Source: Sulfodiicoccus acidiphilus
GTDB taxonomy: Archaea; Thermoproteota; Thermoprotei_A; Sulfolobales; Sulfolobaceae
Length of the DNA: 64,000 nucleotides
Assembly (NCBI RefSeq): GCF_003967175.1
Contig: NZ_AP018553.1
Coordinates: forward strand, 992,001-1,056,000
Reading direction: 5' to 3'
Shown: positions 1 through 64,000 of the stretch, piece after piece
Layout of the letters: every line of letters begins with the position of its first letter
How positions within the stretch are numbered: position 1 is the stretch's first letter
Translations under genes and position numbers: made by a program
Notes under the pieces: model-generated
Databases searched by the model: none
Seen by the model: the letters and a program-made list of their open reading frames with translations, nothing else
Told to the model about the DNA's origin: nothing

Positions 1-26
1 GGTCGACAGGCTGAAAGAGATATTGA

Positions 27-1148
27 ATGAACCTAGTGGAGGTTAGGGAAGGGGAGGCAAATCTACTAGTCCCAGATCCCGCGAGCTATACAAAGGATGG
101 AAAGTTCGACCCGAGTTGGGCCCCTGTCTTCTACAACCCAAGAATGAGGTTGAATAGAGACCTAAGTGTGATAATGGTCAAATTGAATAGAGTGAGAAGA
201 GCCCTAGACGCATTCACGGCTTCAGGAGTCAGGGCAATTAGATATTCATTGGAGGGGAAGGCAGAAGAGGTAAACTTCAATGATATAGACCCTATAGCTC
301 TGGAACTGGCGAGGAAGAACGCGGAGTTGAACGGTGTGAAAGGAAGATTCTTGAACTTAGACGCCAGAGCTGCTATGTTCAACGCAAGATACGATTGGAT
401 CGATATAGATCCCTTCGGCACTCCAGCTCCTTTCCTACTAGATGGAACGGCGGCAATTATAAGGAAGGGGATCTTGGCTGTTACCGCGACGGACCTTACG
501 GCCTTAGAGGGAGCTGCTCCTCGGGCCTGTTTAAGGAAGTATGGTTCTGTTAACGACGGACTATCCTCCTCCAAGGAGATCGGAGTGAGGGTACTCTTGG
601 GTTCCTTGGTTAGAGCGGCTGCTGTAGCAGAAAGGTACATAGAGCCCATGCTCTCCTTCTACGCTGATCACTACATCAGAGTGTTTGTTAGGGTCCTAGA
701 GGGGGCCTCTAAGGCAGATCAGTCCTTACGTTCGATGGGTTTCGTTTACGAATGCCCTAACTGCCTTTACATGTCGACATCGAAAATCGCTGTTAGTAAT
801 TGCCCAAAATGTGGAGGAAGGACGAAGCTAGCTGGACCTCTTTGGCTGGACAGGATCGAGGATCAAACCCTCTTGGAGAACGTACAGCAGGAAGTCCTTT
901 CCGGTCCTGAATATTCAAAGAAAGCCCTGGAAATAGTAAGCAAGCTTAGGATGGAGATTAACTTTCCGTACTGGAGATTGGACAAACTAGCATCAATGCT
1001 TAAGGTTCCGATGCCTAGTCGAACAAAGTTGTTCCAATGTCTAAGGGAAATAGGTAGACATGTGACTGAAACTCACTTCGACTACAGGGGCTTCAAGACG
1101 GATGCAAACTACGACGAAATTGTGAATTGCGTTAAAGTTCAAAGCTGA
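27..1148 (+). CDS. trm1: tRNA (guanine26-N2)-dimethyltransferase Trm1
   Basis: SAM-dependent enzyme that methylates G26 of tRNAs in the cytoplasm. The 373-residue protein has the Trm1 N-terminus (NLVEVREGEANLLVPD), a Rossmann SAM-binding region at about residues 60-100 (FTASGVRAIRY, then NFNDIDP), the catalytic-type motif DIDPFGTPAPF near 126-136, and a C-terminal zinc-binding pair CPNC (243-246) and CPKC (259-262). Length is typical of archaeal Trm1. The ATG lies inside the end of an upstream gene that leaves the window: one frame reads VDRLKEILNEPSGG and stops at 46, another stops at 30, and I cannot tell which is real. Its 3' end overlaps the convergent TFE-beta gene by 10 bp. Confidence 0.95.
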   Translation: MNLVEVREGEANLLVPDPASYTKDGKFDPSWAPVFYNPRMRLNRDLSVIMVKLNRVRRALDAFTASGVRAIRYSLEGKAEEVNFNDIDPIALELARKNAELNGVKGRFLNLDARAAMFNARYDWIDIDPFGTPAPFLLDGTAAIIRKGILAVTATDLTALEGAAPRACLRKYGSVNDGLSSSKEIGVRVLLGSLVRAAAVAERYIEPMLSFYADHYIRVFVRVLEGASKADQSLRSMGFVYECPNCLYMSTSKIAVSNCPKCGGRTKLAGPLWLDRIEDQTLLENVQQEVLSGPEYSKKALEIVSKLRMEINFPYWRLDKLASMLKVPMPSRTKLFQCLREIGRHVTETHFDYRGFKTDANYDEIVNCVKVQS

Positions 1149-1504
1149 GAGATCAGCCAAGAGGCAAGTTTGGGACAGTTATGAGGGCCTATTTGGCTTC
1201 CGTTGCCACACTTACTAAGGATGTTGCAAGTGAAACAGGGGACGTCATGCATGCTCTTAACATTCACCACAATCCTTGAGTAATCTCTAGCAACGGCGAA
1301 AAGCTTCACGACGTTCTTACCATCCACCTTCATCGATCTCTTAAGCACAAGACGCTTCAAAATCAATTTCTTGAGGGCCGAGCTAAGTTCCTTATTCGAT
1401 ACACCGAGGGCTGTAGCGAGTTCGGTTTGCGCTATACCTTCATCACCAGCTTCCTTTATTTTCTCGTGAACTAACTCCTCCAATTGGACTGGGCTTATTT
1501 CCAT
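1139..1504 (-). CDS. tfeB: Transcription factor E beta subunit (TFE-beta / RPC34-like)
   Basis: 121 residues: an N-terminal winged helix (about 5-75, with recognition-helix-like TELATALGVSNKELSSALKKL) followed by four cysteines C90, C93, C99 and C110 in the pattern CFTC-x5-C-x10-C. This matches archaeal TFE-beta, the homolog of the RNA polymerase III subunit C34/RPC39, where the cysteines bind a 4Fe-4S cluster. TFE-beta pairs with TFE-alpha to help open the promoter. The family assignment rests on the winged helix plus cysteine pattern, which is distinctive. It is transcribed toward trm1 and overlaps its end; its promoter lies in the 1505-1748 gap. Confidence 0.85.
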   Translation of the reverse strand: MEISPVQLEELVHEKIKEAGDEGIAQTELATALGVSNKELSSALKKLILKRLVLKRSMKVDGKNVVKLFAVARDYSRIVVNVKSMHDVPCFTCNILSKCGNGSQIGPHNCPKLASWLISQL

Positions 1505-1748
1505 AAAACCACCTATGCTAAAGATCTATATCGCTGCACCCTCTTATTTACTTTTCATAGCCTCTATATGTCATAGGCTAACTCGCTAGTTCCTAGTAAG
1601 ACAACAGATCGCCAGATCGAGAGTCTACTTGGATCAGGGGATATATACAGGGTAATATCACATAGAGGCCATTAAACCCACACTTCTACCTCTGTGAACA
1701 GGACGCAAAATGTTTTTTACAAGGATAGTAGATATGGTCTCGATTTTG

Positions 1749-2623
1749 ATGGGAGAGAGCGTTGAAGGAGAACAGCTCTACAAGAAGATAACGGAGTTAA
1801 AGGACGAGATAATAAGATTAAAGGGGAGAGAAACTCCGCCATAGAACAAATAAAGAAGCTAAGAGCAGAGAAGGCCCAAAAGCTGGAGACCCTAAGATCT
1901 TTGAGGGAAACTATAGATAAAATAAGGGAGAACATGAAGGGCAAACTGGACGAACTTCAATCGCTTAAAGCAAAGAAAGAGGAGCTATTGAATGAACTCA
2001 ATCAAATGAGGGAGGCTCTTAAGGTGGACGACAAGGCTAAGACCGAAGGCGTCTCAAATTTGGCTGCCATACAGAGGAGAATAAGGGAGCTTGAGTGGCA
2101 AGTACAAACTAACTCGCTCGACATAGAGGAAGAAAAGAGGCTAGTCAAGAGAATAGAGGAATTGAGAAAGAAGGAAAACGAACTGAAGAAGTACGCCAAA
2201 CTGAAGGAGAAGTATAAGGAGGGTAGGGCTCAGCTCTTAGCTAAGAAAGTTGAACTAAGCACGGTGAGATCCAAGATGACTGAAATAGTAGGCGAACTGA
2301 AGATACAGAGAGAGTTACTGGAGAAGAAGAAGGCAGAGAGGGATGCCATTGTCAATCAGATAATTGAGCTCAAGAAAAGGATAGAGGAACTGAGTGCCAT
2401 GATAGACAAACTGGGGAACGACGTAAGTGAGAAACAAAAGGAATTAGGGAGTGCCATAGAAATGTCTAGGAGAGGTAGTCAGACGTGGTCGAGGCAGGAG
2501 GAACAGAGGATCATGGAGAAGAAGAAAGAGGAAGTGAAGGAGAAGATGAAGAAGACCAACAGGCTCTCGTTCCACGAGTTCCGGATACTTTACGACGGGG
2601 CTCAGGGGTCTGATGGGGAATAG
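1749..2623 (+). CDS. COG1340-like coiled-coil protein, split by an apparent -1 frameshift
   Basis: Almost the whole product is predicted coiled coil, rich in E, K, L and R with heptad-like spacing, as in the archaeal coiled-coil proteins of COG1340; function unknown. The second fragment is open from 1766 to 2623, but its coiled-coil pattern starts at once without a good start codon. Another frame supplies ATG 1749 and a matching coiled-coil N-terminus (GEQLYKKITELKDEIIRLK) that stops at 1844. Joining them needs one -1 shift at A AAG GGG (1820-1826) and gives about 291 residues, a normal size for this family. It overlaps the next gene by 11 bp. The break may be programmed, a sequencing error or a mutation. 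Confidence 0.7.
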
Positions 2624-3668
2624 AGTCCTAGTAATATATATAGATATTGATGATGACTTAGGTGTAGCAGGAGTTCAAACCCCAGTTATAGGAGCTGAGG
2701 AAGTTCAGAAGGCAATGGAGATAGCCTCCAAATACATGGCTACAGACTCAGACTTCAACAGTATGGTAGTAGCATACAATGTGTATCGAGGTTTAGTGGA
2801 TGACGGAGAGGATGCGGAGATAACTTTTCTTGCTGGTTCCAGAGCAGGTGGGGTTAGAGCACAAAGGGCCTTCTCCAAGAAACTAGACGACGTACTTAAC
2901 AAGGTTAGGCCAGACGAGGCTGTAGTCGTCTACGATAGCCCAGAGGACGAGAAGGCCCTCCCAATAGTTCAGTCCAAGGTGAAGATTGCTGGTGTTGAAA
3001 AAGTGGTGGTGGAGCAACACAGGGGAGTTGAGGAAACCTATGCAGTGCTGGGAAAATACCTCAGAAAGCTAGTGGATGACCCTCACTACTCTAGGGTGTT
3101 CGTAGGAGTACCAGGAATTTTACTGGTAACGGTCGCTATAATGAGTCTACTTGGTCTATTGAAGTATGTAGCAATAACAGTAGCGCTGATAGTGGGAGGA
3201 GCGATGGTGATTAGAGGCCTAAAGTTGGACGAGGTGGTAGAGAACTGGTGGGAGAACTCAGCCGTTATGACGGTGGCCGGGGTGTTAGCCGCCATTTCCT
3301 TTGTCTTGATGTTAGTTAACGTCGTGTTAGTAAGCGAGGCCTTGCCCAAGACGCCTCAAGCCTACGCAGCCGCCTTAGACGACGTTCTTCCCTATGGGGT
3401 GTTTGGACTCCTTCTCCTCTTCTTCGGTAAACTGATCTCGAAAGTGCTAGGTAGAGATGTGAGACTGTGGCACGATGTAATGGGGGTTCTAGTAGTTATA
3501 GTGCTCTACTATCTCTCAAACGGAATACTGAAGGCGATATCGTTGGGGCAGTATGTCATATCGCAACAACTAATATACGGTCTAGTAGCATCTAGCTTAG
3601 GGCTCATATCCCTCTACGTTGGGTTACTCCTCTTCGAAAGGAGGTTTCTGACTGAAAAGAGGTCCTGA
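2613..3668 (+). CDS. DUF373 family membrane protein
   Basis: 351 residues. The N-terminal half (about 1-155) is a soluble alpha/beta domain that starts RVLVIYIDIDDDLG and contains VVVYDSPEDEKALPIV, as in the DUF373/COG2237 family of predicted archaeal membrane proteins. The C-terminal half has about five to six hydrophobic segments (roughly 162-205, 217-240, 255-275, 290-310, 320-345). Function unknown. It starts within the end of the coiled-coil gene and is probably co-transcribed with it. Confidence 0.8.
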   Translation: MGNRVLVIYIDIDDDLGVAGVQTPVIGAEEVQKAMEIASKYMATDSDFNSMVVAYNVYRGLVDDGEDAEITFLAGSRAGGVRAQRAFSKKLDDVLNKVRPDEAVVVYDSPEDEKALPIVQSKVKIAGVEKVVVEQHRGVEETYAVLGKYLRKLVDDPHYSRVFVGVPGILLVTVAIMSLLGLLKYVAITVALIVGGAMVIRGLKLDEVVENWWENSAVMTVAGVLAAISFVLMLVNVVLVSEALPKTPQAYAAALDDVLPYGVFGLLLLFFGKLISKVLGRDVRLWHDVMGVLVVIVLYYLSNGILKAISLGQYVISQQLIYGLVASSLGLISLYVGLLLFERRFLTEKRS

Positions 3669-3784
3669 AAACCCATAACTCTAGAAGTGGAAGCGAAATA
3701 GCTTAAATAGATGCCCCCGTGTAATATCGCCTCAAGTAAGGCATTTTCTTTGATAATACGATGTCCTCGGTATTATCTTAGTAG

Positions 3785-3794
3785 ATTTATAAAT
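3785..3794 (+). promoter_or_regulatory. TATA box of gar1-tfb
   Basis: The stretch atttataaat is centred about 30 bp upstream of the GTG start at 3820. This spacing is typical of leaderless Sulfolobales transcripts and supports that GTG as the start. Confidence 0.55.
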
Positions 3795-3819
3795 GGTAGT
3801 TTCACCATGAGTATTAGAT

Positions 3820-4071
3820 GTGAGGGTCAATCTAGGCCGTACAGTGAGTGTATATAAGGAAGGGCTCAGGGTAGTCTCCTTGGACCCTTCTTTAGATTAC
3901 GAAAGAATTAACATAATTGGAAAGACGGTGAGGGATAAGTACGGCAACGCAGTTGGAAGAGTGCTTGACGTGATAGGGAATGTCAAGAATCCTTATGCGC
4001 TGGTGAAGACTACGGGTAAGTGGAACGAAGAAACCCACGTGAGGGTGGAGGGCAAGAGGAAAGTTGACTGA
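3820..4071 (+). CDS. gar1: H/ACA ribonucleoprotein subunit Gar1
   Basis: 83-residue beta-barrel RNP protein of the archaeal Gar1 type. The core GKTVRDKYGNAVGRVLDVIGNVKNPYALVK (given here only as family landmarks: IGKTVRDKYGNAVGRV near 32-47, VKNPYALVK near 55-63) is characteristic. Gar1 joins Cbf5, Nop10 and L7Ae in RNA-guided pseudouridylation. It starts with GTG, placed by the TATA box at 3785. The following tfb gene starts 8 bp before its end, so the two are translationally coupled. Confidence 0.85.
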   Translation: MRVNLGRTVSVYKEGLRVVSLDPSLDYERINIIGKTVRDKYGNAVGRVLDVIGNVKNPYALVKTTGKWNEETHVRVEGKRKVD

Positions 4072-4975
4072 AGTCTCTTCCGACGGCTTCAAGGATCCTT
4101 ATCAGAGCTGTATCACTGGAGGCCCACATAGGCCAATAATGGATTATGCGCGTGGCGAAGTCAAATGCTCAGAGTGTGGATTAGTTCTAGACCAGAGTGT
4201 AGTTGACCAAGGTCCAGAGTGGAGGAACTTCAACCAAGAGGAAAGGAACGGCAGAGAACGTGTAGGTAGGCCCAACGACCCTGGGAGTCACGATTGGGGC
4301 ATGAGCACTGGAGTGGGAAGGAGTAGAAACCCTAGAAGAGACGCTAAGATAAAGAACCTCAATCATAAAATCAGGGTCTCTGCCAAAGACAGGAAGTTAG
4401 TCACCCTGCTCTCATCTCTCCACCAAGAGGCTTCTAAATTAGACCTACCTCGACATGTGAGAGATACTGGCGCTATGGTATTGAGAAAACTTTACAGCGA
4501 AGGTCTAGCCAAGAGAATAGAGCCAGAGGTACTGGTAGTTGGAGCCCTGCTCTACGCAAGTAGAGTGAACAGGATCCCCAAGACTGTACCCGAGGTACTG
4601 GCCGTAGCCAACGTGGACAAGAGGCAACTCTGGGACGCCATGGAAAGGATAAGTAAGATGTCTAAAGTGGGTGATTCCTTCAAACCTCACCTGAAACCGG
4701 CAGAATACGTTCCACGGATTGTGGCAGAGCTCAAATTGCCGGATCACGTTATCACGAAAGCGTCAGAACTGGCGGAAAAGGCCTACGAAAATGGCATAAC
4801 GAGTGGAAGAGGTCATCTGGGACTGAGCGCGGCCTCAGTTTACGTGGTGAGTGCGCTGCTCGACGTCAAGAAAACCCAGAAAGAGATCGCGGAGGCAATG
4901 AAGATAACGGAGGTGACGATAAGGAATAGGTGCAGAGATATCGTGAACAACTTCGACATAACTGTCATGTTATGA
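4064..4975 (+). CDS. tfb: Transcription initiation factor TFB (paralog, TFB2-like)
   Basis: 303 residues: N-terminal zinc-ribbon region (about 15-45), B-reader segment DQGPEWRNF (about 48-56), then two cyclin-fold repeats (about 105-195 and 205-295) ending in the helix-turn-helix KTQKEIAEAMKITEVTIRNR that contacts the BRE. TFB recruits RNA polymerase to TBP-bound promoters. The ribbon is unusual: C35-x2-C38 is intact, but the first pair is only C16, with H22 the next possible ligand. From memory the C-terminus and the KIRVSAKDRKLVTLLS region look more like Sulfolobus TFB2 than TFB1, but I cannot confirm the paralog. Start is TTG, overlapping gar1 by 8 bp. Confidence 0.9.
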   Translation: MTEVSSDGFKDPYQSCITGGPHRPIMDYARGEVKCSECGLVLDQSVVDQGPEWRNFNQEERNGRERVGRPNDPGSHDWGMSTGVGRSRNPRRDAKIKNLNHKIRVSAKDRKLVTLLSSLHQEASKLDLPRHVRDTGAMVLRKLYSEGLAKRIEPEVLVVGALLYASRVNRIPKTVPEVLAVANVDKRQLWDAMERISKMSKVGDSFKPHLKPAEYVPRIVAELKLPDHVITKASELAEKAYENGITSGRGHLGLSAASVYVVSALLDVKKTQKEIAEAMKITEVTIRNRCRDIVNNFDITVML

Positions 4976-5021
4976 GACGCTAAGAACCAATTCCTCCTTT
5001 TCCCCTTACGGTATGAGAAGC

Positions 5022-5029
5022 TTTAAATA
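5022..5029 (+). promoter_or_regulatory. TATA box of alba
   Basis: The tttaaata element is about 43 bp before ATG 5068, predicting transcription start near 5050-5055. This leaves a short leader holding the ribosome-binding site aggtgag (5056-5062). Confidence 0.55.
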
Positions 5030-5067
5030 CCAAACATATGGTTGATACATGGCTATAGGTGAGAAGT

Positions 5068-5364
5068 ATGGCAACCGCGTCTCCGACACCAAGTAACGTG
5101 GTGTTAGTAGGAAAGAAGCCCGTAATGAACTACGTGTTGGCTGCTCTGACCCTGCTGAATCAGGGTGTGAGCGAAATAGTGATAAAAGCTAGGGGAAGGT
5201 CAGTCAGTAAGGCTGTGGACACCGTAGAGATAGTCAGGAATAGATTCCTTCCCGACAAAGTAGAGGTAAAGGAGATAAGGATAGGCAGCCAAGTTGTGAC
5301 GAGCCAAGACGGGAAGCAGTCTAGAGTTTCAACGATAGAGATAGCGATAAAGAAGAGGGCCTAA
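5068..5364 (+). CDS. alba: Chromatin protein Alba
   Basis: 98 residues from ATG 5068, preceded by a good ribosome-binding site (aggtgag); an in-frame GTG at 5059 is less likely. The sequence is nearly the textbook Sulfolobus Alba1: [18 protein letters not shown], then [19 protein letters not shown] and the basic hairpin region [19 protein letters not shown]. Alba is an abundant dimeric DNA/RNA-binding protein whose lysine in the GKKP loop is the acetylation site in Sulfolobus. It probably forms its own short transcript. Confidence 0.97.
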
Positions 5365-5442
5365 GGAAATTTTTAGCGCTGATTTTCTTTTGAAGCAGTT
5401 TTAAATAGGGAGAATCCTCACTCTACAGCTAAGTGTTAGTAT

Positions 5443-5766
5443 ATGGCTAGCCAACCTACGATAAGGGTTGAATTCGAAGGAAAGGCTAGGGTTGGAGAGG
5501 TTCTTGGTAATCTGGCCAACTTACAACTCAGAGCTGAGGACTTTTCGAGCCCAATTGCATTGCAGATGGCTATATCTAGAATCTACACAGAGATGATGAG
5601 ACTGGCCGAACAGAGGCCGCAGGCCAAGTATGTAGGGGAAGTCAAATTCAATGACTCCTTAGGCAACCAAGTTGTCGTTGGGGTTGATTTAGGCGACAAG
5701 ATACCTCCCCTAGGTAACAAGGAAGTAAAAGCGAGAGTTATCGTTGAGATCTACGACGAAGACTAG
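5443..5766 (+). CDS. Conserved small protein next to Alba, function unknown
   Basis: 107 residues, mixed alpha/beta: an N-terminal strand (TIRVEFEG), a helical middle (ALQMAISRIYTEMMRLAEQ) and C-terminal strands ending in an acidic tail (VEIYDED). No cysteines, no membrane segment and no recognised domain. A TATA box (ttttaaata, 5399-5407) about 40 bp upstream of the ATG and normal codon use support it as a real gene with its own promoter. The stop overlaps the convergent winged-helix gene by 29 bp. Confidence 0.75.
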   Translation: MASQPTIRVEFEGKARVGEVLGNLANLQLRAEDFSSPIALQMAISRIYTEMMRLAEQRPQAKYVGEVKFNDSLGNQVVVGVDLGDKIPPLGNKEVKARVIVEIYDED

Positions 5767-6019
5767 CTTTCCTTAATAGATAAGGGTAAACCACGTCTAT
5801 AAATAAATAGTCCTCGAGGTCGTTCAACTTGAATGTGAAGTTATCGATCTCGGAAACTAGGCCGCTCTTTATCAAGTACCTTAAGACCGAGAGGACCACC
5901 TTAGGTGAGAAGTAGGGACGCATATGGGAGAGTGCGTCTCCTATATTGAAAGGGAGATAACCAAATTTTCTTCTCAACTCTAAGTAGATCGCCAACTCCC
6001 TCTTATTTAGCATCCTCAA
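5738..6019 (-). CDS. Small winged-helix-like protein
   Basis: 93 residues, helix-rich, with a pattern resembling a winged helix (LNKRELAIYLELRRKFGYLP, then VVLSVLRYLIKSGLVSEIDN and a strand FTFKLND), followed by a basic C-terminus (RKASLRRRSQR). It could be a DNA-binding regulator, but I cannot place it in a family. The start could be ATG 6019 or ATG 6013. Its 3' end overlaps the preceding gene on the opposite strand. Confidence 0.55.
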   Translation of the reverse strand: MRMLNKRELAIYLELRRKFGYLPFNIGDALSHMRPYFSPKVVLSVLRYLIKSGLVSEIDNFTFKLNDLEDYLFIDVVYPYLLRKASLRRRSQR

Positions 6020-6195
6020 ATCTCAACAACCTGGTGAGTCATCACGGTTCAGCCCTTACAAGTTCTTTCATCCCTTTTCTCACACTACCTGAATTGATTA
6101 AGACTTCGGTTCCACGCATATGAACAGTTAAAGTTCCTCTTCGCCATCAATACGCCTCTCTGCTCAACTTAACGGTACCGAAAAGTTGCATGTGA

Positions 6196-6298
6196 TCATT
6201 CGTTGAGCCGCGTGAAGAGAAGTCGTATAGACTCGTCCACAACCTCCCACTTGATTCCTTTTGGATAAAAACCTACTATCACATCGCTCCAAGCACTT
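6196..6298 (-). pseudogene. Possible gene remnant
   Basis: On the minus strand a short open stretch ends in the protein-like sequence SDVIVGFYPKGIKWEVVDE followed by SIRLLFTRLNE and a stop. It has no start codon and is preceded by a stop. It reads like the C-terminus of a decayed gene. The rest of 6020-6370 shows no supported gene. Confidence 0.25.
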
Positions 6299-6371
6299 TT
6301 TCATTTGATAACAATACTTTATAAAAGGCCGTCCGCCCTCGTCAATGCGATCTTTTGACTCACTAATTTAC

Positions 6372-6656
6372 GTGAACTACCCCGCCCTCGCGGACGGGGC
6401 ATCTCGCGGTGGGGATTTCCTGCTTCCCGGAGGAACCTCGATCCCCGTCCGTAGCGGAGGTTCAGTGGAACCTTTCTGTGAAAATCGTGGAAGGGGGGTC
6501 ACGGAGGGTTTCCTCTCCACTGGCGTGAGTTCCCCCAGCCCAGAGGGTGCGACCCAGCTCTCACAGTAGAGGTCGTAGAAATAGTATTTTGACAACCGTA
6601 AAGAGGTTTACATAAGGGGGCTGTCCGTCCCCACGGAAGGGGACTTCCGTCCCCTC
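6372..6656 (-). mobile_element. Miniature IS200/IS605-like unit A (tnpB tail plus right end)
   Basis: A roughly 285-bp unit read on the minus strand. A GC-rich hairpin left end (6629-6654, accccacggaaggggacttc type) is followed by a TATA-like ttatgtaaac (6605-6617 region), then about 200 bp that encodes a proline-rich tail typical of the C-terminus of some archaeal TnpB proteins (CESWVAPSGLGELTPVERK). It ends with a right-end hairpin ccccgccctcgcggacgggg and gtgaactac at 6372. The nuclease domains are missing. It matches unit B (39363-39637) closely over the tail and right end; by eye most bases agree. It may encode a TnpB-type guide RNA without a nuclease. Confidence 0.6.
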
Positions 6657-6729
6657 AACCTCCGTTAGTTAAAGCCCAAATCTTCCTAAGCGGGAGACCC
6701 AAACACCTTTCCCGCTATCTTCAAATTAA

Positions 6730-7347
6730 GTGAAATCGCGGAAAGGTGGAAAGTCCTTAACCTTTCGGAGCGTGGAGGGGGTTGATAAACACAATATCAA
6801 GCTAGTCTTTATAGCTCTATTCCAGAATCGACTGTTAATGCCATATCTGGACAGAGGAGTGAAGGTGTGTAGACCTAGAGAGGCTTCAGGACTTTGGGAA
6901 GGGGAGGTGGTCTTCTCCACCCCTATAACACTGTTGACTGAGAACGGACCTGTAGTCTTCCCTCCGCTCTCTAAAGTGGGAGAAGAATGTACTCACAAAA
7001 CGCTCGCGATAGCTTGGGCAGACGGTATAATTTGGAGGGAGGGATTGGTTGAGGGGGTTGAGGGGGAGGTGGATGTTCAGGGGGAGGTGGAGGTGCTTGA
7101 CACCCGATTGATTCCAGCTTTTGCGTTCAGGAAGATCGTGGGGAGAGTCAAAGTGAAAGTAGGAAAAATTCCAGGTGTGCCCCTGATTAAGGTGGAAGAC
7201 CTTCCTCTGATTTCGTTCTTTCAAGGAAGACTGTTCGAAGCCACTAGGTCCTTGATGCCTTTGTTGAGGTTACTTTCAGCTTCAATACTCTACTACTACT
7301 TGAGAAACGATGAGTCCTTGGTTCAAGAAGGGGGGACCTCTCTATAG
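6730..7347 (+). CDS. Hypothetical protein
   Basis: 205 residues with no domain I recognise. It contains beta-rich central sequence (VKVKVGKIPGVPLIKVED) and valine/glutamate repeats caused by a ggggaggtgg-like DNA repeat around 7050-7095. A hydrophobic helix lies near the C-terminus (SLMPLLRLLSASILYYYL). The start is uncertain, and the gene could begin at a later codon. It converges with the transporter gene and overlaps its end by 25 bp. Confidence 0.55.
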   Translation: MKSRKGGKSLTFRSVEGVDKHNIKLVFIALFQNRLLMPYLDRGVKVCRPREASGLWEGEVVFSTPITLLTENGPVVFPPLSKVGEECTHKTLAIAWADGIIWREGLVEGVEGEVDVQGEVEVLDTRLIPAFAFRKIVGRVKVKVGKIPGVPLIKVEDLPLISFFQGRLFEATRSLMPLLRLLSASILYYYLRNDESLVQEGGTSL

Positions 7348-8750
7348 ATCCGGTCCAATTGTACTCCGATTTTCTTACATTTCACTCTAGCCCGCAAATA
7401 GATCGACACACCAAGGCCGAGCAGAGAGACTAAGTAAACCAGGTTAATCCAAAGGAGGTTCCCCCGTAGACCTAAGTAAGGAGACATAATGACGGCCCAT
7501 CCTAAGTAGGACAAGAGGGGAAGAGATAACGCCCCAGCAAATTTAACCGCCTTTCCAGAGAACTTAGTCGCAGCTATAGCCACCAAGCCCATGTAGACAA
7601 GTGACAGGGGGAGAAAATCATAGAGCGCAAGAACTCCCACTGATGAAACGAGCGGAACAGACAAGAACGATAGCGTAAGTAGGAGATCCAGAAGGTGAGC
7701 TGGGACGGGAGAGCCCCTAGAGTTGATCTGGCCTAGTAGCTCTGGCAGTAGCCTATCCAAAGCCATAGCAAGTATATACCTCGAGAACACTAGAATCCCC
7801 ATAGAGAGCTCCAGAATTTCCCAAGCGATCAACCCGATGGCTAGAATCCAACCAGCACCGGGTCCAGCTGCATACATCGCCAAGGTCCAGAAGTTGTAAA
7901 GGCCTGTATAGAACAGAGAGGAGCTAACTGGACCTTTCATTAAGTAGAAGGGAACTCCTATCAACGCCAACGTTAATAGTTGGGAGAGAAGGACATTTAG
8001 TTTTAATGCTTTTCTATCTCGGGCTTCGGCAGCTACAGCTGGGCCAGCGAATACCCATATGAAGCTGAACGCCGATAGTAGTGGAACCGCTTCTAAGGTA
8101 CCTGAAAACCCAGGTTGACCGTTAAGTCGAGGAACGAGAGAAAAAGTAGAGGCGAAAGAGTGTGAGAGGGGACTCACTCCTTTTAAGTATAGCACTAAGG
8201 TGCCATAAGCTACGGCGAAGCACGCGATAATGGAAAGGTAGGTGTTAAGTCTAGACACAGCAGAAGGCCGCCTCACGTTAATAGCAACGAGAAACATGAA
8301 GGGGATCGCCGCCACTAGATAGGTGGCCACTGCACCTAAGGAAGGAATTTGCCCTAGACCATCTATTTTGAACATTACTAGTAGAATTTGTTCGAAGCTT
8401 GAAGACCAGAAATACGAGGTTAAGGCAAAGTATGTAGGCATGTTAAAGGTCATTGCTACTGCAACTGGAACCGAGAGCTTAGGAGATAACTTCCTGCTTA
8501 TCCACACATAGTCTCCTCCAGTTCTCGGTAACTGCATCGACATCAAGGTGTAAGCCAGTCCTAACGGTAGGGATATCAGGAACGTTACTAGTGCAGCCAT
8601 CCAGAGTACGGCAACTCCACCGACATAAGGGGTAACTCCAAGGAAGAGTGCGCTCCCAGCTGACATGTTAGCTAAATTGAGTACCATTAAGTCAAACATC
8701 GAAAATCTCTTTACCAGCCCAGACGAATTCCGTATGAATAGGCTAGCCAT
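7323..8750 (-). CDS. APC-superfamily amino acid permease
   Basis: 475 residues, about 12 hydrophobic segments throughout, with the APC-family start: NLANMSAGSALFLGVTPYVGG in TM1 (the broken-helix substrate region) and QLPRTGGDYVWISRKL after TM2, the classical PRTGGDY-type motif. Likely an inner-membrane symporter or exchanger for amino acids or polyamines; substrate cannot be assigned. It is a single gene with a likely promoter in the AT-rich region 8760-8870. Confidence 0.88.
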   Translation of the reverse strand: MASLFIRNSSGLVKRFSMFDLMVLNLANMSAGSALFLGVTPYVGGVAVLWMAALVTFLISLPLGLAYTLMSMQLPRTGGDYVWISRKLSPKLSVPVAVAMTFNMPTYFALTSYFWSSSFEQILLVMFKIDGLGQIPSLGAVATYLVAAIPFMFLVAINVRRPSAVSRLNTYLSIIACFAVAYGTLVLYLKGVSPLSHSFASTFSLVPRLNGQPGFSGTLEAVPLLSAFSFIWVFAGPAVAAEARDRKALKLNVLLSQLLTLALIGVPFYLMKGPVSSSLFYTGLYNFWTLAMYAAGPGAGWILAIGLIAWEILELSMGILVFSRYILAMALDRLLPELLGQINSRGSPVPAHLLDLLLTLSFLSVPLVSSVGVLALYDFLPLSLVYMGLVAIAATKFSGKAVKFAGALSLPLLSYLGWAVIMSPYLGLRGNLLWINLVYLVSLLGLGVSIYLRARVKCKKIGVQLDRIYREVPPS

Positions 8751-8892
8751 ATTGCAGCTTGAAGACCTTTTCCCTTATAAAGTCAAGGGAACCTAAATAA
8801 TTTCTCTATTACTAAGTAAATCTAATGATGTATGTATTATTACTGTATCACAACTTAATTCCTCAAGCTTTATCTTCCTCTTTCCTCGCTAG

Positions 8893-9151
8893 AGACCCCG
8901 TCCGTAAGGGCAGGAGTCAAATATAAATGCTGAAAACCTCAATAAAAACTTAAGGAATGGCTAAGCTTGCCATAGGTGTGGGTATGTTACCCACGTGGAA
9001 GGCAGAGAATACAATGGCGTCCATAAACGTGGCCCGTGCCTTAACGAGAGGTACGGGTCGAGGGTAGGTAAACACCCCGAAGGGGATGAAGGTGCACCGT
9101 GAAGGTCGCCGGAAACCCCGAAGCCCCGCCCGTGAGGAGGGGGGAGTTTAC
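8893..9151 (+). mobile_element. Miniature IS200/IS605-like unit D (tnpB tail plus right end)
   Basis: Same layout as units A-C: a left-end hairpin (gaccccgtccgtaagggcag, 8893-8912), a TATA-like aaatataaat (8919-8928), a short open frame 8957-9067 whose end (ASINVARALTRGTGRG) resembles the last RuvC segment of TnpB, then a right-end-like stretch ggaaaccccgaagccccgcc (9111-9130) and gagtttac. A transcript starting near 8950 would cover the tail and right end, as expected for a TnpB guide RNA. No complete nuclease is present. Confidence 0.5.
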
Positions 9152-9382
9152 TGAGCTACCCAGTTAAGTGTGGACGCTATCTTAAATTCGGAATGGAGGG
9201 CGTAGAGTAAGGAGTAATGATCCTGTGGTCCAGGCGAACTGCTCATAGACACTCTTAGGCTCGAATTTCCGTTTTTAGGCAACAAAACGACGAGTTATTT
9301 TTCATGATTTCTAAGAAATTTCTTGCTAACTATAACTATATTAACTCGTCTAGAACCTAATGGGAGCTCTGGACGCTCCCAG

Positions 9383-9467
9383 TGCGGAGGGTGGGACTCG
9401 AACCCACGCAGGCCTACGCCAGCGGAGCCTCAGTCCGCCCCCTTTGACCTAGCTCGGGCACCTCCGC
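9383..9467 (-). tRNA. tRNA-Leu (anticodon GAG)
   Basis: Minus-strand cloverleaf with acceptor stem GCGGAGG / CCTCCGC, anticodon stem GCGGA / TCCGC around the loop CTGAGGC (anticodon GAG, reads CUC/CUU), a long class II variable arm (TGGCGTAGGCCTGCG) and the T-loop GTTCGAGTC. Discriminator A; CCA is not encoded. No intron. A T/A-rich box (gttttaaact) about 25-30 bp upstream (9488-9500) may be its promoter. Confidence 0.95.
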
Positions 9468-9869
9468 TCATTTGCACCACAGCCAAGGCAGTTTAAAACG
9501 TTTTCAGTTTGATGGGAAGAGGTTGCAGAAGAGTCGACTTAGTCTCCCACTAAAGGGTGTATCTTCCCTACACGAAGTGTGTAGCTTAAAGGCCTAATTT
9601 TACGCTACAGATAATGGACGCCGTGGATGACACAGTATAGCTCGGGTGGAGCTCGCTAGTTTCGTAGGAGACTATTTGCCCAGACCTATTTAACTTTCAT
9701 CAACGTCGAGGAAGAAGAGCTTTAACAGGACTACAAAGAAAGGGTATTTGGACTCCACTATTTGGGAGACGAGCTCACTTTTTACAAAGTTGGGGATTGA
9801 TGGCGGAAAGCTTCACTCGAGAGGGGAGATGGATCCTTATAGAGAACTTAAAAACATGTTTGCCGAAAA

Positions 9870-10110
9870 TCGGTTAGTGTGAGCTGACGACGTCCTTCCC
9901 CAACTCGACCGAGGGTTTAACGCGACTGAGGTGGAGGCGATCGGCATCTCCCTCCTACGTCCCTTTCGACAGGGACTAGAGGCCGTTCGACGAGAGTTCA
10001 CTTCTAAGGGTGGCCCCCTCCCGAGTCCCCCTCTATAGACGTAACCCCGAACAGAAGGTGGGAACCACGAACCCTTGGAGGGGAACCCTCAACGGTGGGG
10101 AGGAAGCCAG
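9870..10110 (+). mobile_element. Degraded tnpB 3' end with right-end hairpin (remnant E)
   Basis: The stretch ends with cttggaggggaaccctcaac followed by ggtggggaggaagccag, which matches the right end of the intact tnpB element at 38.1 kb (gaggggaaccc...gcggggaggaagtcag when read in its orientation). Upstream, the frame GFNATEVEAIGISLLRP resembles tail sequences of other archaeal TnpB proteins. The rest is decayed. The left boundary is uncertain. Nothing else supported lies in 9468-9870 or 10111-10332, apart from a weak inverted repeat near 10203-10247. Confidence 0.4.
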
Positions 10111-10332
10111 ATTTCTTCCAATCCTGAAGGGTTCTCTCACAACGCTCGTTCTTTCCTATTACCAGGTCGAGTTCACTTAGCTAATGAGTAGTGACTTAGA
10201 GTCCTATGTGGGGGCCGATCATTGGACGCCCCGAGAACCCCATAGGGGCGCGAGAAAGTCTATAGATGAGGTGATATAAAATCCATAGACTGAGAATTTA
10301 TTAAGAAATGTTTTCAGAGCAAGTAAGTTGAT

Positions 10333-12699
10333 TCAACGACTTCTTAGCTTATCCAGAACGATCTTCTGTTCCACTGAGGCTACAAGTCTTCGAGTTTGGA
10401 TCACGGTGTCCGGGTTCACACTGACGCTATCTATTCCTTCTCTAACTAGAAATTCTGTCAATTCTGGGTAAACGCTTGGCGCCTGTCCACATATGGAGAC
10501 CGTCTTACCATGTTTGTGAGCTGCTCGTATGAGCCTCTTTATAGCACGCTTCAATGCCTCATCCCTCTCATCGTAGTAACCCATGTTGGCCAGTAGTTCC
10601 GAGTCCCTGTCAACTCCCAAGGTAAGCTGGGCCAAATCGTTGCTTCCGATACTGAAGCCGTCGACAATTTGAGCGAACTCCTCAGCCAACATGACAACTG
10701 ACGGTACCTCAGCCATTATCCAGACCTTAAAGTCTGGAGTCCTCCTCAAACCCTCCTCTTCCATGATCTCCATGGCTTTCTGTAGTTCCCACCTCGTCCG
10801 TACGAATGGATACATCACCCAAACGTTCTGAAGACCCATCTCGTCTCTGACTTTCAGCACTGCTCTTAGTTCCAACCTGAACGCCTCTTCGTATTGGGCA
10901 CTTATGTACCTCGAGACCCCCCTCCATCCTAACATAGGGTTTCTCTCCTCTACCTCAAACTCCTCTCCTCCCCTTAGCCTTCTATACTCATTGGTCTTGA
11001 AGTCCGAGAATCTCACTACTACCGGTCTAGGCCTTATCGCAGAGGCTACCATTGCGATCCCCTGAGACAATTTATCTACGAAAAGGGACTGCTGGCCTGT
11101 CTTGATAAGGTAGAGAGGATGGTACTTAATCCATTCTGAGACAATGAACTCTATTCTCATTAGCCCAATTCCATCGAATGGTAAGTCCACATATCGACTT
11201 ATCATGTCGGGTTGTCCCAGATTCATATAGATCTTAGTGGCGGTGATTGGATAGAGGTTAGTTAGGGCCTCCTTACTGACTCCCATTGAAGCTGGAACTT
11301 CGCTACTCAATACCCTAGGCACTAGGTTCGTGTCGCCTTCGTAGACCACTCCGCTAAAACCATCGACCGTAACGAGTTGACCATCCTTTATCACTTTGGT
11401 ACCGTTCTTAACCCCTACTACCGCTGGCACTCCAAGCTCTCTCGATACTATTGCAGCATGGCTAGTCATTCCACCTTCATCGGTGACTAGGGCAGAAGCG
11501 AGCCTCATCACTGGCACCCAGTCTGGGTCTGTCATCCTAGTTACCAATACATCTCCCTTCTGGAAGTCCTTGGCCTCCGAGACGTCCAATATAACCCTAG
11601 CTCTACCTGCTCCGATTCCAGGACTAGCAGGTAATCCCTTCGTCAATATCCTGGCCGTTGCCTCCTTCTGAGGAACATCCGTCTCTTGAGTTCTCTTGGA
11701 CCAGAAGGTTTCAGGCCTAGCCTGAACTATAAATATGTTCTCTGGAAAAGGAAGATCGGCGTCTATGGCCCACTCCAGATCCATGGGTCTTCCGTAGTGC
11801 TTTTCGACTTCCTTTGCCATCTTGGCCAGCTCTATTGCTTCCTCCTCTTTGACACTCATGGAGTCAGCCTCCTCTGGAGAGAGTTGGACCTCCTTGTTCT
11901 CTTTCCCATCATAGACTATCTTGAGCGCCTTGTGGGAGGTCCGCGCTTCTATCACAGTGAGGGTGTCCTTGTCTATCACCACCTCGTCAGGAGTCACTTT
12001 TCCGGCTGCGACGCTCTCTCCTAACCCCCAGTTGGACTCTATCACTATGTGGTTCCTATCCCCATTGGCAGGATTGAGGGTGAACATGACTCCGGCACTC
12101 CTGGCATTAACCATCATTTGAACTACGACGCCCATGGAGACTGAGGAACTACCTATACCCTTACTCCTTCTGTAGGAAATCGCCCTCTCGTTGAACAGAC
12201 TGGCCCACACCATCTTCACCCTCATCATCAACTCCTCCCTCCTGACATTCAAGTAAGTATCCTGCTGTCCTGCGAAGCTCGCACCAGTTAAGTCCTCTGC
12301 TGTAGCTGAGGACCTCACAGCCACCAACACTTCTCTTGATACCTTGGAGGTCAGCTCTTCATATGCGCTGGCTATGGCCTGCTCCAAGTCTCTAGGGATC
12401 GATGAATTCATTATGAGGGCCTTTATGTCGGCTGAGGCCTGTCTATCGTCCTTTGATGAAAGGATCTCGTTTACTTTCTCGAAGATTCCATTGGATCTGA
12501 GGAAATAATTAAAGGCCTTTGAGGTCACCACGAAACCTGGAGGTACTCTAGCCCCCATGGCGATGAGCTCCCCAAGGTTAGCAGCTTTACCTCCCACAAG
12601 TCCGACCATGTCCTTGTTCACATCTTGGATCTTAACGACGTACTCCTCCTTTCCTATTAAAGAAGAGACCACAGTTGTGTCACAAGCGGGACAATGCAC
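10333..12699 (-). CDS. ppsA: Phosphoenolpyruvate synthase (pyruvate, water dikinase)
   Basis: Converts pyruvate + ATP + water to PEP + AMP + Pi for gluconeogenesis and CO2-derived carbon. About 780 residues in the usual order: ATP-binding domain ([40 protein letters not shown]), phosphohistidine swivelling domain ([21 protein letters not shown]) and the PEP/pyruvate-binding barrel ending with [17 protein letters not shown] and the catalytic-Cys segment ICGQAPS. The furthest start is GTG 12699, but the A/T-rich TATA-like box (12705-12720) is too close to it. GTG 12672 fits promoter spacing better. It appears monocistronic. Confidence 0.95.
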
Positions 12700-12754
12700 T
12701 GAATTTTAAAAAAGTTTATGCGGACCATTGTATGTAGTCCACGATAGAAAAGGA

Positions 12755-13414
12755 TCACTTATGCTGGATGGAGGTCTCTTGACCTCCCGTGACAAACGAA
12801 GGCAAGTCTGGGAACTTCTCTTTCATTCTGCTCTCTGCAACCACGCTAGCCTCCTCCAATATCTTCCTAGCCTCGGCTGAGCTTGGCGCAAACTGGTAGC
12901 CTCCTCCGGCAAACTCCCCGGCCTCCGTGACCACTTCCTCCAACGTCTCCTGGATCTCTGTGAGCTCAAGGCCTATCTCTGGCATTATGGCCTTTATTGC
13001 ACCCTTCAGTTCAGACACTATCGCCACCACTGGCTGTAGGCTGGTGAAGACGTCTCCTACGCTGATCACGGTCTCCAGTCTCAAACTGACCTGTTCCAGC
13101 GCGATCTGGGTTATGATGAGTTGCTTGGATATCCTGCGGAGCTCTGCCACCTCATTAGAGTACATCGACGCTCTGGCGTTGTCCTTGCTAGATACGGCGT
13201 CCACTACTCTCTCGAATAACGTTCTGTCCCTCTCTTGAAGCCTAGCTATGTATACGTCCAACCTATTCAGTGTCGTTTTAAGTTTGTATTGCGCCATCAC
13301 AAGCCTATGCCTCAGGGGTTCCTGCGATCTGAAAGCGTTCTTCATTCTTTCTCCTATGCTGGGCTCCTTCTTTCCAACCCAACCCCTCTGGAACTCCTCT
13401 AGTCCATTAGCCAT
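12755..13414 (-). CDS. ESCRT-III-like cell division protein, CdvB paralog
   Basis: 219 residues, mainly long alpha-helices as in Snf7/ESCRT-III proteins; basic N-terminal helix ([20 protein letters not shown]) and acidic C-terminal part ([19 protein letters not shown]). It lacks the C-terminal winged helix of true CdvB, so it fits the shorter paralogs CdvB1/B2/B3, which polymerise at the membrane during division and vesicle budding. It lies alone between ppsA and a small divergent gene, not in a cdvABC operon. Which paralog it is cannot be decided from the sequence alone. Confidence 0.85.
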
Positions 13415-13504
13415 AGGGCTCGATCTCTTTAGTTATTCATGAAAACTTTTAAGGGAATGAGCCCATAGCCCCATTCTTATTATCGATAACACAGAGATGG
13501 AAAT

Positions 13505-13786
13505 GTGGGAGCTCTAAAGATAGTACTAAATGGAGATAAGCTTATAATAAATAATTCTTCGGCGCTTACTCTGAGACTTCTGGAGGTCAGAGTAGGTTAC
13601 AGGACTTCCGCAGAGGACTACGCTGGAAGGCCTACTACTAGGACCGTCACCGAGTCGACCATGCTACAGAGGGAGCTGAAAGCCGGCCAGTCCATAGAGT
13701 TGCGGCTAAGGTCCAGCGAAGTCAGTGTAGTCACCTTGATCTACAGTGACGGTAAGAAGGTGATGCGAGAGGATCTAGAGCCCTGA
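13505..13786 (+). CDS. Small beta-rich hypothetical protein
   Basis: 93 residues with alternating hydrophobic strands (LKIVLNGDKLIINNSSAL, LTLRLLEVRVGYRTS, VSVVTLIYSDGKKVMRED), no cysteine and no membrane segment; it looks like a small beta-sandwich. GTG start. It is divergent from the CdvB paralog across a 90-bp gap, and overlaps the 3' end of the ubiD-like gene by 12 bp. No function can be given. Confidence 0.6.
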   Translation: MGALKIVLNGDKLIINNSSALTLRLLEVRVGYRTSAEDYAGRPTTRTVTESTMLQRELKAGQSIELRLRSSEVSVVTLIYSDGKKVMREDLEP

Positions 13787-15220
13787 AAGGTGCCCTGAAA
13801 GGTATCTACTAAACAATGAGGAAATCCTCTCAGCGACCTTAGGATCAGAGGACACCTCTTCCGGCCATTCCCGCCCTGCCTCCTGCTTGAACTTCCTAGT
13901 TGCGTCTATGCCCAGCTTGCTCCCTAACGGAGGATTAGGTACCGTGTGATCTAGCGTGTCAGTTATGGTGTTCTCAACCACAACGACGTCCCTCTTGGGA
14001 TCTACGGTTGTAACGAGGGCGAAAATGACCTTATTGATATCGTGAACATCCACGTCAGCATCTACTATTATTATAACCTTGAGTAGACTGAGCTGTCCGC
14101 TCCCCCAGAGTGACATCATGACTTTCCTGGCCTGCCCAGGATATTGTTTCTTTATAGAGAAAATACCTAAACCAGTGTATAGTCCGTACTCGGGCAAATA
14201 CATGTCAACCACCTCAGGTACGAGCAGCCTGATGAAGGGAAGAAAGAGTCTTTCGATGGCCCTTCCTATCCACGCGTCCTCGAGAGGTGGCTTACCTACG
14301 CTGGTAACATGGAATATGGGGTCCTCCCTCACGTAAGTCCTCTCCAATTTGAAAGTGGGATAGGGTTCCGATGGAGTGTAATAGCCCAAGTGGTCGCCGA
14401 AGGGTCCCTCTGGTCGCTGATCCATTAGGTCGACATAACCTTCCATCACAAGCTCGGCCCTAGCTGGAACTAGGACTCCGTTTTCTAGTTTCGCCACCTC
14501 TAATCCCTCTCCCCTGAGGATCCCAGCGAAGAGGAACTTGTCGAGCCCTGGGGGCACGGGGGAGGCCCCCACTAACGTAGTAACTGGATCCACGCCATTG
14601 ACCAAGGCCACTGGCACTCTGCCTTGGCCAGACTCTAGGTACCTTCGAGCTAGGTGAGAACCGCCCTTCATGGCCTGCCAATGAATGAGGGCCTCCCTCT
14701 GGTTCAGAACTTGGATCCTGTAGACCCCCATTCTATTGGAACCGTTCTCTGGGTCCTTCGCAACAGTTAACGTGAATGTCATGTACCTTCCAGCATCCTT
14801 GGGCCACGTTCGGATGGCTGGAACGTCTGCGAGTGTCAGGTTGGATTCCCTGAACTCCGCTCTCCTGAGCCTAGGGGTTATCCTCCCCAATTTGAGAGCA
14901 CTGGAAAGCGAGGTGAACTTCTGAGTGAAGGTCACGGGTACCCTCATGAAAGACTTCACGAACTCCTCGGTAACCGCTTCTAACCTCTCCGTTCCGAACA
15001 GTTCCGTCAAGGCGGACATGGAATAGAAGACGTTTCCTAGGATCTTCCATCCTGGATACTCCTTTATTCTCTTTAACAATACTGGAGGAGTTCCAGAATA
15101 GCAGGCCCTCCTCATAAGCTCAGCGACTTCTAACTCTACACTTAGCTCCTCTTCAACCTCTATTAATCTGCCCCGTCTTCTCATATGGTCTAGGTACTCC
15201 CTGAGGTCCCGAAACACCAT
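13775..15220 (-). CDS. UbiD-family (de)carboxylase, prenylated-FMN type
   Basis: 481 residues matching the UbiD fold from the first lines (MVFRDLREYLDHMRRRGRLIEVEEELS) through PEGPFGDHLGYYTPSEPYP, the UbiD motif with active-site E and D, to DLDHTVPNP-type C-terminal sequence (DTLDHTVPNPPLGSKLGIDATRK). UbiD enzymes decarboxylate unsaturated acids with prenylated FMN made by UbiX, which is not in this window. In some archaea a homolog is the anhydromevalonate-phosphate decarboxylase, but Sulfolobales are thought to use another mevalonate route, so the substrate is open. Divergent from thrC. Confidence 0.88.
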   Translation of the reverse strand: MVFRDLREYLDHMRRRGRLIEVEEELSVELEVAELMRRACYSGTPPVLLKRIKEYPGWKILGNVFYSMSALTELFGTERLEAVTEEFVKSFMRVPVTFTQKFTSLSSALKLGRITPRLRRAEFRESNLTLADVPAIRTWPKDAGRYMTFTLTVAKDPENGSNRMGVYRIQVLNQREALIHWQAMKGGSHLARRYLESGQGRVPVALVNGVDPVTTLVGASPVPPGLDKFLFAGILRGEGLEVAKLENGVLVPARAELVMEGYVDLMDQRPEGPFGDHLGYYTPSEPYPTFKLERTYVREDPIFHVTSVGKPPLEDAWIGRAIERLFLPFIRLLVPEVVDMYLPEYGLYTGLGIFSIKKQYPGQARKVMMSLWGSGQLSLLKVIIIVDADVDVHDINKVIFALVTTVDPKRDVVVVENTITDTLDHTVPNPPLGSKLGIDATRKFKQEAGREWPEEVSSDPKVAERISSLFSRYLSGHLSGL

Positions 15221-15266
15221 TGACAGGAATGAACACCAAAGCTTAAAACTTGTTCAAAAATAGCGA

Positions 15267-16490
15267 ATGGGGAGTGGTGGATCAGTTGGAAACAAAGGGT
15301 CTATGAGATGCCTTCGCTGCAGTTTTGAATCCGACTTAGACCAAAGATTAGTAACTTGTCCCAACTGCGGCGGGCTTCTCGAAATAAAACTTGATCCAAA
15401 GGTTGATTTCTCCTTCAGCAGTGCGAGAGGGAGGGGAGTGTGGAGGTATTCTCCACTTATTCCGGGAAGGTATGATAAAGTAGTGAGCCTAGAGGAGGGA
15501 AACACCCCTCTGATAAAGACGTCAACCTTCGGTGGAAACTTCCTTGCTAAGTTCGAGGGCGCCAATCCCACGGGAAGTTTCAAGGACAGGGGAATGTCAG
15601 TAGCTGTCAGTAACGCTTCAAATTTGGGATATAGGGCTGTAATGGCGGCCTCTACTGGAAACACCGCAGCCTCGGCAGCCGCCTATGCCGCCAGGGCCGG
15701 AATGAGATCGTTCATAATCCTACCCAAGGGCAAGATAGCATTAGGTAAGTTAGCACAGTCTGTCCTCTACGGAGCGGAGGTGATAGAGGTAGAGGGAAAC
15801 TTCGACGAGGGGCTCGAGGCCGTCTTGAACGTCCACAAGACCAACGGCACCGTTTACCCACTCAACTCTTTCAATCCTTGGCGCTTAGAGGGACAAAAAA
15901 CGCTGGCCTTCGAAGTGGTTGAGTCGGTAGGGGTACCTGACACCGTGGTAGTCCCAGTGGGGAACGCCGGAAACATATATGCCATATGGAAGGGTTTCGT
16001 GGAATTGACGCAGGTGGGACTTACAGAAAGGGTACCTAGAATGATCGGTGTACAAGCAGAGGGGGCCTCTCCCATAGCTAGGGCTGTTCTAGAGGGGAGA
16101 GAGATTCCAGAGTTCACCGAATCTCCAGAAACAATTGCATCGGCCATTCGCATAGGTAAGCCAGTCAACTGGCCCAGAGCTATGAGGGCGATACGTGAGT
16201 CTAACGGAACGGCGGTCGTCGTCACAGACGAAGAGATCCTCTTGGCTCAAACTGAAATGGCAAGGAGGGAGGGGCTCGGAGTGGAGCCGGCCTCTGCCGC
16301 TACACTCGCGGGGTACGTTAAGCTACTTAAGCTAGGAGTCGTTTCCAAGGAGGAACTGGTGGTGGGAGTATTCACTGGACACTCCCTTAAGGATCCAGAC
16401 TCCATGATGAGGGCTGGAACTAGGAGGTTCCTCGTTCCTCCCTCTGAAGTCCTGAAGCTTGTAGAGGGTGAGCTACGTGTTGGTCGTTAA
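15267..16490 (+). CDS. thrC: Threonine synthase
   Basis: PLP enzyme that turns O-phosphohomoserine into threonine. N-terminal zinc ribbon CLRC (15-18) and CPNC (31-34), then the fold-type-II PLP core: [12 protein letters not shown] with Schiff-base K106, [18 protein letters not shown], the phosphate loop PVGNAGN and the C-terminal HSLKDPD. 407 residues, normal length. The start may be ATG 15267 or ATG 15303 (just before the ribbon). First gene of an operon with aspartokinase and asd, a natural threonine/methionine pathway set. Confidence 0.95.
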
Positions 16491-17805
16491 GATAGGGGGT
16501 TCCATCCTCTCCGACCACGAAGTGTATGGAAAGATAGCCGACAAGCTTTCCTCGCTCGACGCGGATAGGGTAGTGGTAGTTACGTCGGCGCTCAGAAACG
16601 TCACAAACGAGTTATTGGCGGGGATGGAAAGAAGGGACCAGATAACGGAAATTGTCTCCTCCATATACGATAGACATCTCAACGTTTTGTCTAAAATCGC
16701 TGACGGTGTGAACTTCGAGAGGGCGTTCCAACAACTTTCGAAACTTTCGGACGAACTGTTCCGAGTGGCGTGGTCGGTGAAGGTCTTGGACGAGATAACC
16801 CCGAGGGTGAGGGACTACGTTCTTTCCTTCGGCGAGAGGATGTCCGTTGTACTACTAGACGCCGCCCTGAGGACTTACGGGCTCATAACGTCAGGTCTGC
16901 CCGAGCCAGTTATGGTAACTGACGAGAACTTCGGTGAGGCTAACGTCATAGAGTTTGACACTTCAGTGAAGTTAAGGGAATTGATCGGAAAGTCAGACTC
17001 CAAGGTTTTGGTCGTACCTGGATTCATAGGAGTTTCACCAAGCGGAAAGCTGACTACTGTGGGAAGGGGAGGAAGCGACTACACTGCGACCCTAGTAGGA
17101 AGGTTCCTAGGTGCAGAGGAAGTCAGACTTGTCACGGAGGTACCCGGCATAATGACAGGAGATCCTAAGAGGTTCCCTGGTGCTAAGACCATATCTAGGC
17201 TCTCTTTGGAGGAGGCGCTAGAGCTAGCACTACTTGGCGTGAAGAGATTCCACCCGCGCACCTTCGAACCCATGTTCCAGACCAATCTCAGAGTTAGGGT
17301 CGAGAACCTCACTGAGCCTGGTTGCACTATAGTGGAGGGAACGTGCTCCGACTATGGTATCAAGGGTGTTGCCATAATAGACGACGCCAAGGTATTGAGT
17401 GTTGAGAGCACAAGAATGGCGGGTAAAGTTGGATCTGCGGCGGCTATAATGAGTGAAGCCAAGGACGCCCAAGTCAACCTCATCTCGTTCTCCCAACCTG
17501 CTTCAGAGACGACGATCCAACTACTGGTAAACTCGGACTCGTCGACGAAGTTGAGGGAGAGGCTACGTACTATGGAGGGGAAGCTCATAAAGGCGGTCCA
17601 TGAAACTGACGCTAGCGCAGTGAGTGTGGTGGGGTGTGGGCTGCGAAGCCGAGAAATGTTCAAGAGGGTATTGGAGGTATCCTCGGGCTACGACGTCCTC
17701 TCTGTTTCTAGAGGACTTAATAGGGTTAGCGTCACCTTCGTGGTGGAGAGGAGCCAAGGTGAACAACTCGCCAAAGAATTACACAGGGTGGTCGTAAGTG
17801 GATAA
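16468..17805 (+). CDS. lysC: Aspartate kinase
   Basis: Phosphorylates aspartate, the first step to threonine, methionine and isoleucine. 445 residues: amino-acid kinase domain with VKIGGSIL at the N-terminus and [19 protein letters not shown]; catalytic region [20 protein letters not shown]; two C-terminal ACT domains (about 300-445; [21 protein letters not shown]) that normally allow feedback control by threonine or lysine. GTG start, overlapping thrC by 23 bp; the asd gene starts 8 bp before its end. Confidence 0.95.
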
Positions 17806-18843
17806 GTTGAAGGTTTCTCTACTTGGAGCCACCGGCATGGTGGGCCAGAAGATGGTGAGAATTCTTTCTAAACACCCGTACATAGAACTGACCAAGGTAA
17901 GTGGTTCTCCTCCCAAAGTAGGTAAGAAATACGCTGAGTCTGTGAAGTGGGTGGAACCTGGGGAGATCCCCGAAGAGGTGGCCGAAATGAGAATGTCGTC
18001 CACCGATCCTAACGACCATAAGGATTCCGACTTCGTGCTCTCTGCCCTTCCAAACGAAGTGGCGGAGGAGGTCGAGTTGAAGATGGTAAAGGAGGGATTG
18101 AAGGTGGTCTCTAATGCGAGCCCGTTCAGAATGGATGAAGACGTCCCACTAATTAACCCAGAACTCAACTGGAATCACCTCGAGTTACTGAAACATCAGG
18201 GGAAAAGGAAGGGATGGAAAGGATTGATGGTCAAAAACCCCAACTGCACCTCGGCCATAATGGCCATGGCAATGAAGCCCGTCCTTGACGCCGTGGAACA
18301 CGGCAGAATACACGTTACTACCCTCCAATCAGTGAGCGGGGCAGGTTACTCTGGACTCTCATTCATGGCCATGGTAGACAACGTTATACCATACATCAAG
18401 GGGAGGAAGACAAGGTACACAGGGAAAGCGAGAAGATGTTAGGTACGTTGGAGGACGGAAAGGTAAAGAGGAGGTCGTTAGATATGGAGGTGACTACGGT
18501 CAGGGTACCAGTGAGGGTCGGGCACATGGGAATAATAACGGTAGAGACCAAGGCCGAGGTGGATATAGAGGAGGTTAAGAGGACGCTCAGAGATTTCAGG
18601 TCCTTCCCCCAACACCACAACCTCCCAACGGCTCCCAAGGCACCCATAATACTCAGGGAGGAGGAAGACAGGCCTCAACCAGCTAAGGACTTAGGGGTGG
18701 ACGATATGGCCGTCTACGTGGGCAGGATCAGATACAGCGGCAGAGCACTCAGGCTGATAGCCTTAGGCAACAACCTAGTGAGGGGTGCTGCCGGAATCAC
18801 GGTACTCACCTTGGAAGTGATGAGGGAGATGGGGCTCGCCTGA
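17798..18843 (+). CDS. asd: Aspartate-semialdehyde dehydrogenase, interrupted by a -1 frameshift
   Basis: NADP-dependent enzyme after aspartokinase. The first part carries the Rossmann motif [13 protein letters not shown] and the catalytic cysteine in NPNCTSA (C150), and reads to a stop at 18442. The second part carries [31 protein letters not shown] (with the active-site His) and a normal C-terminus to 18843. The frames meet at AAG GGG AGG (18398-18406): re-reading one G restores the family sequence [20 protein letters not shown] and a 348-residue product of normal length. All catalytic parts are present, so this is probably a functional gene with a sequence error or a frameshift site. Overlaps lysC by 8 bp. 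Confidence 0.88.
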
Positions 18844-18845
18844 GC

Positions 18846-19508
18846 ATGTCGAGTCCCCTCAAGTTGGACCTTCACGTGCACACTTACTATAGTGACGGGA
18901 AGGAGTCACCAGAAGAAATGATGAGAGCCGCTAGAAGAGCTGGACTCCACATGATCGCCGTGACCGATCACGACACATTCGATGGTGCCAAGACCGTAGC
19001 GGGAAGGATAGTGATGGGGATGGAGGTAACCACACAATACGGTCACGTAGTTGTCTTGTGCTCAGAACCGATGCCCTTACCTAAACTCCTTCCAGATCTA
19101 TTGGACGCGTCCAAGGACCAGAATTGCTTGGCCTTCCCCTCCCACCCTTTTGACGTCACCAGAGCAGGGTTAGGAGAGAGAATCCATCATTTTAAGTTTG
19201 ATGCGGTGGAAGTGTTCAACTCCAAAGCACCTCGTTCAGCTAACCAAAGGGCGCTAGAGGTGTCTAGAACTCTATCGCTTCCCGGCCTAGCTAACAGCGA
19301 TTCCCACGTTAAGTCCGCGCTGGGCTCGGCTTACAACCTAGTTTACGCAGACTCGACCAAACCGGAAGACATTCTAGAGGCCATAAGGAAGGGGATGGTC
19401 ACTCCCGTGGGAATCGGACTGGGAGTAAAAGCTAAGTTGGAGATCGTCGAGTGGTACGTGCAGAGGAAGATTGCGCACAATTTCCGCCGACCTATGCGTC
19501 AGATGTAA
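18846..19508 (+). CDS. PHP-domain metal-dependent phosphoesterase
   Basis: 220 residues with the PHP motifs in order: DLHVHTYYSDG (motif 1), VTDHDTFDG (motif 2), FPSHPFD (motif 3) and LANSDSHVKSALGSAYN (motif 4), giving a complete set of metal-binding His/Asp residues. Related archaeal proteins hydrolyse small phosphates or nucleic-acid ends; substrate unknown. It begins 3 bp after asd and its end overlaps nreA by 38 bp, so it is in the same transcript. Confidence 0.85.
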   Translation: MSSPLKLDLHVHTYYSDGKESPEEMMRAARRAGLHMIAVTDHDTFDGAKTVAGRIVMGMEVTTQYGHVVVLCSEPMPLPKLLPDLLDASKDQNCLAFPSHPFDVTRAGLGERIHHFKFDAVEVFNSKAPRSANQRALEVSRTLSLPGLANSDSHVKSALGSAYNLVYADSTKPEDILEAIRKGMVTPVGIGLGVKAKLEIVEWYVQRKIAHNFRRPMRQM

Positions 19509-20700
19509 GGGATACAAGTACCTCTGCGGACTCCCCGTCTGTCCACTGATGGAGAGGTTCAGGGCGATCACGAGGACCATGGCCAGCGTCAAGGTCGACG
19601 GAAGTTCTTCAGCTGTGAGCGGTGCCACCCCTCCTAGCGCTATAGTTGGAGAGAGGGGTTATCCTAAAGTAGCCGTCCTCTACAACGTCCCACCTGGAGT
19701 GGGAGAGCAGGAGGCTAGGCGTTTCGAAGATCCAGAGAATTGGTGGGGAAACGTTGGACTCACAGAGATCTTACGGCTTAGGTCCTCGATGATCTCCTCA
19801 GTGTACTCTCAAGTTAACGTGTCAGAACCTTGGAAACTCTACGAGAGGGAGATATCCCTCACATCCATCTCCTCTAAGCCCGTTGACTCGGAAGTGAGAG
19901 TCAAGGGGGTGATAGAACCAAAATTGAAGTTCGATGGGCTTCTGTTACCTCGAGGGCCCACAGCTGAGGCTGAGAGCATAAGGCTCGTTGGCAATCCAAA
20001 GCTCAGTAAGCCCTTGGAGAGACTCATAAACGACGATGTCAAGGTGGAGCAGGCAATCAGGGAGATCTACGGTCAGGAAAGTCGCTACACCCTCATAAAC
20101 GCCTTAGCATTCGGCCTTCTTGGAGAGAGGAAGTCTAGGAGGATAGTACCTACGAGGTGGGCCATAACCGCAGTCGACGGTGCCCTCGGCAAGTACTTTT
20201 TGAATAAAGTGAGGAGACACCCGTTGTATAATGAGCTGGAGGTTCACTTCAGCTCCTACTTAGGTAACGACTTTCACGTGATCCTAGTCCCTTCTCCATA
20301 CACCGCAGCCTGGGTTGAAATATGGCATCCCACTACTCCGTGGGCCCAAGAAGTGACTGTGGTAGAGTTGAGGGAGGATCACTTCGGACACTACGAGTTC
20401 TTGGACGGTGGATATATGGCCGCGAGGTTGGCAGTGTTGGAGTACCTGAACTCCTTGGGCAGGCAGGCCACCGTGATCATTGTGAGGGAGATTACCAAGG
20501 AATACTTCGCTCCCGTGGGGAACTGGCATATAAGGGAAACTGTGAAGCGAGCCATGGGAAACGTGGTCCTAAAGGGTGTTGAGTTGGAGCAGGCCCTCAA
20601 GTTCGTGAGTCGAAGGTTGAGGGCGGCCGTTGATCTCACCAAACTAAAAACAATCTCCTCGGTTAGGGGGCAGAAGAGGATAGACGAGTTCACAATGTGA
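19471..20700 (+). CDS. nreA: DNA repair protein NreA
   Basis: 409 residues. N-terminal zinc-finger-like motif C9-x2-C12-x6-C19-x4-C24 ([17 protein letters not shown]) and the long NreA core ([55 protein letters not shown]). The last residues, [10 protein letters not shown], form a PCNA-interacting PIP box (QxxIxxF). NreA proteins are linked to archaeal DNA-damage resistance through PCNA. TTG start within the PHP gene; converges on argF with an 11-bp overlap. Confidence 0.92.
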
Positions 20701-21609
20701 AGACTAGGGCGGCCATAGCCCCAAAGAACTTGTTCTCGGCTTGGGTCCAGACTAGGCTCCTCGGACCATCTATCACAGAGCTCTCCACCTCCTCACCTCT
20801 CACCGCCGGCAGACAATGCATAAAGACCGCGTCAGATGACGCGTACGACATAAGGTCGTTCGTCACAGCGTAGGGCCTGAGAATGGACCTGCGCCTATCC
20901 GCCTCCGACTCCTTGCCCATGCTCACCCAGACGTCAGTGTACACGACCTTCACTCCCCTCACGGCTTGATAGGGATCCTCGAAGAACTCGACAGTCGCAT
21001 CAGTCAGTTCGGACTCCTCCTCCACCTTCCTTAACACGTCCTCCGAGGGCTTGAGTTCCTTAGGTGAAGCGACGTTAAGTTCTAATCCCAGCTTGGCTAC
21101 TGCACCCATGAGGCTAGCCAGCACATTATCGCCACCATCACCCACGAAGGCAATTTTCGGAATACGGCCGAAGTGTTCCTTCATCGTGAATAGATCCGAG
21201 AGGGCTTGGAGTGGATGTTCCGCGTCACTGAGTAAGTTGAGGACTGGGACTCCGGAGCTCCTACTCAACTTGATCAGGGTTTCGTGGCGTAAAACCCTAG
21301 CTCCTATGCCGTGCACATACTTCCCAAGGACTCTCCCCGTGTCTTCAACTGGCTCACCCCTGCTCAGTTGAAGATCCATCCCGGTGAAAACGATCGGATG
21401 ACCCCCTAACGCCGCTACGGCCGACTCGAAGCTCACTCTCGTTCGAGTGCTGGGCTTCTCCAACAGTATTGCCACCCTCTTCCCCTGGAGAGTTTGAGGC
21501 GCCCCCCTGCCAAGTAGAGGTTCTTCATGAAGGTTGTGGCCTCTAACAGGGATTCCAGCTCTCCCCTGCTCAAGTCGAAGACGCTAAGCAAACTCCTTCC
21601 CTTTGACAT
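20690..21609 (-). CDS. argF: Ornithine carbamoyltransferase, interrupted by a -1 frameshift
   Basis: Makes citrulline from ornithine and carbamoyl phosphate. The downstream part (to 20690) has the carbamoyl-phosphate loop [28 protein letters not shown] and the HCLP motif ([13 protein letters not shown]). The N-terminus is encoded in another frame from ATG 21609 ([29 protein letters not shown]). The frames join at a run of six G on the coding strand (21502-21507): one more G, or a -1 shift, gives [20 protein letters not shown] and a normal 306-residue enzyme. A TATA box (21633-21643) about 28 bp upstream of ATG 21609 supports that start. Confidence 0.88.
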
Positions 21610-21644
21610 AATTTATTTGGTAGGAGATACGGATTATATAAGCG
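21606..21644. promoter_or_regulatory. Overlapping divergent promoters of argF and an HTH gene
   Basis: Two TATA-like boxes are interleaved: ataatttattt (21608-21618) points right and sits about 30-35 bp before ATG 21647. Read leftward, cttatataat (21633-21643) sits about 28 bp before argF ATG 21609. Polymerases could not easily occupy both at once, and binding of the HTH product here could link the two genes. Confidence 0.45.
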
Positions 21645-21646
21645 AG

Positions 21647-22255
21647 ATGAACGTCGTCGAGGTGCTCGACAACATCATGAGGGAGAGAAAAGGAAACAGA
21701 CCTCGTGCAGAACAGTGGCAGATAGTGCAAGTGCTCCTCGAGATAGAGAGAGAACAACCGGTGGGTAGACTAAAATTAATGGAGAAGGTGGGAATGAGCG
21801 AGGCCACGGTGAAGACAGTGGTTCGTAGGCTCAGGGAAGCGGGACTGGTGGAAGTTGATAGGGTGGGCGGTGTCCTCCTGAACGAAAGGGGAAGGTCAGT
21901 TGTGGACATATGGAAAGCGAGGTTCGAGATCGCTGACGTAGAGTTGAGGACAATTGGATGGGTCGGAAACTTGCTCCGCGTCGTGGGGGGCACAGAGCTA
22001 CTTTCAAAAACTTCGGTTGTTGAACTTAGAGACTTAGGGGTTAAATCTGGGGCTACTGCCGTACTTGTGGCTGTGTTCAGAGACGGAAAGGTAGAGCTCC
22101 CTCCAATGACAGTTGAGGAAGTTGAACCGCTTTTGAGAGAAGTGCGGGACTCCTGTCCTCGTTGTTCTGACGGTGACGTGGCCTTCATAACTACTCCTAG
22201 GACTCCACAGGTGCCGTACAACCTCTCAATTTGGCTTCAGAGGATCATGCAGTGA
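21647..22255 (+). CDS. Winged-helix DNA-binding regulator
   Basis: 202 residues from ATG 21647; earlier in-frame codons would run through the argF start and are rejected. The N-terminal winged helix (about 15-85) has the recognition region KVGMSEATVKTVVRRLREAGLV followed by wing VDRVGGVLLNERGR. The C-terminal domain (about 100-200) is unfamiliar, contains a CPRC pair (RDSCPRCSDG) and may bind a ligand. Divergent from argF with a shared promoter region. The downstream gene starts with a 4-bp overlap. Confidence 0.75.
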   Translation: MNVVEVLDNIMRERKGNRPRAEQWQIVQVLLEIEREQPVGRLKLMEKVGMSEATVKTVVRRLREAGLVEVDRVGGVLLNERGRSVVDIWKARFEIADVELRTIGWVGNLLRVVGGTELLSKTSVVELRDLGVKSGATAVLVAVFRDGKVELPPMTVEEVEPLLREVRDSCPRCSDGDVAFITTPRTPQVPYNLSIWLQRIMQ

Positions 22256-23316
22256 CGTTGAAGTTAGGTTTCCTAGTTAACCCATATGCGGGAGCAGGAG
22301 GAAGGGTAGGTAAGAAGGGTAGTGATGGGCTCAGACTGATCAATCCAGAGACTCCCAATAGGGCACTCAGATTCCTTCAGGCCCTCGAACCTAACGTTAA
22401 GATTTTGACTCCCCAGTTAAAAATGGGTGAGGACTATGTCTCGGTTATTACCACCAACTACGAAGTGCTTCCGGTTGGTGGAGTAGACACAACTGCCGAA
22501 GACACCGTCAGAGCGGTTCACCTTATGTTGGAGGAAGGAGTCGGCTTGATAGTCTTTCAAGGAGGAGATGGCACTGCGTTCGACGTGATGAGGGGCCTAA
22601 GTGAGAGGAAGGTTCCAGTAGTTGGTGTCCCTGGCGGTGTTAAAATGCACAGCGGAGTGTTCGCCTCGTCTCCCGAGAACGCCGCCCGATTAGTGATAGC
22701 CTTCCTGAAGGGACTGGCCGAACTAGTTGAGGCGGACGTCTTAGACGCTGATGAGGAGGCGTACAGGAGAGGAGAGTACAGGATTGTAAGGAGAGGAACC
22801 CTCACTTCAATCAATGCGCTCAACTTACTCGTCCCTAACAAGGACGAACTTCCCTCAGAACAAGAGGAGCTAGACGCAGTGGCCAACTACATACTCGAAA
22901 AAATGGAGAACGGAGTTAACTACATCATAGGTCCAGGAAGGACGACGAAGAGAATCGAGGAGCTCTTGGGGATCCCTACCAACTTCATGAGTGTGGATGT
23001 AGTGAGGGACGGAAAATTGTTGTTGAGAGGTACAACATATTTCGACCTCATGAGACTTGAGGGCCCAACGAAGATAGTGGTAACCCCAATTGGAGGACAG
23101 TCCTTTCTCTTTGGGAGGGGAAATCAGGAAATAGGTCCTGAGATCCTGAAGAGGGTGGGAAGAGAGGGGATTATCGTAGTGTCGAGTCTGAGGAAGGTTC
23201 GCTCAATTCAGTGTCTAAGAGTAGACAGTGGAGACCCCCAAGTCGACTCTTCAATGAAGGGCACCTATTGGGTGATCGTGGGGTACAATCAATTCTTCCC
23301 CATCAGAACCTGCTAA
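22252..23316 (+). CDS. ATP-NAD kinase-like protein (COG3199 type)
   Basis: About 354 residues from GTG 22252, which overlaps the upstream stop (GTGA); an earlier ATG is possible. It begins LGFLVNPYAGAGGRVGKKGSD and has the diacylglycerol/NAD-kinase nucleotide motif FQGGDGTAFDVMRGL, then VPGGVKMHSGVFA and IIGPGRTTKRIEE, the pattern of the PpnK-like proteins of COG3199. It may phosphorylate NAD or a related molecule. I know no proven function for this subgroup. Confidence 0.8.
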   Translation: MTLKLGFLVNPYAGAGGRVGKKGSDGLRLINPETPNRALRFLQALEPNVKILTPQLKMGEDYVSVITTNYEVLPVGGVDTTAEDTVRAVHLMLEEGVGLIVFQGGDGTAFDVMRGLSERKVPVVGVPGGVKMHSGVFASSPENAARLVIAFLKGLAELVEADVLDADEEAYRRGEYRIVRRGTLTSINALNLLVPNKDELPSEQEELDAVANYILEKMENGVNYIIGPGRTTKRIEELLGIPTNFMSVDVVRDGKLLLRGTTYFDLMRLEGPTKIVVTPIGGQSFLFGRGNQEIGPEILKRVGREGIIVVSSLRKVRSIQCLRVDSGDPQVDSSMKGTYWVIVGYNQFFPIRTC

Positions 23317-23403
23317 CAGATCAAGAAATTAAAGTGAGTTGGTATAGAATTAGTTGCCGTTTCATTATATCAATGTTTTAAGCTCAGACTTAAAGTGTGA
23401 AGA

Positions 23404-24171
23404 GTGGACCGGCTCGACAGCGAGATCCTTTTCACTGTGATGAGGGACGGCAGGATCAGTGCTAGGGAAATAGCTAGGTTACTAGGCGTCAGTCATTCCG
23501 TTATAAACTACAGAATACGTAGACTCTTTAGGTCTGGTATATTCAGAGGTTTCGCGCTTTACGTGAGTCCAGTCCTCATTGGGTTCAAGGTAGCCTACGT
23601 TAAAAGCGAGAACCCGATTAACGCGAGCTACTCCGTTAACATTAAGCTCAGCCGGTCTAGACTCTACGAGGTATATCAACCTCCTTGGCATGAAGTCAGG
23701 AGATCCGTGTTTAAGAAAAAGCAGGAGACTCTCACAGACGTCGATTTGAGGATTCTCCGAGAACTAGCCCTGGATCCGCGGGCTAGTCAGGCCGAGATAG
23801 TCGAGAGGGTGGGCGGAAACGAAAAGGTAGTAAGAAAGAGGATGGATAGGATCCTGTCCTCTGGGATGGTTAAGGTGGTGCCTCTGCTAGCAGTCTCGGA
23901 GCTCCCGTGGAAGTTAAGGGCTAGTCTCTGGTCTCCTACCACCACCCAACTTAAGGTCCTAATTAGTTTCGGAAGGAGAATAGCACTAATAGAAGGAGAT
24001 GTTCAAGCTGGTGAACAGGACCTCGGTGAAGTTGAGGAATATGAGGTGAGCGCACTCGGCCTAGAGGGAGGAGCTGCCCCTATAGATCGCTGGCCAGACG
24101 GAAAGTATGAGGAGTCCATTGAAGATAAACGAGACTGGATGGAATTTCAGAGAGCTGTAAAGAAGATATAA
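23404..24171 (+). CDS. Transcriptional regulator with two AsnC/Lrp-type HTH domains
   Basis: 255 residues. Residues 1-50 (MDRLDSEILFTVMRDGRISA...ARLLGVSHSVINYRIRRL) and about 110-160 (VDLRILRELALDPRASQAEI...GNEKVVRKRMDRIL) are both Lrp/AsnC-like helix-turn-helix units. The usual RAM ligand-binding domain is not obvious, so the layout differs from classic Lrp. GTG start, single gene. Target unknown. Confidence 0.75.
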   Translation: MDRLDSEILFTVMRDGRISAREIARLLGVSHSVINYRIRRLFRSGIFRGFALYVSPVLIGFKVAYVKSENPINASYSVNIKLSRSRLYEVYQPPWHEVRRSVFKKKQETLTDVDLRILRELALDPRASQAEIVERVGGNEKVVRKRMDRILSSGMVKVVPLLAVSELPWKLRASLWSPTTTQLKVLISFGRRIALIEGDVQAGEQDLGEVEEYEVSALGLEGGAAPIDRWPDGKYEESIEDKRDWMEFQRAVKKI

Positions 24172-24607
24172 TATTACTTCCTCTTAAAATTAGGAAAATG
24201 ATTTCTAGATATAATTTTTACTTCCTTATAGAATTCCTTATGGGAAAGATTAATATAATCTTCAAATTTAAGTAAATGAGCCACTATTTTACTGAATCAA
24301 ACCTTGATCAATTCAACTACGGAAAACTTCTGCCTAGGAGACAGCCTTGCTTGGGTACATATTGAACGTGGGATTTCACTGGGATTTCACAGGGTGGCCC
24401 ACCGAGCTAGGAGTAACTAAGTGAAGACGTTTAGGTAGTAACAAAATTAAACATCTTAAAATTAAATATAAATTTCTAATATTAAATAAGGCCCTAGAAC
24501 AATTGGGGGACGCGTTGTAATACAGTATGAAGCAAGCGAAGAGGTATTCAGGGCTCTTAAGTTACTAGGTGTTATAAGTCGTTCTCACAAATAATTAGAG
24601 GGGCCCC
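24172..24607. other. AT-rich non-coding region; candidate replication-origin DNA
   Basis: 436 bp without a gene. Both flanks are strongly AT-rich (24172-24290 and 24435-24490). The centre holds a perfect tandem of the 11-mer tgggatttcac (about 24369-24390) followed by agggtggccc, somewhat like the TTC-purine-G-rich Orc1/Cdc6 boxes but not a clear match. It lies directly upstream of a WhiP-like gene; in Sulfolobus, whiP flanks oriC3. The origin call is inference from that neighbour. Confidence 0.35.
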
Positions 24608-25309
24608 TTGGATCGAGAGGAGATTATCAGCTCGAAGGTTGAGACGGTCGAAAAGTCGGGGCCCCGTTCTAAGACCATGGATGCAATACTCCTCCTTCTA
24701 TATGCGAGACCGCTCAGGGCTTCTGAGATAGCAGCAAACCTGGGTTTCGAGACTAAGTACGTCAGTAGCTATCTCAGTTACTGGAAAAAGAGAGGATTGA
24801 TCTATCAGGAAGGTGGTAGGTGGCACCTGACTGAGAGAGGAGAGTCCATAGCTAGGGACCTACTTGAAGGATTCTCAAACTCCAAGTTCAAGGAAATGAT
24901 GGCCATAGCAAAGCAACTGATCTCGGAACAGGTTTCGGATACAAGGAATAACAAAAGAGATACTAAAGAGGACAAGGTGGGACAAAAATCCTTGTCGTTT
25001 ATTGCTAGCAAAACAAGTTCAGAGGACAAAAAAAGACAAGAAAATGTGTGTGGTGAAGCCCTCCTTTCTAAATTAGATGGGGATGAGAGGGAGCTCATGA
25101 GATATCTAGTTAGTAAGTTCAGAGAATGGGGATCAACCTACGTCTACTTAGACCAGATTCAAGAGGAGTTAAAGGCCGACCCCCACTGGACCCTGAAGAC
25201 CCTTAGAGGATTACAAACCAAGAAATTAATCTACCTATACAACGACCCGAAACTAGGGATGAGGGTGGGGTTCTCACAAAAGTTCAAGGACTCTATGGAT
25301 AGTTGCTAA
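24608..25309 (+). CDS. whiP: Tandem winged-helix protein, WhiP-like replication initiator candidate
   Basis: 233 residues with two separate winged-helix domains: about 22-90 (ILLLLYARPLRASEIAANLG, YVSSYLSYWKKRGLIYQEGG) and about 155-230 (ERELMRYLVSKFREWG, LKTLRGLQTKKLIYLYNDP), joined by a polar, low-complexity linker. This layout fits WhiP, the winged-helix protein that binds Sulfolobus oriC3 and is distantly like Cdt1. The assignment rests on architecture and on AT-rich DNA just upstream. Start TTG 24608 or ATG 24677. It could instead be an ordinary regulator. Confidence 0.55.
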   Translation: MDREEIISSKVETVEKSGPRSKTMDAILLLLYARPLRASEIAANLGFETKYVSSYLSYWKKRGLIYQEGGRWHLTERGESIARDLLEGFSNSKFKEMMAIAKQLISEQVSDTRNNKRDTKEDKVGQKSLSFIASKTSSEDKKRQENVCGEALLSKLDGDERELMRYLVSKFREWGSTYVYLDQIQEELKADPHWTLKTLRGLQTKKLIYLYNDPKLGMRVGFSQKFKDSMDSC

Positions 25310-25469
25310 AAACAGTTTACAGAGCGTTGTCTACCTCGTCTGCTACTACTTTCTACTACTTCCCTCATTCTAGGCCTGGAACTTCTTGGCTAAACTACTT
25401 GTAATTAGACAAACTTAGAATAACGATTCAAGGTCTCAAACGTTGTAGTAGTAGTAATCTATTTAACTA

Positions 25470-25826
25470 TTGTCGGGAAAGAGTAAACCAAGGGTGAGCT
25501 TTTTGACGAATAAGCCAGTGAAGATGACTGAGGAGGAAATGAATCGTGTGCTAGCGAAGTCGGAGAAGGAGGCTGAGAAAAAGGACCAGAAGAAACAATG
25601 GGTAGAAAAGATAGTAAAGAGCGCCAAGACGTACTATAAGGTCTGTCCATATTTCGATAGAAAGACGTCAAAGTGCTTCATTATGCTTAAGGACAGGTGT
25701 AATAGAGATGGAAGGTTCGAAAATTGCCCAGTCTTCATAGGATTTCTAGAGGGTAAGTATGAGCAGATATCTGCAAAGAGTAAAATCCTTCCAATGGATT
25801 TCATGGATGTAATAAGCGCCGCTTGA
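25470..25826 (+). CDS. Hypothetical protein with conserved cysteines
   Basis: 118 residues: a charged, helical first half (EEEMNRVLAKSEKEAEKKDQ) and a second half with five cysteines (VCPYF, KCFIM, RCNRD, NCPVF) that could bind zinc or Fe-S. TTG start; TTG 25500 or ATG 25524 are alternatives given the TATA-like atttaacta at 25459. Its stop overlaps the start of the next gene, so the two are coupled. The 25310-25469 gap contains paired ctactac/gtagtag repeats. Confidence 0.65.
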   Translation: MSGKSKPRVSFLTNKPVKMTEEEMNRVLAKSEKEAEKKDQKKQWVEKIVKSAKTYYKVCPYFDRKTSKCFIMLKDRCNRDGRFENCPVFIGFLEGKYEQISAKSKILPMDFMDVISAA

Positions 25827-26509
25827 CGGGTACTGGAGTGCTCTGTACCAAGTGTGTGAAGAGGGAAGCCTCAATAACAGTGGGTGGTAGGAAGCTCTGC
25901 GAGCTTTGTGCCAACAATGAGGTAACAAGAAGGGCCTACAGAGTCCTACTCGATTCAGGAGCCATTGACTTGAAGCATGTCACAGTTCTAAGTAGTCCCC
26001 AGTTCAGTGGAGCAGAACGTGTCCTATCAAGGCTATTTGCCAGAATGGGGAGAAGGCATAGTCGAGAGCTCGAAGTTGTTGAACTTGCAGCTAAGGGAGG
26101 TTCCGTAGACACTTTAATCCACTCTTTCCTCACTGCAAAGGGAGATCTCGTCCTGCTTCCATTTACCTCAGACTTCCTCACCGCTTACCTGATATATAGT
26201 ATCTCTAAGGGTAGGGGACCCATCTACGTTAAACTTTACTCTCCTTATTTCCACTTGAGGGGAACTCTCTTCGTTTCTCCTATGATAAGGACCTCGATCC
26301 TGGAGTTGAAGGGAATGGGAAGGGTGGAGATAAGGACGGGGGAGGAAGAGTTCGACGAGCTTCATCGTTGGGTCCTTGACCAGCTCGCCGAAAACCCAGA
26401 GCTCCTATTTACTGCTCCCTCCTCAGCTAAGTTATTTGAGGGAGCAGAGACGTGTCAGACATGTGGGGCCACCTTGGTTGGTGGCATATGCCCAATGTGT
26501 GCTCTTTAA
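25823..26509 (+). CDS. Protein with zinc-ribbon ends, Ncs6/Ncs2-like layout
   Basis: 228 residues. The N-terminus has CTKC and CELC, the C-terminus has CQTCGATLVGGICPMC, and an alpha/beta core lies between (VTVLSSPQFSGAERVLSRL; GDLVLLPFTSDFLTAYLI). Two terminal zinc ribbons around a nucleotide-binding-like core recall the tRNA thiolation proteins Ncs6/TtuA/CTU1, but the PP-loop SGGxDS is absent. If related it would resemble an inactive partner such as Ncs2/CTU2. That link is a guess. ATG-type overlap of 4 bp with the upstream gene. Confidence 0.65.
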   Translation: MTGTGVLCTKCVKREASITVGGRKLCELCANNEVTRRAYRVLLDSGAIDLKHVTVLSSPQFSGAERVLSRLFARMGRRHSRELEVVELAAKGGSVDTLIHSFLTAKGDLVLLPFTSDFLTAYLIYSISKGRGPIYVKLYSPYFHLRGTLFVSPMIRTSILELKGMGRVEIRTGEEEFDELHRWVLDQLAENPELLFTAPSSAKLFEGAETCQTCGATLVGGICPMCAL

Positions 26510-26517
26510 CTGGGGAG

Positions 26518-27363
26518 TTAAAGAGAAGGCGAGGAGTCGCTAGGAGTTCTTTTCGTCACTGCAGCCTTGAGAGTTGTCCTTAGCCTCTTCGCGTCGCTCC
26601 TTTTCACCACCTCCGCTTCTCCGACTCTCTCTCTTATCACTTCCTCTAGTTCCAAGTCGACCTCGTAGCCAACGAAGTCCCTCCTCAGGGCCCTCGCGAC
26701 CGCTGCCGTGGTTCCGGTGCCCAAAAATGGGTCCAAGACTACGTCTCCTACACAGGAATACAGGGTGATCACCCTCTTGGCAAGCTCCTCAGGGAAGGCC
26801 GCTGTGAACTTGCTCCATCGCTGGCTCGGAAGGACGTTTGTCAACTCCCACACCGAGAGATACCACTTCTCTCTTTGAAACAAGTTGAGGTCAACTTTCG
26901 ACTCCTCCCTATTGATGAGTTGTGGCTTGCCTTCCTTTCTGAAGACCAGTACGTCCTCGTATACGTTGTCTGGGTAGAAGTACAGAGGATATGGGTGTTG
27001 AACGAAAACGCCACTTCTTCGGCTTATTCTTATGTAGCCCTCGGGTTTCCTCCATATAATCCTGTCCTGATACCTTAACCCTATTTCCCTAGCTAACGAA
27101 ATGAGATCTGCAGTTATTGGATAAAGCTCACCGTCTATCCTAACGTCCTGAACTACGAAAACTGCAGCCCTTCCACGCTGAAGGACTCTTCTCACTTCAA
27201 AGAGAACCTCCCTCAAGGTAGAGATGTAGCTCCGGTAGTCTCGGAAGAGGTCGGGAAAGTCGTACGGAGCGTTGTAATAAGGAGGTGAGGAGAGAACCAG
27301 TCCCACGGACTCGTTCGAGACCTCCCTCATGTCTCTAGAGTCGCCAAAGATTACCTTGCCCAC
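26518..27363 (-). CDS. Site-specific DNA methyltransferase (N4-cytosine or N6-adenine, beta class)
   Basis: 281 residues with the catalytic motif first (LSSPPYYNAPYDFPD, near 28-42) and the SAM-binding motif later (VVLDPFLGTGTTAAVARALR, then FVGYEVD), the order of beta-class amino-methyltransferases. SPPY is common in N4-cytosine enzymes. It probably protects DNA or marks sites. No restriction endonuclease of a known type lies next to it, but a Cas4/RecB-like nuclease is divergent at 27.6 kb. Confidence 0.88.
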   Translation of the reverse strand: MGKVIFGDSRDMREVSNESVGLVLSSPPYYNAPYDFPDLFRDYRSYISTLREVLFEVRRVLQRGRAAVFVVQDVRIDGELYPITADLISLAREIGLRYQDRIIWRKPEGYIRISRRSGVFVQHPYPLYFYPDNVYEDVLVFRKEGKPQLINREESKVDLNLFQREKWYLSVWELTNVLPSQRWSKFTAAFPEELAKRVITLYSCVGDVVLDPFLGTGTTAAVARALRRDFVGYEVDLELEEVIRERVGEAEVVKRSDAKRLRTTLKAAVTKRTPSDSSPSL

Positions 27364-27629
27364 GTTAATGTTATTGGAGGTGTCCAGATTATAAGCGGAG
27401 ATTTGAATGTGTGTAGTGATATAATTAAGTAGAGAAGATCAATATTTGATTCATTATCTCTAAATGAATGTTGACGTGGGCTGAGTCGGAACAGGGTGGA
27501 ATTTCAACATATAATAGACGATGTTGTGTATCGACGTTCTTAACTAAGCATATTTTAAAAATACGTCATCCAATTCCATAATGTTATAGATGGACAGTCC
27601 GCGTAGGAAGGGGGTTAAGGTTCCTATCG

Positions 27630-28352
27630 TTGTGGAGTCACAGACCAATTCCCGTTCAACTGAGCTTGGTCTGGTGTTCAACAGTGGTCCTTAAGGAAGT
27701 CGTCTATAAACATCTGGCTGAGCGGGGGTTTAGTGAACCATTCGAGGGCGAGTATTGGCCGTCCCAGGTGTGGGCTTGTCTCAGGAAACAATTCTACGAT
27801 AGATTGTTCCCCGTTAATGCAGGTTACGATAGCGCTAGGTTAACTGCGCTGGGAACCGTCCTCCATGAGTTGATAGCTGATTTGCTCAAGAGGGAGGAGT
27901 CTGTGCGGGTGAGCACTGAGGTCCCCATTAGAATCCCACATCCCACTAACCACGAGATCGTGTTATCGGGAAGGGCAGACGACCTTATCGTGGTGGAGTT
28001 CACCAGGGAGAGGTACCTAGTGGAGGTGAAGAGTGTAGACGACTTGCAGGAGAAATTGAGGAAGAAGTACCTACCTAGGCTGGATCATAGGGCGCAATTG
28101 AACTTGTATCTGAAGGCTTTTCCCAAGTCTAGGGGGATCCTCATGTATGTGGACAGATCCAACTTGGATATCGAAGAGATCCAGCTGGAGTTCGATGAGG
28201 AACTTTACAAAAGGACCTTAGAGCGCGTTGAGAGGATCCATGAACTTCTCAAGAGGAGAGAGCTGCCGGAGGCCGAGGCCGCCTTGAGCGGTGAGTTGTC
28301 GTGGCAGTGCAAGTATTGCGTTCACCTAGCCAGGTGTCAGAGAGATGGATGA
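27630..28352 (+). CDS. Cas4/RecB-like PD-(D/E)XK nuclease with probable Fe-S cluster
   Basis: 240 residues from TTG 27630; GTG 27684 (VLKEVVYKHLAERG) is also possible. Nuclease residues: H79 (GTVLHELIADLL), D117-D118 (SGRADDL), E132 and K134 (YLVEVKS), Q156 (AQLNLYLK). Cysteines C50 (PSQVWACLRKQFYDR) and C227, C230, C236 (CKYCVHLARC) are placed like the 4Fe-4S ligands of Cas4/AddB-type enzymes. No CRISPR array or other cas gene is visible in the window, so it may be a solo Cas4-like exonuclease. Divergent from the methyltransferase. Confidence 0.82.
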   Translation: MWSHRPIPVQLSLVWCSTVVLKEVVYKHLAERGFSEPFEGEYWPSQVWACLRKQFYDRLFPVNAGYDSARLTALGTVLHELIADLLKREESVRVSTEVPIRIPHPTNHEIVLSGRADDLIVVEFTRERYLVEVKSVDDLQEKLRKKYLPRLDHRAQLNLYLKAFPKSRGILMYVDRSNLDIEEIQLEFDEELYKRTLERVERIHELLKRRELPEAEAALSGELSWQCKYCVHLARCQRDG

Positions 28353-29153
28353 GAGCTGAGTAAGGGACCTACTTTCAGGTCAACTTATCAGTACGACAGA
28401 CAAGTCAGCAAACTCTCGAGAGTAGGGTCACCCACCCCTCCTGCCCGTTTCGCTCCGATTTCACCGAGCCCTCAACATCCCGAAGAAGGTAAATAGCTTC
28501 TCAATGAACTGGTTTCCCCTTCCTCCTAAATCCACACAACCAAGTAGCGCCAGTAGAGCGGCCGTGTAACCCTTAAGACCTCGAATGGACTTACTCCTTC
28601 GTGAAAGGGTTAGAGCTCAGTAAATATACAAGTCTGTTAATATTTTGGTTTAAGAGGAGCGAATAGAACTCTTCGAATTTTCCACTTTGACAGAGATAAG
28701 AACGTCAAGGTATTGGAGTTAGGCTACGACGAGGCTAAGATCAATTAGAGGATTCGGTAGGGGGCTCCCTTCTAATTTCCATTCCCTTCTAATTTCTATC
28801 ATGTAGGCAGATAAGAGGGCGGTGTTTCAGTTGCCTGCAGCCGAGACGTCGCTACTTAAAGATGGTAAACTCAGTGCTCGAGATATTAGCTAACGAGTTA
28901 GTCGAGGCCGATAGGGATGCCTCCATAAAGAGGCGCGAGAAGAGCAGAAGGGATAGTGGATACTTTGACGATAGATTATAGTGAGGTAGCGAGGTATTGC
29001 ATACGGCCAAACCTCCCAACAATACAATCTATCTAAGTATTTTAGATTTAATCTTTAAAAGAGAGAAAACTCTCGACAACGTTCGGTATATATGAACTTA
29101 GGTGGAGGGAGTTTCGGTTCTTACACACAGGTGAGATAGATTTGTAGGAGATT
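28353..29153. other. Sparse accessory region with gene fragments
   Basis: About 800 bp without an intact gene of clear identity. Around 28680-28748 a plus-strand stretch reads RIFHFDRDKNVKVLELGYDE and AKIN before a stop, like the C-terminus of a lost gene. A 39-codon open frame lies at 28862-28981. The rest shows neither coding signal nor obvious repeats. Confidence 0.4.
28862..28981 (+). CDS. Possible 39-residue small protein
   Basis: ATG to TAG, product starting MVNSVLEILANELVEADRD and ending SGYFDDRL: a helix-like acidic start and a basic centre (IKRREKSRR). Its composition looks protein-like, but it has no convincing promoter or ribosome-binding site and could be a fragment or chance frame. 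An antitoxin-like role is possible, with no partner gene seen. Confidence 0.3.
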   Translation: MVNSVLEILANELVEADRDASIKRREKSRRDSGYFDDRL

Positions 29154-29660
29154 CTACTCTTCACTCTCATCACTTCCACACATCTCTTGAAAGTACTCCT
29201 TTAGGGCACGTTTATAGTTAGGTAGTAATCCCTCGTTCCCTTCTAACAGCCGAATTGCCAAGAGACATATCGCTCTCTCTTTCCTCCCCATATCGCTGAG
29301 AGTGAGGGCCAGGAAGAGCAAGGAAGACGGATCTCTAGTCCTCCTATACACTTCCTCAAGTATTGTGTAACTTTCTTTCAGTTCACCTACTACTCTTAAG
29401 GAACTCGCGAGCTGTATGAGGCACATATCCTTGCGTTCTCCCACTAATCCCTTCTCTAACGCCCTCTTGTATAGGGGTATAGCATCCCACTCCTTTCCTA
29501 GATAGTCTAAGACGTTGGCGTACTCGTATATGACTCTGGGGTCTTCCCCATATCTCTCGTAAAGTCCTTTAAAGTACTCCTCGATCTTTCGATCAGGTTC
29601 CTCGAGTCCCTTCCTTATCAACTCCTCTATGTCATCTTTCACACATTTTATTCGGAACAC
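29154..29660 (-). CDS. TPR-repeat protein
   Basis: 168 residues made of helix pairs with the TPR pattern, for example PRVIYEYANVLDYLGKEWDA followed by IPLYKRALEKG, and ESYTILEEVYRRTRDPSSLL followed by LALTLSDMGRKERA. Such repeats form protein-binding scaffolds. It starts at GTG, 13 bp after a 33-residue open frame on the same strand. It stands in an otherwise gene-poor accessory region, so it may be a recent arrival. No specific function can be assigned. Confidence 0.7.
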   Translation of the reverse strand: MFRIKCVKDDIEELIRKGLEEPDRKIEEYFKGLYERYGEDPRVIYEYANVLDYLGKEWDAIPLYKRALEKGLVGERKDMCLIQLASSLRVVGELKESYTILEEVYRRTRDPSSLLFLALTLSDMGRKERAICLLAIRLLEGNEGLLPNYKRALKEYFQEMCGSDESEE

Positions 29661-29673
29661 CTTGTAAAAAGGG

Positions 29674-29775
29674 TTAGGATATGTTCTTAGACTTCCCGCT
29701 TAGCACAGATTCGAACTCCTTCGCATCCTCCTCGTTTACGATATATATACTAGTTTGGCCCTTAGACGTCCCCAT
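29674..29775 (-). CDS. Possible 33-residue small protein upstream of the TPR gene
   Basis: ATG-started frame encoding MGTSKGQTSIYIVNEEDAKE then FESVLSGKSKNIS. The pattern of a strand followed by a helix looks protein-like. AT-rich TATA-like DNA (tttaatttaatatataaa, about 29783-29805) lies upstream at leaderless distance. It would share a transcript with the TPR gene 13 bp further on. The upstream gap to the tRNA (29806-30227) shows no supported gene. Confidence 0.4.
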   Translation of the reverse strand: MGTSKGQTSIYIVNEEDAKEFESVLSGKSKNIS

Positions 29776-30227
29776 TTACTTTATATATTAAATTAAACGT
29801 TTAGGAGAAAGTTCCGAGATCCTTATGCTACTAACACTTCACATAATATATCGGGAATGGAGCAGAGTGTGCTCTCGGAGTTCAACCTCATACCGTCTTT
29901 GGCTCATAAAGTGTTTCTGAAAGGTCCTCTGTACTGAGCGTCTCACCAACGAATAAAACGACCGCGTCTGGACCTTCTTGACCTCCCCGTAATATATTTA
30001 TAATATGCCCCTGTTTATGCCAACCTTTTATGCGACTCTACTCGCATCTTTCCACCACCTTATTTAAGATTATAACCTTTTACTGCTTGTCTAATTTGCC
30101 GATAACGAGGTTTGCCGTAAATAGTTAGCTTTTCCTCAAATTGATGGGTTGCAAAATGTCCTTCGTCGTTGCAATTCTCTATTATCTACATAGAACGTAA
30201 GTCCCTTTCAATTTCGTTAAAAATTAG

Positions 30228-30316
30228 TGCCGCGGCCGGGATTTGAACCCGGGTCACGGGCTCGAGAGGCCCGTATACTTTCGGCGCGAGGCTTGACCGG
30301 ACTATACTACCGCGGC
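30228..30316 (-). tRNA. tRNA-Glu (anticodon CTC) with apparent 14-nt D-arm intron
   Basis: Minus strand: acceptor GCCGCGG / CCGCGGC, anticodon stem CGGGC / GCCCG around loop CTCTCGA (anticodon CTC), T-arm CCGGG-TTCAAAT-CCCGG, discriminator A, no encoded CCA. The D-arm is normal (GTAT-AGTCCGGTCAA-GTAT) only if 14 nt, gcctcgcgccgaaa (30279-30292, boundary uncertain by 1 nt), are removed, leaving a 75-nt tRNA. This is a non-canonical intron position. A TATA-like tttttaac lies upstream near 30340-30348. Confidence 0.92.
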
Positions 30317-30348
30317 ATCTAAGAAGTCTTAGACGGGGTTAAAAATGT

Positions 30349-30717
<369 letters not shown>

Positions 30718-30726
30718 CTATTCGGG

Positions 30727-31284
30727 ATGCTTCTCCACGTCACTTTAGCGGTCCCGGTTGACTGGAAATCTGAGGTTGACCTCACCGTGGTCCGTGCGAG
30801 ATCCATGGGGGAGGAACTCCTTCTCTTAGCCGAAGTCGGAGAAAACGACTCCAGCATCTTGGAGGGTCCTGTTAAGGTGGGAAAGGACAGGGTGTTAGGT
30901 GTGATTAGAGTGAGGTCCAAGGTCCTAGGGGTGGTGGCGAATCACATGATCTCGAGGGCGTTCGTGAGGGGAGGCAATGTAACTATATCGATGATCTTCG
31001 TTGGATATGATGAGTTGAGGGACGTCCTGAAGGACTTCCTCAAAGTTGGAGTCAACGCCAAGGTCTTAAGGGTCTCCAAGGTAAGTAGGGAAGAGCCTCT
31101 TACCGTGAGACAGGAACAGGCCCTGGTAGCGGCCCTAGAAACTGGGTATTTCGACTACCCTCGGCGGGTCAGTCTGTCGGAGCTAGCAAATAGACTCGGG
31201 GTAAGTGCGTCTACACTTGACGAAGTTCTCAGGAGGGCCGAGAAGAACGTTATATCAAGGTACTTGCAGGGGAGGGAGATCTGA
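30727..31284 (+). CDS. Bacterio-opsin activator-type HTH_10 regulator
   Basis: 185 residues from ATG 30727, chosen by its spacing to the TATA element; an upstream TTG at 30706 is less likely. The C-terminus (about 125-180) is an HTH_10 domain: LTVRQEQALVAALETGYFDY, RRVSLSELANRLGVSASTLDE, LRRAEKNVISRYL. The N-terminal beta-rich domain probably senses a ligand. Many Sulfolobales carry such regulators; target unknown. Divergent from zfx and 1 bp from the coding frame of the CobD-like gene. Confidence 0.82.
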   Translation: MLLHVTLAVPVDWKSEVDLTVVRARSMGEELLLLAEVGENDSSILEGPVKVGKDRVLGVIRVRSKVLGVVANHMISRAFVRGGNVTISMIFVGYDELRDVLKDFLKVGVNAKVLRVSKVSREEPLTVRQEQALVAALETGYFDYPRRVSLSELANRLGVSASTLDEVLRRAEKNVISRYLQGREI

Positions 31285-31326
31285 ACGCACGGAGGAGTTA
31301 GATGGATCAACGGTAAGCCAGAGAAG

Positions 31327-32241
31327 TTGAGGGACTTCAGCGTCAACTTGAACCCTTTAGGTACGCCCAAGTTCGTGGAGGAGCTCCTCGCTGAAGCGGT
31401 GAGGGAGGGTGTGCACAGAGTTTACCCCGACGACTACAGGCCCCTAAAGGAGACCATAGGTGAGCTTTACGACGTCCCACCAGAATCTGTTGGTGTGTTC
31501 AACGGCGCCACCCAAGCTCTCCTTCTACTCCCACCGTCTAGAGTTCCCGAGCCTAACTTCTCAGAGTATAGAAGGAGCCAGTCCTACTTAGCCTTGGAGG
31601 AAGAGGACGAGTTTAGGTATCCGCTTCAGGGTGACAGGGTAATCACTGGTAATCCCGTGAATCCGACTGGTTCGCCCTTAGATGAAGAGGACGTGATCAG
31701 CTTCCTGTCAAGTGGCGGGGTGCTCACACTTGACGAGTCCTTCGCCGACATAAGTCCCGTCAGGAGACACGCTAAACTCACCCAGGAGTTCGAAAATTTA
31801 CTGGTAGTGTCCAGCCTCACCAAAATGCTAGCCGTCCCAGGACTCAGAATAGGAATCACGTTAGGCTACGCCTCCTCTCAGCTTGAAAAATTGGCTGGGC
31901 CGTGGAGAGTCAACAGCCTCATCTATTACGTCTTGGTCAACGCTAGTGTAAAGGAAGTGAAGAACTTCATTGACAGGTCTAGGGAGAGGGTATCTCAGCT
32001 CTTGGCTAAGGTCGTTCGATGTCCACTGGTGCCATATAGGAGCTCCGCGCCTTTCTTTCTGGCCAGATCCCCGATCCCAGCGTCGGTCCTTAATCACGAG
32101 CTCAGAAAAAGGGGATTTGTAGTGAGGGACGCCAGCGACTTCATCGGGCTCTCTCCTAGGCACGTCAGGGTAGCTCTTAGAGATGACCTGGATGACCTCT
32201 GCATCGCGATCTCTGAGGTGCTCACTGATCCCCCAATCTAA
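31327..32241 (+). CDS. cobD: CobD-like aminotransferase-fold enzyme (threonine-phosphate decarboxylase family)
   Basis: PLP fold-type-I protein. It matches CobD: DFSVNLNPLGTPKFVEELL, NPVNPTGSP, DESFADISP, Schiff-base lysine in SSLTKMLAVPGLRIG and GPWRVNSLIYYVLVNAS. CobD makes aminopropanol phosphate for cobalamin, or a related compound. TTG 31327 gives 304 residues. The family's N-terminal HGG motif is encoded upstream in the same frame (CAC GGA GGA, 31288-31296) right after ACG 31285 and a strong Shine-Dalgarno (ggggaggga, 31271-31279). The true start may therefore be ACG 31285, or an ATG miscalled or mutated. It converges with and overlaps the next gene by 20 bp. Confidence 0.82.
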   Translation: MRDFSVNLNPLGTPKFVEELLAEAVREGVHRVYPDDYRPLKETIGELYDVPPESVGVFNGATQALLLLPPSRVPEPNFSEYRRSQSYLALEEEDEFRYPLQGDRVITGNPVNPTGSPLDEEDVISFLSSGGVLTLDESFADISPVRRHAKLTQEFENLLVVSSLTKMLAVPGLRIGITLGYASSQLEKLAGPWRVNSLIYYVLVNASVKEVKNFIDRSRERVSQLLAKVVRCPLVPYRSSAPFFLARSPIPASVLNHELRKRGFVVRDASDFIGLSPRHVRVALRDDLDDLCIAISEVLTDPPI

Positions 32242-33298
32242 GCCTCAGCTTCTTCTCTAGCTCATTCACATACTTCACGTAATCCCTGAAATCCTCAGGA
32301 TCTTCTAGGGGCTCCCCCACCTGTCCCAGAGCGACCCACTTCCCCTTCTCGCTCAACCACTGCTTCACATCTTCTAACGCTTCAGTCTTCTCTATAAATA
32401 GGACGCTAAGAGAACTGTGGAACAGCGGGCTCCACCTTCTGGTGCCCACGTAAACTATGAAGCCATCTCCCCTAACATAACCCTGAACGTCGTGACCGTT
32501 AATCCTCAGCTTAGCTGGTGCCTCTAGGGTACCCAACACTTGGGAGTGGAACCTCTGGAGGGTCTGGGACCTTGGGTCGAACTTGAGGATGGTGGGGGGT
32601 AGGTTGTAGCCCTCTAGGAGGACGTACGCTAGGTTGGACGAGGTGACTGCGTCTAAGACCCTGTGCTCCGTCTTCACGTCCCTGAAGATCCTGAATGGCT
32701 CGTCGAAAACCGAAACCTTGGAGGAGGTGAAGAAGAGCATCTTCCCCTTTGAGGCCCTGATCCCCAACACGTCCTCACCCTTGACCAACGTCCTCAAGTT
32801 ACCCCCTTGATAGGCAAGGATGGAGTCGCCGGCCTTTATGTAGAGCGAAGAGTCGGAACAGGTTACCTCCTCTCCTTCTGTTACTTCCTCCCTTTCAGAC
32901 ACCACCTTCCCGTCCCTGAGGCCCCAAAGTGTATCTCCCAACTTGCAGTTAGGCCTAAAGTTGAGTTTACCCTCCTCCCTCAGGTCCTTTGACAGTACTG
33001 TCCCATCAGCGAGTACTACCCTCTCGTTCAGTGTAGTAATAGGGGGGGAGGGCAGTCGAGTCACAGAGAGGTTGGAGAGGTCGATCAGAGCCCCCTTGTC
33101 TCCCTCTGCAACTGAGAGAATCCTCGGAGACAGGAAGGCCACTGGCCAAGAGTCCTCAGGAGAGCAAAAGGCCAAATAGCTCCCTGACTCCCCCACCTTG
33201 ACTTGAACCGAGTAGTTCCCCGTGACGTTGGTAGCGAACGCGAGCTGGTTATCGACTGGGGACGCCACGAGGTTCCTTATCTTGGGTACCGGGATCAA
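32222..33298 (-). CDS. Beta-propeller-like hypothetical protein
   Basis: 358 residues, rich in short beta strands with repeated patterns such as LVASPVDNQLAFATNVTGN, VAEGDKGALIDLSNLSVTRL and MLFFTSSKVSVFDEP, suggesting a propeller like the N-terminal domain of S9 peptidases. A charged helical C-terminus follows (YVKYVNELEKKLRLRLGDQ). A serine-hydrolase domain is absent. It overlaps alaX by 4 bp and is co-transcribed. Function unknown. Confidence 0.65.
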   Translation of the reverse strand: MIPVPKIRNLVASPVDNQLAFATNVTGNYSVQVKVGESGSYLAFCSPEDSWPVAFLSPRILSVAEGDKGALIDLSNLSVTRLPSPPITTLNERVVLADGTVLSKDLREEGKLNFRPNCKLGDTLWGLRDGKVVSEREEVTEGEEVTCSDSSLYIKAGDSILAYQGGNLRTLVKGEDVLGIRASKGKMLFFTSSKVSVFDEPFRIFRDVKTEHRVLDAVTSSNLAYVLLEGYNLPPTILKFDPRSQTLQRFHSQVLGTLEAPAKLRINGHDVQGYVRGDGFIVYVGTRRWSPLFHSSLSVLFIEKTEALEDVKQWLSEKGKWVALGQVGEPLEDPEDFRDYVKYVNELEKKLRLRLGDQ

Positions 33299-33993
33299 GG
33301 TTCCACTGTGTAGTAAACTCTCTTTCTGCCCTTCCCTTTATTTTCGACCCTCATGACCTTCACATTACCTATCTCGGCCGTATTTGACACATGTGGTCCG
33401 CCATCTGCCTGAACATCTACACCCTCTATCTCCACTATTCTCCATAGGTCGACCTCTGGTGGCATCCTCTCGGCCAACTTAACTACCCCTTCTATCTTCG
33501 CTGCCTCTTCTCTGGGCAGGAAGTACACCTTTACCTTCCTCCCCTCCTTCGCTATAGTCTCGGCCTCCCTCATGAGGTCCTCAAGAGTTCCCTTATCTTC
33601 GACGTTGAAGTCGTCTTTTGCGTACTCTGGAGTTATGTGTCCACCTGTGATTAATGCATTGAACTTCCTGTAGGCTAGAGCCGCTATGATGTGGGAGAGT
33701 GTGTGAAGCCTCATCATCCTATACCTCCTGCTCCAGTCCACCCTACCTACTACTCTCTGCCCGCGAGCCAGCTCCCTTGATACAATATGGGCGATTTCGT
33801 TTCCTTTCCTAGTAACCTTAGTGACCTCTATCTCACGTCCTTCTACCTCAAGCCACCCGACGTCGTTCTCCAGTCCACCTCCCCCTGGGTAGAACGCCGT
33901 CCTATCGAGGAACACCTCCGTACCTTCAACCTTCGTAACTACGGCCTCGAACTCCTTAATATAGGAGTCCTTGAGGAAGAGCTCCTCTGCCAC
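33295..33993 (-). CDS. alaX: Alanyl-tRNA editing protein AlaX
   Basis: 232 residues, the stand-alone editing domain that deacylates mischarged Ser- or Gly-tRNA(Ala). It has an N-terminal barrel (FLDRTAFYPGGGG, the usual D-x-T-x-F-Y-P-x-G-G-G motif), the zinc motif HTLSHIIAAL (HxxxH) and a second zinc site (VQADGGPHVSNTAEIG). The usual CxxxH is replaced by a form where D-G-G-P-H supplies ligands. Length fits the AlaX-M type. Middle gene of a three-gene minus-strand operon. Confidence 0.9.
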   Translation of the reverse strand: MAEELFLKDSYIKEFEAVVTKVEGTEVFLDRTAFYPGGGGLENDVGWLEVEGREIEVTKVTRKGNEIAHIVSRELARGQRVVGRVDWSRRYRMMRLHTLSHIIAALAYRKFNALITGGHITPEYAKDDFNVEDKGTLEDLMREAETIAKEGRKVKVYFLPREEAAKIEGVVKLAERMPPEVDLWRIVEIEGVDVQADGGPHVSNTAEIGNVKVMRVENKGKGRKRVYYTVEP

Positions 33994-33999
33994 ATCCTA

Positions 34000-34263
34000 T
34001 TAGTTGACTCTCCTCATAAAAACACTCACAGTTCCGTTGCGCACTTCCAAGCTCACTGATTTAGGGTCCACGTCATCGGGGAGATTGACTATCTTGACTA
34101 CGTTGTTGCTCTTAGTGTCGAACACGTAAAGTCTGTGTTTATCGGCCCTGGCCACCAGCCAGCGCAACTCTACGTCCTTGCCCCTCAGGTCTATGTAGAT
34201 CCTGACTCCATCTTGAACCTCCAACAGGTCCACGTCTGGATCCTCATCCTGAATTATGGGCAA
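34000..34263 (-). CDS. Small Hsp20/CS-fold-like protein
   Basis: 87 residues, almost all beta strand (GVRIYIDLRGKDVELRWLVA, HRLYVFDTKSNNVVKIVNLP) and ending in an alpha-crystallin-like pair (PKSVSLEVRNGTVSVFMRRVN). It lacks the N-terminal arm and the IxI tail of true small heat-shock proteins. It leads the operon with AlaX, 6 bp upstream. Likely a small chaperone-like or scaffold protein; moderate certainty. Confidence 0.65.
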   Translation of the reverse strand: MPIIQDEDPDVDLLEVQDGVRIYIDLRGKDVELRWLVARADKHRLYVFDTKSNNVVKIVNLPDDVDPKSVSLEVRNGTVSVFMRRVN

Positions 34264-34390
34264 CGTGGTACCCCCAACTTATGGTAAATATCCTCACCAC
34301 CTTAAAAACTGGTGGTTAGGGTTTGGTCCTAGATCAGTATAAGATAGCGTTCGTTAGTATTGTTAATAACCCCGATTCCACTTTTCACAA

Positions 34391-35716
34391 GTGGAACAGA
34401 TCTCTGAGAGGAGTAGGGAACTCCTCTACGGTACGTGGAGGAAGCAGCGTGGATGGTCCCCCATTAACGTCGTATCGGCAGATGGAGTTTACTTCTTCGA
34501 CAGCTCTGGAAAGAGGTACCTCGACTTCTCCTCGCAGTTGGTTAGCACTAACCTAGGTCACAGGAACGGTGCTGTGATAGATGCTATAGTGGAGCAAGCC
34601 AAGAAGTTGCCTTACGTCTCCCCCGCCTTCACCACGGAGGTCAAGATCAGGGCCGCTGAGGCACTCCTAAAGGTCGTCCCGAAATCCATAAGGAAGTTCT
34701 TCTTTTCAACATCGGGGGCAGAGGCAAACGAAGCCGCCGTGAAGTTGAGTAGGATGGTTAAGTCTCCAGCGTACAAGGTGTTAGCTCGCTATAGGTCCTA
34801 TCACGGTTCCACATACGGCGCAATATCCCTCACTGGTGACTATAGGAGGTGGCTAGCAGAGCCTCATACCATGCCTGGAATAGTTAGGTACCCTGAACCG
34901 TATTGTTTCAGGTGTCCGCTCAAACTCAATTACCCGCAATGTGGCTTAGCCTGCGTCAATTACGTAGACTACGTAATCAAACAGGAGTCCAACGTTGCTG
35001 CTGTGGTGGTAGAGCCCATAACTGGCACTAACGGCGTAATAGTACCTCCACCAGAGTACCTCCCTACCTTGAGGAAGATAACCTCAGAGAACGGGGTTCT
35101 ATTTATTGCCGACGAAGTGATGACGGGGTGGGGAAGGACAGGAGAGTGGTTCGCGGTCAATAGGTGGGGAGTTGAACCCGACATCCTCACTACAGCCAAG
35201 GGTGCTAGCAACACCTACGTTCCTCTGGGCGTGACTGGGACCTCGAAGGAGGTAGCGGACTTCTTCGAGGATCACCTCTTCGCTCACGGCCACACCTACG
35301 AGGCCCATCCCTTGGCCTTGGCCACAATACCCGCAGTTGTAGCCGAGTTCGAAAGGATGAAGTTACTGGATCACGTTAAGAGATTGGAGAGCTATATAGG
35401 GAAAAGATTGAATGAGTTGAAGGAAAGCCATAGGTCTGTCGGGGACGTGAGAGGAGTGGGCTTCTTTTGGGCCTTAGAGTTGGTGAAGGACTCTAGGAAC
35501 ACTCCGTTCTCAGACTACCCCCAAAGGGCAATAGGTGAGCCAGGTGAGGTCGATAGGTTGGCGGCCAAGTTGCTTGAAATGGGGGTATATGTTTATAATG
35601 GTCCATCTTGGCTGATAATTGCACCTCCCCTCGTGGCGACGGAGGAACAGTTGGATGAGGGGATCAGGGCGATTGATAACGCCCTCAAGTACACCGACGA
35701 TAAGTACTCGCAGTGA
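34391..35716 (+). CDS. Class-III aminotransferase (4-aminobutyrate/taurine type)
   Basis: 441 residues with the class-III pattern: GKRYLDFSSQLVSTNLGHRN, FFSTSGAEANEAAVKL, SYHGSTYGAISLTG, PIGT-region equivalent EPITGTNGVIVPP, and the PLP-binding TTAKGASNTYVPLG (Lys of the Schiff base in AKG). An unusual cysteine cluster (YCFRCPLKLNYPQCGLACVN, about 178-197) interrupts the core. Substrate is probably an omega-amino acid such as GABA or beta-alanine. GTG start; the next gene overlaps by 4 bp and makes acryloyl-CoA reductase, hinting at beta-alanine or 3-hydroxypropionate metabolism. Confidence 0.85.
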   Translation: MEQISERSRELLYGTWRKQRGWSPINVVSADGVYFFDSSGKRYLDFSSQLVSTNLGHRNGAVIDAIVEQAKKLPYVSPAFTTEVKIRAAEALLKVVPKSIRKFFFSTSGAEANEAAVKLSRMVKSPAYKVLARYRSYHGSTYGAISLTGDYRRWLAEPHTMPGIVRYPEPYCFRCPLKLNYPQCGLACVNYVDYVIKQESNVAAVVVEPITGTNGVIVPPPEYLPTLRKITSENGVLFIADEVMTGWGRTGEWFAVNRWGVEPDILTTAKGASNTYVPLGVTGTSKEVADFFEDHLFAHGHTYEAHPLALATIPAVVAEFERMKLLDHVKRLESYIGKRLNELKESHRSVGDVRGVGFFWALELVKDSRNTPFSDYPQRAIGEPGEVDRLAAKLLEMGVYVYNGPSWLIIAPPLVATEEQLDEGIRAIDNALKYTDDKYSQ

Positions 35717-36723
35717 GAGGTTGGGACGTGAAGGCGTTAATTGTGCCCTCAAAGGGTTCGGGCTACGAACTTAGAGACGTGGAGGAACCCAAGAGGATGC
35801 CTGGAGAACTCAAGATAAGGGTTCTCCGGGCTGCACTGTGTTACAGGGACCTCCTGCAGCTAGCTGGCTTCTACCCGAGGATGAAATACCCTGTTATTCT
35901 AGGGCACGAGGTCGTAGGGGAGGTTGTTGAGTCGGATGGTATGTTCCGGAAGGGAGAGAAGGTAGTGTCTACCCTCTACGCTTTCGATGGTATATGTAGG
36001 TTCTGCAAGGAGGGAGACGAAGCTCACTGTGTTAATAAATTGGGGTACTCGGAAGAACTTGATGGCTTCTTCGCTCAGTACGCTATTTTGAAGAGTGAAA
36101 GTGCGGTGAGGGTTCCCGAGAACGCGAGCGATGAGGAAGCAGTGGTGGCTCCGTGTGTTACTGGCATGATACTCTCGGGCTTACGGAGGGCTGGCCTCAA
36201 GCACGGGGAAAGCGTTCTTGTCACCGGTGCTGGAGGGGGAGTTGGGATTCACGCTGTTCAGGTGGCATCAGCGTTAGGGGCTAGAGTTATAGGAGTGACC
36301 TCGGATGAAGCCAAGGTCGACAAGATAGCGAAGTTCTGTTCCAGCGTGGTGGTGGGACCCAAGTTCGCTGAGAAGGTCAAGAAAGAAGAGGGAGAGGTGG
36401 ACGTAGTGATAGATACTGTAGGAACCCCCACCCTCGAAGATAGTTTGAAGTCTCTGAGGGCTGGAGGGAGGCTACTTCAAGTGGGGAATGTGGAACCTAC
36501 GACGAAATACGAGCTCAGGCTCGGATATGTGATCCTGAAAGACCTGCAGGTCATAGGCCATGCCTCAGCTAACAGGAAGGACGTGCAGGATGCGATGGAA
36601 CTTTCGGCCCAGGGGAAAGTAAGGGCAGTTATAGCGGGAACCTATAAGCTCGAGGAGACCAGTTCAGCGTTCGCGGCCCTCAAGTCAAGAGAAAGAGTGG
36701 GCAAGGTACTCTTCTCGCCGTAA
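35713..36723 (+). CDS. Acryloyl-CoA reductase (NADPH), zinc-type alcohol dehydrogenase family
   Basis: Medium-chain dehydrogenase of 331-336 residues: catalytic-domain start ALCYRDLLQLAGFYPRMKYP, VILGHEVVGEV, a structural zinc-like set (CRFCKEGDEAHC), then the nucleotide loop TGAGGGVGIHAVQVA. It closely resembles the acryloyl-CoA reductase of Metallosphaera/Sulfolobus that converts acryloyl-CoA to propionyl-CoA in the 3-hydroxypropionate/4-hydroxybutyrate CO2-fixation cycle. By alignment with those N-termini, GTG 35728 (VKALIVPSK) may be the real start rather than GTG 35713. Confidence 0.85.
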   Translation: MRGWDVKALIVPSKGSGYELRDVEEPKRMPGELKIRVLRAALCYRDLLQLAGFYPRMKYPVILGHEVVGEVVESDGMFRKGEKVVSTLYAFDGICRFCKEGDEAHCVNKLGYSEELDGFFAQYAILKSESAVRVPENASDEEAVVAPCVTGMILSGLRRAGLKHGESVLVTGAGGGVGIHAVQVASALGARVIGVTSDEAKVDKIAKFCSSVVVGPKFAEKVKKEEGEVDVVIDTVGTPTLEDSLKSLRAGGRLLQVGNVEPTTKYELRLGYVILKDLQVIGHASANRKDVQDAMELSAQGKVRAVIAGTYKLEETSSAFAALKSRERVGKVLFSP

Positions 36724-36874
36724 CAGGATTTTATGGTTAGAGATCCTTACATCTCATTTCAGATGGGATTTTGTGTTGTTAAGAAGAAGGCTGAAACACA
36801 ATATCCAGTTATTCAGACCAGAGAAGATCGGAGAAGCAATGTAAAGGAACTTAGTCTGGCCCTCCGTGGAACAG

Positions 36875-36883
36875 TTTTATATA
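36875..36883 (+). promoter_or_regulatory. TATA box of the aRF1 gene
   Basis: ttttatata centred near 36879 predicts transcription start at about 36905-36910. ATG 36914 is the first start codon after it. TTG 36972, the first start in the uninterrupted frame, is 60 bp further on and does not fit leaderless spacing. Confidence 0.6.
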
Positions 36884-36913
36884 CGGCAAGCTCATCACTT
36901 CACTTGATCAGGG

Positions 36914-38012
36914 ATGAGTCTTTGAGAAGTATGTAATAAGTAGAAACGAACTTAAGCCTCTGGTAAAGGACTTGAAGAAGTGGAAAGCGCCTGCGACAGT
37001 CCTTCTTTCACTTTACGTTCCGCCAGGTAGACCCATAGCTGACGTGTTGAACAACCTTAGGCAGGAGCTCTCTATATCGCAGAACATAAAATTGAAAAGG
37101 ACGAGGGACGCGGTTGAGGCCGCTATATCTGCTGCCATAGACAGGTTAACTCAGCTCCCCAAAGTGCCAGATAATGGGATCGTTCTTTTCAGTGGGAAAA
37201 ACTTCGACACCGAGGAGTTCAAGTGCATCTTGTTCTCTCCACCAGAGAAAGTGTCAATTTATTTCTACAGGACTGACAAGGAGTTTCACACTGAATTTCT
37301 AGAGGACATGATCGAGGAGAACGATGTATACGGGCTTCTGATTATAGAGAGAGACGAGGCCACCATAGGTATGTTGAGGGGAAGTAGACTCGAGGTTTTA
37401 GATGAGCTGCAGGGCTACATACCCGGCAAGCACCACAAAGGAGGACAGAGCCAGAGGCGCGAGGCGAGGATAATTGAGGAGCTAGTACACGAGTTTCACA
37501 AGGAGGTAGGCGACAGGGCCAACTCTTACTTCCTCCCCTATTTAGAGAGCAAGAAGTTGAAGGGGATCCTAGTGGGGGGACCAGGCTTCGCTAAGCAGGA
37601 CTTCGTCGAGGGAGACTACCTGGACTACAGGCTCAAGAAATTGGTTATGGAGCCCCTTTTGGACGTGAGCTATCAGGGAGATAACGGCCTGAGGGAGATG
37701 GTGACTAGAGCAGGGGACGCATTGAAGGGACAGAAGTTGGTTGAGGTGCAGAAGGCACTCGAGGAGATCAAGTACCACCTAGCGAAGGCTGACGATCTAG
37801 TAGTGTACGGTAGAAAAGAGATAGAGACGGCCATGGATGCGGGAGCACTGGAGTACCTCGTTGTGTATGAGGACGATAACACGGCCTCTTTGATTCAGAG
37901 GGCCGAGAACTCCAAGGTCAATCTTTATGTCATAGGGGACGAAGTGCCCGAAGCGGAGTGGATAAGGAAAACCTTTGCGGGAGCGGTTGGGAAACTGCGC
38001 TACAAGCTCTGA
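36914..38012 (+). CDS. prf1: Peptide chain release factor aRF1, with apparent +1 frameshift at CTT TGA
   Basis: Recognises stop codons and triggers hydrolysis. From TTG 36972 the frame gives 346 residues with the NIK segment of stop recognition and the catalytic GGQ ([12 protein letters not shown]). The conserved N-terminal helix ([20 protein letters not shown]), however, is encoded further upstream with no start codon in its own frame. ATG 36914 (after the TATA box) reads ATG AGT CTT then TGA (36923-36925). Moving +1 over one T gives [11 protein letters not shown]... and a 365-residue product of normal length, with GGQ at 176-178. CTT TGA is the bacterial RF2 frameshift motif. Alternatives are an extra T from sequencing, or internal initiation at TTG. 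Confidence 0.88.
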
Positions 38013-38093
38013 ATCCCCATTTTGCATTTACGAGGTTTAAGAGGGTGGAAGGTTCTTCTCGTAGAAGAGATTGCCTCTAGAAAAGTGTGGTTT

Positions 38094-39279
<1,186 letters not shown>

Positions 39280-39362
39280 GGGAATTTAAGGAAAAAAGAA
39301 GTATTTAGTTTTTGTCCATCCCCGCCCCTAGAAGGGGCGAGGCTTTCATCCCTTTGTAATTT

Positions 39363-39637
39363 AAGGGAGCGGAAGTCCCCTTCGGTGAGGACGGATACCC
39401 CCTTATAAAAACGTTAATGAGACTCCAACGTCTTCTAGACCTCTACTGTGAGAGCTGGGTCGCACCCTAGGGGCTGGGGGAACTCACGCCCGTGGAGAGG
39501 AAACCCTCCGTGACCCCTCTCCCGTACTGTTCACAGGACGGTTCCACTGAACCTCCGCTACGGACGGGGATCGAGGTCCCTCCGAGGAGCGGGACTCACC
39601 ACGAGGACGCCCCGTCCGCGAGGGCAGGGTAGTTCAC
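39363..39637 (+). mobile_element. Miniature IS200/IS605-like unit B (tnpB tail plus right end)
   Basis: About 275 bp on the plus strand: left-end hairpin (gcggaagtccccttcggtga, 39369-39388), TATA box ccttataaaa (39401-39410), tail frame from 39438 (DLYCESWVAP, stop, then GLGELTPVERKPSVTPLP), and right end ccccgtccgcgagggcaggg to gttcac (39637). It is a diverged copy of unit A in inverted orientation, 33 kb away. It lies head-to-head with the tnpB element, with their left ends only a few bp apart. The stop codon in the tail shows it is not kept as protein, while the DNA/RNA ends are conserved. Confidence 0.6.
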
Positions 39638-39734
39638 TGTAGCTACCCATAGCTTTGAAGACAGCGAACTATGAACCCCTCTCGCCCTTACAGTATGGGT
39701 TGCCATAGTTCTTAGACGGAACTTTCACCAAGGG

Positions 39735-39826
39735 ATCGAGGTAATCCTAAAGGAGATGGAGAGTGACAGTGGCGAGGTGTTAGTGCTCTACGTGCTTGAG
39801 GAGCGTGTAGATCGAAATTACGGGTG
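39735..39826 (+). pseudogene. Possible C-terminal gene fragment
   Basis: A plus-strand stretch reads IEVILKEMESDSGEVLVLYV then LEERVDRNYG and a stop, protein-like but with no start or upstream gene. It adjoins IS unit B and may be a gene cut by transposition. The remainder of 39638-39962 shows nothing else supported. Confidence 0.25.
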
Positions 39827-39962
39827 AGAGGCTTCTAGGTCTGCTTTATACTGTTTTTTTATCGGGGAGTGTTGGTGATTGAAGTTGAGCTCCCATACTT
39901 TTTAACAGCAACATTCGAAACAGATTTCATTACGGGCCACCGGACCCTCAAATAACTTAAGA

Positions 39963-40586
39963 TTAGATTACTCCACGTCTTCTCATTTCCCCTATTATCT
40001 CCTTAATAGGTACGGGCGGGAGGACACCGTAGTTTTCTCGGAATAACTTCGTGAGTTCCTCAGGTTCTTGGAGGCCAACCTCATCAATTATCTTCTTCAC
40101 AAGGTTGATCTCGTCTTCCCAGTAGTTCCAAGGATACATGAACCAACTCCACTCCCTCACCTCTTCAGCGTAGAAGTCTGGCTTGAACTTCGACGAATTC
40201 GCGAGATACTGCAGCGTAGCAGTCCTTACTTCTCTCACGTTGAAGTTCTCTCTTACGAAGTCAGCCGAGAGCATGATGCTATCTCCCGTGTCACATATGT
40301 CGTCCACTATCATCACGCTTGCTCCCCTCAGGTCTAGTTTGAATGGGTACTTCACTCGGGCCTCTGGGTTCCTTGATGCCGTTACCACCCAGTGCTCTAC
40401 CTTTACCGAGACTATGTCTATCACTCCAAGGTGATCAGCCAGAAGCCTACTTGGAACAAGTCCTCCGCGGGCAACTGCCACTATAACGTCAGGGGTGTAT
40501 CCGTCCTCTTTAACCTTCTCACTAAGTGTTTTGCTGAGCTCCACAATCTTGTCCCAGCCTACTACCTTGACGGGTACCTTGGGCAC
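39963..40586 (-). CDS. Purine phosphoribosyltransferase-family protein
   Basis: About 207 residues from GTG 40586 (PKVPVKVVGWDKIVELSK). Earlier in-frame codons overlap the upstream gene; a ggtggg ribosome site precedes this GTG. PRTase features: VIVAVARGGLVPSRLLADHLG and the PRPP loop VMIVDDICDTGDSI. A tail with YPWNYWEDEIN resembles Sulfolobus guanine/hypoxanthine PRTases. It salvages a purine base with PRPP; exact base uncertain. Last gene of an operon with a zinc-finger protein and ino1. Confidence 0.85.
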   Translation of the reverse strand: MPKVPVKVVGWDKIVELSKTLSEKVKEDGYTPDVIVAVARGGLVPSRLLADHLGVIDIVSVKVEHWVVTASRNPEARVKYPFKLDLRGASVMIVDDICDTGDSIMLSADFVRENFNVREVRTATLQYLANSSKFKPDFYAEEVREWSWFMYPWNYWEDEINLVKKIIDEVGLQEPEELTKLFRENYGVLPPVPIKEIIGEMRRRGVI

Positions 40587-40621
40587 TATAATTACCCACC
40601 CTTCTTCAAAAGGGGGGTTAA

Positions 40622-40906
40622 TCAATCTTTCAGTTCCGCCTCGCAAAGTTTACATAGTCTCCTCGCTCCATCAAATCGCGTCTGGCAGGCGTCGCATATG
40701 ATGCGTTGACATGAGTCACACCTCCCAATTGCTAAGTTCTCTCCACACAACTCGCAGGTAGTGGACCAACAGATCTCGCACTTTCCTTCCCTTAGGTGAT
40801 CGGAGCAACATGCTCTGCCACACACCCTACATACATTGCTGGCCTCTGCTTCCCAACAGACTTCACACTTCAATGAAGCTTCTGAACCAAGCCTGAGCCT
40901 CTTCAT
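40622..40906 (-). CDS. Cysteine-rich multi-zinc-finger protein
   Basis: 94 residues with 16 cysteines and a histidine in repeated CxxC units ([51 protein letters not shown]), reminiscent of B-box or HIT-type zinc fingers that mediate protein contacts. No enzymatic domain. Its start lies within the end of ino1 (44-bp overlap), so it is translated from the same mRNA. Confidence 0.75.
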
Positions 40907-41939
40907 CGTTAGGTGCCTGTTTAGGTGGGTGTTTGAAGTAGAAGGCTGACACCTTATCTAGGGGACCCGTCACTCCCTTATCCAGGGCAACTTTCACCGC
41001 CCTTATGACGTCCACTAGGACGGCAGCAGCATTGGCCTTGTCGTCTACCTCCAGACTCATCTCTACCTTTACTGGCGCTCCAGCAAATCCTTCACCCTTA
41101 ACGTAGATGTAGGCCACCTTGGTGTTGCCTAGGAAAGGAACGAAGTCGCTCGGCCCTATTCTTATCCTTCCCTCGCTCTCTAAGGTGTCGTCCTCTATCG
41201 TGCTGGTTACTGCCTTGGTCTTGCTTATTCGCTTAGAGATCAGCCTCTCCTCCGTCTTCATGTTAAGGAAGTCCGTATTTCCTCCGACGTTAAGTTGGTA
41301 GGTCTCGTCAACCGTCACCCCCCTCATTCTGAACAGGCTAGTTATGGCCCTGTGGGCTATCGTGGCACCTATCTGGCCTTTTATGTCGTCTCCAGCTACT
41401 GGAAGCCCCCTCTCCTTAAACATCCTAGGGAACTCTCCCTTGGGGTCGCTGGCAATGAAAACCGGTATTGCGTTAACGAAGGCCACTCCGGCCTGGAGTG
41501 CGGCCTTGGCGTAGGCTCGGGTTGCCTCCTCGCTTCCCACTGGCAGGAGGTTCACCAAGACTTCTGCTTCACTTCGCTTCAATTCCTCCACCACCGCATC
41601 CACTGTTCCGTTCCTCACTGGTTTGAAGGCGTCAATCATGTGAGGTGCTACTCCGTCAAGTACAGGACCAGCTACGACCTTCACTCCCTTCTTCTTCAGT
41701 TCCACGATCTTCCTCGTTATGTTAGGACTCTCAAAGATGGCCTCACTAACGTCCTTCCCTACCTTGTTTTCAGAGACGTCGAAGGCTGCCACCACCTCCA
41801 AGTCCGAGACTCTGTACTTTCCCACTACCGGTGTTATGAGCCCTTCAGTGTATTCTGGTCCCTTGCTTCTGTAGAATTCTATCCCTTGAACTAACATTGA
41901 GGCACAGTTACCTAGCCCAGCGATGGCGACCTTGATCAT
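40863..41939 (-). CDS. ino1: myo-Inositol-1-phosphate synthase
   Basis: 358 residues, archaeal/actinobacterial type: NAD-binding start [20 protein letters not shown], then [20 protein letters not shown], the conserved [17 protein letters not shown] and [12 protein letters not shown]. It converts glucose-6-phosphate to inositol-1-phosphate for the inositol head groups of Sulfolobales ether lipids. It is the first gene of the three-gene operon, with its promoter in 41940-42000. Confidence 0.95.
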
Positions 41940-42000
41940 TTAACCCCGTGTGTTCTGTTAGTAGGTAATAAAAACTGCTAGTGATGAGGGTTTAGGCTGA

Positions 42001-42312
42001 GTGGTGAGGAGGTGGAGCGACACTGAGGTGGTCCCCACGTTAAGGAGATTATATGTCAGGGTCAGCGGAAGAGTCCAAGGGGTAGGGTTCAGAAACTTTG
42101 TGTTGAGAAATGCCAAGAGACTCGGTCTGAGAGGTTACGTAGTCAACTTACCCGACGGGACCGTCGAAATAGTGGCAGAGGGCCACGAAGAGATGTTAAA
42201 GAGGTTACTGAAGCTAGCATCGAGAGGCCCTCCCTTGGCCGAGGTGAGGAACCTGGAATTTTCGTTCCATGAATACACTGGCGAGTTCCAGGACTTTGTA
42301 GTTAGGAAGTGA
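42001..42312 (+). CDS. acyP: Acylphosphatase
   Basis: 103 residues; about 15 extra N-terminal residues precede a complete acylphosphatase: [20 protein letters not shown] with the catalytic Arg of the GRVQGVGFR loop, [17 protein letters not shown] with the catalytic Asn, and the C-terminal FVVRK. Hydrolyses acyl phosphates. GTG start (GTGGTGAGG), divergent from ino1. The trp operon begins 38 bp downstream. Confidence 0.92.
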
Positions 42313-42382
42313 ATTCCCCGGAAGGCAGTGAAGTATTTTAACCACAGCGTTGTTTAAGACGCTCGGTGTATCTGTTGCGCCA

Positions 42383-43657
42383 ATGGAGTTAAACCCGAGG
42401 GATATAGTACCAGAGTTTTGGTACAATATTATTCCAGATCTGCCTAGGCCTTTACCTCCCCCTAGAGATCCACCTGGGGCCGATTTCTCTAGGATAGACC
42501 TCCTGAGGGACATCATGCCACAGGAGGTGTTGAGACAACAATTCACCGTCGAGAGGTTCGTTAAGATCCCAGAGGAGGTAAGGGACAGGTATTTGAACAT
42601 AGGAAGGCCGACTCCCCTCTTACGAGCCAGGAAGTTGGAGGAGAAATTGAGGACTCCCGCTAGGATATACTTCAAGTACGAGGGTGCCACACCCACAGGA
42701 TCCCACAAGATAAACGCCGCCATCCCTCAAGCCTACTACGCTCAAGCTGAGGGCATTTCAGCGGTTACCACCGAGACTGGAGCTGGGCAGTGGGGAACAG
42801 CTGTCGCCCTTGCGGCTTCCATGTTCGGCCTGAAGTCGTCTGTCTTCATGGTTAGAGTAAGCTATGAGCAGAAGCCCATGAGGAAGACCATAATGAACCT
42901 CTATGGGGCAGATGTCTACGCCAGCCCAACCAATTTCACCGAAGCGGGAAAAAGGGCATTATCGAGGGATCCCAATCATCCCGGCTCCTTGGGGATAGCT
43001 ATGAGCGAGGCTGTTGAGTATGCCCTGAAGCAGAGGTGGAAGTACCTGGTTGGCAGCGTCCTAGACGTGGTGTTGCTATACCAGAGCGTGATCGGCCTTG
43101 AGACCTCAACGCAGTTGGAGGCTGTGGGAGAGGAACCCGACGTCCTAATTGGTTGTGTGGGAGGTGGGAGTAACTTCGGTGGCTTCGCCTTTCCTTTCCT
43201 AGGGCACGGGACTAAAGCCAGACTGATAGCAGTGGGACCGGCGGAGGTCCCGAAGTTCAGCTCTGGGAAGTACGAATACGATTACCCAGACGAAGCGGGT
43301 CTACTCCCCATGATTAAGATGTTGACGTTGGGAAGGGAATATGTCCCGCCTCCAATCTATGCTGGTGGACTAAGATATCACGGGGTAGCCCCCAGCCTCA
43401 GCCTACTGATGCAGGAGGGAAGAGTTGAGTGGAGGGAGTATGAGGAGCCAGAGATCTTCGAAGCAGCGAAACTCTTTTCGGAGACTCAAGGCATAGTTCC
43501 GGCGCCTGAGTCGGCGCATGCGGTGAAGGCAGTGGTGGATGAAGCGATGAGGGCTAAACGTGATGGAGAAAGGAGGACTATAGCGTTCAACCTGAGTGGA
43601 CACGGGTTACTAGACCTTTCCAATTACGAGAGTATGATGAAGAGGTTCAAGAGTTGA
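42383..43657 (+). CDS. trpB: Tryptophan synthase beta chain, TrpB2 type
   Basis: 425 residues from ATG 42383 ([20 protein letters not shown]); a TTG at 42350 is possible but lies too close to the TATA-like tattttaacc (42334-42343). The long N-terminus and PPPRDPPG-type region mark the TrpB2 class. PLP lysine in [14 protein letters not shown]; phosphate loop [11 protein letters not shown]. It condenses indole with serine. First gene of trpB-A-D-F-E-G-C, the order known from Sulfolobus. Confidence 0.94.
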
Positions 43658-44382
43658 GGAAGCTCGTGGTTTACGACACTTTGGGTTTCCCCACCCCTCA
43701 GGACTTCCTCAAGTTCAGTGAAGGGTTGAAGGGGGCCGGCTGTGACATTTACGAGGTGGGACTTCCTCCGAAGTATGCCAAGTACGACGGACCCGTTATA
43801 CGAAGGAGTCACCAGACGGTCAGTAAGTTCGGCGACCTGAGCGGATCCCTCAAGGAAGCAGTAGAGGTCTCTAAGGTCCCCGTAGTTGTCTTGACCTATC
43901 TAGAGGAACACCTCGATAGGCTCAGAGAATTCCTAAAGTCCCTCAGGGAGTCTAAAGTGGAGGGAGTACTCTTTCCAGACCTTCTGATAGATTTCCCAGA
44001 TCAGTTGGAGGCTGTCGTATCCAAGGTGAGGAGTGAGGGACTTAAGAACGTCATATTCACAGCTCCTTCCGTCCCTGACTCCATAATAAAAAGGAGCGGC
44101 GAAATCACCGACATGTTCCTGTATTACGGAGTGAGGCCAACTACCGGCATACCCATTCCAGTTGACGTTGGAGCCCTTATACGTAGAGTGAGGAACATGG
44201 TTAGGTCTGATCTGATAGTAGGGTTCGGCCTCTCTAGCGAGTCCGACCTTAGGTCGGCACTACGGGCTGGGGCCGACGGCGTGGCGGTAGGTACAGCATT
44301 AATTACTGAGCTGGAGGGGAGAGGGGTGACAGGTGGGCTGGCCCTAGTGAGGAAGTACAGGGAGATCCTCGATGGAGCTTAG
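43654..44382 (+). CDS. trpA: Tryptophan synthase alpha chain
   Basis: 242 residues, a shortened TIM barrel: [20 protein letters not shown] (catalytic Glu), [16 protein letters not shown] (catalytic Asp) and the phosphate-binding ends [11 protein letters not shown] and [12 protein letters not shown]. It cleaves indole-3-glycerol phosphate. TTG start in a 4-bp overlap with trpB; the next gene overlaps by 11 bp. Shorter than bacterial TrpA (about 265). Confidence 0.92.
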
Positions 44383-45412
44383 GTCCCTTTTAACAAAGGT
44401 CCTGGAGGGGTACACCCTCACCGTCGAGGAGTCTAGGGAACTAGCGTCACATATAGTGAGAGGGAAACTACAGGAGGCACAGACTGCGGGGGCCCTGATC
44501 GCTATGAAAGTGAGGGGAGAATCACCCACAGAAGTAATTGGGTTCGCGGAGGCCATGAGGGAGAGCATGATCAAGGTGAGTGGGCCCTCAAGATCCGTAG
44601 ACACTGCTGGCACAGGAGGAGATACGTACGGAACTTTGAACGTGAGTACTGCAGTGGCCCTACTTGTAAGCAGCTTAGTCCCTGTAGCAAAGCATGGCAA
44701 TAGGGCGGTTAGCTCTAGTTCTGGGAGTGCCGATGTATTGGAGGAGCTAGGTTACAGTATAGATGTTGAGCCTCAACAAGTTGAGGAGCTCCTTACATCG
44801 GTTGGCTTCGTTTTTCTCTTCGCTCAGAAGTATCACCCAGCCATGAAGAACGTAGCACCGGTCAGACGTGCCCTAGGAGTTAAGACTGTCTTCAATCTGC
44901 TCGGGCCACTCACTAATCCAGCGCAGGTGAGAAGGCAGCTAGTGGGCGTCTACTCCAAGAGGGCAGTGGAGCTTCTGAGTCACGCTGTTCCCGAGTTGGG
45001 ATATGAGAAGGTGGTGTTGGTGCACGGGGAGCCTGGACTCGACGAGGTTAGCCCCTGTTGTGAGACCCATATAACGGAGGTTACGCCACATGGAGCAGAG
45101 ACCTACTCTTTATTTCCTGCTGACCTCGGCGTATCCTCCGTATCTTTGGAAAGGGTGAAGGTGGAGAACGCGAGGGAGTCGGCCCTGAGGATCCTTAGAG
45201 CCTTTGCCGGCTTGGATAAGGATTCGAGAAACTTCATCAAACTGAATGCCGCTCTTGCTCTCTATGCAGCGGGGGTAGTGTCTAGTCCTAAGGACGGAGC
45301 TGAGTTGGCGGAGCAATGCTTCGTGGATTCTCTGGAGAGGGTGAGGAAGATAGTGGAGAGCCACGGCGATCCAAATAGGTTTGAGGAAGTGAAGAGGATT
45401 GCCCTTGCTTAA
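44372..45412 (+). CDS. trpD: Anthranilate phosphoribosyltransferase
   Basis: 346 residues. Motifs: helical N-terminus (TLTVEESRELASHIV), DTAGTGGDTYGTLNVST (the PRPP glycine-rich motif), KHGNRAVSSSSGSADVLEELG, HPAMKNVAPVRRALGVKTVFN and VHGEPGLDEVS. Transfers the phosphoribosyl group to anthranilate. Overlaps trpA and trpF (14 bp). Confidence 0.95.
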   Translation: MELRSLLTKVLEGYTLTVEESRELASHIVRGKLQEAQTAGALIAMKVRGESPTEVIGFAEAMRESMIKVSGPSRSVDTAGTGGDTYGTLNVSTAVALLVSSLVPVAKHGNRAVSSSSGSADVLEELGYSIDVEPQQVEELLTSVGFVFLFAQKYHPAMKNVAPVRRALGVKTVFNLLGPLTNPAQVRRQLVGVYSKRAVELLSHAVPELGYEKVVLVHGEPGLDEVSPCCETHITEVTPHGAETYSLFPADLGVSSVSLERVKVENARESALRILRAFAGLDKDSRNFIKLNAALALYAAGVVSSPKDGAELAEQCFVDSLERVRKIVESHGDPNRFEEVKRIALA

Positions 45413-45983
45413 GATCTGTGGGCTAACAAGAATAGAAGACGCCCTAGCTGCTCGTGGCGCTGACATGTTGGGTGTGGTATTAGAGCCTAGTAGCCCCCGT
45501 GTAGGTTCCTTGACCCTGCTCAGGGACATCAAGTCCGAGGTGAAGGTTCCAGCGGTCGCGGTGAGGGTCAGTGGCTCCCTTGAGGAGATGTTCGATCTGG
45601 CCAGAGACGCCGACTACCTCCAGATCCACAGGGTCCTCACTAATGATGAACTTGAAGCGCTAAGTAGCTACGAAAAGAGGAAGATCCTTTACGTTCCAGC
45701 CGACCTCAAGTTCCTAAATTACTTGAAGAACGCATGCGAGAGAGGGGACCTAGTCCTGGTGGATTCCCCTTCTAAAACCTCAGCCACAGACTTGAAGGTT
45801 GCCGCAGTTATGCTATCAGAATGTTCTAAGGCCGGACTGGCAGGGGGGATAGGCCTCGACAACTTGGACTCCTACTTGAAGCTTCAGCCATACTTCCTTG
45901 ATGTATCAAGGGGAGTTGAAATCTCACCGGGAGTCAAGGACCATCGGAAGCTAAGGGAACTGATAAGGAGGGTGAAAGGATGA
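45399..45983 (+). CDS. trpF: Phosphoribosylanthranilate isomerase
   Basis: 194 residues, TIM barrel: LLKICGLTRIEDALAARGAD (catalytic Cys), LQIHRVLTNDEL, the catalytic Asp in LVLVDSPSKT, GGIGLDNLDSYLK and DVSRGVEISPGVKD. TTG start within trpD. Slightly short but complete. Overlaps trpE by 4 bp. Confidence 0.93.
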   Translation: MPLLKICGLTRIEDALAARGADMLGVVLEPSSPRVGSLTLLRDIKSEVKVPAVAVRVSGSLEEMFDLARDADYLQIHRVLTNDELEALSSYEKRKILYVPADLKFLNYLKNACERGDLVLVDSPSKTSATDLKVAAVMLSECSKAGLAGGIGLDNLDSYLKLQPYFLDVSRGVEISPGVKDHRKLRELIRRVKG

Positions 45984-47278
45984 ACATTCTCCTCATAGGG
46001 GAGATCCCCCAACCATACGAACTCTTCAGGTGCGCGGAGGCGAACGAGGAGAGGGCCGCGTTGTTGGAGAGCGTCGAAGGTCCTCAGACTAGGTCGAGGT
46101 ACAGTATCGTTGCTTGGGGGAGTAGGGCCTATCTCCAAATTACCGGGAGTGGTGAAGTCACGGGCGATATCTCAGGGAGTGTAGGTTCGCTCAGTACCAT
46201 CATGACAGATCTTGTATCGAGATCTCCGAAGTTGAACGTTCCTACGCACTTCAAGGGAGGAGCTCTTGGGTACCTCTCTTACGACGCGGTTAGACATTGG
46301 GAGAGGATAAGAGAACTCTCCAGGCCTTGGGAGAACTGGCCTGACGGAGAGTTCTTCGTTCCAGCAAACTTGGCAGTGTACGATCACGTGAACGGGAAAG
46401 TTTACGTGGAGGGAGAGGTGCCTAGATGCGGGCAGATCTCTATTGGAACGGTCAATTTCTCCAAGCTAGACGAGACGATGAGTGACGGAGAATACATCAA
46501 CGCGGTGAAGAAGATCTTAGAGTATATCAGGGAAGGCTACGTCTTCCAAACCGTCCCCTCAAAGGGTTACAGGTACGTGTGGAAAGGAGACCTGACCTCA
46601 CTTTACTATAAGCTCAGACAGGTTAACCCCTCACCTTACATGTTCTACTTAAAGTTCGGAAAGAGGACGCTCTTGGGTTCCAGTCCAGAAACTCTATTCA
46701 GGACCACTGAGGGCACGGTAGAGAGCTATCCCATAGCAGGTACTAGGCCCCGCGGTAATAGTGCAGTGGAAGATTTGAGGCTGGAACAGGAGCTACTGGC
46801 GTCAGAGAAGGAGAGGGCAGAACATTTGATGTTAGTTGATCTAGCACGCAATGACTTGGGCAAGGTCTCCGTTCCTGGTTCGGTCACAGTGCCAGAGCTC
46901 ATGTATGTTGAGAAGTATAGTCATGTCCAGCATATCGTTAGTAAAGTGGTAGGAACGTTGAAGAGGAATCTAACTTCCATGGACGTAATGAGGGCCACGT
47001 TCCCAGCTGGCACAGTCACAGGCGCACCTAAGCCTATGGCTATGAACCTCATAGAGCAACTGGAGACCGCAAGGAGAGGCCCTTACGCCGGGGCCGTAGG
47101 TTACGTCTCAACCGAGGGTAACTCTCAATTCGCCATAACTATTAGGAGCGCATTCGTTAATGGCGAAGTGTTCAGGATACAGGCAGGAGGTGGAATAGTT
47201 TACGATTCCTCTCCAGAGGGAGAACTACAGGAAGTGAAGTATAAACTTAAGGCCTTAACGGTTTCCATGGGGGTGTGA
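45980..47278 (+). CDS. trpE: Anthranilate synthase component I
   Basis: 432 residues with the chorismate-binding domain: [67 protein letters not shown] and [15 protein letters not shown]. It makes anthranilate from chorismate with ammonia from TrpG. Overlaps both neighbours by 4 bp. Confidence 0.95.
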
Positions 47279-47859
47279 GGGTGGATCTTACTCTAATAAT
47301 AGACAACTACGATAGCTTCGTTTATAATATAGTGCAGGCAGTGGCGGAGCTGGGGACTAGGCCTGTAGTGGTGAGGAACGACGAGATATCTGTGAGTGGA
47401 GTAGAGAGAATGGAACCAGACCGCATTATCATTTCTCCTGGACCAGGCACACCGGAGAAGGCGGAAGACATGGGGATCGTAATAGATGTGATAAGGCGTC
47501 TAGCTCCGAGGCTACCTATCTTGGGGGTGTGCTTAGGTCACCAGGCAATAGGCTACGCCTTCGGCAGTACCATCAGGAAGGCAAAGAGGGTTATGCATGG
47601 GAAACTGAGTCAGGTAGTAAGGAGGGGAAGCCTGATTTATCAGGGAATGCCGGAACAGTTCGAGGCCACCCGGTATCACAGTCTCGTGGTGGATGGAGTA
47701 AGGGATCCACTGAAAATAAACGCCTTCTCAAAGGACGATGGCGAGGTAATGGGCATAGAGCACGTCGAATACAGGGTGTTCGGGGTGCAGTTCCACCCAG
47801 AGAGTGTCGGGACCAAGGAGGGTTATAAAGTGTTCTACAATTTCCTTAATAGGGTGTGA
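47275..47859 (+). CDS. trpG: Anthranilate synthase component II (glutamine amidotransferase)
   Basis: 194 residues, class-I glutaminase: [21 protein letters not shown], nucleophile Cys in [23 protein letters not shown], and catalytic His-Glu in VQFHPES. GTG start in a 4-bp overlap with trpE. Confidence 0.95.
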
Positions 47860-48614
47860 ACTGTTTGCCACGCTACCTATCAGGTTGGCTGAAGGAAGTA
47901 GTGCAGCTCTCCTTAAATAAACCTAGAACTGGGAGGAACAGGGAGAGGCCTGTTTATAGTCTCTCCCGTGTCATAACACTTGCCAAGGCCTCTGGGGTAA
48001 CTCCAGTGATAGCAGAGTTTAAGAGAGCCTCTCCCTCAGGGTTCAGCCAGGAGAGAGACCTCAACTCTTACGCCAAGTTCATGGAGGATAACGGTGCAGT
48101 AGCGCTCAGCGTGTTAACGGAGCAGAAGTTCTTCAGAGGTTCCTACAACGATCTATATAACGCGAGCAGTATTGTAAAGATCCCAGTACTTATGAAGGAC
48201 TTTGTCGTGACTGAGTCACAGATCGAGGACGCCTTTCAGCTAGGGGCTGATGCCGTTCTTCTGATTGTTAGATTACTTACCAGGAGGGAGCTCTGTGGAC
48301 TTATTACCTTCGCTCATACGTTCGGACTGGAGGCCCTCGTGGAGGTGCATGACGAGAGTGACCTAGAGATCGCTCAAGCCTGTGGAGCACAGCTCATAGG
48401 TCTTAACTCGAGGGACTTGGAGACTCTCAAGGTTAACTTAGAGAATCCATTGAAACTCCTAGAGAAGGTGAGGAAATCGATCAAGGTGGTAGAGAGCGGC
48501 ATAAGGACGAAGCAGGACATCTCCTTGTTTAAGGAGAAGGGGGCCGATGCCTTCTTGATTGGAACCACATTAATGCAGGAGCCCTCTAGGATCAAAGAGT
48601 TAATATCTGCGTAA
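47856..48614 (+). CDS. trpC: Indole-3-glycerol phosphate synthase
   Basis: 252 residues with the TIM-barrel motifs [89 protein letters not shown] and [12 protein letters not shown], containing the catalytic lysines and glutamates. Last gene of the trp operon; only 15 bp separate it from the next aminotransferase. Confidence 0.95.
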
Positions 48615-48629
48615 CTTGTCTCCTGATCG

Positions 48630-49829
48630 ATGCGACCGATCGAGCGTTTCGCTCCCAATCTAAACTCGCTTGCGGGCGAGAGCACGCTGGTTTATCAGGA
48701 GAAAGCTAGGGAAGTGGCGGCCCGTGGTGTTAAGGTGATCAATTTCGGTATAGGTCAGCCCGACGTTCCGACCCCAGCAGTAGCCAGGGAGGAGGCGAAA
48801 CTTGCCCTTGATCAGGGATTCACAGGTTACACCTCCGCTTTAGGACTCGAGGAACTTAGGCAGGCGGTGGCTGACGACCTCAAAGAACGGCTAGGGAGCG
48901 ATGTGAGGAAGGAAGAGGTCATTATCACTCCAGGTGCCAAGATGTCCCTGTTCTTAGCCTTCGCGGCCTTCGTAGCCCCTGGGGATGAGGTCCTTCTCTT
49001 CGATCCAGCGTTCTACTCCTACGCCGAGGTCGCTAGATTGCTTGGCGCTAGGCCAACATACGCTAAGATGAGACGTGAGTCTGGGAAGGGCTTCTCCATA
49101 GATCTGGAAGATGTGCAGTCCAAGCTGTCTCCCAAAACCAAAATGATTGTACTCAACAATCCAAGTAATCCGACGGCAGCTCTACTAGATAAGAAGGAGG
49201 TTGAAGGATTAGCTCAGATCGCTAAGGAAAGGGGAATACTTCTGCTCTCCGACGAGATCTACGATCACTTCATCTACGAGGGTGAGATGGCTAGCTCACT
49301 TGACGATTCATCTTGGAGGGATTACGTAATCTATGTGAACGGCTTCAGTAAGACCTTCTCCATGACTGGGTGGAGACTGGGCTATGTAGTCGCGGACAGC
49401 TCGGTTATAAAGAAGATGGGGACATTGGCAGCTAACACTTATACGTGTCCCAACAGCTTCGCTCAGCGAGGAGCGTTGGGAGCGTTCAGGGCCAAGGGAG
49501 AAGTTCAGCAAATGGTGGACCTCTTCAAGAGGAGAAGGGACGTGATTTATGGTGAGCTATCTTCCTTGAAGGGTGTAAGTCTCGATAAACCACGTGCTAC
49601 GTTCTACGCATTCTTGGAGGTGACCCAGGTACTTAAGACCACTGGATGGTCGGCTAAACAGTTCTCCATTAAGCTCATAGAAGAGAAAGGTGTCGTCACA
49701 ATACCGGGCGACGTTTTCCCAGAGAATGTGGGAAGGAACTACGTTAGGCTTAGCTTCGCCTTAGCAGAAGATAAAATAAGGGAGGGGACGAAGAGAATAG
49801 CTGAGTTCGTAAGGGAATCTCTGGGATGA
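48630..49829 (+). CDS. aspC: Class-I aminotransferase (aspartate/aromatic type)
   Basis: 399 residues, fold-type I: INFGIGQPDVPTP, TGYTSALGLEELRQAVADDL, NNPSNPTAAL, SDEIYDHFIYEG, Schiff-base lysine in NGFSKTFSMTGWRLGYV, and the C-terminal substrate Arg in NYVRLSFA. Resembles the Sulfolobus aspartate aminotransferase. Its position directly behind trpC suggests aromatic amino acids may be substrates as well. Confidence 0.92.
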   Translation: MRPIERFAPNLNSLAGESTLVYQEKAREVAARGVKVINFGIGQPDVPTPAVAREEAKLALDQGFTGYTSALGLEELRQAVADDLKERLGSDVRKEEVIITPGAKMSLFLAFAAFVAPGDEVLLFDPAFYSYAEVARLLGARPTYAKMRRESGKGFSIDLEDVQSKLSPKTKMIVLNNPSNPTAALLDKKEVEGLAQIAKERGILLLSDEIYDHFIYEGEMASSLDDSSWRDYVIYVNGFSKTFSMTGWRLGYVVADSSVIKKMGTLAANTYTCPNSFAQRGALGAFRAKGEVQQMVDLFKRRRDVIYGELSSLKGVSLDKPRATFYAFLEVTQVLKTTGWSAKQFSIKLIEEKGVVTIPGDVFPENVGRNYVRLSFALAEDKIREGTKRIAEFVRESLG

Positions 49830-49884
49830 AGAGACTGCGATCCGTGAGTGGTGATTTGATTCCCATGGGCTGACCTATTCAGGG

Positions 49885-52280
49885 TCAATTAACGATCTCC
49901 GCTCCTATTTCTGGTGCCTCCTCCCTGAGGAGTTCGGTTATTCTCAAGGTCTTGGTTAGGTCCTCCATCACTGGGTCGATCTTGTTGAGGAACTCCTTGC
50001 TACCTAACAGTTTGACCTTCACGGGAGCATTCATTGCTAGTCTGTTCCTTATTTTAGCGGTTCTGATCGCAGATGTAGCCTTAGTGAGGTTCCTCCCTAT
50101 CTCTAAGCTCTCTTTGTCATCTTCTATGTCCTCAACTCGAGGTAGCCCAAGAAGCATCACGCTGATCTCTTCACTGTAGAGCCTAGAGTATATTTCCTCA
50201 GTGACATGAGGGGCCACTGGATGAAGAAGGACCAACACATCCCTCAAGATCCTTAGTAGGGTGTAAGAACAGGAAGGGTCACCTGAGGAAAGCCTATACT
50301 TTATGAGCTCGAGGTATTCATCGGCCAAGATCTCCCAGAAGAAATGGTAGATCTCCTTCACTACTAAGTTGTAATTGTACTCGTTGTAGGCTTCCACCAC
50401 CCTCTTAACCATGGACTTATGCTCGTTTAGTATCCATCTATCGATTAAATGAAGTTGGATCGGCCTCTCATTTACTTTGGGCGCAGTCGAGGCCAGCCTA
50501 GCTGCGTTCCACAGCTTCTGCAGAAAGAGTCTGTAAGTCTTCACCTTCTCCCATTTGAATGGAAAGTCATCTCCTATTGCAGTCTCCAAGAGGGTTAGTC
50601 TCAACGGATCGGCACCATATTCGTCTATCCTATCAAGGGGAGAGACCGTGTTTCCCTTACTCTTACTCATCCTTGTTCCGTCAGGTCCCAACACCTGACC
50701 GTTCACGAGGACGTCTTGGAAGGGAATTTTCCCCGTTAGTACGATGCTCCTGAAGAATGAGTAGAACAACCACGTCCTTATTATGTCTGTTCCCTGCTCT
50801 CTTAGGCTTGTTGGGAAGGTCTTCGAGAACCTTTTAGGATTGTCGAAGTAGCCGGCGATAAAGAGAGCGGTTATACTCGAGTCTACCCACACGTCTGCAA
50901 CGTCAGTGATAGGTCGTAGTTTAGCCCCACAAGTTGGACAGAGTTCCACGGGTGGAGAATCCTTGGCTGGGTCCACTGGGAGATCTTCTTCCCTAGCTGG
51001 GACCAGGTGACCCCTTTCACACCTCCAGAAAGGAATAGGAGTTCCATAGAGCCTCTGCCTGCTTATGTTCCAGTCCCACTCTAGACCTTTTATCCATTCT
51101 TCCAAGTAGTAAGCCATTCTAGCGGGCTTGAAGTTCATTTCTTTGATCTTCTCTAGGAGCAGCTGCTTGTATGGGAGCACTTCCACATATATTTGCTCCT
51201 TAATTAGAAACTCCACTGGAGCTCCGCAGTCAGATCTCTCTGTGTGGCTGATCACGTTATGCCTTATTTGTTCAGTTCTCTCGAGGTAATTTCCCCCCTT
51301 GAGAAGCTCCAGCATTTTCTTTTTGGCGTCCCTGACCCTCATCCCATCTAATTGGCCAGTGTTAATCATCCTTCCCTTATCATCAACCACTTGGGTTATA
51401 CCTAAACCGTACTTCAATATCCATCTTATATCTTGCGGATCTCCGAAAGAACACACCATCACTGCACCGGTGCCGAAGTCCTTGTCAACGGCCTCGTCGG
51501 CAATCACCTTCACTTTTCTGTTAAAGATAGGAGCTATGGCAGTTCTTCCCACAACGTTAGTGTACCTCGGATCTGACGGGTGGACTACTATTGCTTGCAC
51601 AGCGGGGATGAGCTCAGGTCTAGTGGTGGCAATAGTTATGTTTCCTCCCCCTCAAGGGGAAACTTAACGTAGGCCAGTACCCCTTCTTCCTCTTTATATC
51701 CGACCTCACTTTGTGCTAGTGCGGTCTCGCATTTTGGACACCAATAGACAGGCCCCTCCTTGTTCTTGAGCAAACCCTTCCCGAACATCTCCAATAGGCT
51801 CCTTTGTACGGCCCTCCTGTAGTTTGATTCGTAAGTTCTATACTCGAACCTTTCCCACTCCGGCCTGTATCCAAGGCGTACCATCCCTTCTTTCATCTTG
51901 GAGATCATCTCTTCCGTCCACTCTCTGCACTTCTGAAGGAAGAGTTCCCTTTTCTCCTTAGGAACGCCTAGTTTGTATTGCACCTTCAGTTCCGTGGGAA
52001 GTCCCTGGGTGTCCCACCCCTGTGGGTGAAGTACATTGTAGCCTGCTAATCTTCTGAACCTAGCAGTAGTGTCTATGATTGTTACCCAGTAGGCATGTCC
52101 CATATGCAGTTCGCCGCTGGTGAACGGGGGTGGCGTATCTATCACAAAGGAGGGTTTATCGCTGTCCTCCTTGAATCTAAACACCCTCTCGTAGAATTCT
52201 CTAGTTAGCCACAGGTTTTGCCATTTCTGTTCCACGACCTTAGGGTCGTAGTGCGTGGGCCACTGGTCTACGTTGGACAT
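49885..52280 (-). CDS. valS: Valyl-tRNA synthetase, interrupted by a -1 frameshift
   Basis: Charges tRNA(Val). The first part (52280 to 51636) has the HIGH-type motif [10 protein letters not shown] and the zinc site [12 protein letters not shown], then stops. The second part has the editing-domain continuation [18 protein letters not shown] (its beginning is upstream of 51600), [10 protein letters not shown], zinc CPTC and the KMSKS-type [15 protein letters not shown] -1 shift at the five-G run on the coding strand (51647-51651) restores LEG(G/E)[12 protein letters not shown] and gives 798 residues, a normal ValS. This essential gene should be intact, so an undercalled G is the simplest cause. 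Confidence 0.9.
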
Positions 52281-52649
52281 CTCAGACCCATGGGATAGAC
52301 GGTGCTCTCGATTTAAGAGTGTTACTAAAGACTGTACTATACGTCCTTTATCAATGGGGATTAAGGAAACGGAAAGTCCTCACATTTCAAATAATACTAC
52401 GCCGATCATAACTGTCAATTGCGGTCACCGACGGAGTAATAACGGAGTGCCTCTGTCGAAGGGAGAGTTTGTGAGGTAACGCCTCTGCTCCAACTAGTTT
52501 GACAGATTCTCTAGAGGGTGCGGGATGGGAAATAACCTGAGTGTCCATGGAAGCCTCACCCTCCACCATCAGATAATGGGCATATGGAACATGAAGTCCT
52601 TTCCGTCAGGGTGGGGTAGTTGACGTAGGTTTGAATCGAGGAGAACCAT
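52281..52649. other. Intergenic region, no supported gene
   Basis: About 370 bp between valS and the FMN reductase on the same strand. It should contain the valS promoter. I see no RNA gene, repeat or convincing small coding frame. Confidence 0.4.
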
Positions 52650-53240
52650 TCAGGGTAGCGAGGAAGTCAGTTTGGCCACCTTCTTCTGCTTCAAGAATCT
52701 AGCCCAATCCACTAGATTAACTAGTAGCTGTGATATGAACTTCTTTGCGTCCTGATCTATCAGGTTGCCTTGGCTGTCGAACTTCTGACTGGCGAAGGTG
52801 ACAAAGACCTCAGGCAGGTTTACAGGATAGATGTTAAGGAACACGAACATCTGACGCAAGTGGTACTGAGCCCTAGATCCGCCGAGCATACCGATCGAGG
52901 CACTCATTACAGCAGCAGGCTTTCCATCGAAAGAATTATCTCCGTAAGGCCTTGAAGCCCAGTCGATAGCATTCTTCAGTACCCCTGGAACCGAGTAGTT
53001 ATACTCAGGAGTTGCAAAGAGTATGGCATCTGCCTCCTTTATTTTCCTTTTGAGTTCCCTCACAGGTTCGGGCGGATTGTTCTCCTCGTCCTGATTGAAA
53101 GGTGGTATTAGGTGCAAGTTCTCATATATTTCGAGGGTGGCCCCATAGGGGAGTAACGATGAAGCCGCCCTCAGCAACATCTTGTTATAAGAATTCTTCC
53201 TTATGCTGCCAGGTATCCCTAATATTCGGACGGTCTCCAT
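52650..53240 (-). CDS. NADPH-dependent FMN reductase family flavoprotein
   Basis: 196 residues with the flavodoxin-like fold: RILGIPGSIRKNSYNKMLL (FMN phosphate loop), FATPEYNYSVPGVLKNAIDW (the P-E-Y-N motif) and KPAAVMSASIGMLGGSRAQ. Enzymes of this family reduce FMN, quinones, chromate or azo dyes. Extra C-terminal helix VDWARFLKQKKVAKL. Single gene. Confidence 0.9.
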   Translation of the reverse strand: METVRILGIPGSIRKNSYNKMLLRAASSLLPYGATLEIYENLHLIPPFNQDEENNPPEPVRELKRKIKEADAILFATPEYNYSVPGVLKNAIDWASRPYGDNSFDGKPAAVMSASIGMLGGSRAQYHLRQMFVFLNIYPVNLPEVFVTFASQKFDSQGNLIDQDAKKFISQLLVNLVDWARFLKQKKVAKLTSSLP

Positions 53241-53382
53241 ATGCTTTTACTTGCTCAAGTAAATTATAAAGCTGTCGTTCCTTTTAGTTCAAGAGTAGTA
53301 AACTACCCCCAGAAGAGGTCTCTGGTGTAGAAAGATGAAATATAGCAAGCTCCTGCAATAGAAGGAGATAAAATTCTCTACT

Positions 53383-53974
53383 TTAATAGATACTTTGTTG
53401 ATTCATATACCTTGAGAATGAGTTTAAGGGTTTGAATAAGAGCCCAACTGCCTCTGCTCTCATGTCGGTAGCAGCCAGTAGTTTCAGATAAGCTTTGAAG
53501 TTCATACGCTTTTGAGTTAAAATGAAATCGGCCATGCTAGACCAGCTGTGGGTCGTCCTGCTGATGGGCGGAGGAAGAACTGAATCCGCGACTTCGGTGA
53601 AGTCTAAGGGCCGAGGATCGATGTCAAATGTAATCAATCCTAAGAAGCCCAAATCCTGTGGACAGGAAACCTCTACTATACATCACCTTTTCCGAGTAGG
53701 TGTACATCGAGTTTCCTGGAAGAAGGAAATCCTCGTCGGGAGGGTGATGCATTTCTATGTCTCAGGTAAACCACCTCAAATCAAGGGTAATGCCTTTTCT
53801 TAATCGAACTGCCCACTCAGATATTTGCTTTTGGGATATCCCAAATATCCTAAAACTAGGATTTGGAAATTGATTAGTGGGTTGGCATTGTAGGTGTAGT
53901 AAGGTCACGAGGACGTTCTTGTCATCGTTAGCTATCACAAGTTCGACCAAGAGGGGTTCTCTGTCACTCTCCAC
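53383..53974 (-). pseudogene. Probable decayed gene
   Basis: Minus-strand frame from 53974 (ESDREPLLVELVIANDDKNV, LHLQCQPTNQFPNPSFRIFG) reaches a TGA but continues in the same frame (DIEMHHPPDEDFLLPGN, YSEKVMYSRGFLSTGFGLLR). It then needs a frameshift near 53650 to enter FLGLITFDIDPRPLDFTEV, which runs to 53383. One stop and one shift in about 590 bp suggest a pseudogene of an unidentified protein. Nothing else is supported in 53241-54089. Confidence 0.35.
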
Positions 53975-54089
53975 CGTCCTGAGATGAGAAATGTAAAAAC
54001 CCGAATCGTTGGGGGATCCTCGAGGATAGTTGGGGAGGTGGGTAGCAAAATATTTAAGGAGAAAAGCTCCCGTTGTGAAGAGATCTTAA

Positions 54090-54308
54090 ATGAGTCTGAG
54101 AATAAAGGGGACTAACTCTCACGGTAGCTTAGGGTGGTTCGAGGTTAACTGCAGGATTTGTAATACAACATTAAGAATAGGCACAGATCTTGTTTACGTC
54201 TGTCCTAAAGATGAAAAACGGTATCACGCTTACTTCTGCGAGGCGTGCAAGAGGGGAGTAAAGGGGAAGTGCCCCTACTGCAGTACAGAGTTAGTTACAG
54301 TAATCTAG
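54090..54308 (+). CDS. Small zinc-ribbon protein
   Basis: 72 residues with CRIC, CPKDEKRYH, CEAC and CPYC, enough ligands for two zinc sites. TATA-like aaatatttaa (54048-54057) lies about 40 bp upstream of the ATG. Function unknown; such proteins are common in Sulfolobales. The 54309-54620 gap after it shows no supported gene; a TATA-like tttttatacc near its end belongs to the next gene. Confidence 0.7.
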   Translation: MSLRIKGTNSHGSLGWFEVNCRICNTTLRIGTDLVYVCPKDEKRYHAYFCEACKRGVKGKCPYCSTELVTVI

Positions 54309-54620
54309 TACTGCTTAATGTGTAACTCCTCCCTTGCGCACTAGGTTTCTCGCTGAACCTTCAAAGATTTCCGTAAATGAGAAGTGTTAAGTATGATAGG
54401 AGCTACAGTTGCTGCCACATGGTGATTACCATTAGAGAAACTCGTTTGGCCCTACTGAGTCTAAGGCACATTAGAAACTCCAAAACCTCTGGGCGTCTGT
54501 GTTCTGGGTTAGGAATTCTAAATTTTAGGCTAAATAGTTTGAATACTCGTCTTGGCTGAAACCATAGATGTAACGGTATTTTTATACCTTATTTCGTAGA
54601 AATGGGACCTCAGTGATTTG

Positions 54621-54938
54621 ATGATTCTCAAGTTCAAGGTGAATGGAAGACAGGTTTCGTTTGTTGAGAGCGGGAAAAAGAGTTACCTAGTTGTCGACCT
54701 AGACATTAAGTGTAGTAAAGTTTTAGAGGACAATCTTTCCTACCTAGACGCGAACTTAGAGGATAGTGGAATAAAATTGGTCAAACTCGTATTCTGCACC
54801 TCATCAAGCGAAACCTATTTGTGCTCTGCTGTAGCTGAAACTAACCTAAAAGTAGTGAGTCAGACCGAAGCAGAGCGAGTTTACGATGTGATCTCTAACC
54901 TCGCGAGGCGAGCGTCACCCTGTACCCTCCTTCCCTGA
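54621..54938 (+). CDS. Hypothetical protein
   Basis: 105 residues from ATG 54621, about 35 bp after the TATA-like tttttatacc (54579-54588). Alternating strands and helices (LKFKVNGRQVSFVESGKKS, YLVVDLDIKCSKVLEDNL), three to four cysteines, no recognised domain. The 3' end overlaps the convergent gene by 44 bp, and the two proteins have a similar size and general fold pattern. Confidence 0.6.
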   Translation: MILKFKVNGRQVSFVESGKKSYLVVDLDIKCSKVLEDNLSYLDANLEDSGIKLVKLVFCTSSSETYLCSAVAETNLKVVSQTEAERVYDVISNLARRASPCTLLP

Positions 54939-55206
54939 GCTTCGCGGATAGGACCTCTGCGTAGTTTACTACAGCAGTCGATTTGACGGACTGTATCAGC
55001 ACCTTCATTTCCAAGGTCCTTAAATCCCTCTTCTCAGCGAAGGCTTGGATCAACGTATCCTCATCAGGGGAACAGATTATCAGAGCTCCCACTTTTATCG
55101 ACTTGCCCAACTCTCGCATAGCCGACTCTAGGAGCTCCATCGCATCCTTCATCTTATATGTCTCGTCCAATAGAACCTCTAACTCAACTGAGAACACTTC
55201 AACCAC
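54895..55206 (-). CDS. Hypothetical protein
   Basis: 103 residues: VEVFSVELEVLLDETYKMKD, a helix (AMELLESAMRELGKSI), strand VGALIICSPDEDTLIQAFAE and a C-terminal VVNYAEVLSAKLREGGYRVT. It looks like a small alpha/beta protein; it may bind nucleotides or RNA, but nothing proves it. Overlaps the upstream gene by 8 bp in a three-gene minus-strand set ending here. Confidence 0.65.
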   Translation of the reverse strand: MVEVFSVELEVLLDETYKMKDAMELLESAMRELGKSIKVGALIICSPDEDTLIQAFAEKRDLRTLEMKVLIQSVKSTAVVNYAEVLSAKLREGGYRVTLASRG

Positions 55207-55579
55207 CGTTGACCTTCTTAACTGGGACTTTTAATTGCTCCATCGCCCTTTTCACTAACTCCACGTAAGATGAATCCCCTTCTACTCTCTTCAGTTTCAA
55301 CTTTCTGTACTTCATTTTCAACAGGACATTATTTTCCCTAATCACCACAACTTCCCCCTCAACTTTCTTCTTCAAATTCCTTACAAACCTCATATATACG
55401 ACCGTTCCCCTAACCTTTGAGACATCTATAGTCATAGCCTCTCCAACCGAATAGGTCGGCTTTGCCTTTTTCCCTTGCGCGTTAACCTCAACTAAGGAAT
55501 CTTGTCTGACTTCTAGTGCTAACGCCCTAGCAGCATGTTTGCCGCTCTTACTTTTTGAGTTTTCCAGTAAAAGCTCCAC
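55199..55579 (-). CDS. Basic hypothetical protein
   Basis: 126 residues, strongly basic (KSKSGKHAARALALEVRQDS, MRFVRNLKKKVEGEVVV, LKMKYRKLKLKRVEG), suggesting nucleic-acid contact. Beta strands dominate the middle. No known motif. Overlaps the FAD-enzyme gene by 32 bp and the next gene by 8 bp, so the three are coupled. Confidence 0.65.
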   Translation of the reverse strand: MELLLENSKSKSGKHAARALALEVRQDSLVEVNAQGKKAKPTYSVGEAMTIDVSKVRGTVVYMRFVRNLKKKVEGEVVVIRENNVLLKMKYRKLKLKRVEGDSSYVELVKRAMEQLKVPVKKVNGG

Positions 55580-56528
55580 TCCTTGTCAACCTCACCGCAT
55601 CTAATATCCCATTTAGGTCCAGTTTATCATCTAGGTAAGCGTCAATTAAGACATCACTCTTAATTAGGGCTCTTAGCATTGTCCTTCTCAAGTGAGGTGG
55701 TGAACCTCTATATATGGAAAGAAGTATCCTTTGGATCCTTATTCTATTATCCAGCCAACCCAGCCGCTCCTCTAGAAATTGGTCAAACTCCTTCTCTTTA
55801 GTTAAAGCCTCGAACGCGACTTCTGCCGAGATCGCTGAGGGTCTTATCCCCTCACCGCTCATTGGAAAGACTAGTCCTCGTGCTTCCCCAACTTTCAGTT
55901 TCCTGTTTCCGACTTCTCCCACGGATATTGGAGCACCCCTCAAGTCCTTCAATTCATACTCTCCTAACTTGGTCTTCATATAATCGAGAAGTGCTCTCCT
56001 AGAGTTCCTCTCCTCTAGAAAGCCAGCTCCTACGTTGATTGTTCCCTCCGCGGCTGGAAATACCCAATAGAAACCGGTTAACTTGGAGTCGAACTCAAAG
56101 ATAGCCCTATCCAACTGTGAGCCAGTCTTGACTATGGCCCGAGTGGTATACACTACTTCTCTGTCCATTGGATAGGGTCCTCTGGCGTCAATTGTGACGT
56201 CGTAATTTCCATCGTAGGTTCTACTTAACTTGGTGATGGACCTCATACTGTTTATCCAACCCCACTTATCAATAACGAGCCATTTTGGATATCTATAATC
56301 TACATCGTACATTAATTCACCGTCCAAGTAGAAGGCGAAGTTCTTGACCTCTACGTCCACCTTCCAAGGGAAGGGAGGGGTGTAGACATTAGGTACTATA
56401 TCACCACAGGGTTTGAAGTACTTATCTTTTAGGTCATAGAGGTCGACCTGCTGTCCCACACCTCTCAGAAGCATGTAGAGTAGGGAACCCGCCACTCCCC
56501 CTCCCAGTATCCCTATCTTCACGCTCAA
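55548..56528 (-). CDS. FAD-dependent oxidoreductase, geranylgeranyl reductase-like
   Basis: 326 residues with the N-terminal FAD motif ILGGGVAGSLLYMLLRGVG, then YFKPCGDIVPN (resembling the PCGD motif of geranylgeranyl reductases), YWVFPAAEGTINVGAGFLEE and FPMSGEGIRPSAISAEVAFE. Members saturate isoprenoid chains of archaeal lipids; this one is shorter than the main Sulfolobus enzyme (about 450), so its substrate may differ. First gene of a three-gene operon. Confidence 0.82.
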   Translation of the reverse strand: MSVKIGILGGGVAGSLLYMLLRGVGQQVDLYDLKDKYFKPCGDIVPNVYTPPFPWKVDVEVKNFAFYLDGELMYDVDYRYPKWLVIDKWGWINSMRSITKLSRTYDGNYDVTIDARGPYPMDREVVYTTRAIVKTGSQLDRAIFEFDSKLTGFYWVFPAAEGTINVGAGFLEERNSRRALLDYMKTKLGEYELKDLRGAPISVGEVGNRKLKVGEARGLVFPMSGEGIRPSAISAEVAFEALTKEKEFDQFLEERLGWLDNRIRIQRILLSIYRGSPPHLRRTMLRALIKSDVLIDAYLDDKLDLNGILDAVRLTRSGAFTGKLKK

Positions 56529-56763
56529 CAGTTAGAGGACACAACTTTAAACATTCATAGAGTTTTCATGCCGAGTCGGGACTTAATCTTCCCCATCGGA
56601 CTCTGTGATGGTTGGGCAGTTTAGCGAATTTTCTATCCACTGCGTTAACTCATGATCTCATGCGCAATGTCTAGGTCTGAGGGCCCGTTGAAGCATCTGC
56701 ACCTAATGGCGTCTCACTACTAAACTGGGAACATCTCTTCATTTCTTTTACCAGCATTAACTG

Positions 56764-57042
56764 GTGTACTCACTTCGCCCTCACGGACGGGAATTCCTGC
56801 TTCATAGCTTCACCTTACCCAACGGCTAGAGTGAGGAGCTCCAGGGGCGTCGAGGGACTCCCCAGCTCCGACCTAGATCGGTTAGTGTTAGCGAAGGGCC
56901 TTGGGATGGGGCAGAAGCGTACCTCGTGCCTTTGTCTGGACGTCTCGGCGACTCACCCTTTCGACGACTGTCGTTAGTACAGTCCCTTGAGGCTGAATTT
57001 AAATAGAGGCTGTCCATTCCACGGGAGGCGTCTCCCCCTCGA
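56764..57042 (-). mobile_element. Miniature IS200/IS605-like unit C (tnpB tail plus right end)
   Basis: Minus strand: GC-rich left end (57007-57040, gtccattccacgggaggcgt), TATA-like gaatttaaatag (56995-57006), a proline/serine-rich tail frame (SLTLTDLGRSWGVPRRPW) like other archaeal TnpB C-termini, then a right end gaattcccgtccgtgagggc to 56764. Same order and size as units A, B and D but diverged in the middle. It lies where sufB/sufD would be expected after sufC. The rest of 56529-57349 shows no gene. Confidence 0.5.
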
Positions 57043-57349
57043 CCTCTTTAAGATAAAGAGTTTATGCGCAATTAGATCTTTTAAAAATTTATATTCAACT
57101 CTAAGTCCTTGGGTTTCACTAGAGTCTCAGAGTTCCACTCGATTACACCCCTCCGCTTCCATTAGCGGGATTATCCCAAGTCGTTTACGGGAAACTTCAC
57201 ACAGATGGGGAAATATACACATCGCCCACGACGTCACTAAAATACCTCATCGACGTAGTGGCCTCAATTTGATGTTTTATTTTAACTTTCATATTAAAAT
57301 ATATAACTTTGCTATTCGAACTAAACTATTGATAACAAAGTTGGACTCA

Positions 57350-58087
57350 TCACTTTATTACAGCTTCGTAACCTTTCTCATCTATTAGTTTGGCAAGTTC
57401 CTCTCCACCACTCGCGACTAATTTGCCCCTATTGAGAACGTGAATAACGTCCGTCTTCACGTAGTCCAGTATCCTCCTATAGTGAGTTATTATCAAGTAC
57501 CCAGTCCCATTCTCTTTAAGGAGTTGGTTTATACTATCTCCTATCATTTTCAATCCATCAACATCCACTCCAGAGTCTGGCTCGTCTAGTATTGCGAATT
57601 TGGGTCTCAGGATCAACATCTGTAGTATTTCTGCCCTCTTTTTCTCCCCTCCGCTGAACCCCTCGTGAACGCCCCTATTCAGTAACGACTCTCCGAGGTT
57701 GACTTTCTTAACTACTTCTTTAACCTTCTGAAGAAGGGCCACTGCGTTCTCGTTATAGCCGTAAATCCTATTGTACTCTGCGAGGAGAAGTGTAGAGAGC
57801 TTGACGCCGGGGATCTCCACCGGCAACTGGAAGGCTAAGAACAATCCCTTCTTCACCTTTTCGTGAGTCTCTAAGTTAGTAATGTTTTCATCATTAAGGA
57901 GTATTCTCCCCTTAGTGATCTTGTACTTAGGGTGCCCCATCAGGGCGAGGGATAGGGAGGTCTTCCCACTTCCGTTGGGTCCCATAAGCGCATGTATCTC
58001 GCCACTCCTAATCTCGAGGTTTATTCCCCTTATTACCTCCTTTCCTTCCACTTCGACGTGAAGGTCTTCTATAGTTAGCTTCGCCAT
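57350..58087 (-). CDS. sufC: Fe-S cluster assembly ATPase SufC
   Basis: 245 residues, ABC ATPase: Walker A GPNGSGKTS (about 36-44), Q-loop FLAFQLPVEIPGV, signature FSGGEKKRAEILQM, Walker B FAILDEPDSGVDVDGLK and switch His in LIITHYRRIL. The SufC-type residues after Walker B are typical. SufC powers the SufBCD scaffold. sufB and sufD, normally next to it in Sulfolobales, are not downstream; instead there is a gene-free stretch with IS unit C. Confidence 0.94.
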   Translation of the reverse strand: MAKLTIEDLHVEVEGKEVIRGINLEIRSGEIHALMGPNGSGKTSLSLALMGHPKYKITKGRILLNDENITNLETHEKVKKGLFLAFQLPVEIPGVKLSTLLLAEYNRIYGYNENAVALLQKVKEVVKKVNLGESLLNRGVHEGFSGGEKKRAEILQMLILRPKFAILDEPDSGVDVDGLKMIGDSINQLLKENGTGYLIITHYRRILDYVKTDVIHVLNRGKLVASGGEELAKLIDEKGYEAVIK

Positions 58088-58103
58088 CCCTGCTCAACCT
58101 CAC

Positions 58104-59087
58104 TTACTGGCTTCCCTCAATAAAAACTCCACAGCTTGAATTCTCCATGGCCTTCTCTAGCAGGTCCAACATAGAGTCGAGGACATAATGTAAAGACATC
58201 ACCTCCGGCCTGGAGTTCTTAAGCTCCTTGAGTTCCTCTCTACTCTGCACAATCATGGTGAAGCCGTTGTTTATTCTCTTATAGCTTGGGAAGATAAGTG
58301 ACATCACAACTTCGTCGAGTACATCGTTTACCTTCTGCAGTAGGCCCCTTACGATGTGGGATTCATCCTCACTCAACTCGACTTCAGAAAGCAATTCCTC
58401 TAGCTTCTCGACGTAGTGGGTCACTGTCATGAGAGTCTGGGCTGCCAGTAGCGCCAAGTAACCTAAAGTGAAACCGTTCTCCTTGTCCTCTCTCTTACCG
58501 ATTATTCGTCTACTGAGCATGTAGTGGACTCTTTTGAGCTCCTCGAGCGTTCCCTTCTCAGTGGTCCTCTTCTTCTCCTGCACTACGAAGGAACTCAAGT
58601 CATCTATCTGTTTAGCCACTATGTTAAGCATCCTCCTCAGCAAGGATTCGACGCCTACCTTCTCTGAATCGAGAAGACAGTCTATTCTTATTAGGCTGTC
58701 ACCGATCTCAGTTACTTCCATTCCCACCATCTGTTTCACAGAACTCATCACCTCCTCAAACTCCTTCTGTCCAAAGGACTTCTTACTCTCCAGCACAATC
58801 TCGTCGTAGCCTAGCGAGTACAGGCACGATATGGTCCTGTGCAGCTGTTGTTTAGTAGAATCCACGTCAACTCTTATGGATTTTTTGGCTGGGCTTACCT
58901 TCACCTTCTCTGCAGTGAGCCTAAGGGATCCGCTGGACTCCAACTCCATTATCACCTTATCCCCCGGCTTTATGTTCCACTTGTTTATCCATTTCTTAGG
59001 CAAGGTGATGAAGAGGGAGGAAGAGCCGAGCTTCTGCACCTTCCGACTCTCTACGTCTTTCTGTTCTCCGTTGATGGAACTGCGCAA
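58104..59087 (-). CDS. AbrB-PhoU fusion regulator (phosphate uptake regulator family)
   Basis: 327 residues. N-terminal SpoVT/AbrB DNA-binding fold (about 14-62: RKVQKLGSSSLFITLPKKWI, KPGDKVIMELESSGSLRL), then two long PhoU-type helical regions (about 110-315, SVKQMVGMEVTEIGDSLIRI, MLSRRIIGKREDKENGF). Common archaeal architecture, likely controlling phosphate or metal responses. Located 16 bp before sufC, possibly the same transcript. Confidence 0.85.
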   Translation of the reverse strand: MRSSINGEQKDVESRKVQKLGSSSLFITLPKKWINKWNIKPGDKVIMELESSGSLRLTAEKVKVSPAKKSIRVDVDSTKQQLHRTISCLYSLGYDEIVLESKKSFGQKEFEEVMSSVKQMVGMEVTEIGDSLIRIDCLLDSEKVGVESLLRRMLNIVAKQIDDLSSFVVQEKKRTTEKGTLEELKRVHYMLSRRIIGKREDKENGFTLGYLALLAAQTLMTVTHYVEKLEELLSEVELSEDESHIVRGLLQKVNDVLDEVVMSLIFPSYKRINNGFTMIVQSREELKELKNSRPEVMSLHYVLDSMLDLLEKAMENSSCGVFIEGSQ

Positions 59088-59168
59088 AGTAGACCCTATT
59101 AGCCTATCTTAAACCGCGTTTATAAAGATGTTGCAAAGACCATATATGAGTTTCGTCACTGTATAATG

Positions 59169-59543
59169 TCAGTCTATTTTAGGGATTGTCAGCTTCAACC
59201 TCCCCTTAACTTTCGACATCCTTAATTTGTCAGCGGAAGCATTTGGAGGTACCCTGAAGGAGAGACGATATCTATGGCCCTGTTTATTTACGCACATTAC
59301 GCTGACCTTATCTCCCTCTATCTTCACGTTAACGTCGCTAGTCTCCACATAGGGAATATCTATAACGTAGTAGTAGAATCCTTGGTCTTCGTATAGCGTG
59401 TAAAGTGGAGTGAGTTCTCCCATTCCACCATACCTGATCCTTTCTAACCTACTCATGAGCTCCTCTATCTCCCTCCTTATTTCCTCTATCTCCCTCTCAA
59501 CTAAGTTCTCCGGCTCTGTTGTGGTCCTCTTGTAAGTGGGCAT
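59169..59543 (-). CDS. hsp20: Small heat-shock protein, Hsp20 family
   Basis: 124 residues. The N-terminal helix (LVEREIEEIRREIEELMSRL) is followed by an alpha-crystallin domain: YYYVIDIPYVETSDVNVKIE, VSVMCVNKQGHRYRLSFRVP and KVKGRLKLTIPKID. An IxI-like tail motif (IPKI) is present at the very end. ATP-independent holdase. It is 6 bp after the PAC2-family gene in the glycine-cleavage operon. Confidence 0.9.
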   Translation of the reverse strand: MPTYKRTTTEPENLVEREIEEIRREIEELMSRLERIRYGGMGELTPLYTLYEDQGFYYYVIDIPYVETSDVNVKIEGDKVSVMCVNKQGHRYRLSFRVPPNASADKLRMSKVKGRLKLTIPKID

Positions 59544-59549
59544 GGTGAA

Positions 59550-60293
59550 TCACGCGTAGGTAGTCGGCCCGGCTCTGCCGCTTATGTTCTTCTTGGTCTC
59601 TTCCATCAATCCTCTTATCCTTGCCCTTATCGCCTCTGCCTCCTTCAGTAAGTTATCGGTGGAGACAGAGAAGCCCGTGAACTTAGAAACGACCTCTATC
59701 GCTGCAGCTGACGCCTCTGGATCTGGAAGGTCCAAGAAGGATTCAACGGTCACGACTAAGTTCCTTAAACCTCTCCTCTTCGACTCTAGCAAGATCGGGG
59801 CATATGGTCCGGCTATGTAGCCCTCGTCGAACCTAGGCGCGAGACTCATTTTCTCTGTTTCTTTGGCTAGCTCTTCGTTGCTGGTGATCCAATATACTCC
59901 GAGTCTCTCCAGATCTAACCTGTTTGGAACTGGAATTCCAGTCACTGATATCAGGGCGTAGACGTCGAACTTAGTTGCTAGGGAGCACACAAGCTCTGCC
60001 ACGTCTGTTGCAAGGGCAGGAGGTATGGCGACCCATGAGTTGAATACCAGCATGTTCTGGGAATAGTAGAGCCTGATTGGTGGTTTCGCTAATCCTCCAG
60101 AGACCTGGACAATCGTGGGAGAGAGTTTCTGCAAGTAAAAGTGAGCCACCTCAGCCATTCTTGTTTCTCTTATCAAATATTCCGCGGCTATCTGCCCTAC
60201 GAGTCCTGCGTCTGGGAGACCCACGAACAAGTACCTCGGTTTAGGTAGAGTTGGTTCCTCTAACATTACGGTCTCGTAAGACACTTCACTCAC
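59550..60293 (-). CDS. PAC2-family proteasome-assembly-chaperone-like protein
   Basis: 247 residues of the COG2047/PAC2 type: [54 protein letters not shown], and a helical C-terminus [20 protein letters not shown]. Eukaryotic PAC2 helps assemble the 20S proteasome; the archaeal homologs are poorly known. It overlaps gcvH by 8 bp. Confidence 0.88.
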
Positions 60294-60678
60294 CTATCTT
60301 CTTCATGTAGTTCTCGGGTGTGAGTAGGTTAGCCAATGGCCCTGAAGGCTTTATCTTGAAGATCCATCCCTCACCGTAGGGATCCTTGTTGAGCAGCTCT
60401 GGAGACTCCACGAGTCGCTCATTGACCTCGGTTATTGTACCGTCAACTGGAGAGTATATATCGGCGGCGGCCTTAACCGATTCCACGACTGCTATTGGAT
60501 CTCCTTTCCTGACTTGCGTGTTAGGTTTTGGTAGATCGACTCCAATTATGTCCCTGAGTTTCTTTTGCGCGTAGTCCGTTATTCCAACTATTAAGACGTC
60601 CTTCTCTACCTTAACCCACTCGTCCGAGTCCGTGTAGAGCCTATCGTTCACTATTAAGTACTTTGTCCTTTTCTCCAT
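60286..60678 (-). CDS. gcvH: Glycine cleavage system H protein
   Basis: 130 residues. Lipoyl-lysine K69 in [15 protein letters not shown]-protein fold with [20 protein letters not shown] and the end WIFKIKPSG. Carries the aminomethyl group between P-, T- and L-proteins. Follows gcvT by 4 bp and overlaps the PAC2 gene. Confidence 0.96.
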
Positions 60679-60682
60679 ACTT

Positions 60683-61723
60683 TTACACCAGTGGGAAATC
60701 TGTCAGCTTGGCCTCTATTCGTCTTCCTCTCACTTCCACTTTAGAAGAGTAGCCCAAGAAGAGGTGGGAGGACTTCACGTATCCCATCCCTATGACCCGG
60801 GTTAGGTATGGTGAGTAAGTTGAGCTGGTGACCACACCTATCTCTTGGTCCTCGACCATTATTTTGCTATCTCTTCTTGGGATGACCCTTTCACCTTTCT
60901 TCAACTTGAGTCCGACCCTGATCTTGGTAACCCCTGTTCTGAGGGCCTGGACTAAGGCATTCCTCCCCAAGAACTCCTTCTCTAACGAGAACACCCAGTA
61001 TCTAGCCTCCAGGGGGTTCACTGTTTCGTCGATGTCCTCCCCATAAAGTACGAAACCCATTTCCTGTCTCAAGCTGTCCCTCGCTATCAGTCCAGCTGGT
61101 TTGATCCCGTTTGTCCTTAACTTCCTCAGAAGTAACTCCATTTCCTCTGGCCTGGCCCATATTTCTACTCCATCCTCTCCTGTCCATCCAGATCTACTGA
61201 GGAGGAAGGTCTCGATCCCCATGTATTTTATGCCCTTCTTGAAGCTTAGAGGCTCGATCTCCACCTTATCAGTGAATTCCCAAACTCTCCTACCCTGCAC
61301 GGCCACCATAGCATATTCCATGGTCAGGTCCTCAACTTCCAGGCCACTGTTCCGTTTTATCCAAGAGGCCACCTTCTCCCTGTTGACGGCGTTGGTCACT
61401 ACCAGCCACGAGGATTCTCCTAGAACGTAAATCATCACATCGTCAACGAAGGTTCCCTTGTCCGTAAGGAAGGCTGTGGGTCCAACCATCTTTCCTGCTT
61501 CAGTGCTTCCTATTGCCTTGGCCACCAGGTACTCGAACTCCTCCTTTTTCCCTGTCACCATTAATCTCCCCATGTGGGATAGGTCGAAGAAGGCAGCAGA
61601 ACTCCTCACCGCCATGTGTTCATCTAAATATGATCCGTAACTCATAGGCATAGACCAACCAGCGAACACTCCGAAGTCCGCTCCCATTTCCTCCTCCAGG
61701 TTACGTAACCTTGTACTAAACAT
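60683..61723 (-). CDS. gcvT: Glycine cleavage system T protein (aminomethyltransferase)
   Basis: 346 residues from ATG 61723 ([20 protein letters not shown]), chosen because ggttataagg (61752-61761) lies about 30 bp upstream and the family begins there; codons before it would overlap the divergent gcvPA start. Motifs: [64 protein letters not shown]. Makes 5,10-methylene-THF-type carrier (a modified folate in Sulfolobus). Leads the gcvT-gcvH-PAC2-hsp20 operon. Confidence 0.94.
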
Positions 61724-61762
61724 TATTACCTCACGAAATGTCGAGATAGAGAGGTTATAAGG

Positions 61763-63109
61763 TTGGGACTGACGCGACACCCGTGGTTACCTAACTTAGG
61801 AAGCGTAGGGGAAATGATGAGTTCTATAGGAATTTCCTCACTCGATCAGCTGTTCTCGGATGTCCCCCAATCGGTTAGACTGAAGAAGCCATTGAACGTG
61901 GCTGGGAAGCCTCTCTCCGAGCAGGAGATAGTGAGGAGATTGGAGGAACTCGAAAGGAAGAACACTCAACTAGTATGTCCTCCATTCTTGGGCGCTGGAG
62001 CCTGTCCTCACTACGTCCCTCAGGCTGTGAAGTTCGTAATAGGGAGGTCAGAGTTCTACACGGCTTACACCCCATACCAGCCAGAGGTGTCCCAAGGCTT
62101 ACTCCAGGCCATGTTCGAGTATCAGAGCTACATGGCCGAGCTCCTAGAAATGGAGGTGGTTAACTCATCTCTTTACGATTGGGGCTCTGCCCTCTCCGAG
62201 GCCGTCTTGATGGCACATAGGGTAACGGGAAGGCGAAGAGTTTTGGTCCCTGAGACTATTAATCCCTTTCATTTGCAAGTCTTGAAGACGTGGACCTACG
62301 GGAGAGGTGTCGTTGTCGAGCGAATTCCTTTCGACCACAGAGGCCTCTTGTCTATTGAGGCTCTGGAAGCCGAGCTCTCCAAGGGAGAGGTCGCAGCGGT
62401 CTACGTGCAGCAACCTAACTTCCTAGGTGTCCTCGAGGAGGAGTTGGAGTCTGTGGTTGAATTGGCGAAAAAGCATGGAGCACTGTCTATAATGGGAGTC
62501 AATCCATTGGTGTTAGGCGTGGTGAGGCCACCTGGAGAATATGGGTTCGATGTAGCAGTGGGGGACGGTCAGGAATTAGGGCTCTCCCTAAACTACGGTG
62601 GGCCAATGGTCGGATTCTTCGCAGTGAGGTGGGAAGGACGCCTAGTGAGGCAGATGCCTGGTAGGATTGTTGGACTAACTACCGACTCCGAGGGTAGACA
62701 GTCCTACGCCCTCGTTCTTCAGACTAGAGAACAGTTCACCAGAAGGGAGAAAGCCACATCCAACATAACCACCAACGAGGCTCTGATGGCCTTAGCTAAC
62801 CTAGTGTACCTTAGTCTGCTCGGCCCAAATGGGCTGCGGGAGTTAGATGAGGAGATCATGAGCAGAAGTCACTATGCAGCTAGGAAGTTGCGAGAGGTGG
62901 GAGCCTCTTTGCCTTACAGTGGAGAGTTCTTCGAAGAGTTCCTAGTTAGGTTCCCAGCCCGATACAGCAAGGTTAAGGAGAGGATTCGAAGTAGGGGATT
63001 ACACGGCGGACTTCAGCTAGACGAGAACTCTGCCTTATTCTGTGTTACTGAGGTTCACTCCAAGGACAATATAGATAAGATGGTAGAGGCTGTAGCGGAG
63101 GTCATGTGA
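61763..63109 (+). CDS. gcvPA: Glycine dehydrogenase (decarboxylating) subunit 1
   Basis: 448 residues: RHPWLPNLGSVGEMMSSIGI, GAGACPHYVPQAVKFVIGR, YTPYQPEVSQGLLQAMFEYQ, SLYDWGSALSEAVLMA, NYGGPMVGFFAVR, RQSYALVLQTREQ. TTG start keeps the conserved RHPWLPN. Subunit 1 of the two-part P-protein, which decarboxylates glycine with PLP on subunit 2. Divergent from gcvT with a 39-bp gap between starts. Confidence 0.95.
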   Translation: MGLTRHPWLPNLGSVGEMMSSIGISSLDQLFSDVPQSVRLKKPLNVAGKPLSEQEIVRRLEELERKNTQLVCPPFLGAGACPHYVPQAVKFVIGRSEFYTAYTPYQPEVSQGLLQAMFEYQSYMAELLEMEVVNSSLYDWGSALSEAVLMAHRVTGRRRVLVPETINPFHLQVLKTWTYGRGVVVERIPFDHRGLLSIEALEAELSKGEVAAVYVQQPNFLGVLEEELESVVELAKKHGALSIMGVNPLVLGVVRPPGEYGFDVAVGDGQELGLSLNYGGPMVGFFAVRWEGRLVRQMPGRIVGLTTDSEGRQSYALVLQTREQFTRREKATSNITTNEALMALANLVYLSLLGPNGLRELDEEIMSRSHYAARKLREVGASLPYSGEFFEEFLVRFPARYSKVKERIRSRGLHGGLQLDENSALFCVTEVHSKDNIDKMVEAVAEVM

Positions 63110-64000
63110 ATGTGGAACCAGGCTAGGTGGGAGGAACCCCTCCTTTTTCAGTACAAAGGGAAGAATAGAGTCGGATTAGCCGTTCCACGGGAAGACGTAA
63201 ACGATCGAGTGGAAGTTCCAAGTTCAGTTAAGAGGAGGAATCCCCTGGAGTTACCTGAACTGTCGGAACTAGAGGTCGTAAGGCACTTCATAAGGCTGTC
63301 TCAGATGAGCTACGGAGTCGACGTTGGGATGGTGCCGTTGGGTTCCTGCACAATGAAGTATAACCCGAAAGTTCAGGAGGCCGCATCTAAATTGACGGAG
63401 AACGCTCATCCCCTACAGGACGAGGATACGGTGCAGGGCGTGTTAGAGATGTTGTACGATATGCAGAACTGGCTGGCTGAGATAACTGGAATGGAGCAGT
63501 GCAGCCTACAGGTACCTGCGGGTTCCGCAGGCGAGTTGGCAGGTGTTCTGATGATGAAGAAGTATCACGAGGATAAGGGGGAAACAAGGACGGATATGTT
63601 GGTTGCAGACAGCGCCCACGGCACCAACCCGGCTAGTGCAGCAATGGCCGGCTTCAAGGTAGTTTACGTAAAGACCGATCACAGGGGACTAGTTGACTAC
63701 GGGCTACTCAAGGAGATCGTTGGGCCCTCTACGGCCGGATTCATGCTCACCAATCCAAACACGCTAGGCCTTTTCGAGGAGAACATCTTGGAGATCGCGG
63801 ACACTATACACTCCGTAGATGGAAAGCTCTACTACGACGGTGCTAATTTGAATGGGATAGTTGGAGTCGCTAGGCCTGGAGACATGGGATTCGACATTGT
63901 TCATCTCAACCTACACAAGACCTTCGCGGTGCCTCATGGAGGTGGTGGTCCTGGAGCAGGAGCTATCTGTGCCAAGGGTGATATGGTAGATTACTTACCA
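63110..64000 (+). CDS. gcvPB: Glycine dehydrogenase (decarboxylating) subunit 2, 3' end outside window
   Basis: Starts at ATG 63110 directly after the gcvPA stop and remains open to the window end (about 297 residues seen of roughly 500). Motifs: YGVDVGMVPLGSCTMKYNPK, NAHPLQDEDTVQGVLEMLY, DSAHGTNPASAAMAGF, MLTNPNTLGLFE, and PLP lysine in VHLNLHKTFAVPHGGGGPG. Carries the catalytic PLP site of the P-protein. Confidence 0.95.
   Translation, partial: MWNQARWEEPLLFQYKGKNRVGLAVPREDVNDRVEVPSSVKRRNPLELPELSELEVVRHFIRLSQMSYGVDVGMVPLGSCTMKYNPKVQEAASKLTENAHPLQDEDTVQGVLEMLYDMQNWLAEITGMEQCSLQVPAGSAGELAGVLMMKKYHEDKGETRTDMLVADSAHGTNPASAAMAGFKVVYVKTDHRGLVDYGLLKEIVGPSTAGFMLTNPNTLGLFEENILEIADTIHSVDGKLYYDGANLNGIVGVARPGDMGFDIVHLNLHKTFAVPHGGGGPGAGAICAKGDMVDYLP

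Follow-up and report, generated by a model that had tools for sequence, protein, structure and literature searches.

A probable programmed +1 frameshift at the start of the gene for the single release factor aRF1 in Sulfodiicoccus acidiphilus and related archaea

How does an archaeon make its single, omnipotent class-I release factor when the start codon of the gene runs into a stop codon three codons later? This question is raised by the aRF1 gene of Sulfodiicoccus acidiphilus HS-1T, whose genome is a single contig of 2,353,189 bp. The gene lies in a stretch of 64,000 nt (positions 992,001 to 1,056,000 of NZ_AP018553.1), hereafter called the window, and coordinates are window positions unless stated otherwise. 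The product is identified as aRF1 by profile TIGR03676 (E 1.3e-127, 426 bits against a cut-off of 234.7), and the profile search finds it in single copy in the genome, with one weak match elsewhere that falls below the cut-off. A phmmer alignment to the aRF1 crystal structure 3agk (E 4.9e-129) begins at residue 1 of the +1 body, and the PDB matches of the protein are aRF1/eRF1 and pelota only. The omnipotent aRF1 reads all three stop codons, including TGA and TAG. We argue here that a programmed +1 frameshift controlling this factor is very probably what the locus encodes and is the best explanation of its layout.

On the + strand, ATG 36914 is followed by AGT 36917, CTT 36920 and TGA 36923, as read directly at these coordinates, while the aRF1 body occupies the +1 frame from GAG 36924 to TGA 38010-38012 (Table 1). 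Upstream of GAG 36924, the body frame is open only for GTC TTT, and its earliest ATG, GTG or TTG is TTG 36972, at codon 17. A preliminary description of the window had proposed this arrangement, with a body lacking a start of its own before that TTG, and the sequence confirms it. The TATA box that it had placed upstream of the gene is present as a TATA-like TTTTATATA, and translation through a +1 slip gives the predicted product of normal length (MSL-EKYV...; MSL plus 362, 365 residues in total). Directly downstream of aRF1, 38131-39279 on the minus strand holds an open reading frame whose translation, judged by eye, resembles an IS605-type OrfB/TnpB transposase. Elsewhere in the window, 24172-24607 corresponds by its coordinates to the second putative origin, oriC-2, upstream of whiP (1,016,172-1,016,607 in PMC6647314).

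Table 1. Features at the 5′ end of the aRF1 gene and their window coordinates
Feature	Position	Strand	Basis
TATA-like promoter element TTTTATATA	36875..36883	+	sequence; centre 35 nt 5′ of ATG
Conserved short 5′ leader block GATCAGGG (consensus GATYAGGG), abutting the start codon	36906..36913	+	conservation; putative function
Zero-frame mini-ORF ATG AGT CTT TGA (Met-Ser-Leu-stop)	36914..36925	+	sequence and relatives
Slip site CTTT (P-site CUU would re-pair as UUU in +1)	36920..36923	+	NTT before stop in 84/84 genes
In-frame stop TGA, putative sensor of the aRF1 level	36923..36925	+	stop kept in 84/84 genes
aRF1 body, 362 codons and TGA stop	36924..38012	+	TIGR03676 match; phmmer to 3agk
First body-frame TTG, implausible as a start	36972..36974	+	would remove conserved N-terminal residues; position not conserved

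The same picture would arise from a sequencing or assembly indel, if the true sequence had two T and aRF1 were in frame with the ATG. The genome was obtained by PacBio RS II/HGAP only and 244 pseudogenes were reported (PMC6647314), and the preliminary description remarked on other indels in the window. Relatives nevertheless rule out a sequencing error. The closest one (L006, metagenome record JAFMDM010000007, an independent assembly with 84% identity) reads ATG AGT CTT TGA GAA G, whereas Sulfolobales archaeon Acd1 (L007) has ATG AGT CTT TAG C; in each of them the body lies in +1. ATG AGT CTT is found in all 31 Sulfolobaceae aRF1 genes examined, spanning 11 genera, and is followed by TGA in 29 and by TAG in two, always with the body in +1; none of these 31 genes has an in-frame start for the body. 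None of these 5′ ends reads ATG AGT CTT GAG without the extra base, the pattern that the preliminary description had named as a refutation, and every Sulfolobaceae relative keeps the frameshift. With the same layout in 31/31 genomes of the family, and NTT before a stop in 84 genes of eight families (below), we give the indel virtually no weight.

Further support comes from the 13-mer GGGATGAGTCTTT, which occurs exactly once per genome in 30 of the 31 Sulfolobaceae genomes, each time at aRF1, while its reversed control pattern is nearly absent from them; the search for the same site in other genes consisted of this 13-mer search. The residue after the shift alternates between Asp or Glu (with TGA) and Ser (with TAG), and the stop persists. 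Judged from the identity in L006 and the conservation in 31/31 Sulfolobaceae, the frameshift layout is far beyond chance.

The site is also constrained at the nucleotide level. Among 135 columns that are invariant in amino acid and degenerate in codon (30 Sulfolobaceae aRF1 genes), a single codon is used only at the TTT of the shift site; the other Phe codons of those genes are 269 TTC and 189 TTT. In 20 genes of other families, TTT stands at every shift site and AGY at every Ser that follows it; elsewhere, the same genes have 173 TTC to 99 TTT and 141 TCN to 130 AGY. The products of per-gene usages are 2e-10 for TTT and 4e-7 for AGY, values that are overstated because the genes are related. 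The sequences bear two marks of a programmed +1 frameshift site: a conserved slippery codon beside an in-frame stop with the product encoded in +1, and nucleotide-level constraint beyond that of the protein.

Beyond the Sulfolobaceae, the shift layout (ATG, GTG or TTG, one to three codons, NTT, a stop and a +1 body) recurs, giving 84 genes in eight GTDB families, that one included. It is found in f4 (20/20 genes), f7 (7/7), f10 (4/4), f2 (4/4), f8 (16/21) and f11 (1/3), and also in f12, outside the order. Ordinary in-frame aRF1 starts characterize f3, f5, f6, f9, f13-f15 and about 40 further families in the phylum; an apparent layout match in f5 (L106) is a false positive with in-frame starts and is left out of the counts. 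Family f4 may be Desulfurococcaceae, f7 Ignisphaeraceae, f9 Pyrodictiaceae and f3 Acidilobaceae with Aeropyrum. Within families having the frameshift, L064, L075, L125, L037 and L039 are natural in-frame versions starting with GTG or TTG, and two f8 draft genomes (L071 and L074) have 5′ ends that fit neither layout cleanly (a TAT TAG slip site and a start in another frame). Over the 84 genes, the slip codon is CTT in 35, ATT in 31, TTT in 16 and GTT in two; the in-frame stop is TAG in 55, TGA in 29 and TAA in none; and the base after the stop is C or T in 81. The preliminary description had read the locus as a prfB-like +1 slip at CTT TGA. That slip is supported but was underestimated: far from being confined to a single genome, the site is shared by eight families, with a varied slip codon and TGA or TAG. 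This variation suggests a system suited to the omnipotent aRF1 rather than an exact copy of CUU UGA, and alternation between TGA and TAG would be expected if an omnipotent release factor were the sensor.

In-frame relatives indicate what the shift would produce. Their N-termini read MSLEEKL (f5 L108), MSSLEKL (f9 L119) and MSLSDKL (f11 L037), against MSL|EKY here, and longer in-frame N-termini are MSLEEKLLVTKEQL in f5 and MSLSDKLTIDRRRL in f11. On this comparison, the zero-frame Met-Ser-Leu joined to the +1 body is an ordinary aRF1 N-terminus rebuilt. That in-frame relatives encode the predicted shift product argues against both direct initiation in the body frame and re-initiation.

In the first of these alternatives, ribosomes would start on a body-frame codon, either UUU or an upstream near-cognate, and the ATG and its stop would be by-products. 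The TTT is indeed invariant, and an SD-like element 6-7 nt before the slip codon stands too near the ATG or GTG for normal use. However, the body-frame codon 5′ of TTT varies (GTC, GTA, ATA, GCA, GGA, GTT and others), and neither the invariant ATG AGT CTT nor the MSL of in-frame relatives would be explained; UUU is not known as an efficient start, and we consider this reading very improbable. Re-initiation would make the mini-ORF a uORF, with termination followed by a new start at TTG 36972 or similar. Such a TTG is present, and a three-codon uORF would be able to attenuate translation. Yet the first downstream start, at codon 17 here, is scattered in relatives between codon 2 and positions past codon 50, in many cases within the conserved N domain, and the residues before it are conserved, making a uORF scarcely credible. 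The requirement for a frameshift to make aRF1 is strongly supported on comparative grounds.

The leader offers a possible stimulator of the shift. Among the 27 Sulfolobaceae genes in which a TATA element is clearly matched, 23 have its centre at -32 to -36 relative to the ATG; this position, with the usual archaeal distance from TATA to transcription start, would put the transcription start near -8 and give a leader of about 8 nt. Each position of the GATYAGGG block (-8 to -1) except Y is kept in 28-31 of the 31 Sulfolobaceae genes, and conservation drops upstream of -8. The 16S tail is GGATCACCTCA, and SD-like matches of at least 4 nt occur near the slip codon in 82/84 genes, weak or differently placed in Sulfolobaceae, where the remnant is only AGG/TGAG. 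In the other families, the distance from SD-like GAGG or GGTGA(TC) to the slip codon is mostly 6-7 nt, and the element runs into the start or directly adjoins it; judged by this spacing, it is too close to the start codon for ordinary use there. The SD-like block may instead stimulate slippage. A universal SD spacing like that of prfB was rejected, as it was not found across the layout genes. Downstream RNA structure gave no consistent candidate for a stimulator, since folding z-scores from simple shuffles, a crude measure, averaged close to zero in most families.

We propose that translation of an mRNA whose leader is very short would initiate at ATG 36914, read Met-Ser-Leu and stall once CUU occupies the P site and UGA the A site. 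When aRF1 is plentiful, termination at codon 4 would release the tripeptide. When it is scarce, a one-base slip from CUU to UUU would make GAG the next codon and yield the full-length aRF1 of 365 amino acids. P-site re-pairing would keep the second and third pairs of the tRNA in every slip codon, with the first lost for AUU and GUU; the slip rate would fall as aRF1 rises and the SD-like leader block would stimulate it. Since termination at codon 4 would compete with slippage, scarcity of aRF1 should favour aRF1 synthesis.

Autoregulation is the most likely purpose of the shift. A constitutive +1 shift at the same site would give a fixed expression level that does not respond to aRF1, and the stop context could then simply be slow; in addition, UAA is never used. 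Such a fixed shift would leave it unexplained that the stop is kept despite changes in the following residue and in the identity of the stop, and that the gene product is the very factor competing at that stop; we judge it improbable. Several points count against the autoregulatory frameshift. TAA never serves as the sensor stop, even though aRF1 reads TAA; with AUU and GUU as slip codons, the shifted tRNA does not regain its first codon-anticodon pair; L071 and L074 do not fit cleanly; the SD-like block is weak in Sulfolobaceae and is spaced unlike that of prfB, so the stimulator may be a different one; and the f8 GTG may in part be what is left of an SD sequence.

The putative circuit can be set beside known systems. 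Antizyme is a eukaryotic +1 slip in which a stop in the A site serves as a feedback sensor, as proposed for aRF1; it senses polyamines and often uses downstream structure, of which none is consistent at aRF1. In bacterial prfB, a +1 shift occurs at CTT TGA, with AGGGGG 3 nt upstream and C following, and the stop is RF2-readable in 100% of motif-bearing genomes (PMC12421855). Like aRF1, prfB is a release-factor gene with an early in-frame stop that is readable by the encoded factor (TGA or TAG for aRF1), a +1 shift at NTT-T (CTT TGA here, as in E. coli), usually a pyrimidine after the stop (81/84 aRF1 genes), and an apparently ancient origin with repeated loss. They differ in that aRF1, the GGQ motif aside, is not related to RF2 and shifts at codon 3-5 rather than codon 26; it uses CTT, ATT, TTT or GTT with TGA or TAG, whereas the prfB stop is RF2-readable, and, in the register used here, some 6-7 nt separate the slip codon from its SD-like block, which sits by the start codon, as opposed to about 2 nt in E. 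coli prfB. Control of aRF1 would thus work like that of prfB but is not a member of the prfB (RF2) family. The class-I release factor of Mimivirus and Megavirus (R726/mg280) is of the eRF1/aRF1 type, and its translation crosses an internal stop by frameshifting, as is proposed for aRF1; that system is viral and combines two recoding events, frameshift and readthrough (PMC3521657). In Sulfolobales, the alpha-L-fucosidase of Sulfolobus solfataricus is made by programmed frameshifting (reviewed in PMC8211752); there the shift is -1, the gene is metabolic and the frameshift occurs in strains of a single species, the gene being full-length in other Sulfolobales.

A tree of 53 aRF1 bodies, built without the start region, recovers every family and requires only 5 state changes. 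A single old gain followed by several losses would agree with it, a direction that the tree leaves unproved. An ancient, repeatedly lost, autoregulatory shift that is convergent with bacterial prfB is the best explanation. It likely originated independently before the split of Sulfolobaceae, f4, f7 and the others, and was kept or lost by lineage as in prfB, with f27 maybe a second case (-1 or +2 at GAA TAA). In f27 (L190-L193 and L200-L203), 8/8 aRF1 genes have, within about 45 nt before the start of the aRF1 match, a mini-ORF that opens with a start codon and GAY GYN or similar and ends in CTG GAA TAA, with the body in its -1/+2 frame; L191 and L200 are without an in-frame ATG, GTG or TTG upstream of the body. 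This GAA TAA site is possibly a second, different release-factor frameshift. Separately, the aRF1 match contains one in-frame TGA in L177 (G336) and one in-frame TAA in L179 (G511), which may reflect error, recoding or a code change.

No prior report of frameshift control of an archaeal release factor was found in a search of published papers, few of them under subscription. Release factors are not among the cases listed in a 2021 review of archaeal recoding (PMC8211752), a 2025 survey of prfB does not mention archaea (PMC12421855), and the aRF1 data contradict, for archaea, the 2012 statement that neither archaeal nor eukaryotic homologs have such autoregulation (PMC3521657). Standard gene calling would be unable to find the true aRF1 N-terminus in frameshift lineages. 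As aRF1 reads all three stops, it tests whether a sensor stop can switch identity while the circuit survives, which the bacterial system cannot do, and since family f1 includes Sulfolobales that are tractable in the laboratory, the question is directly testable. If true, aRF1 would supply the first example of a frameshift circuit in a release factor of cellular archaea and a clear case of convergence, in which unrelated release factors of two domains have come to rely on the same sensor. This circuit would then be one that release-factor genes repeatedly attract, in giant viruses as well as in two domains.
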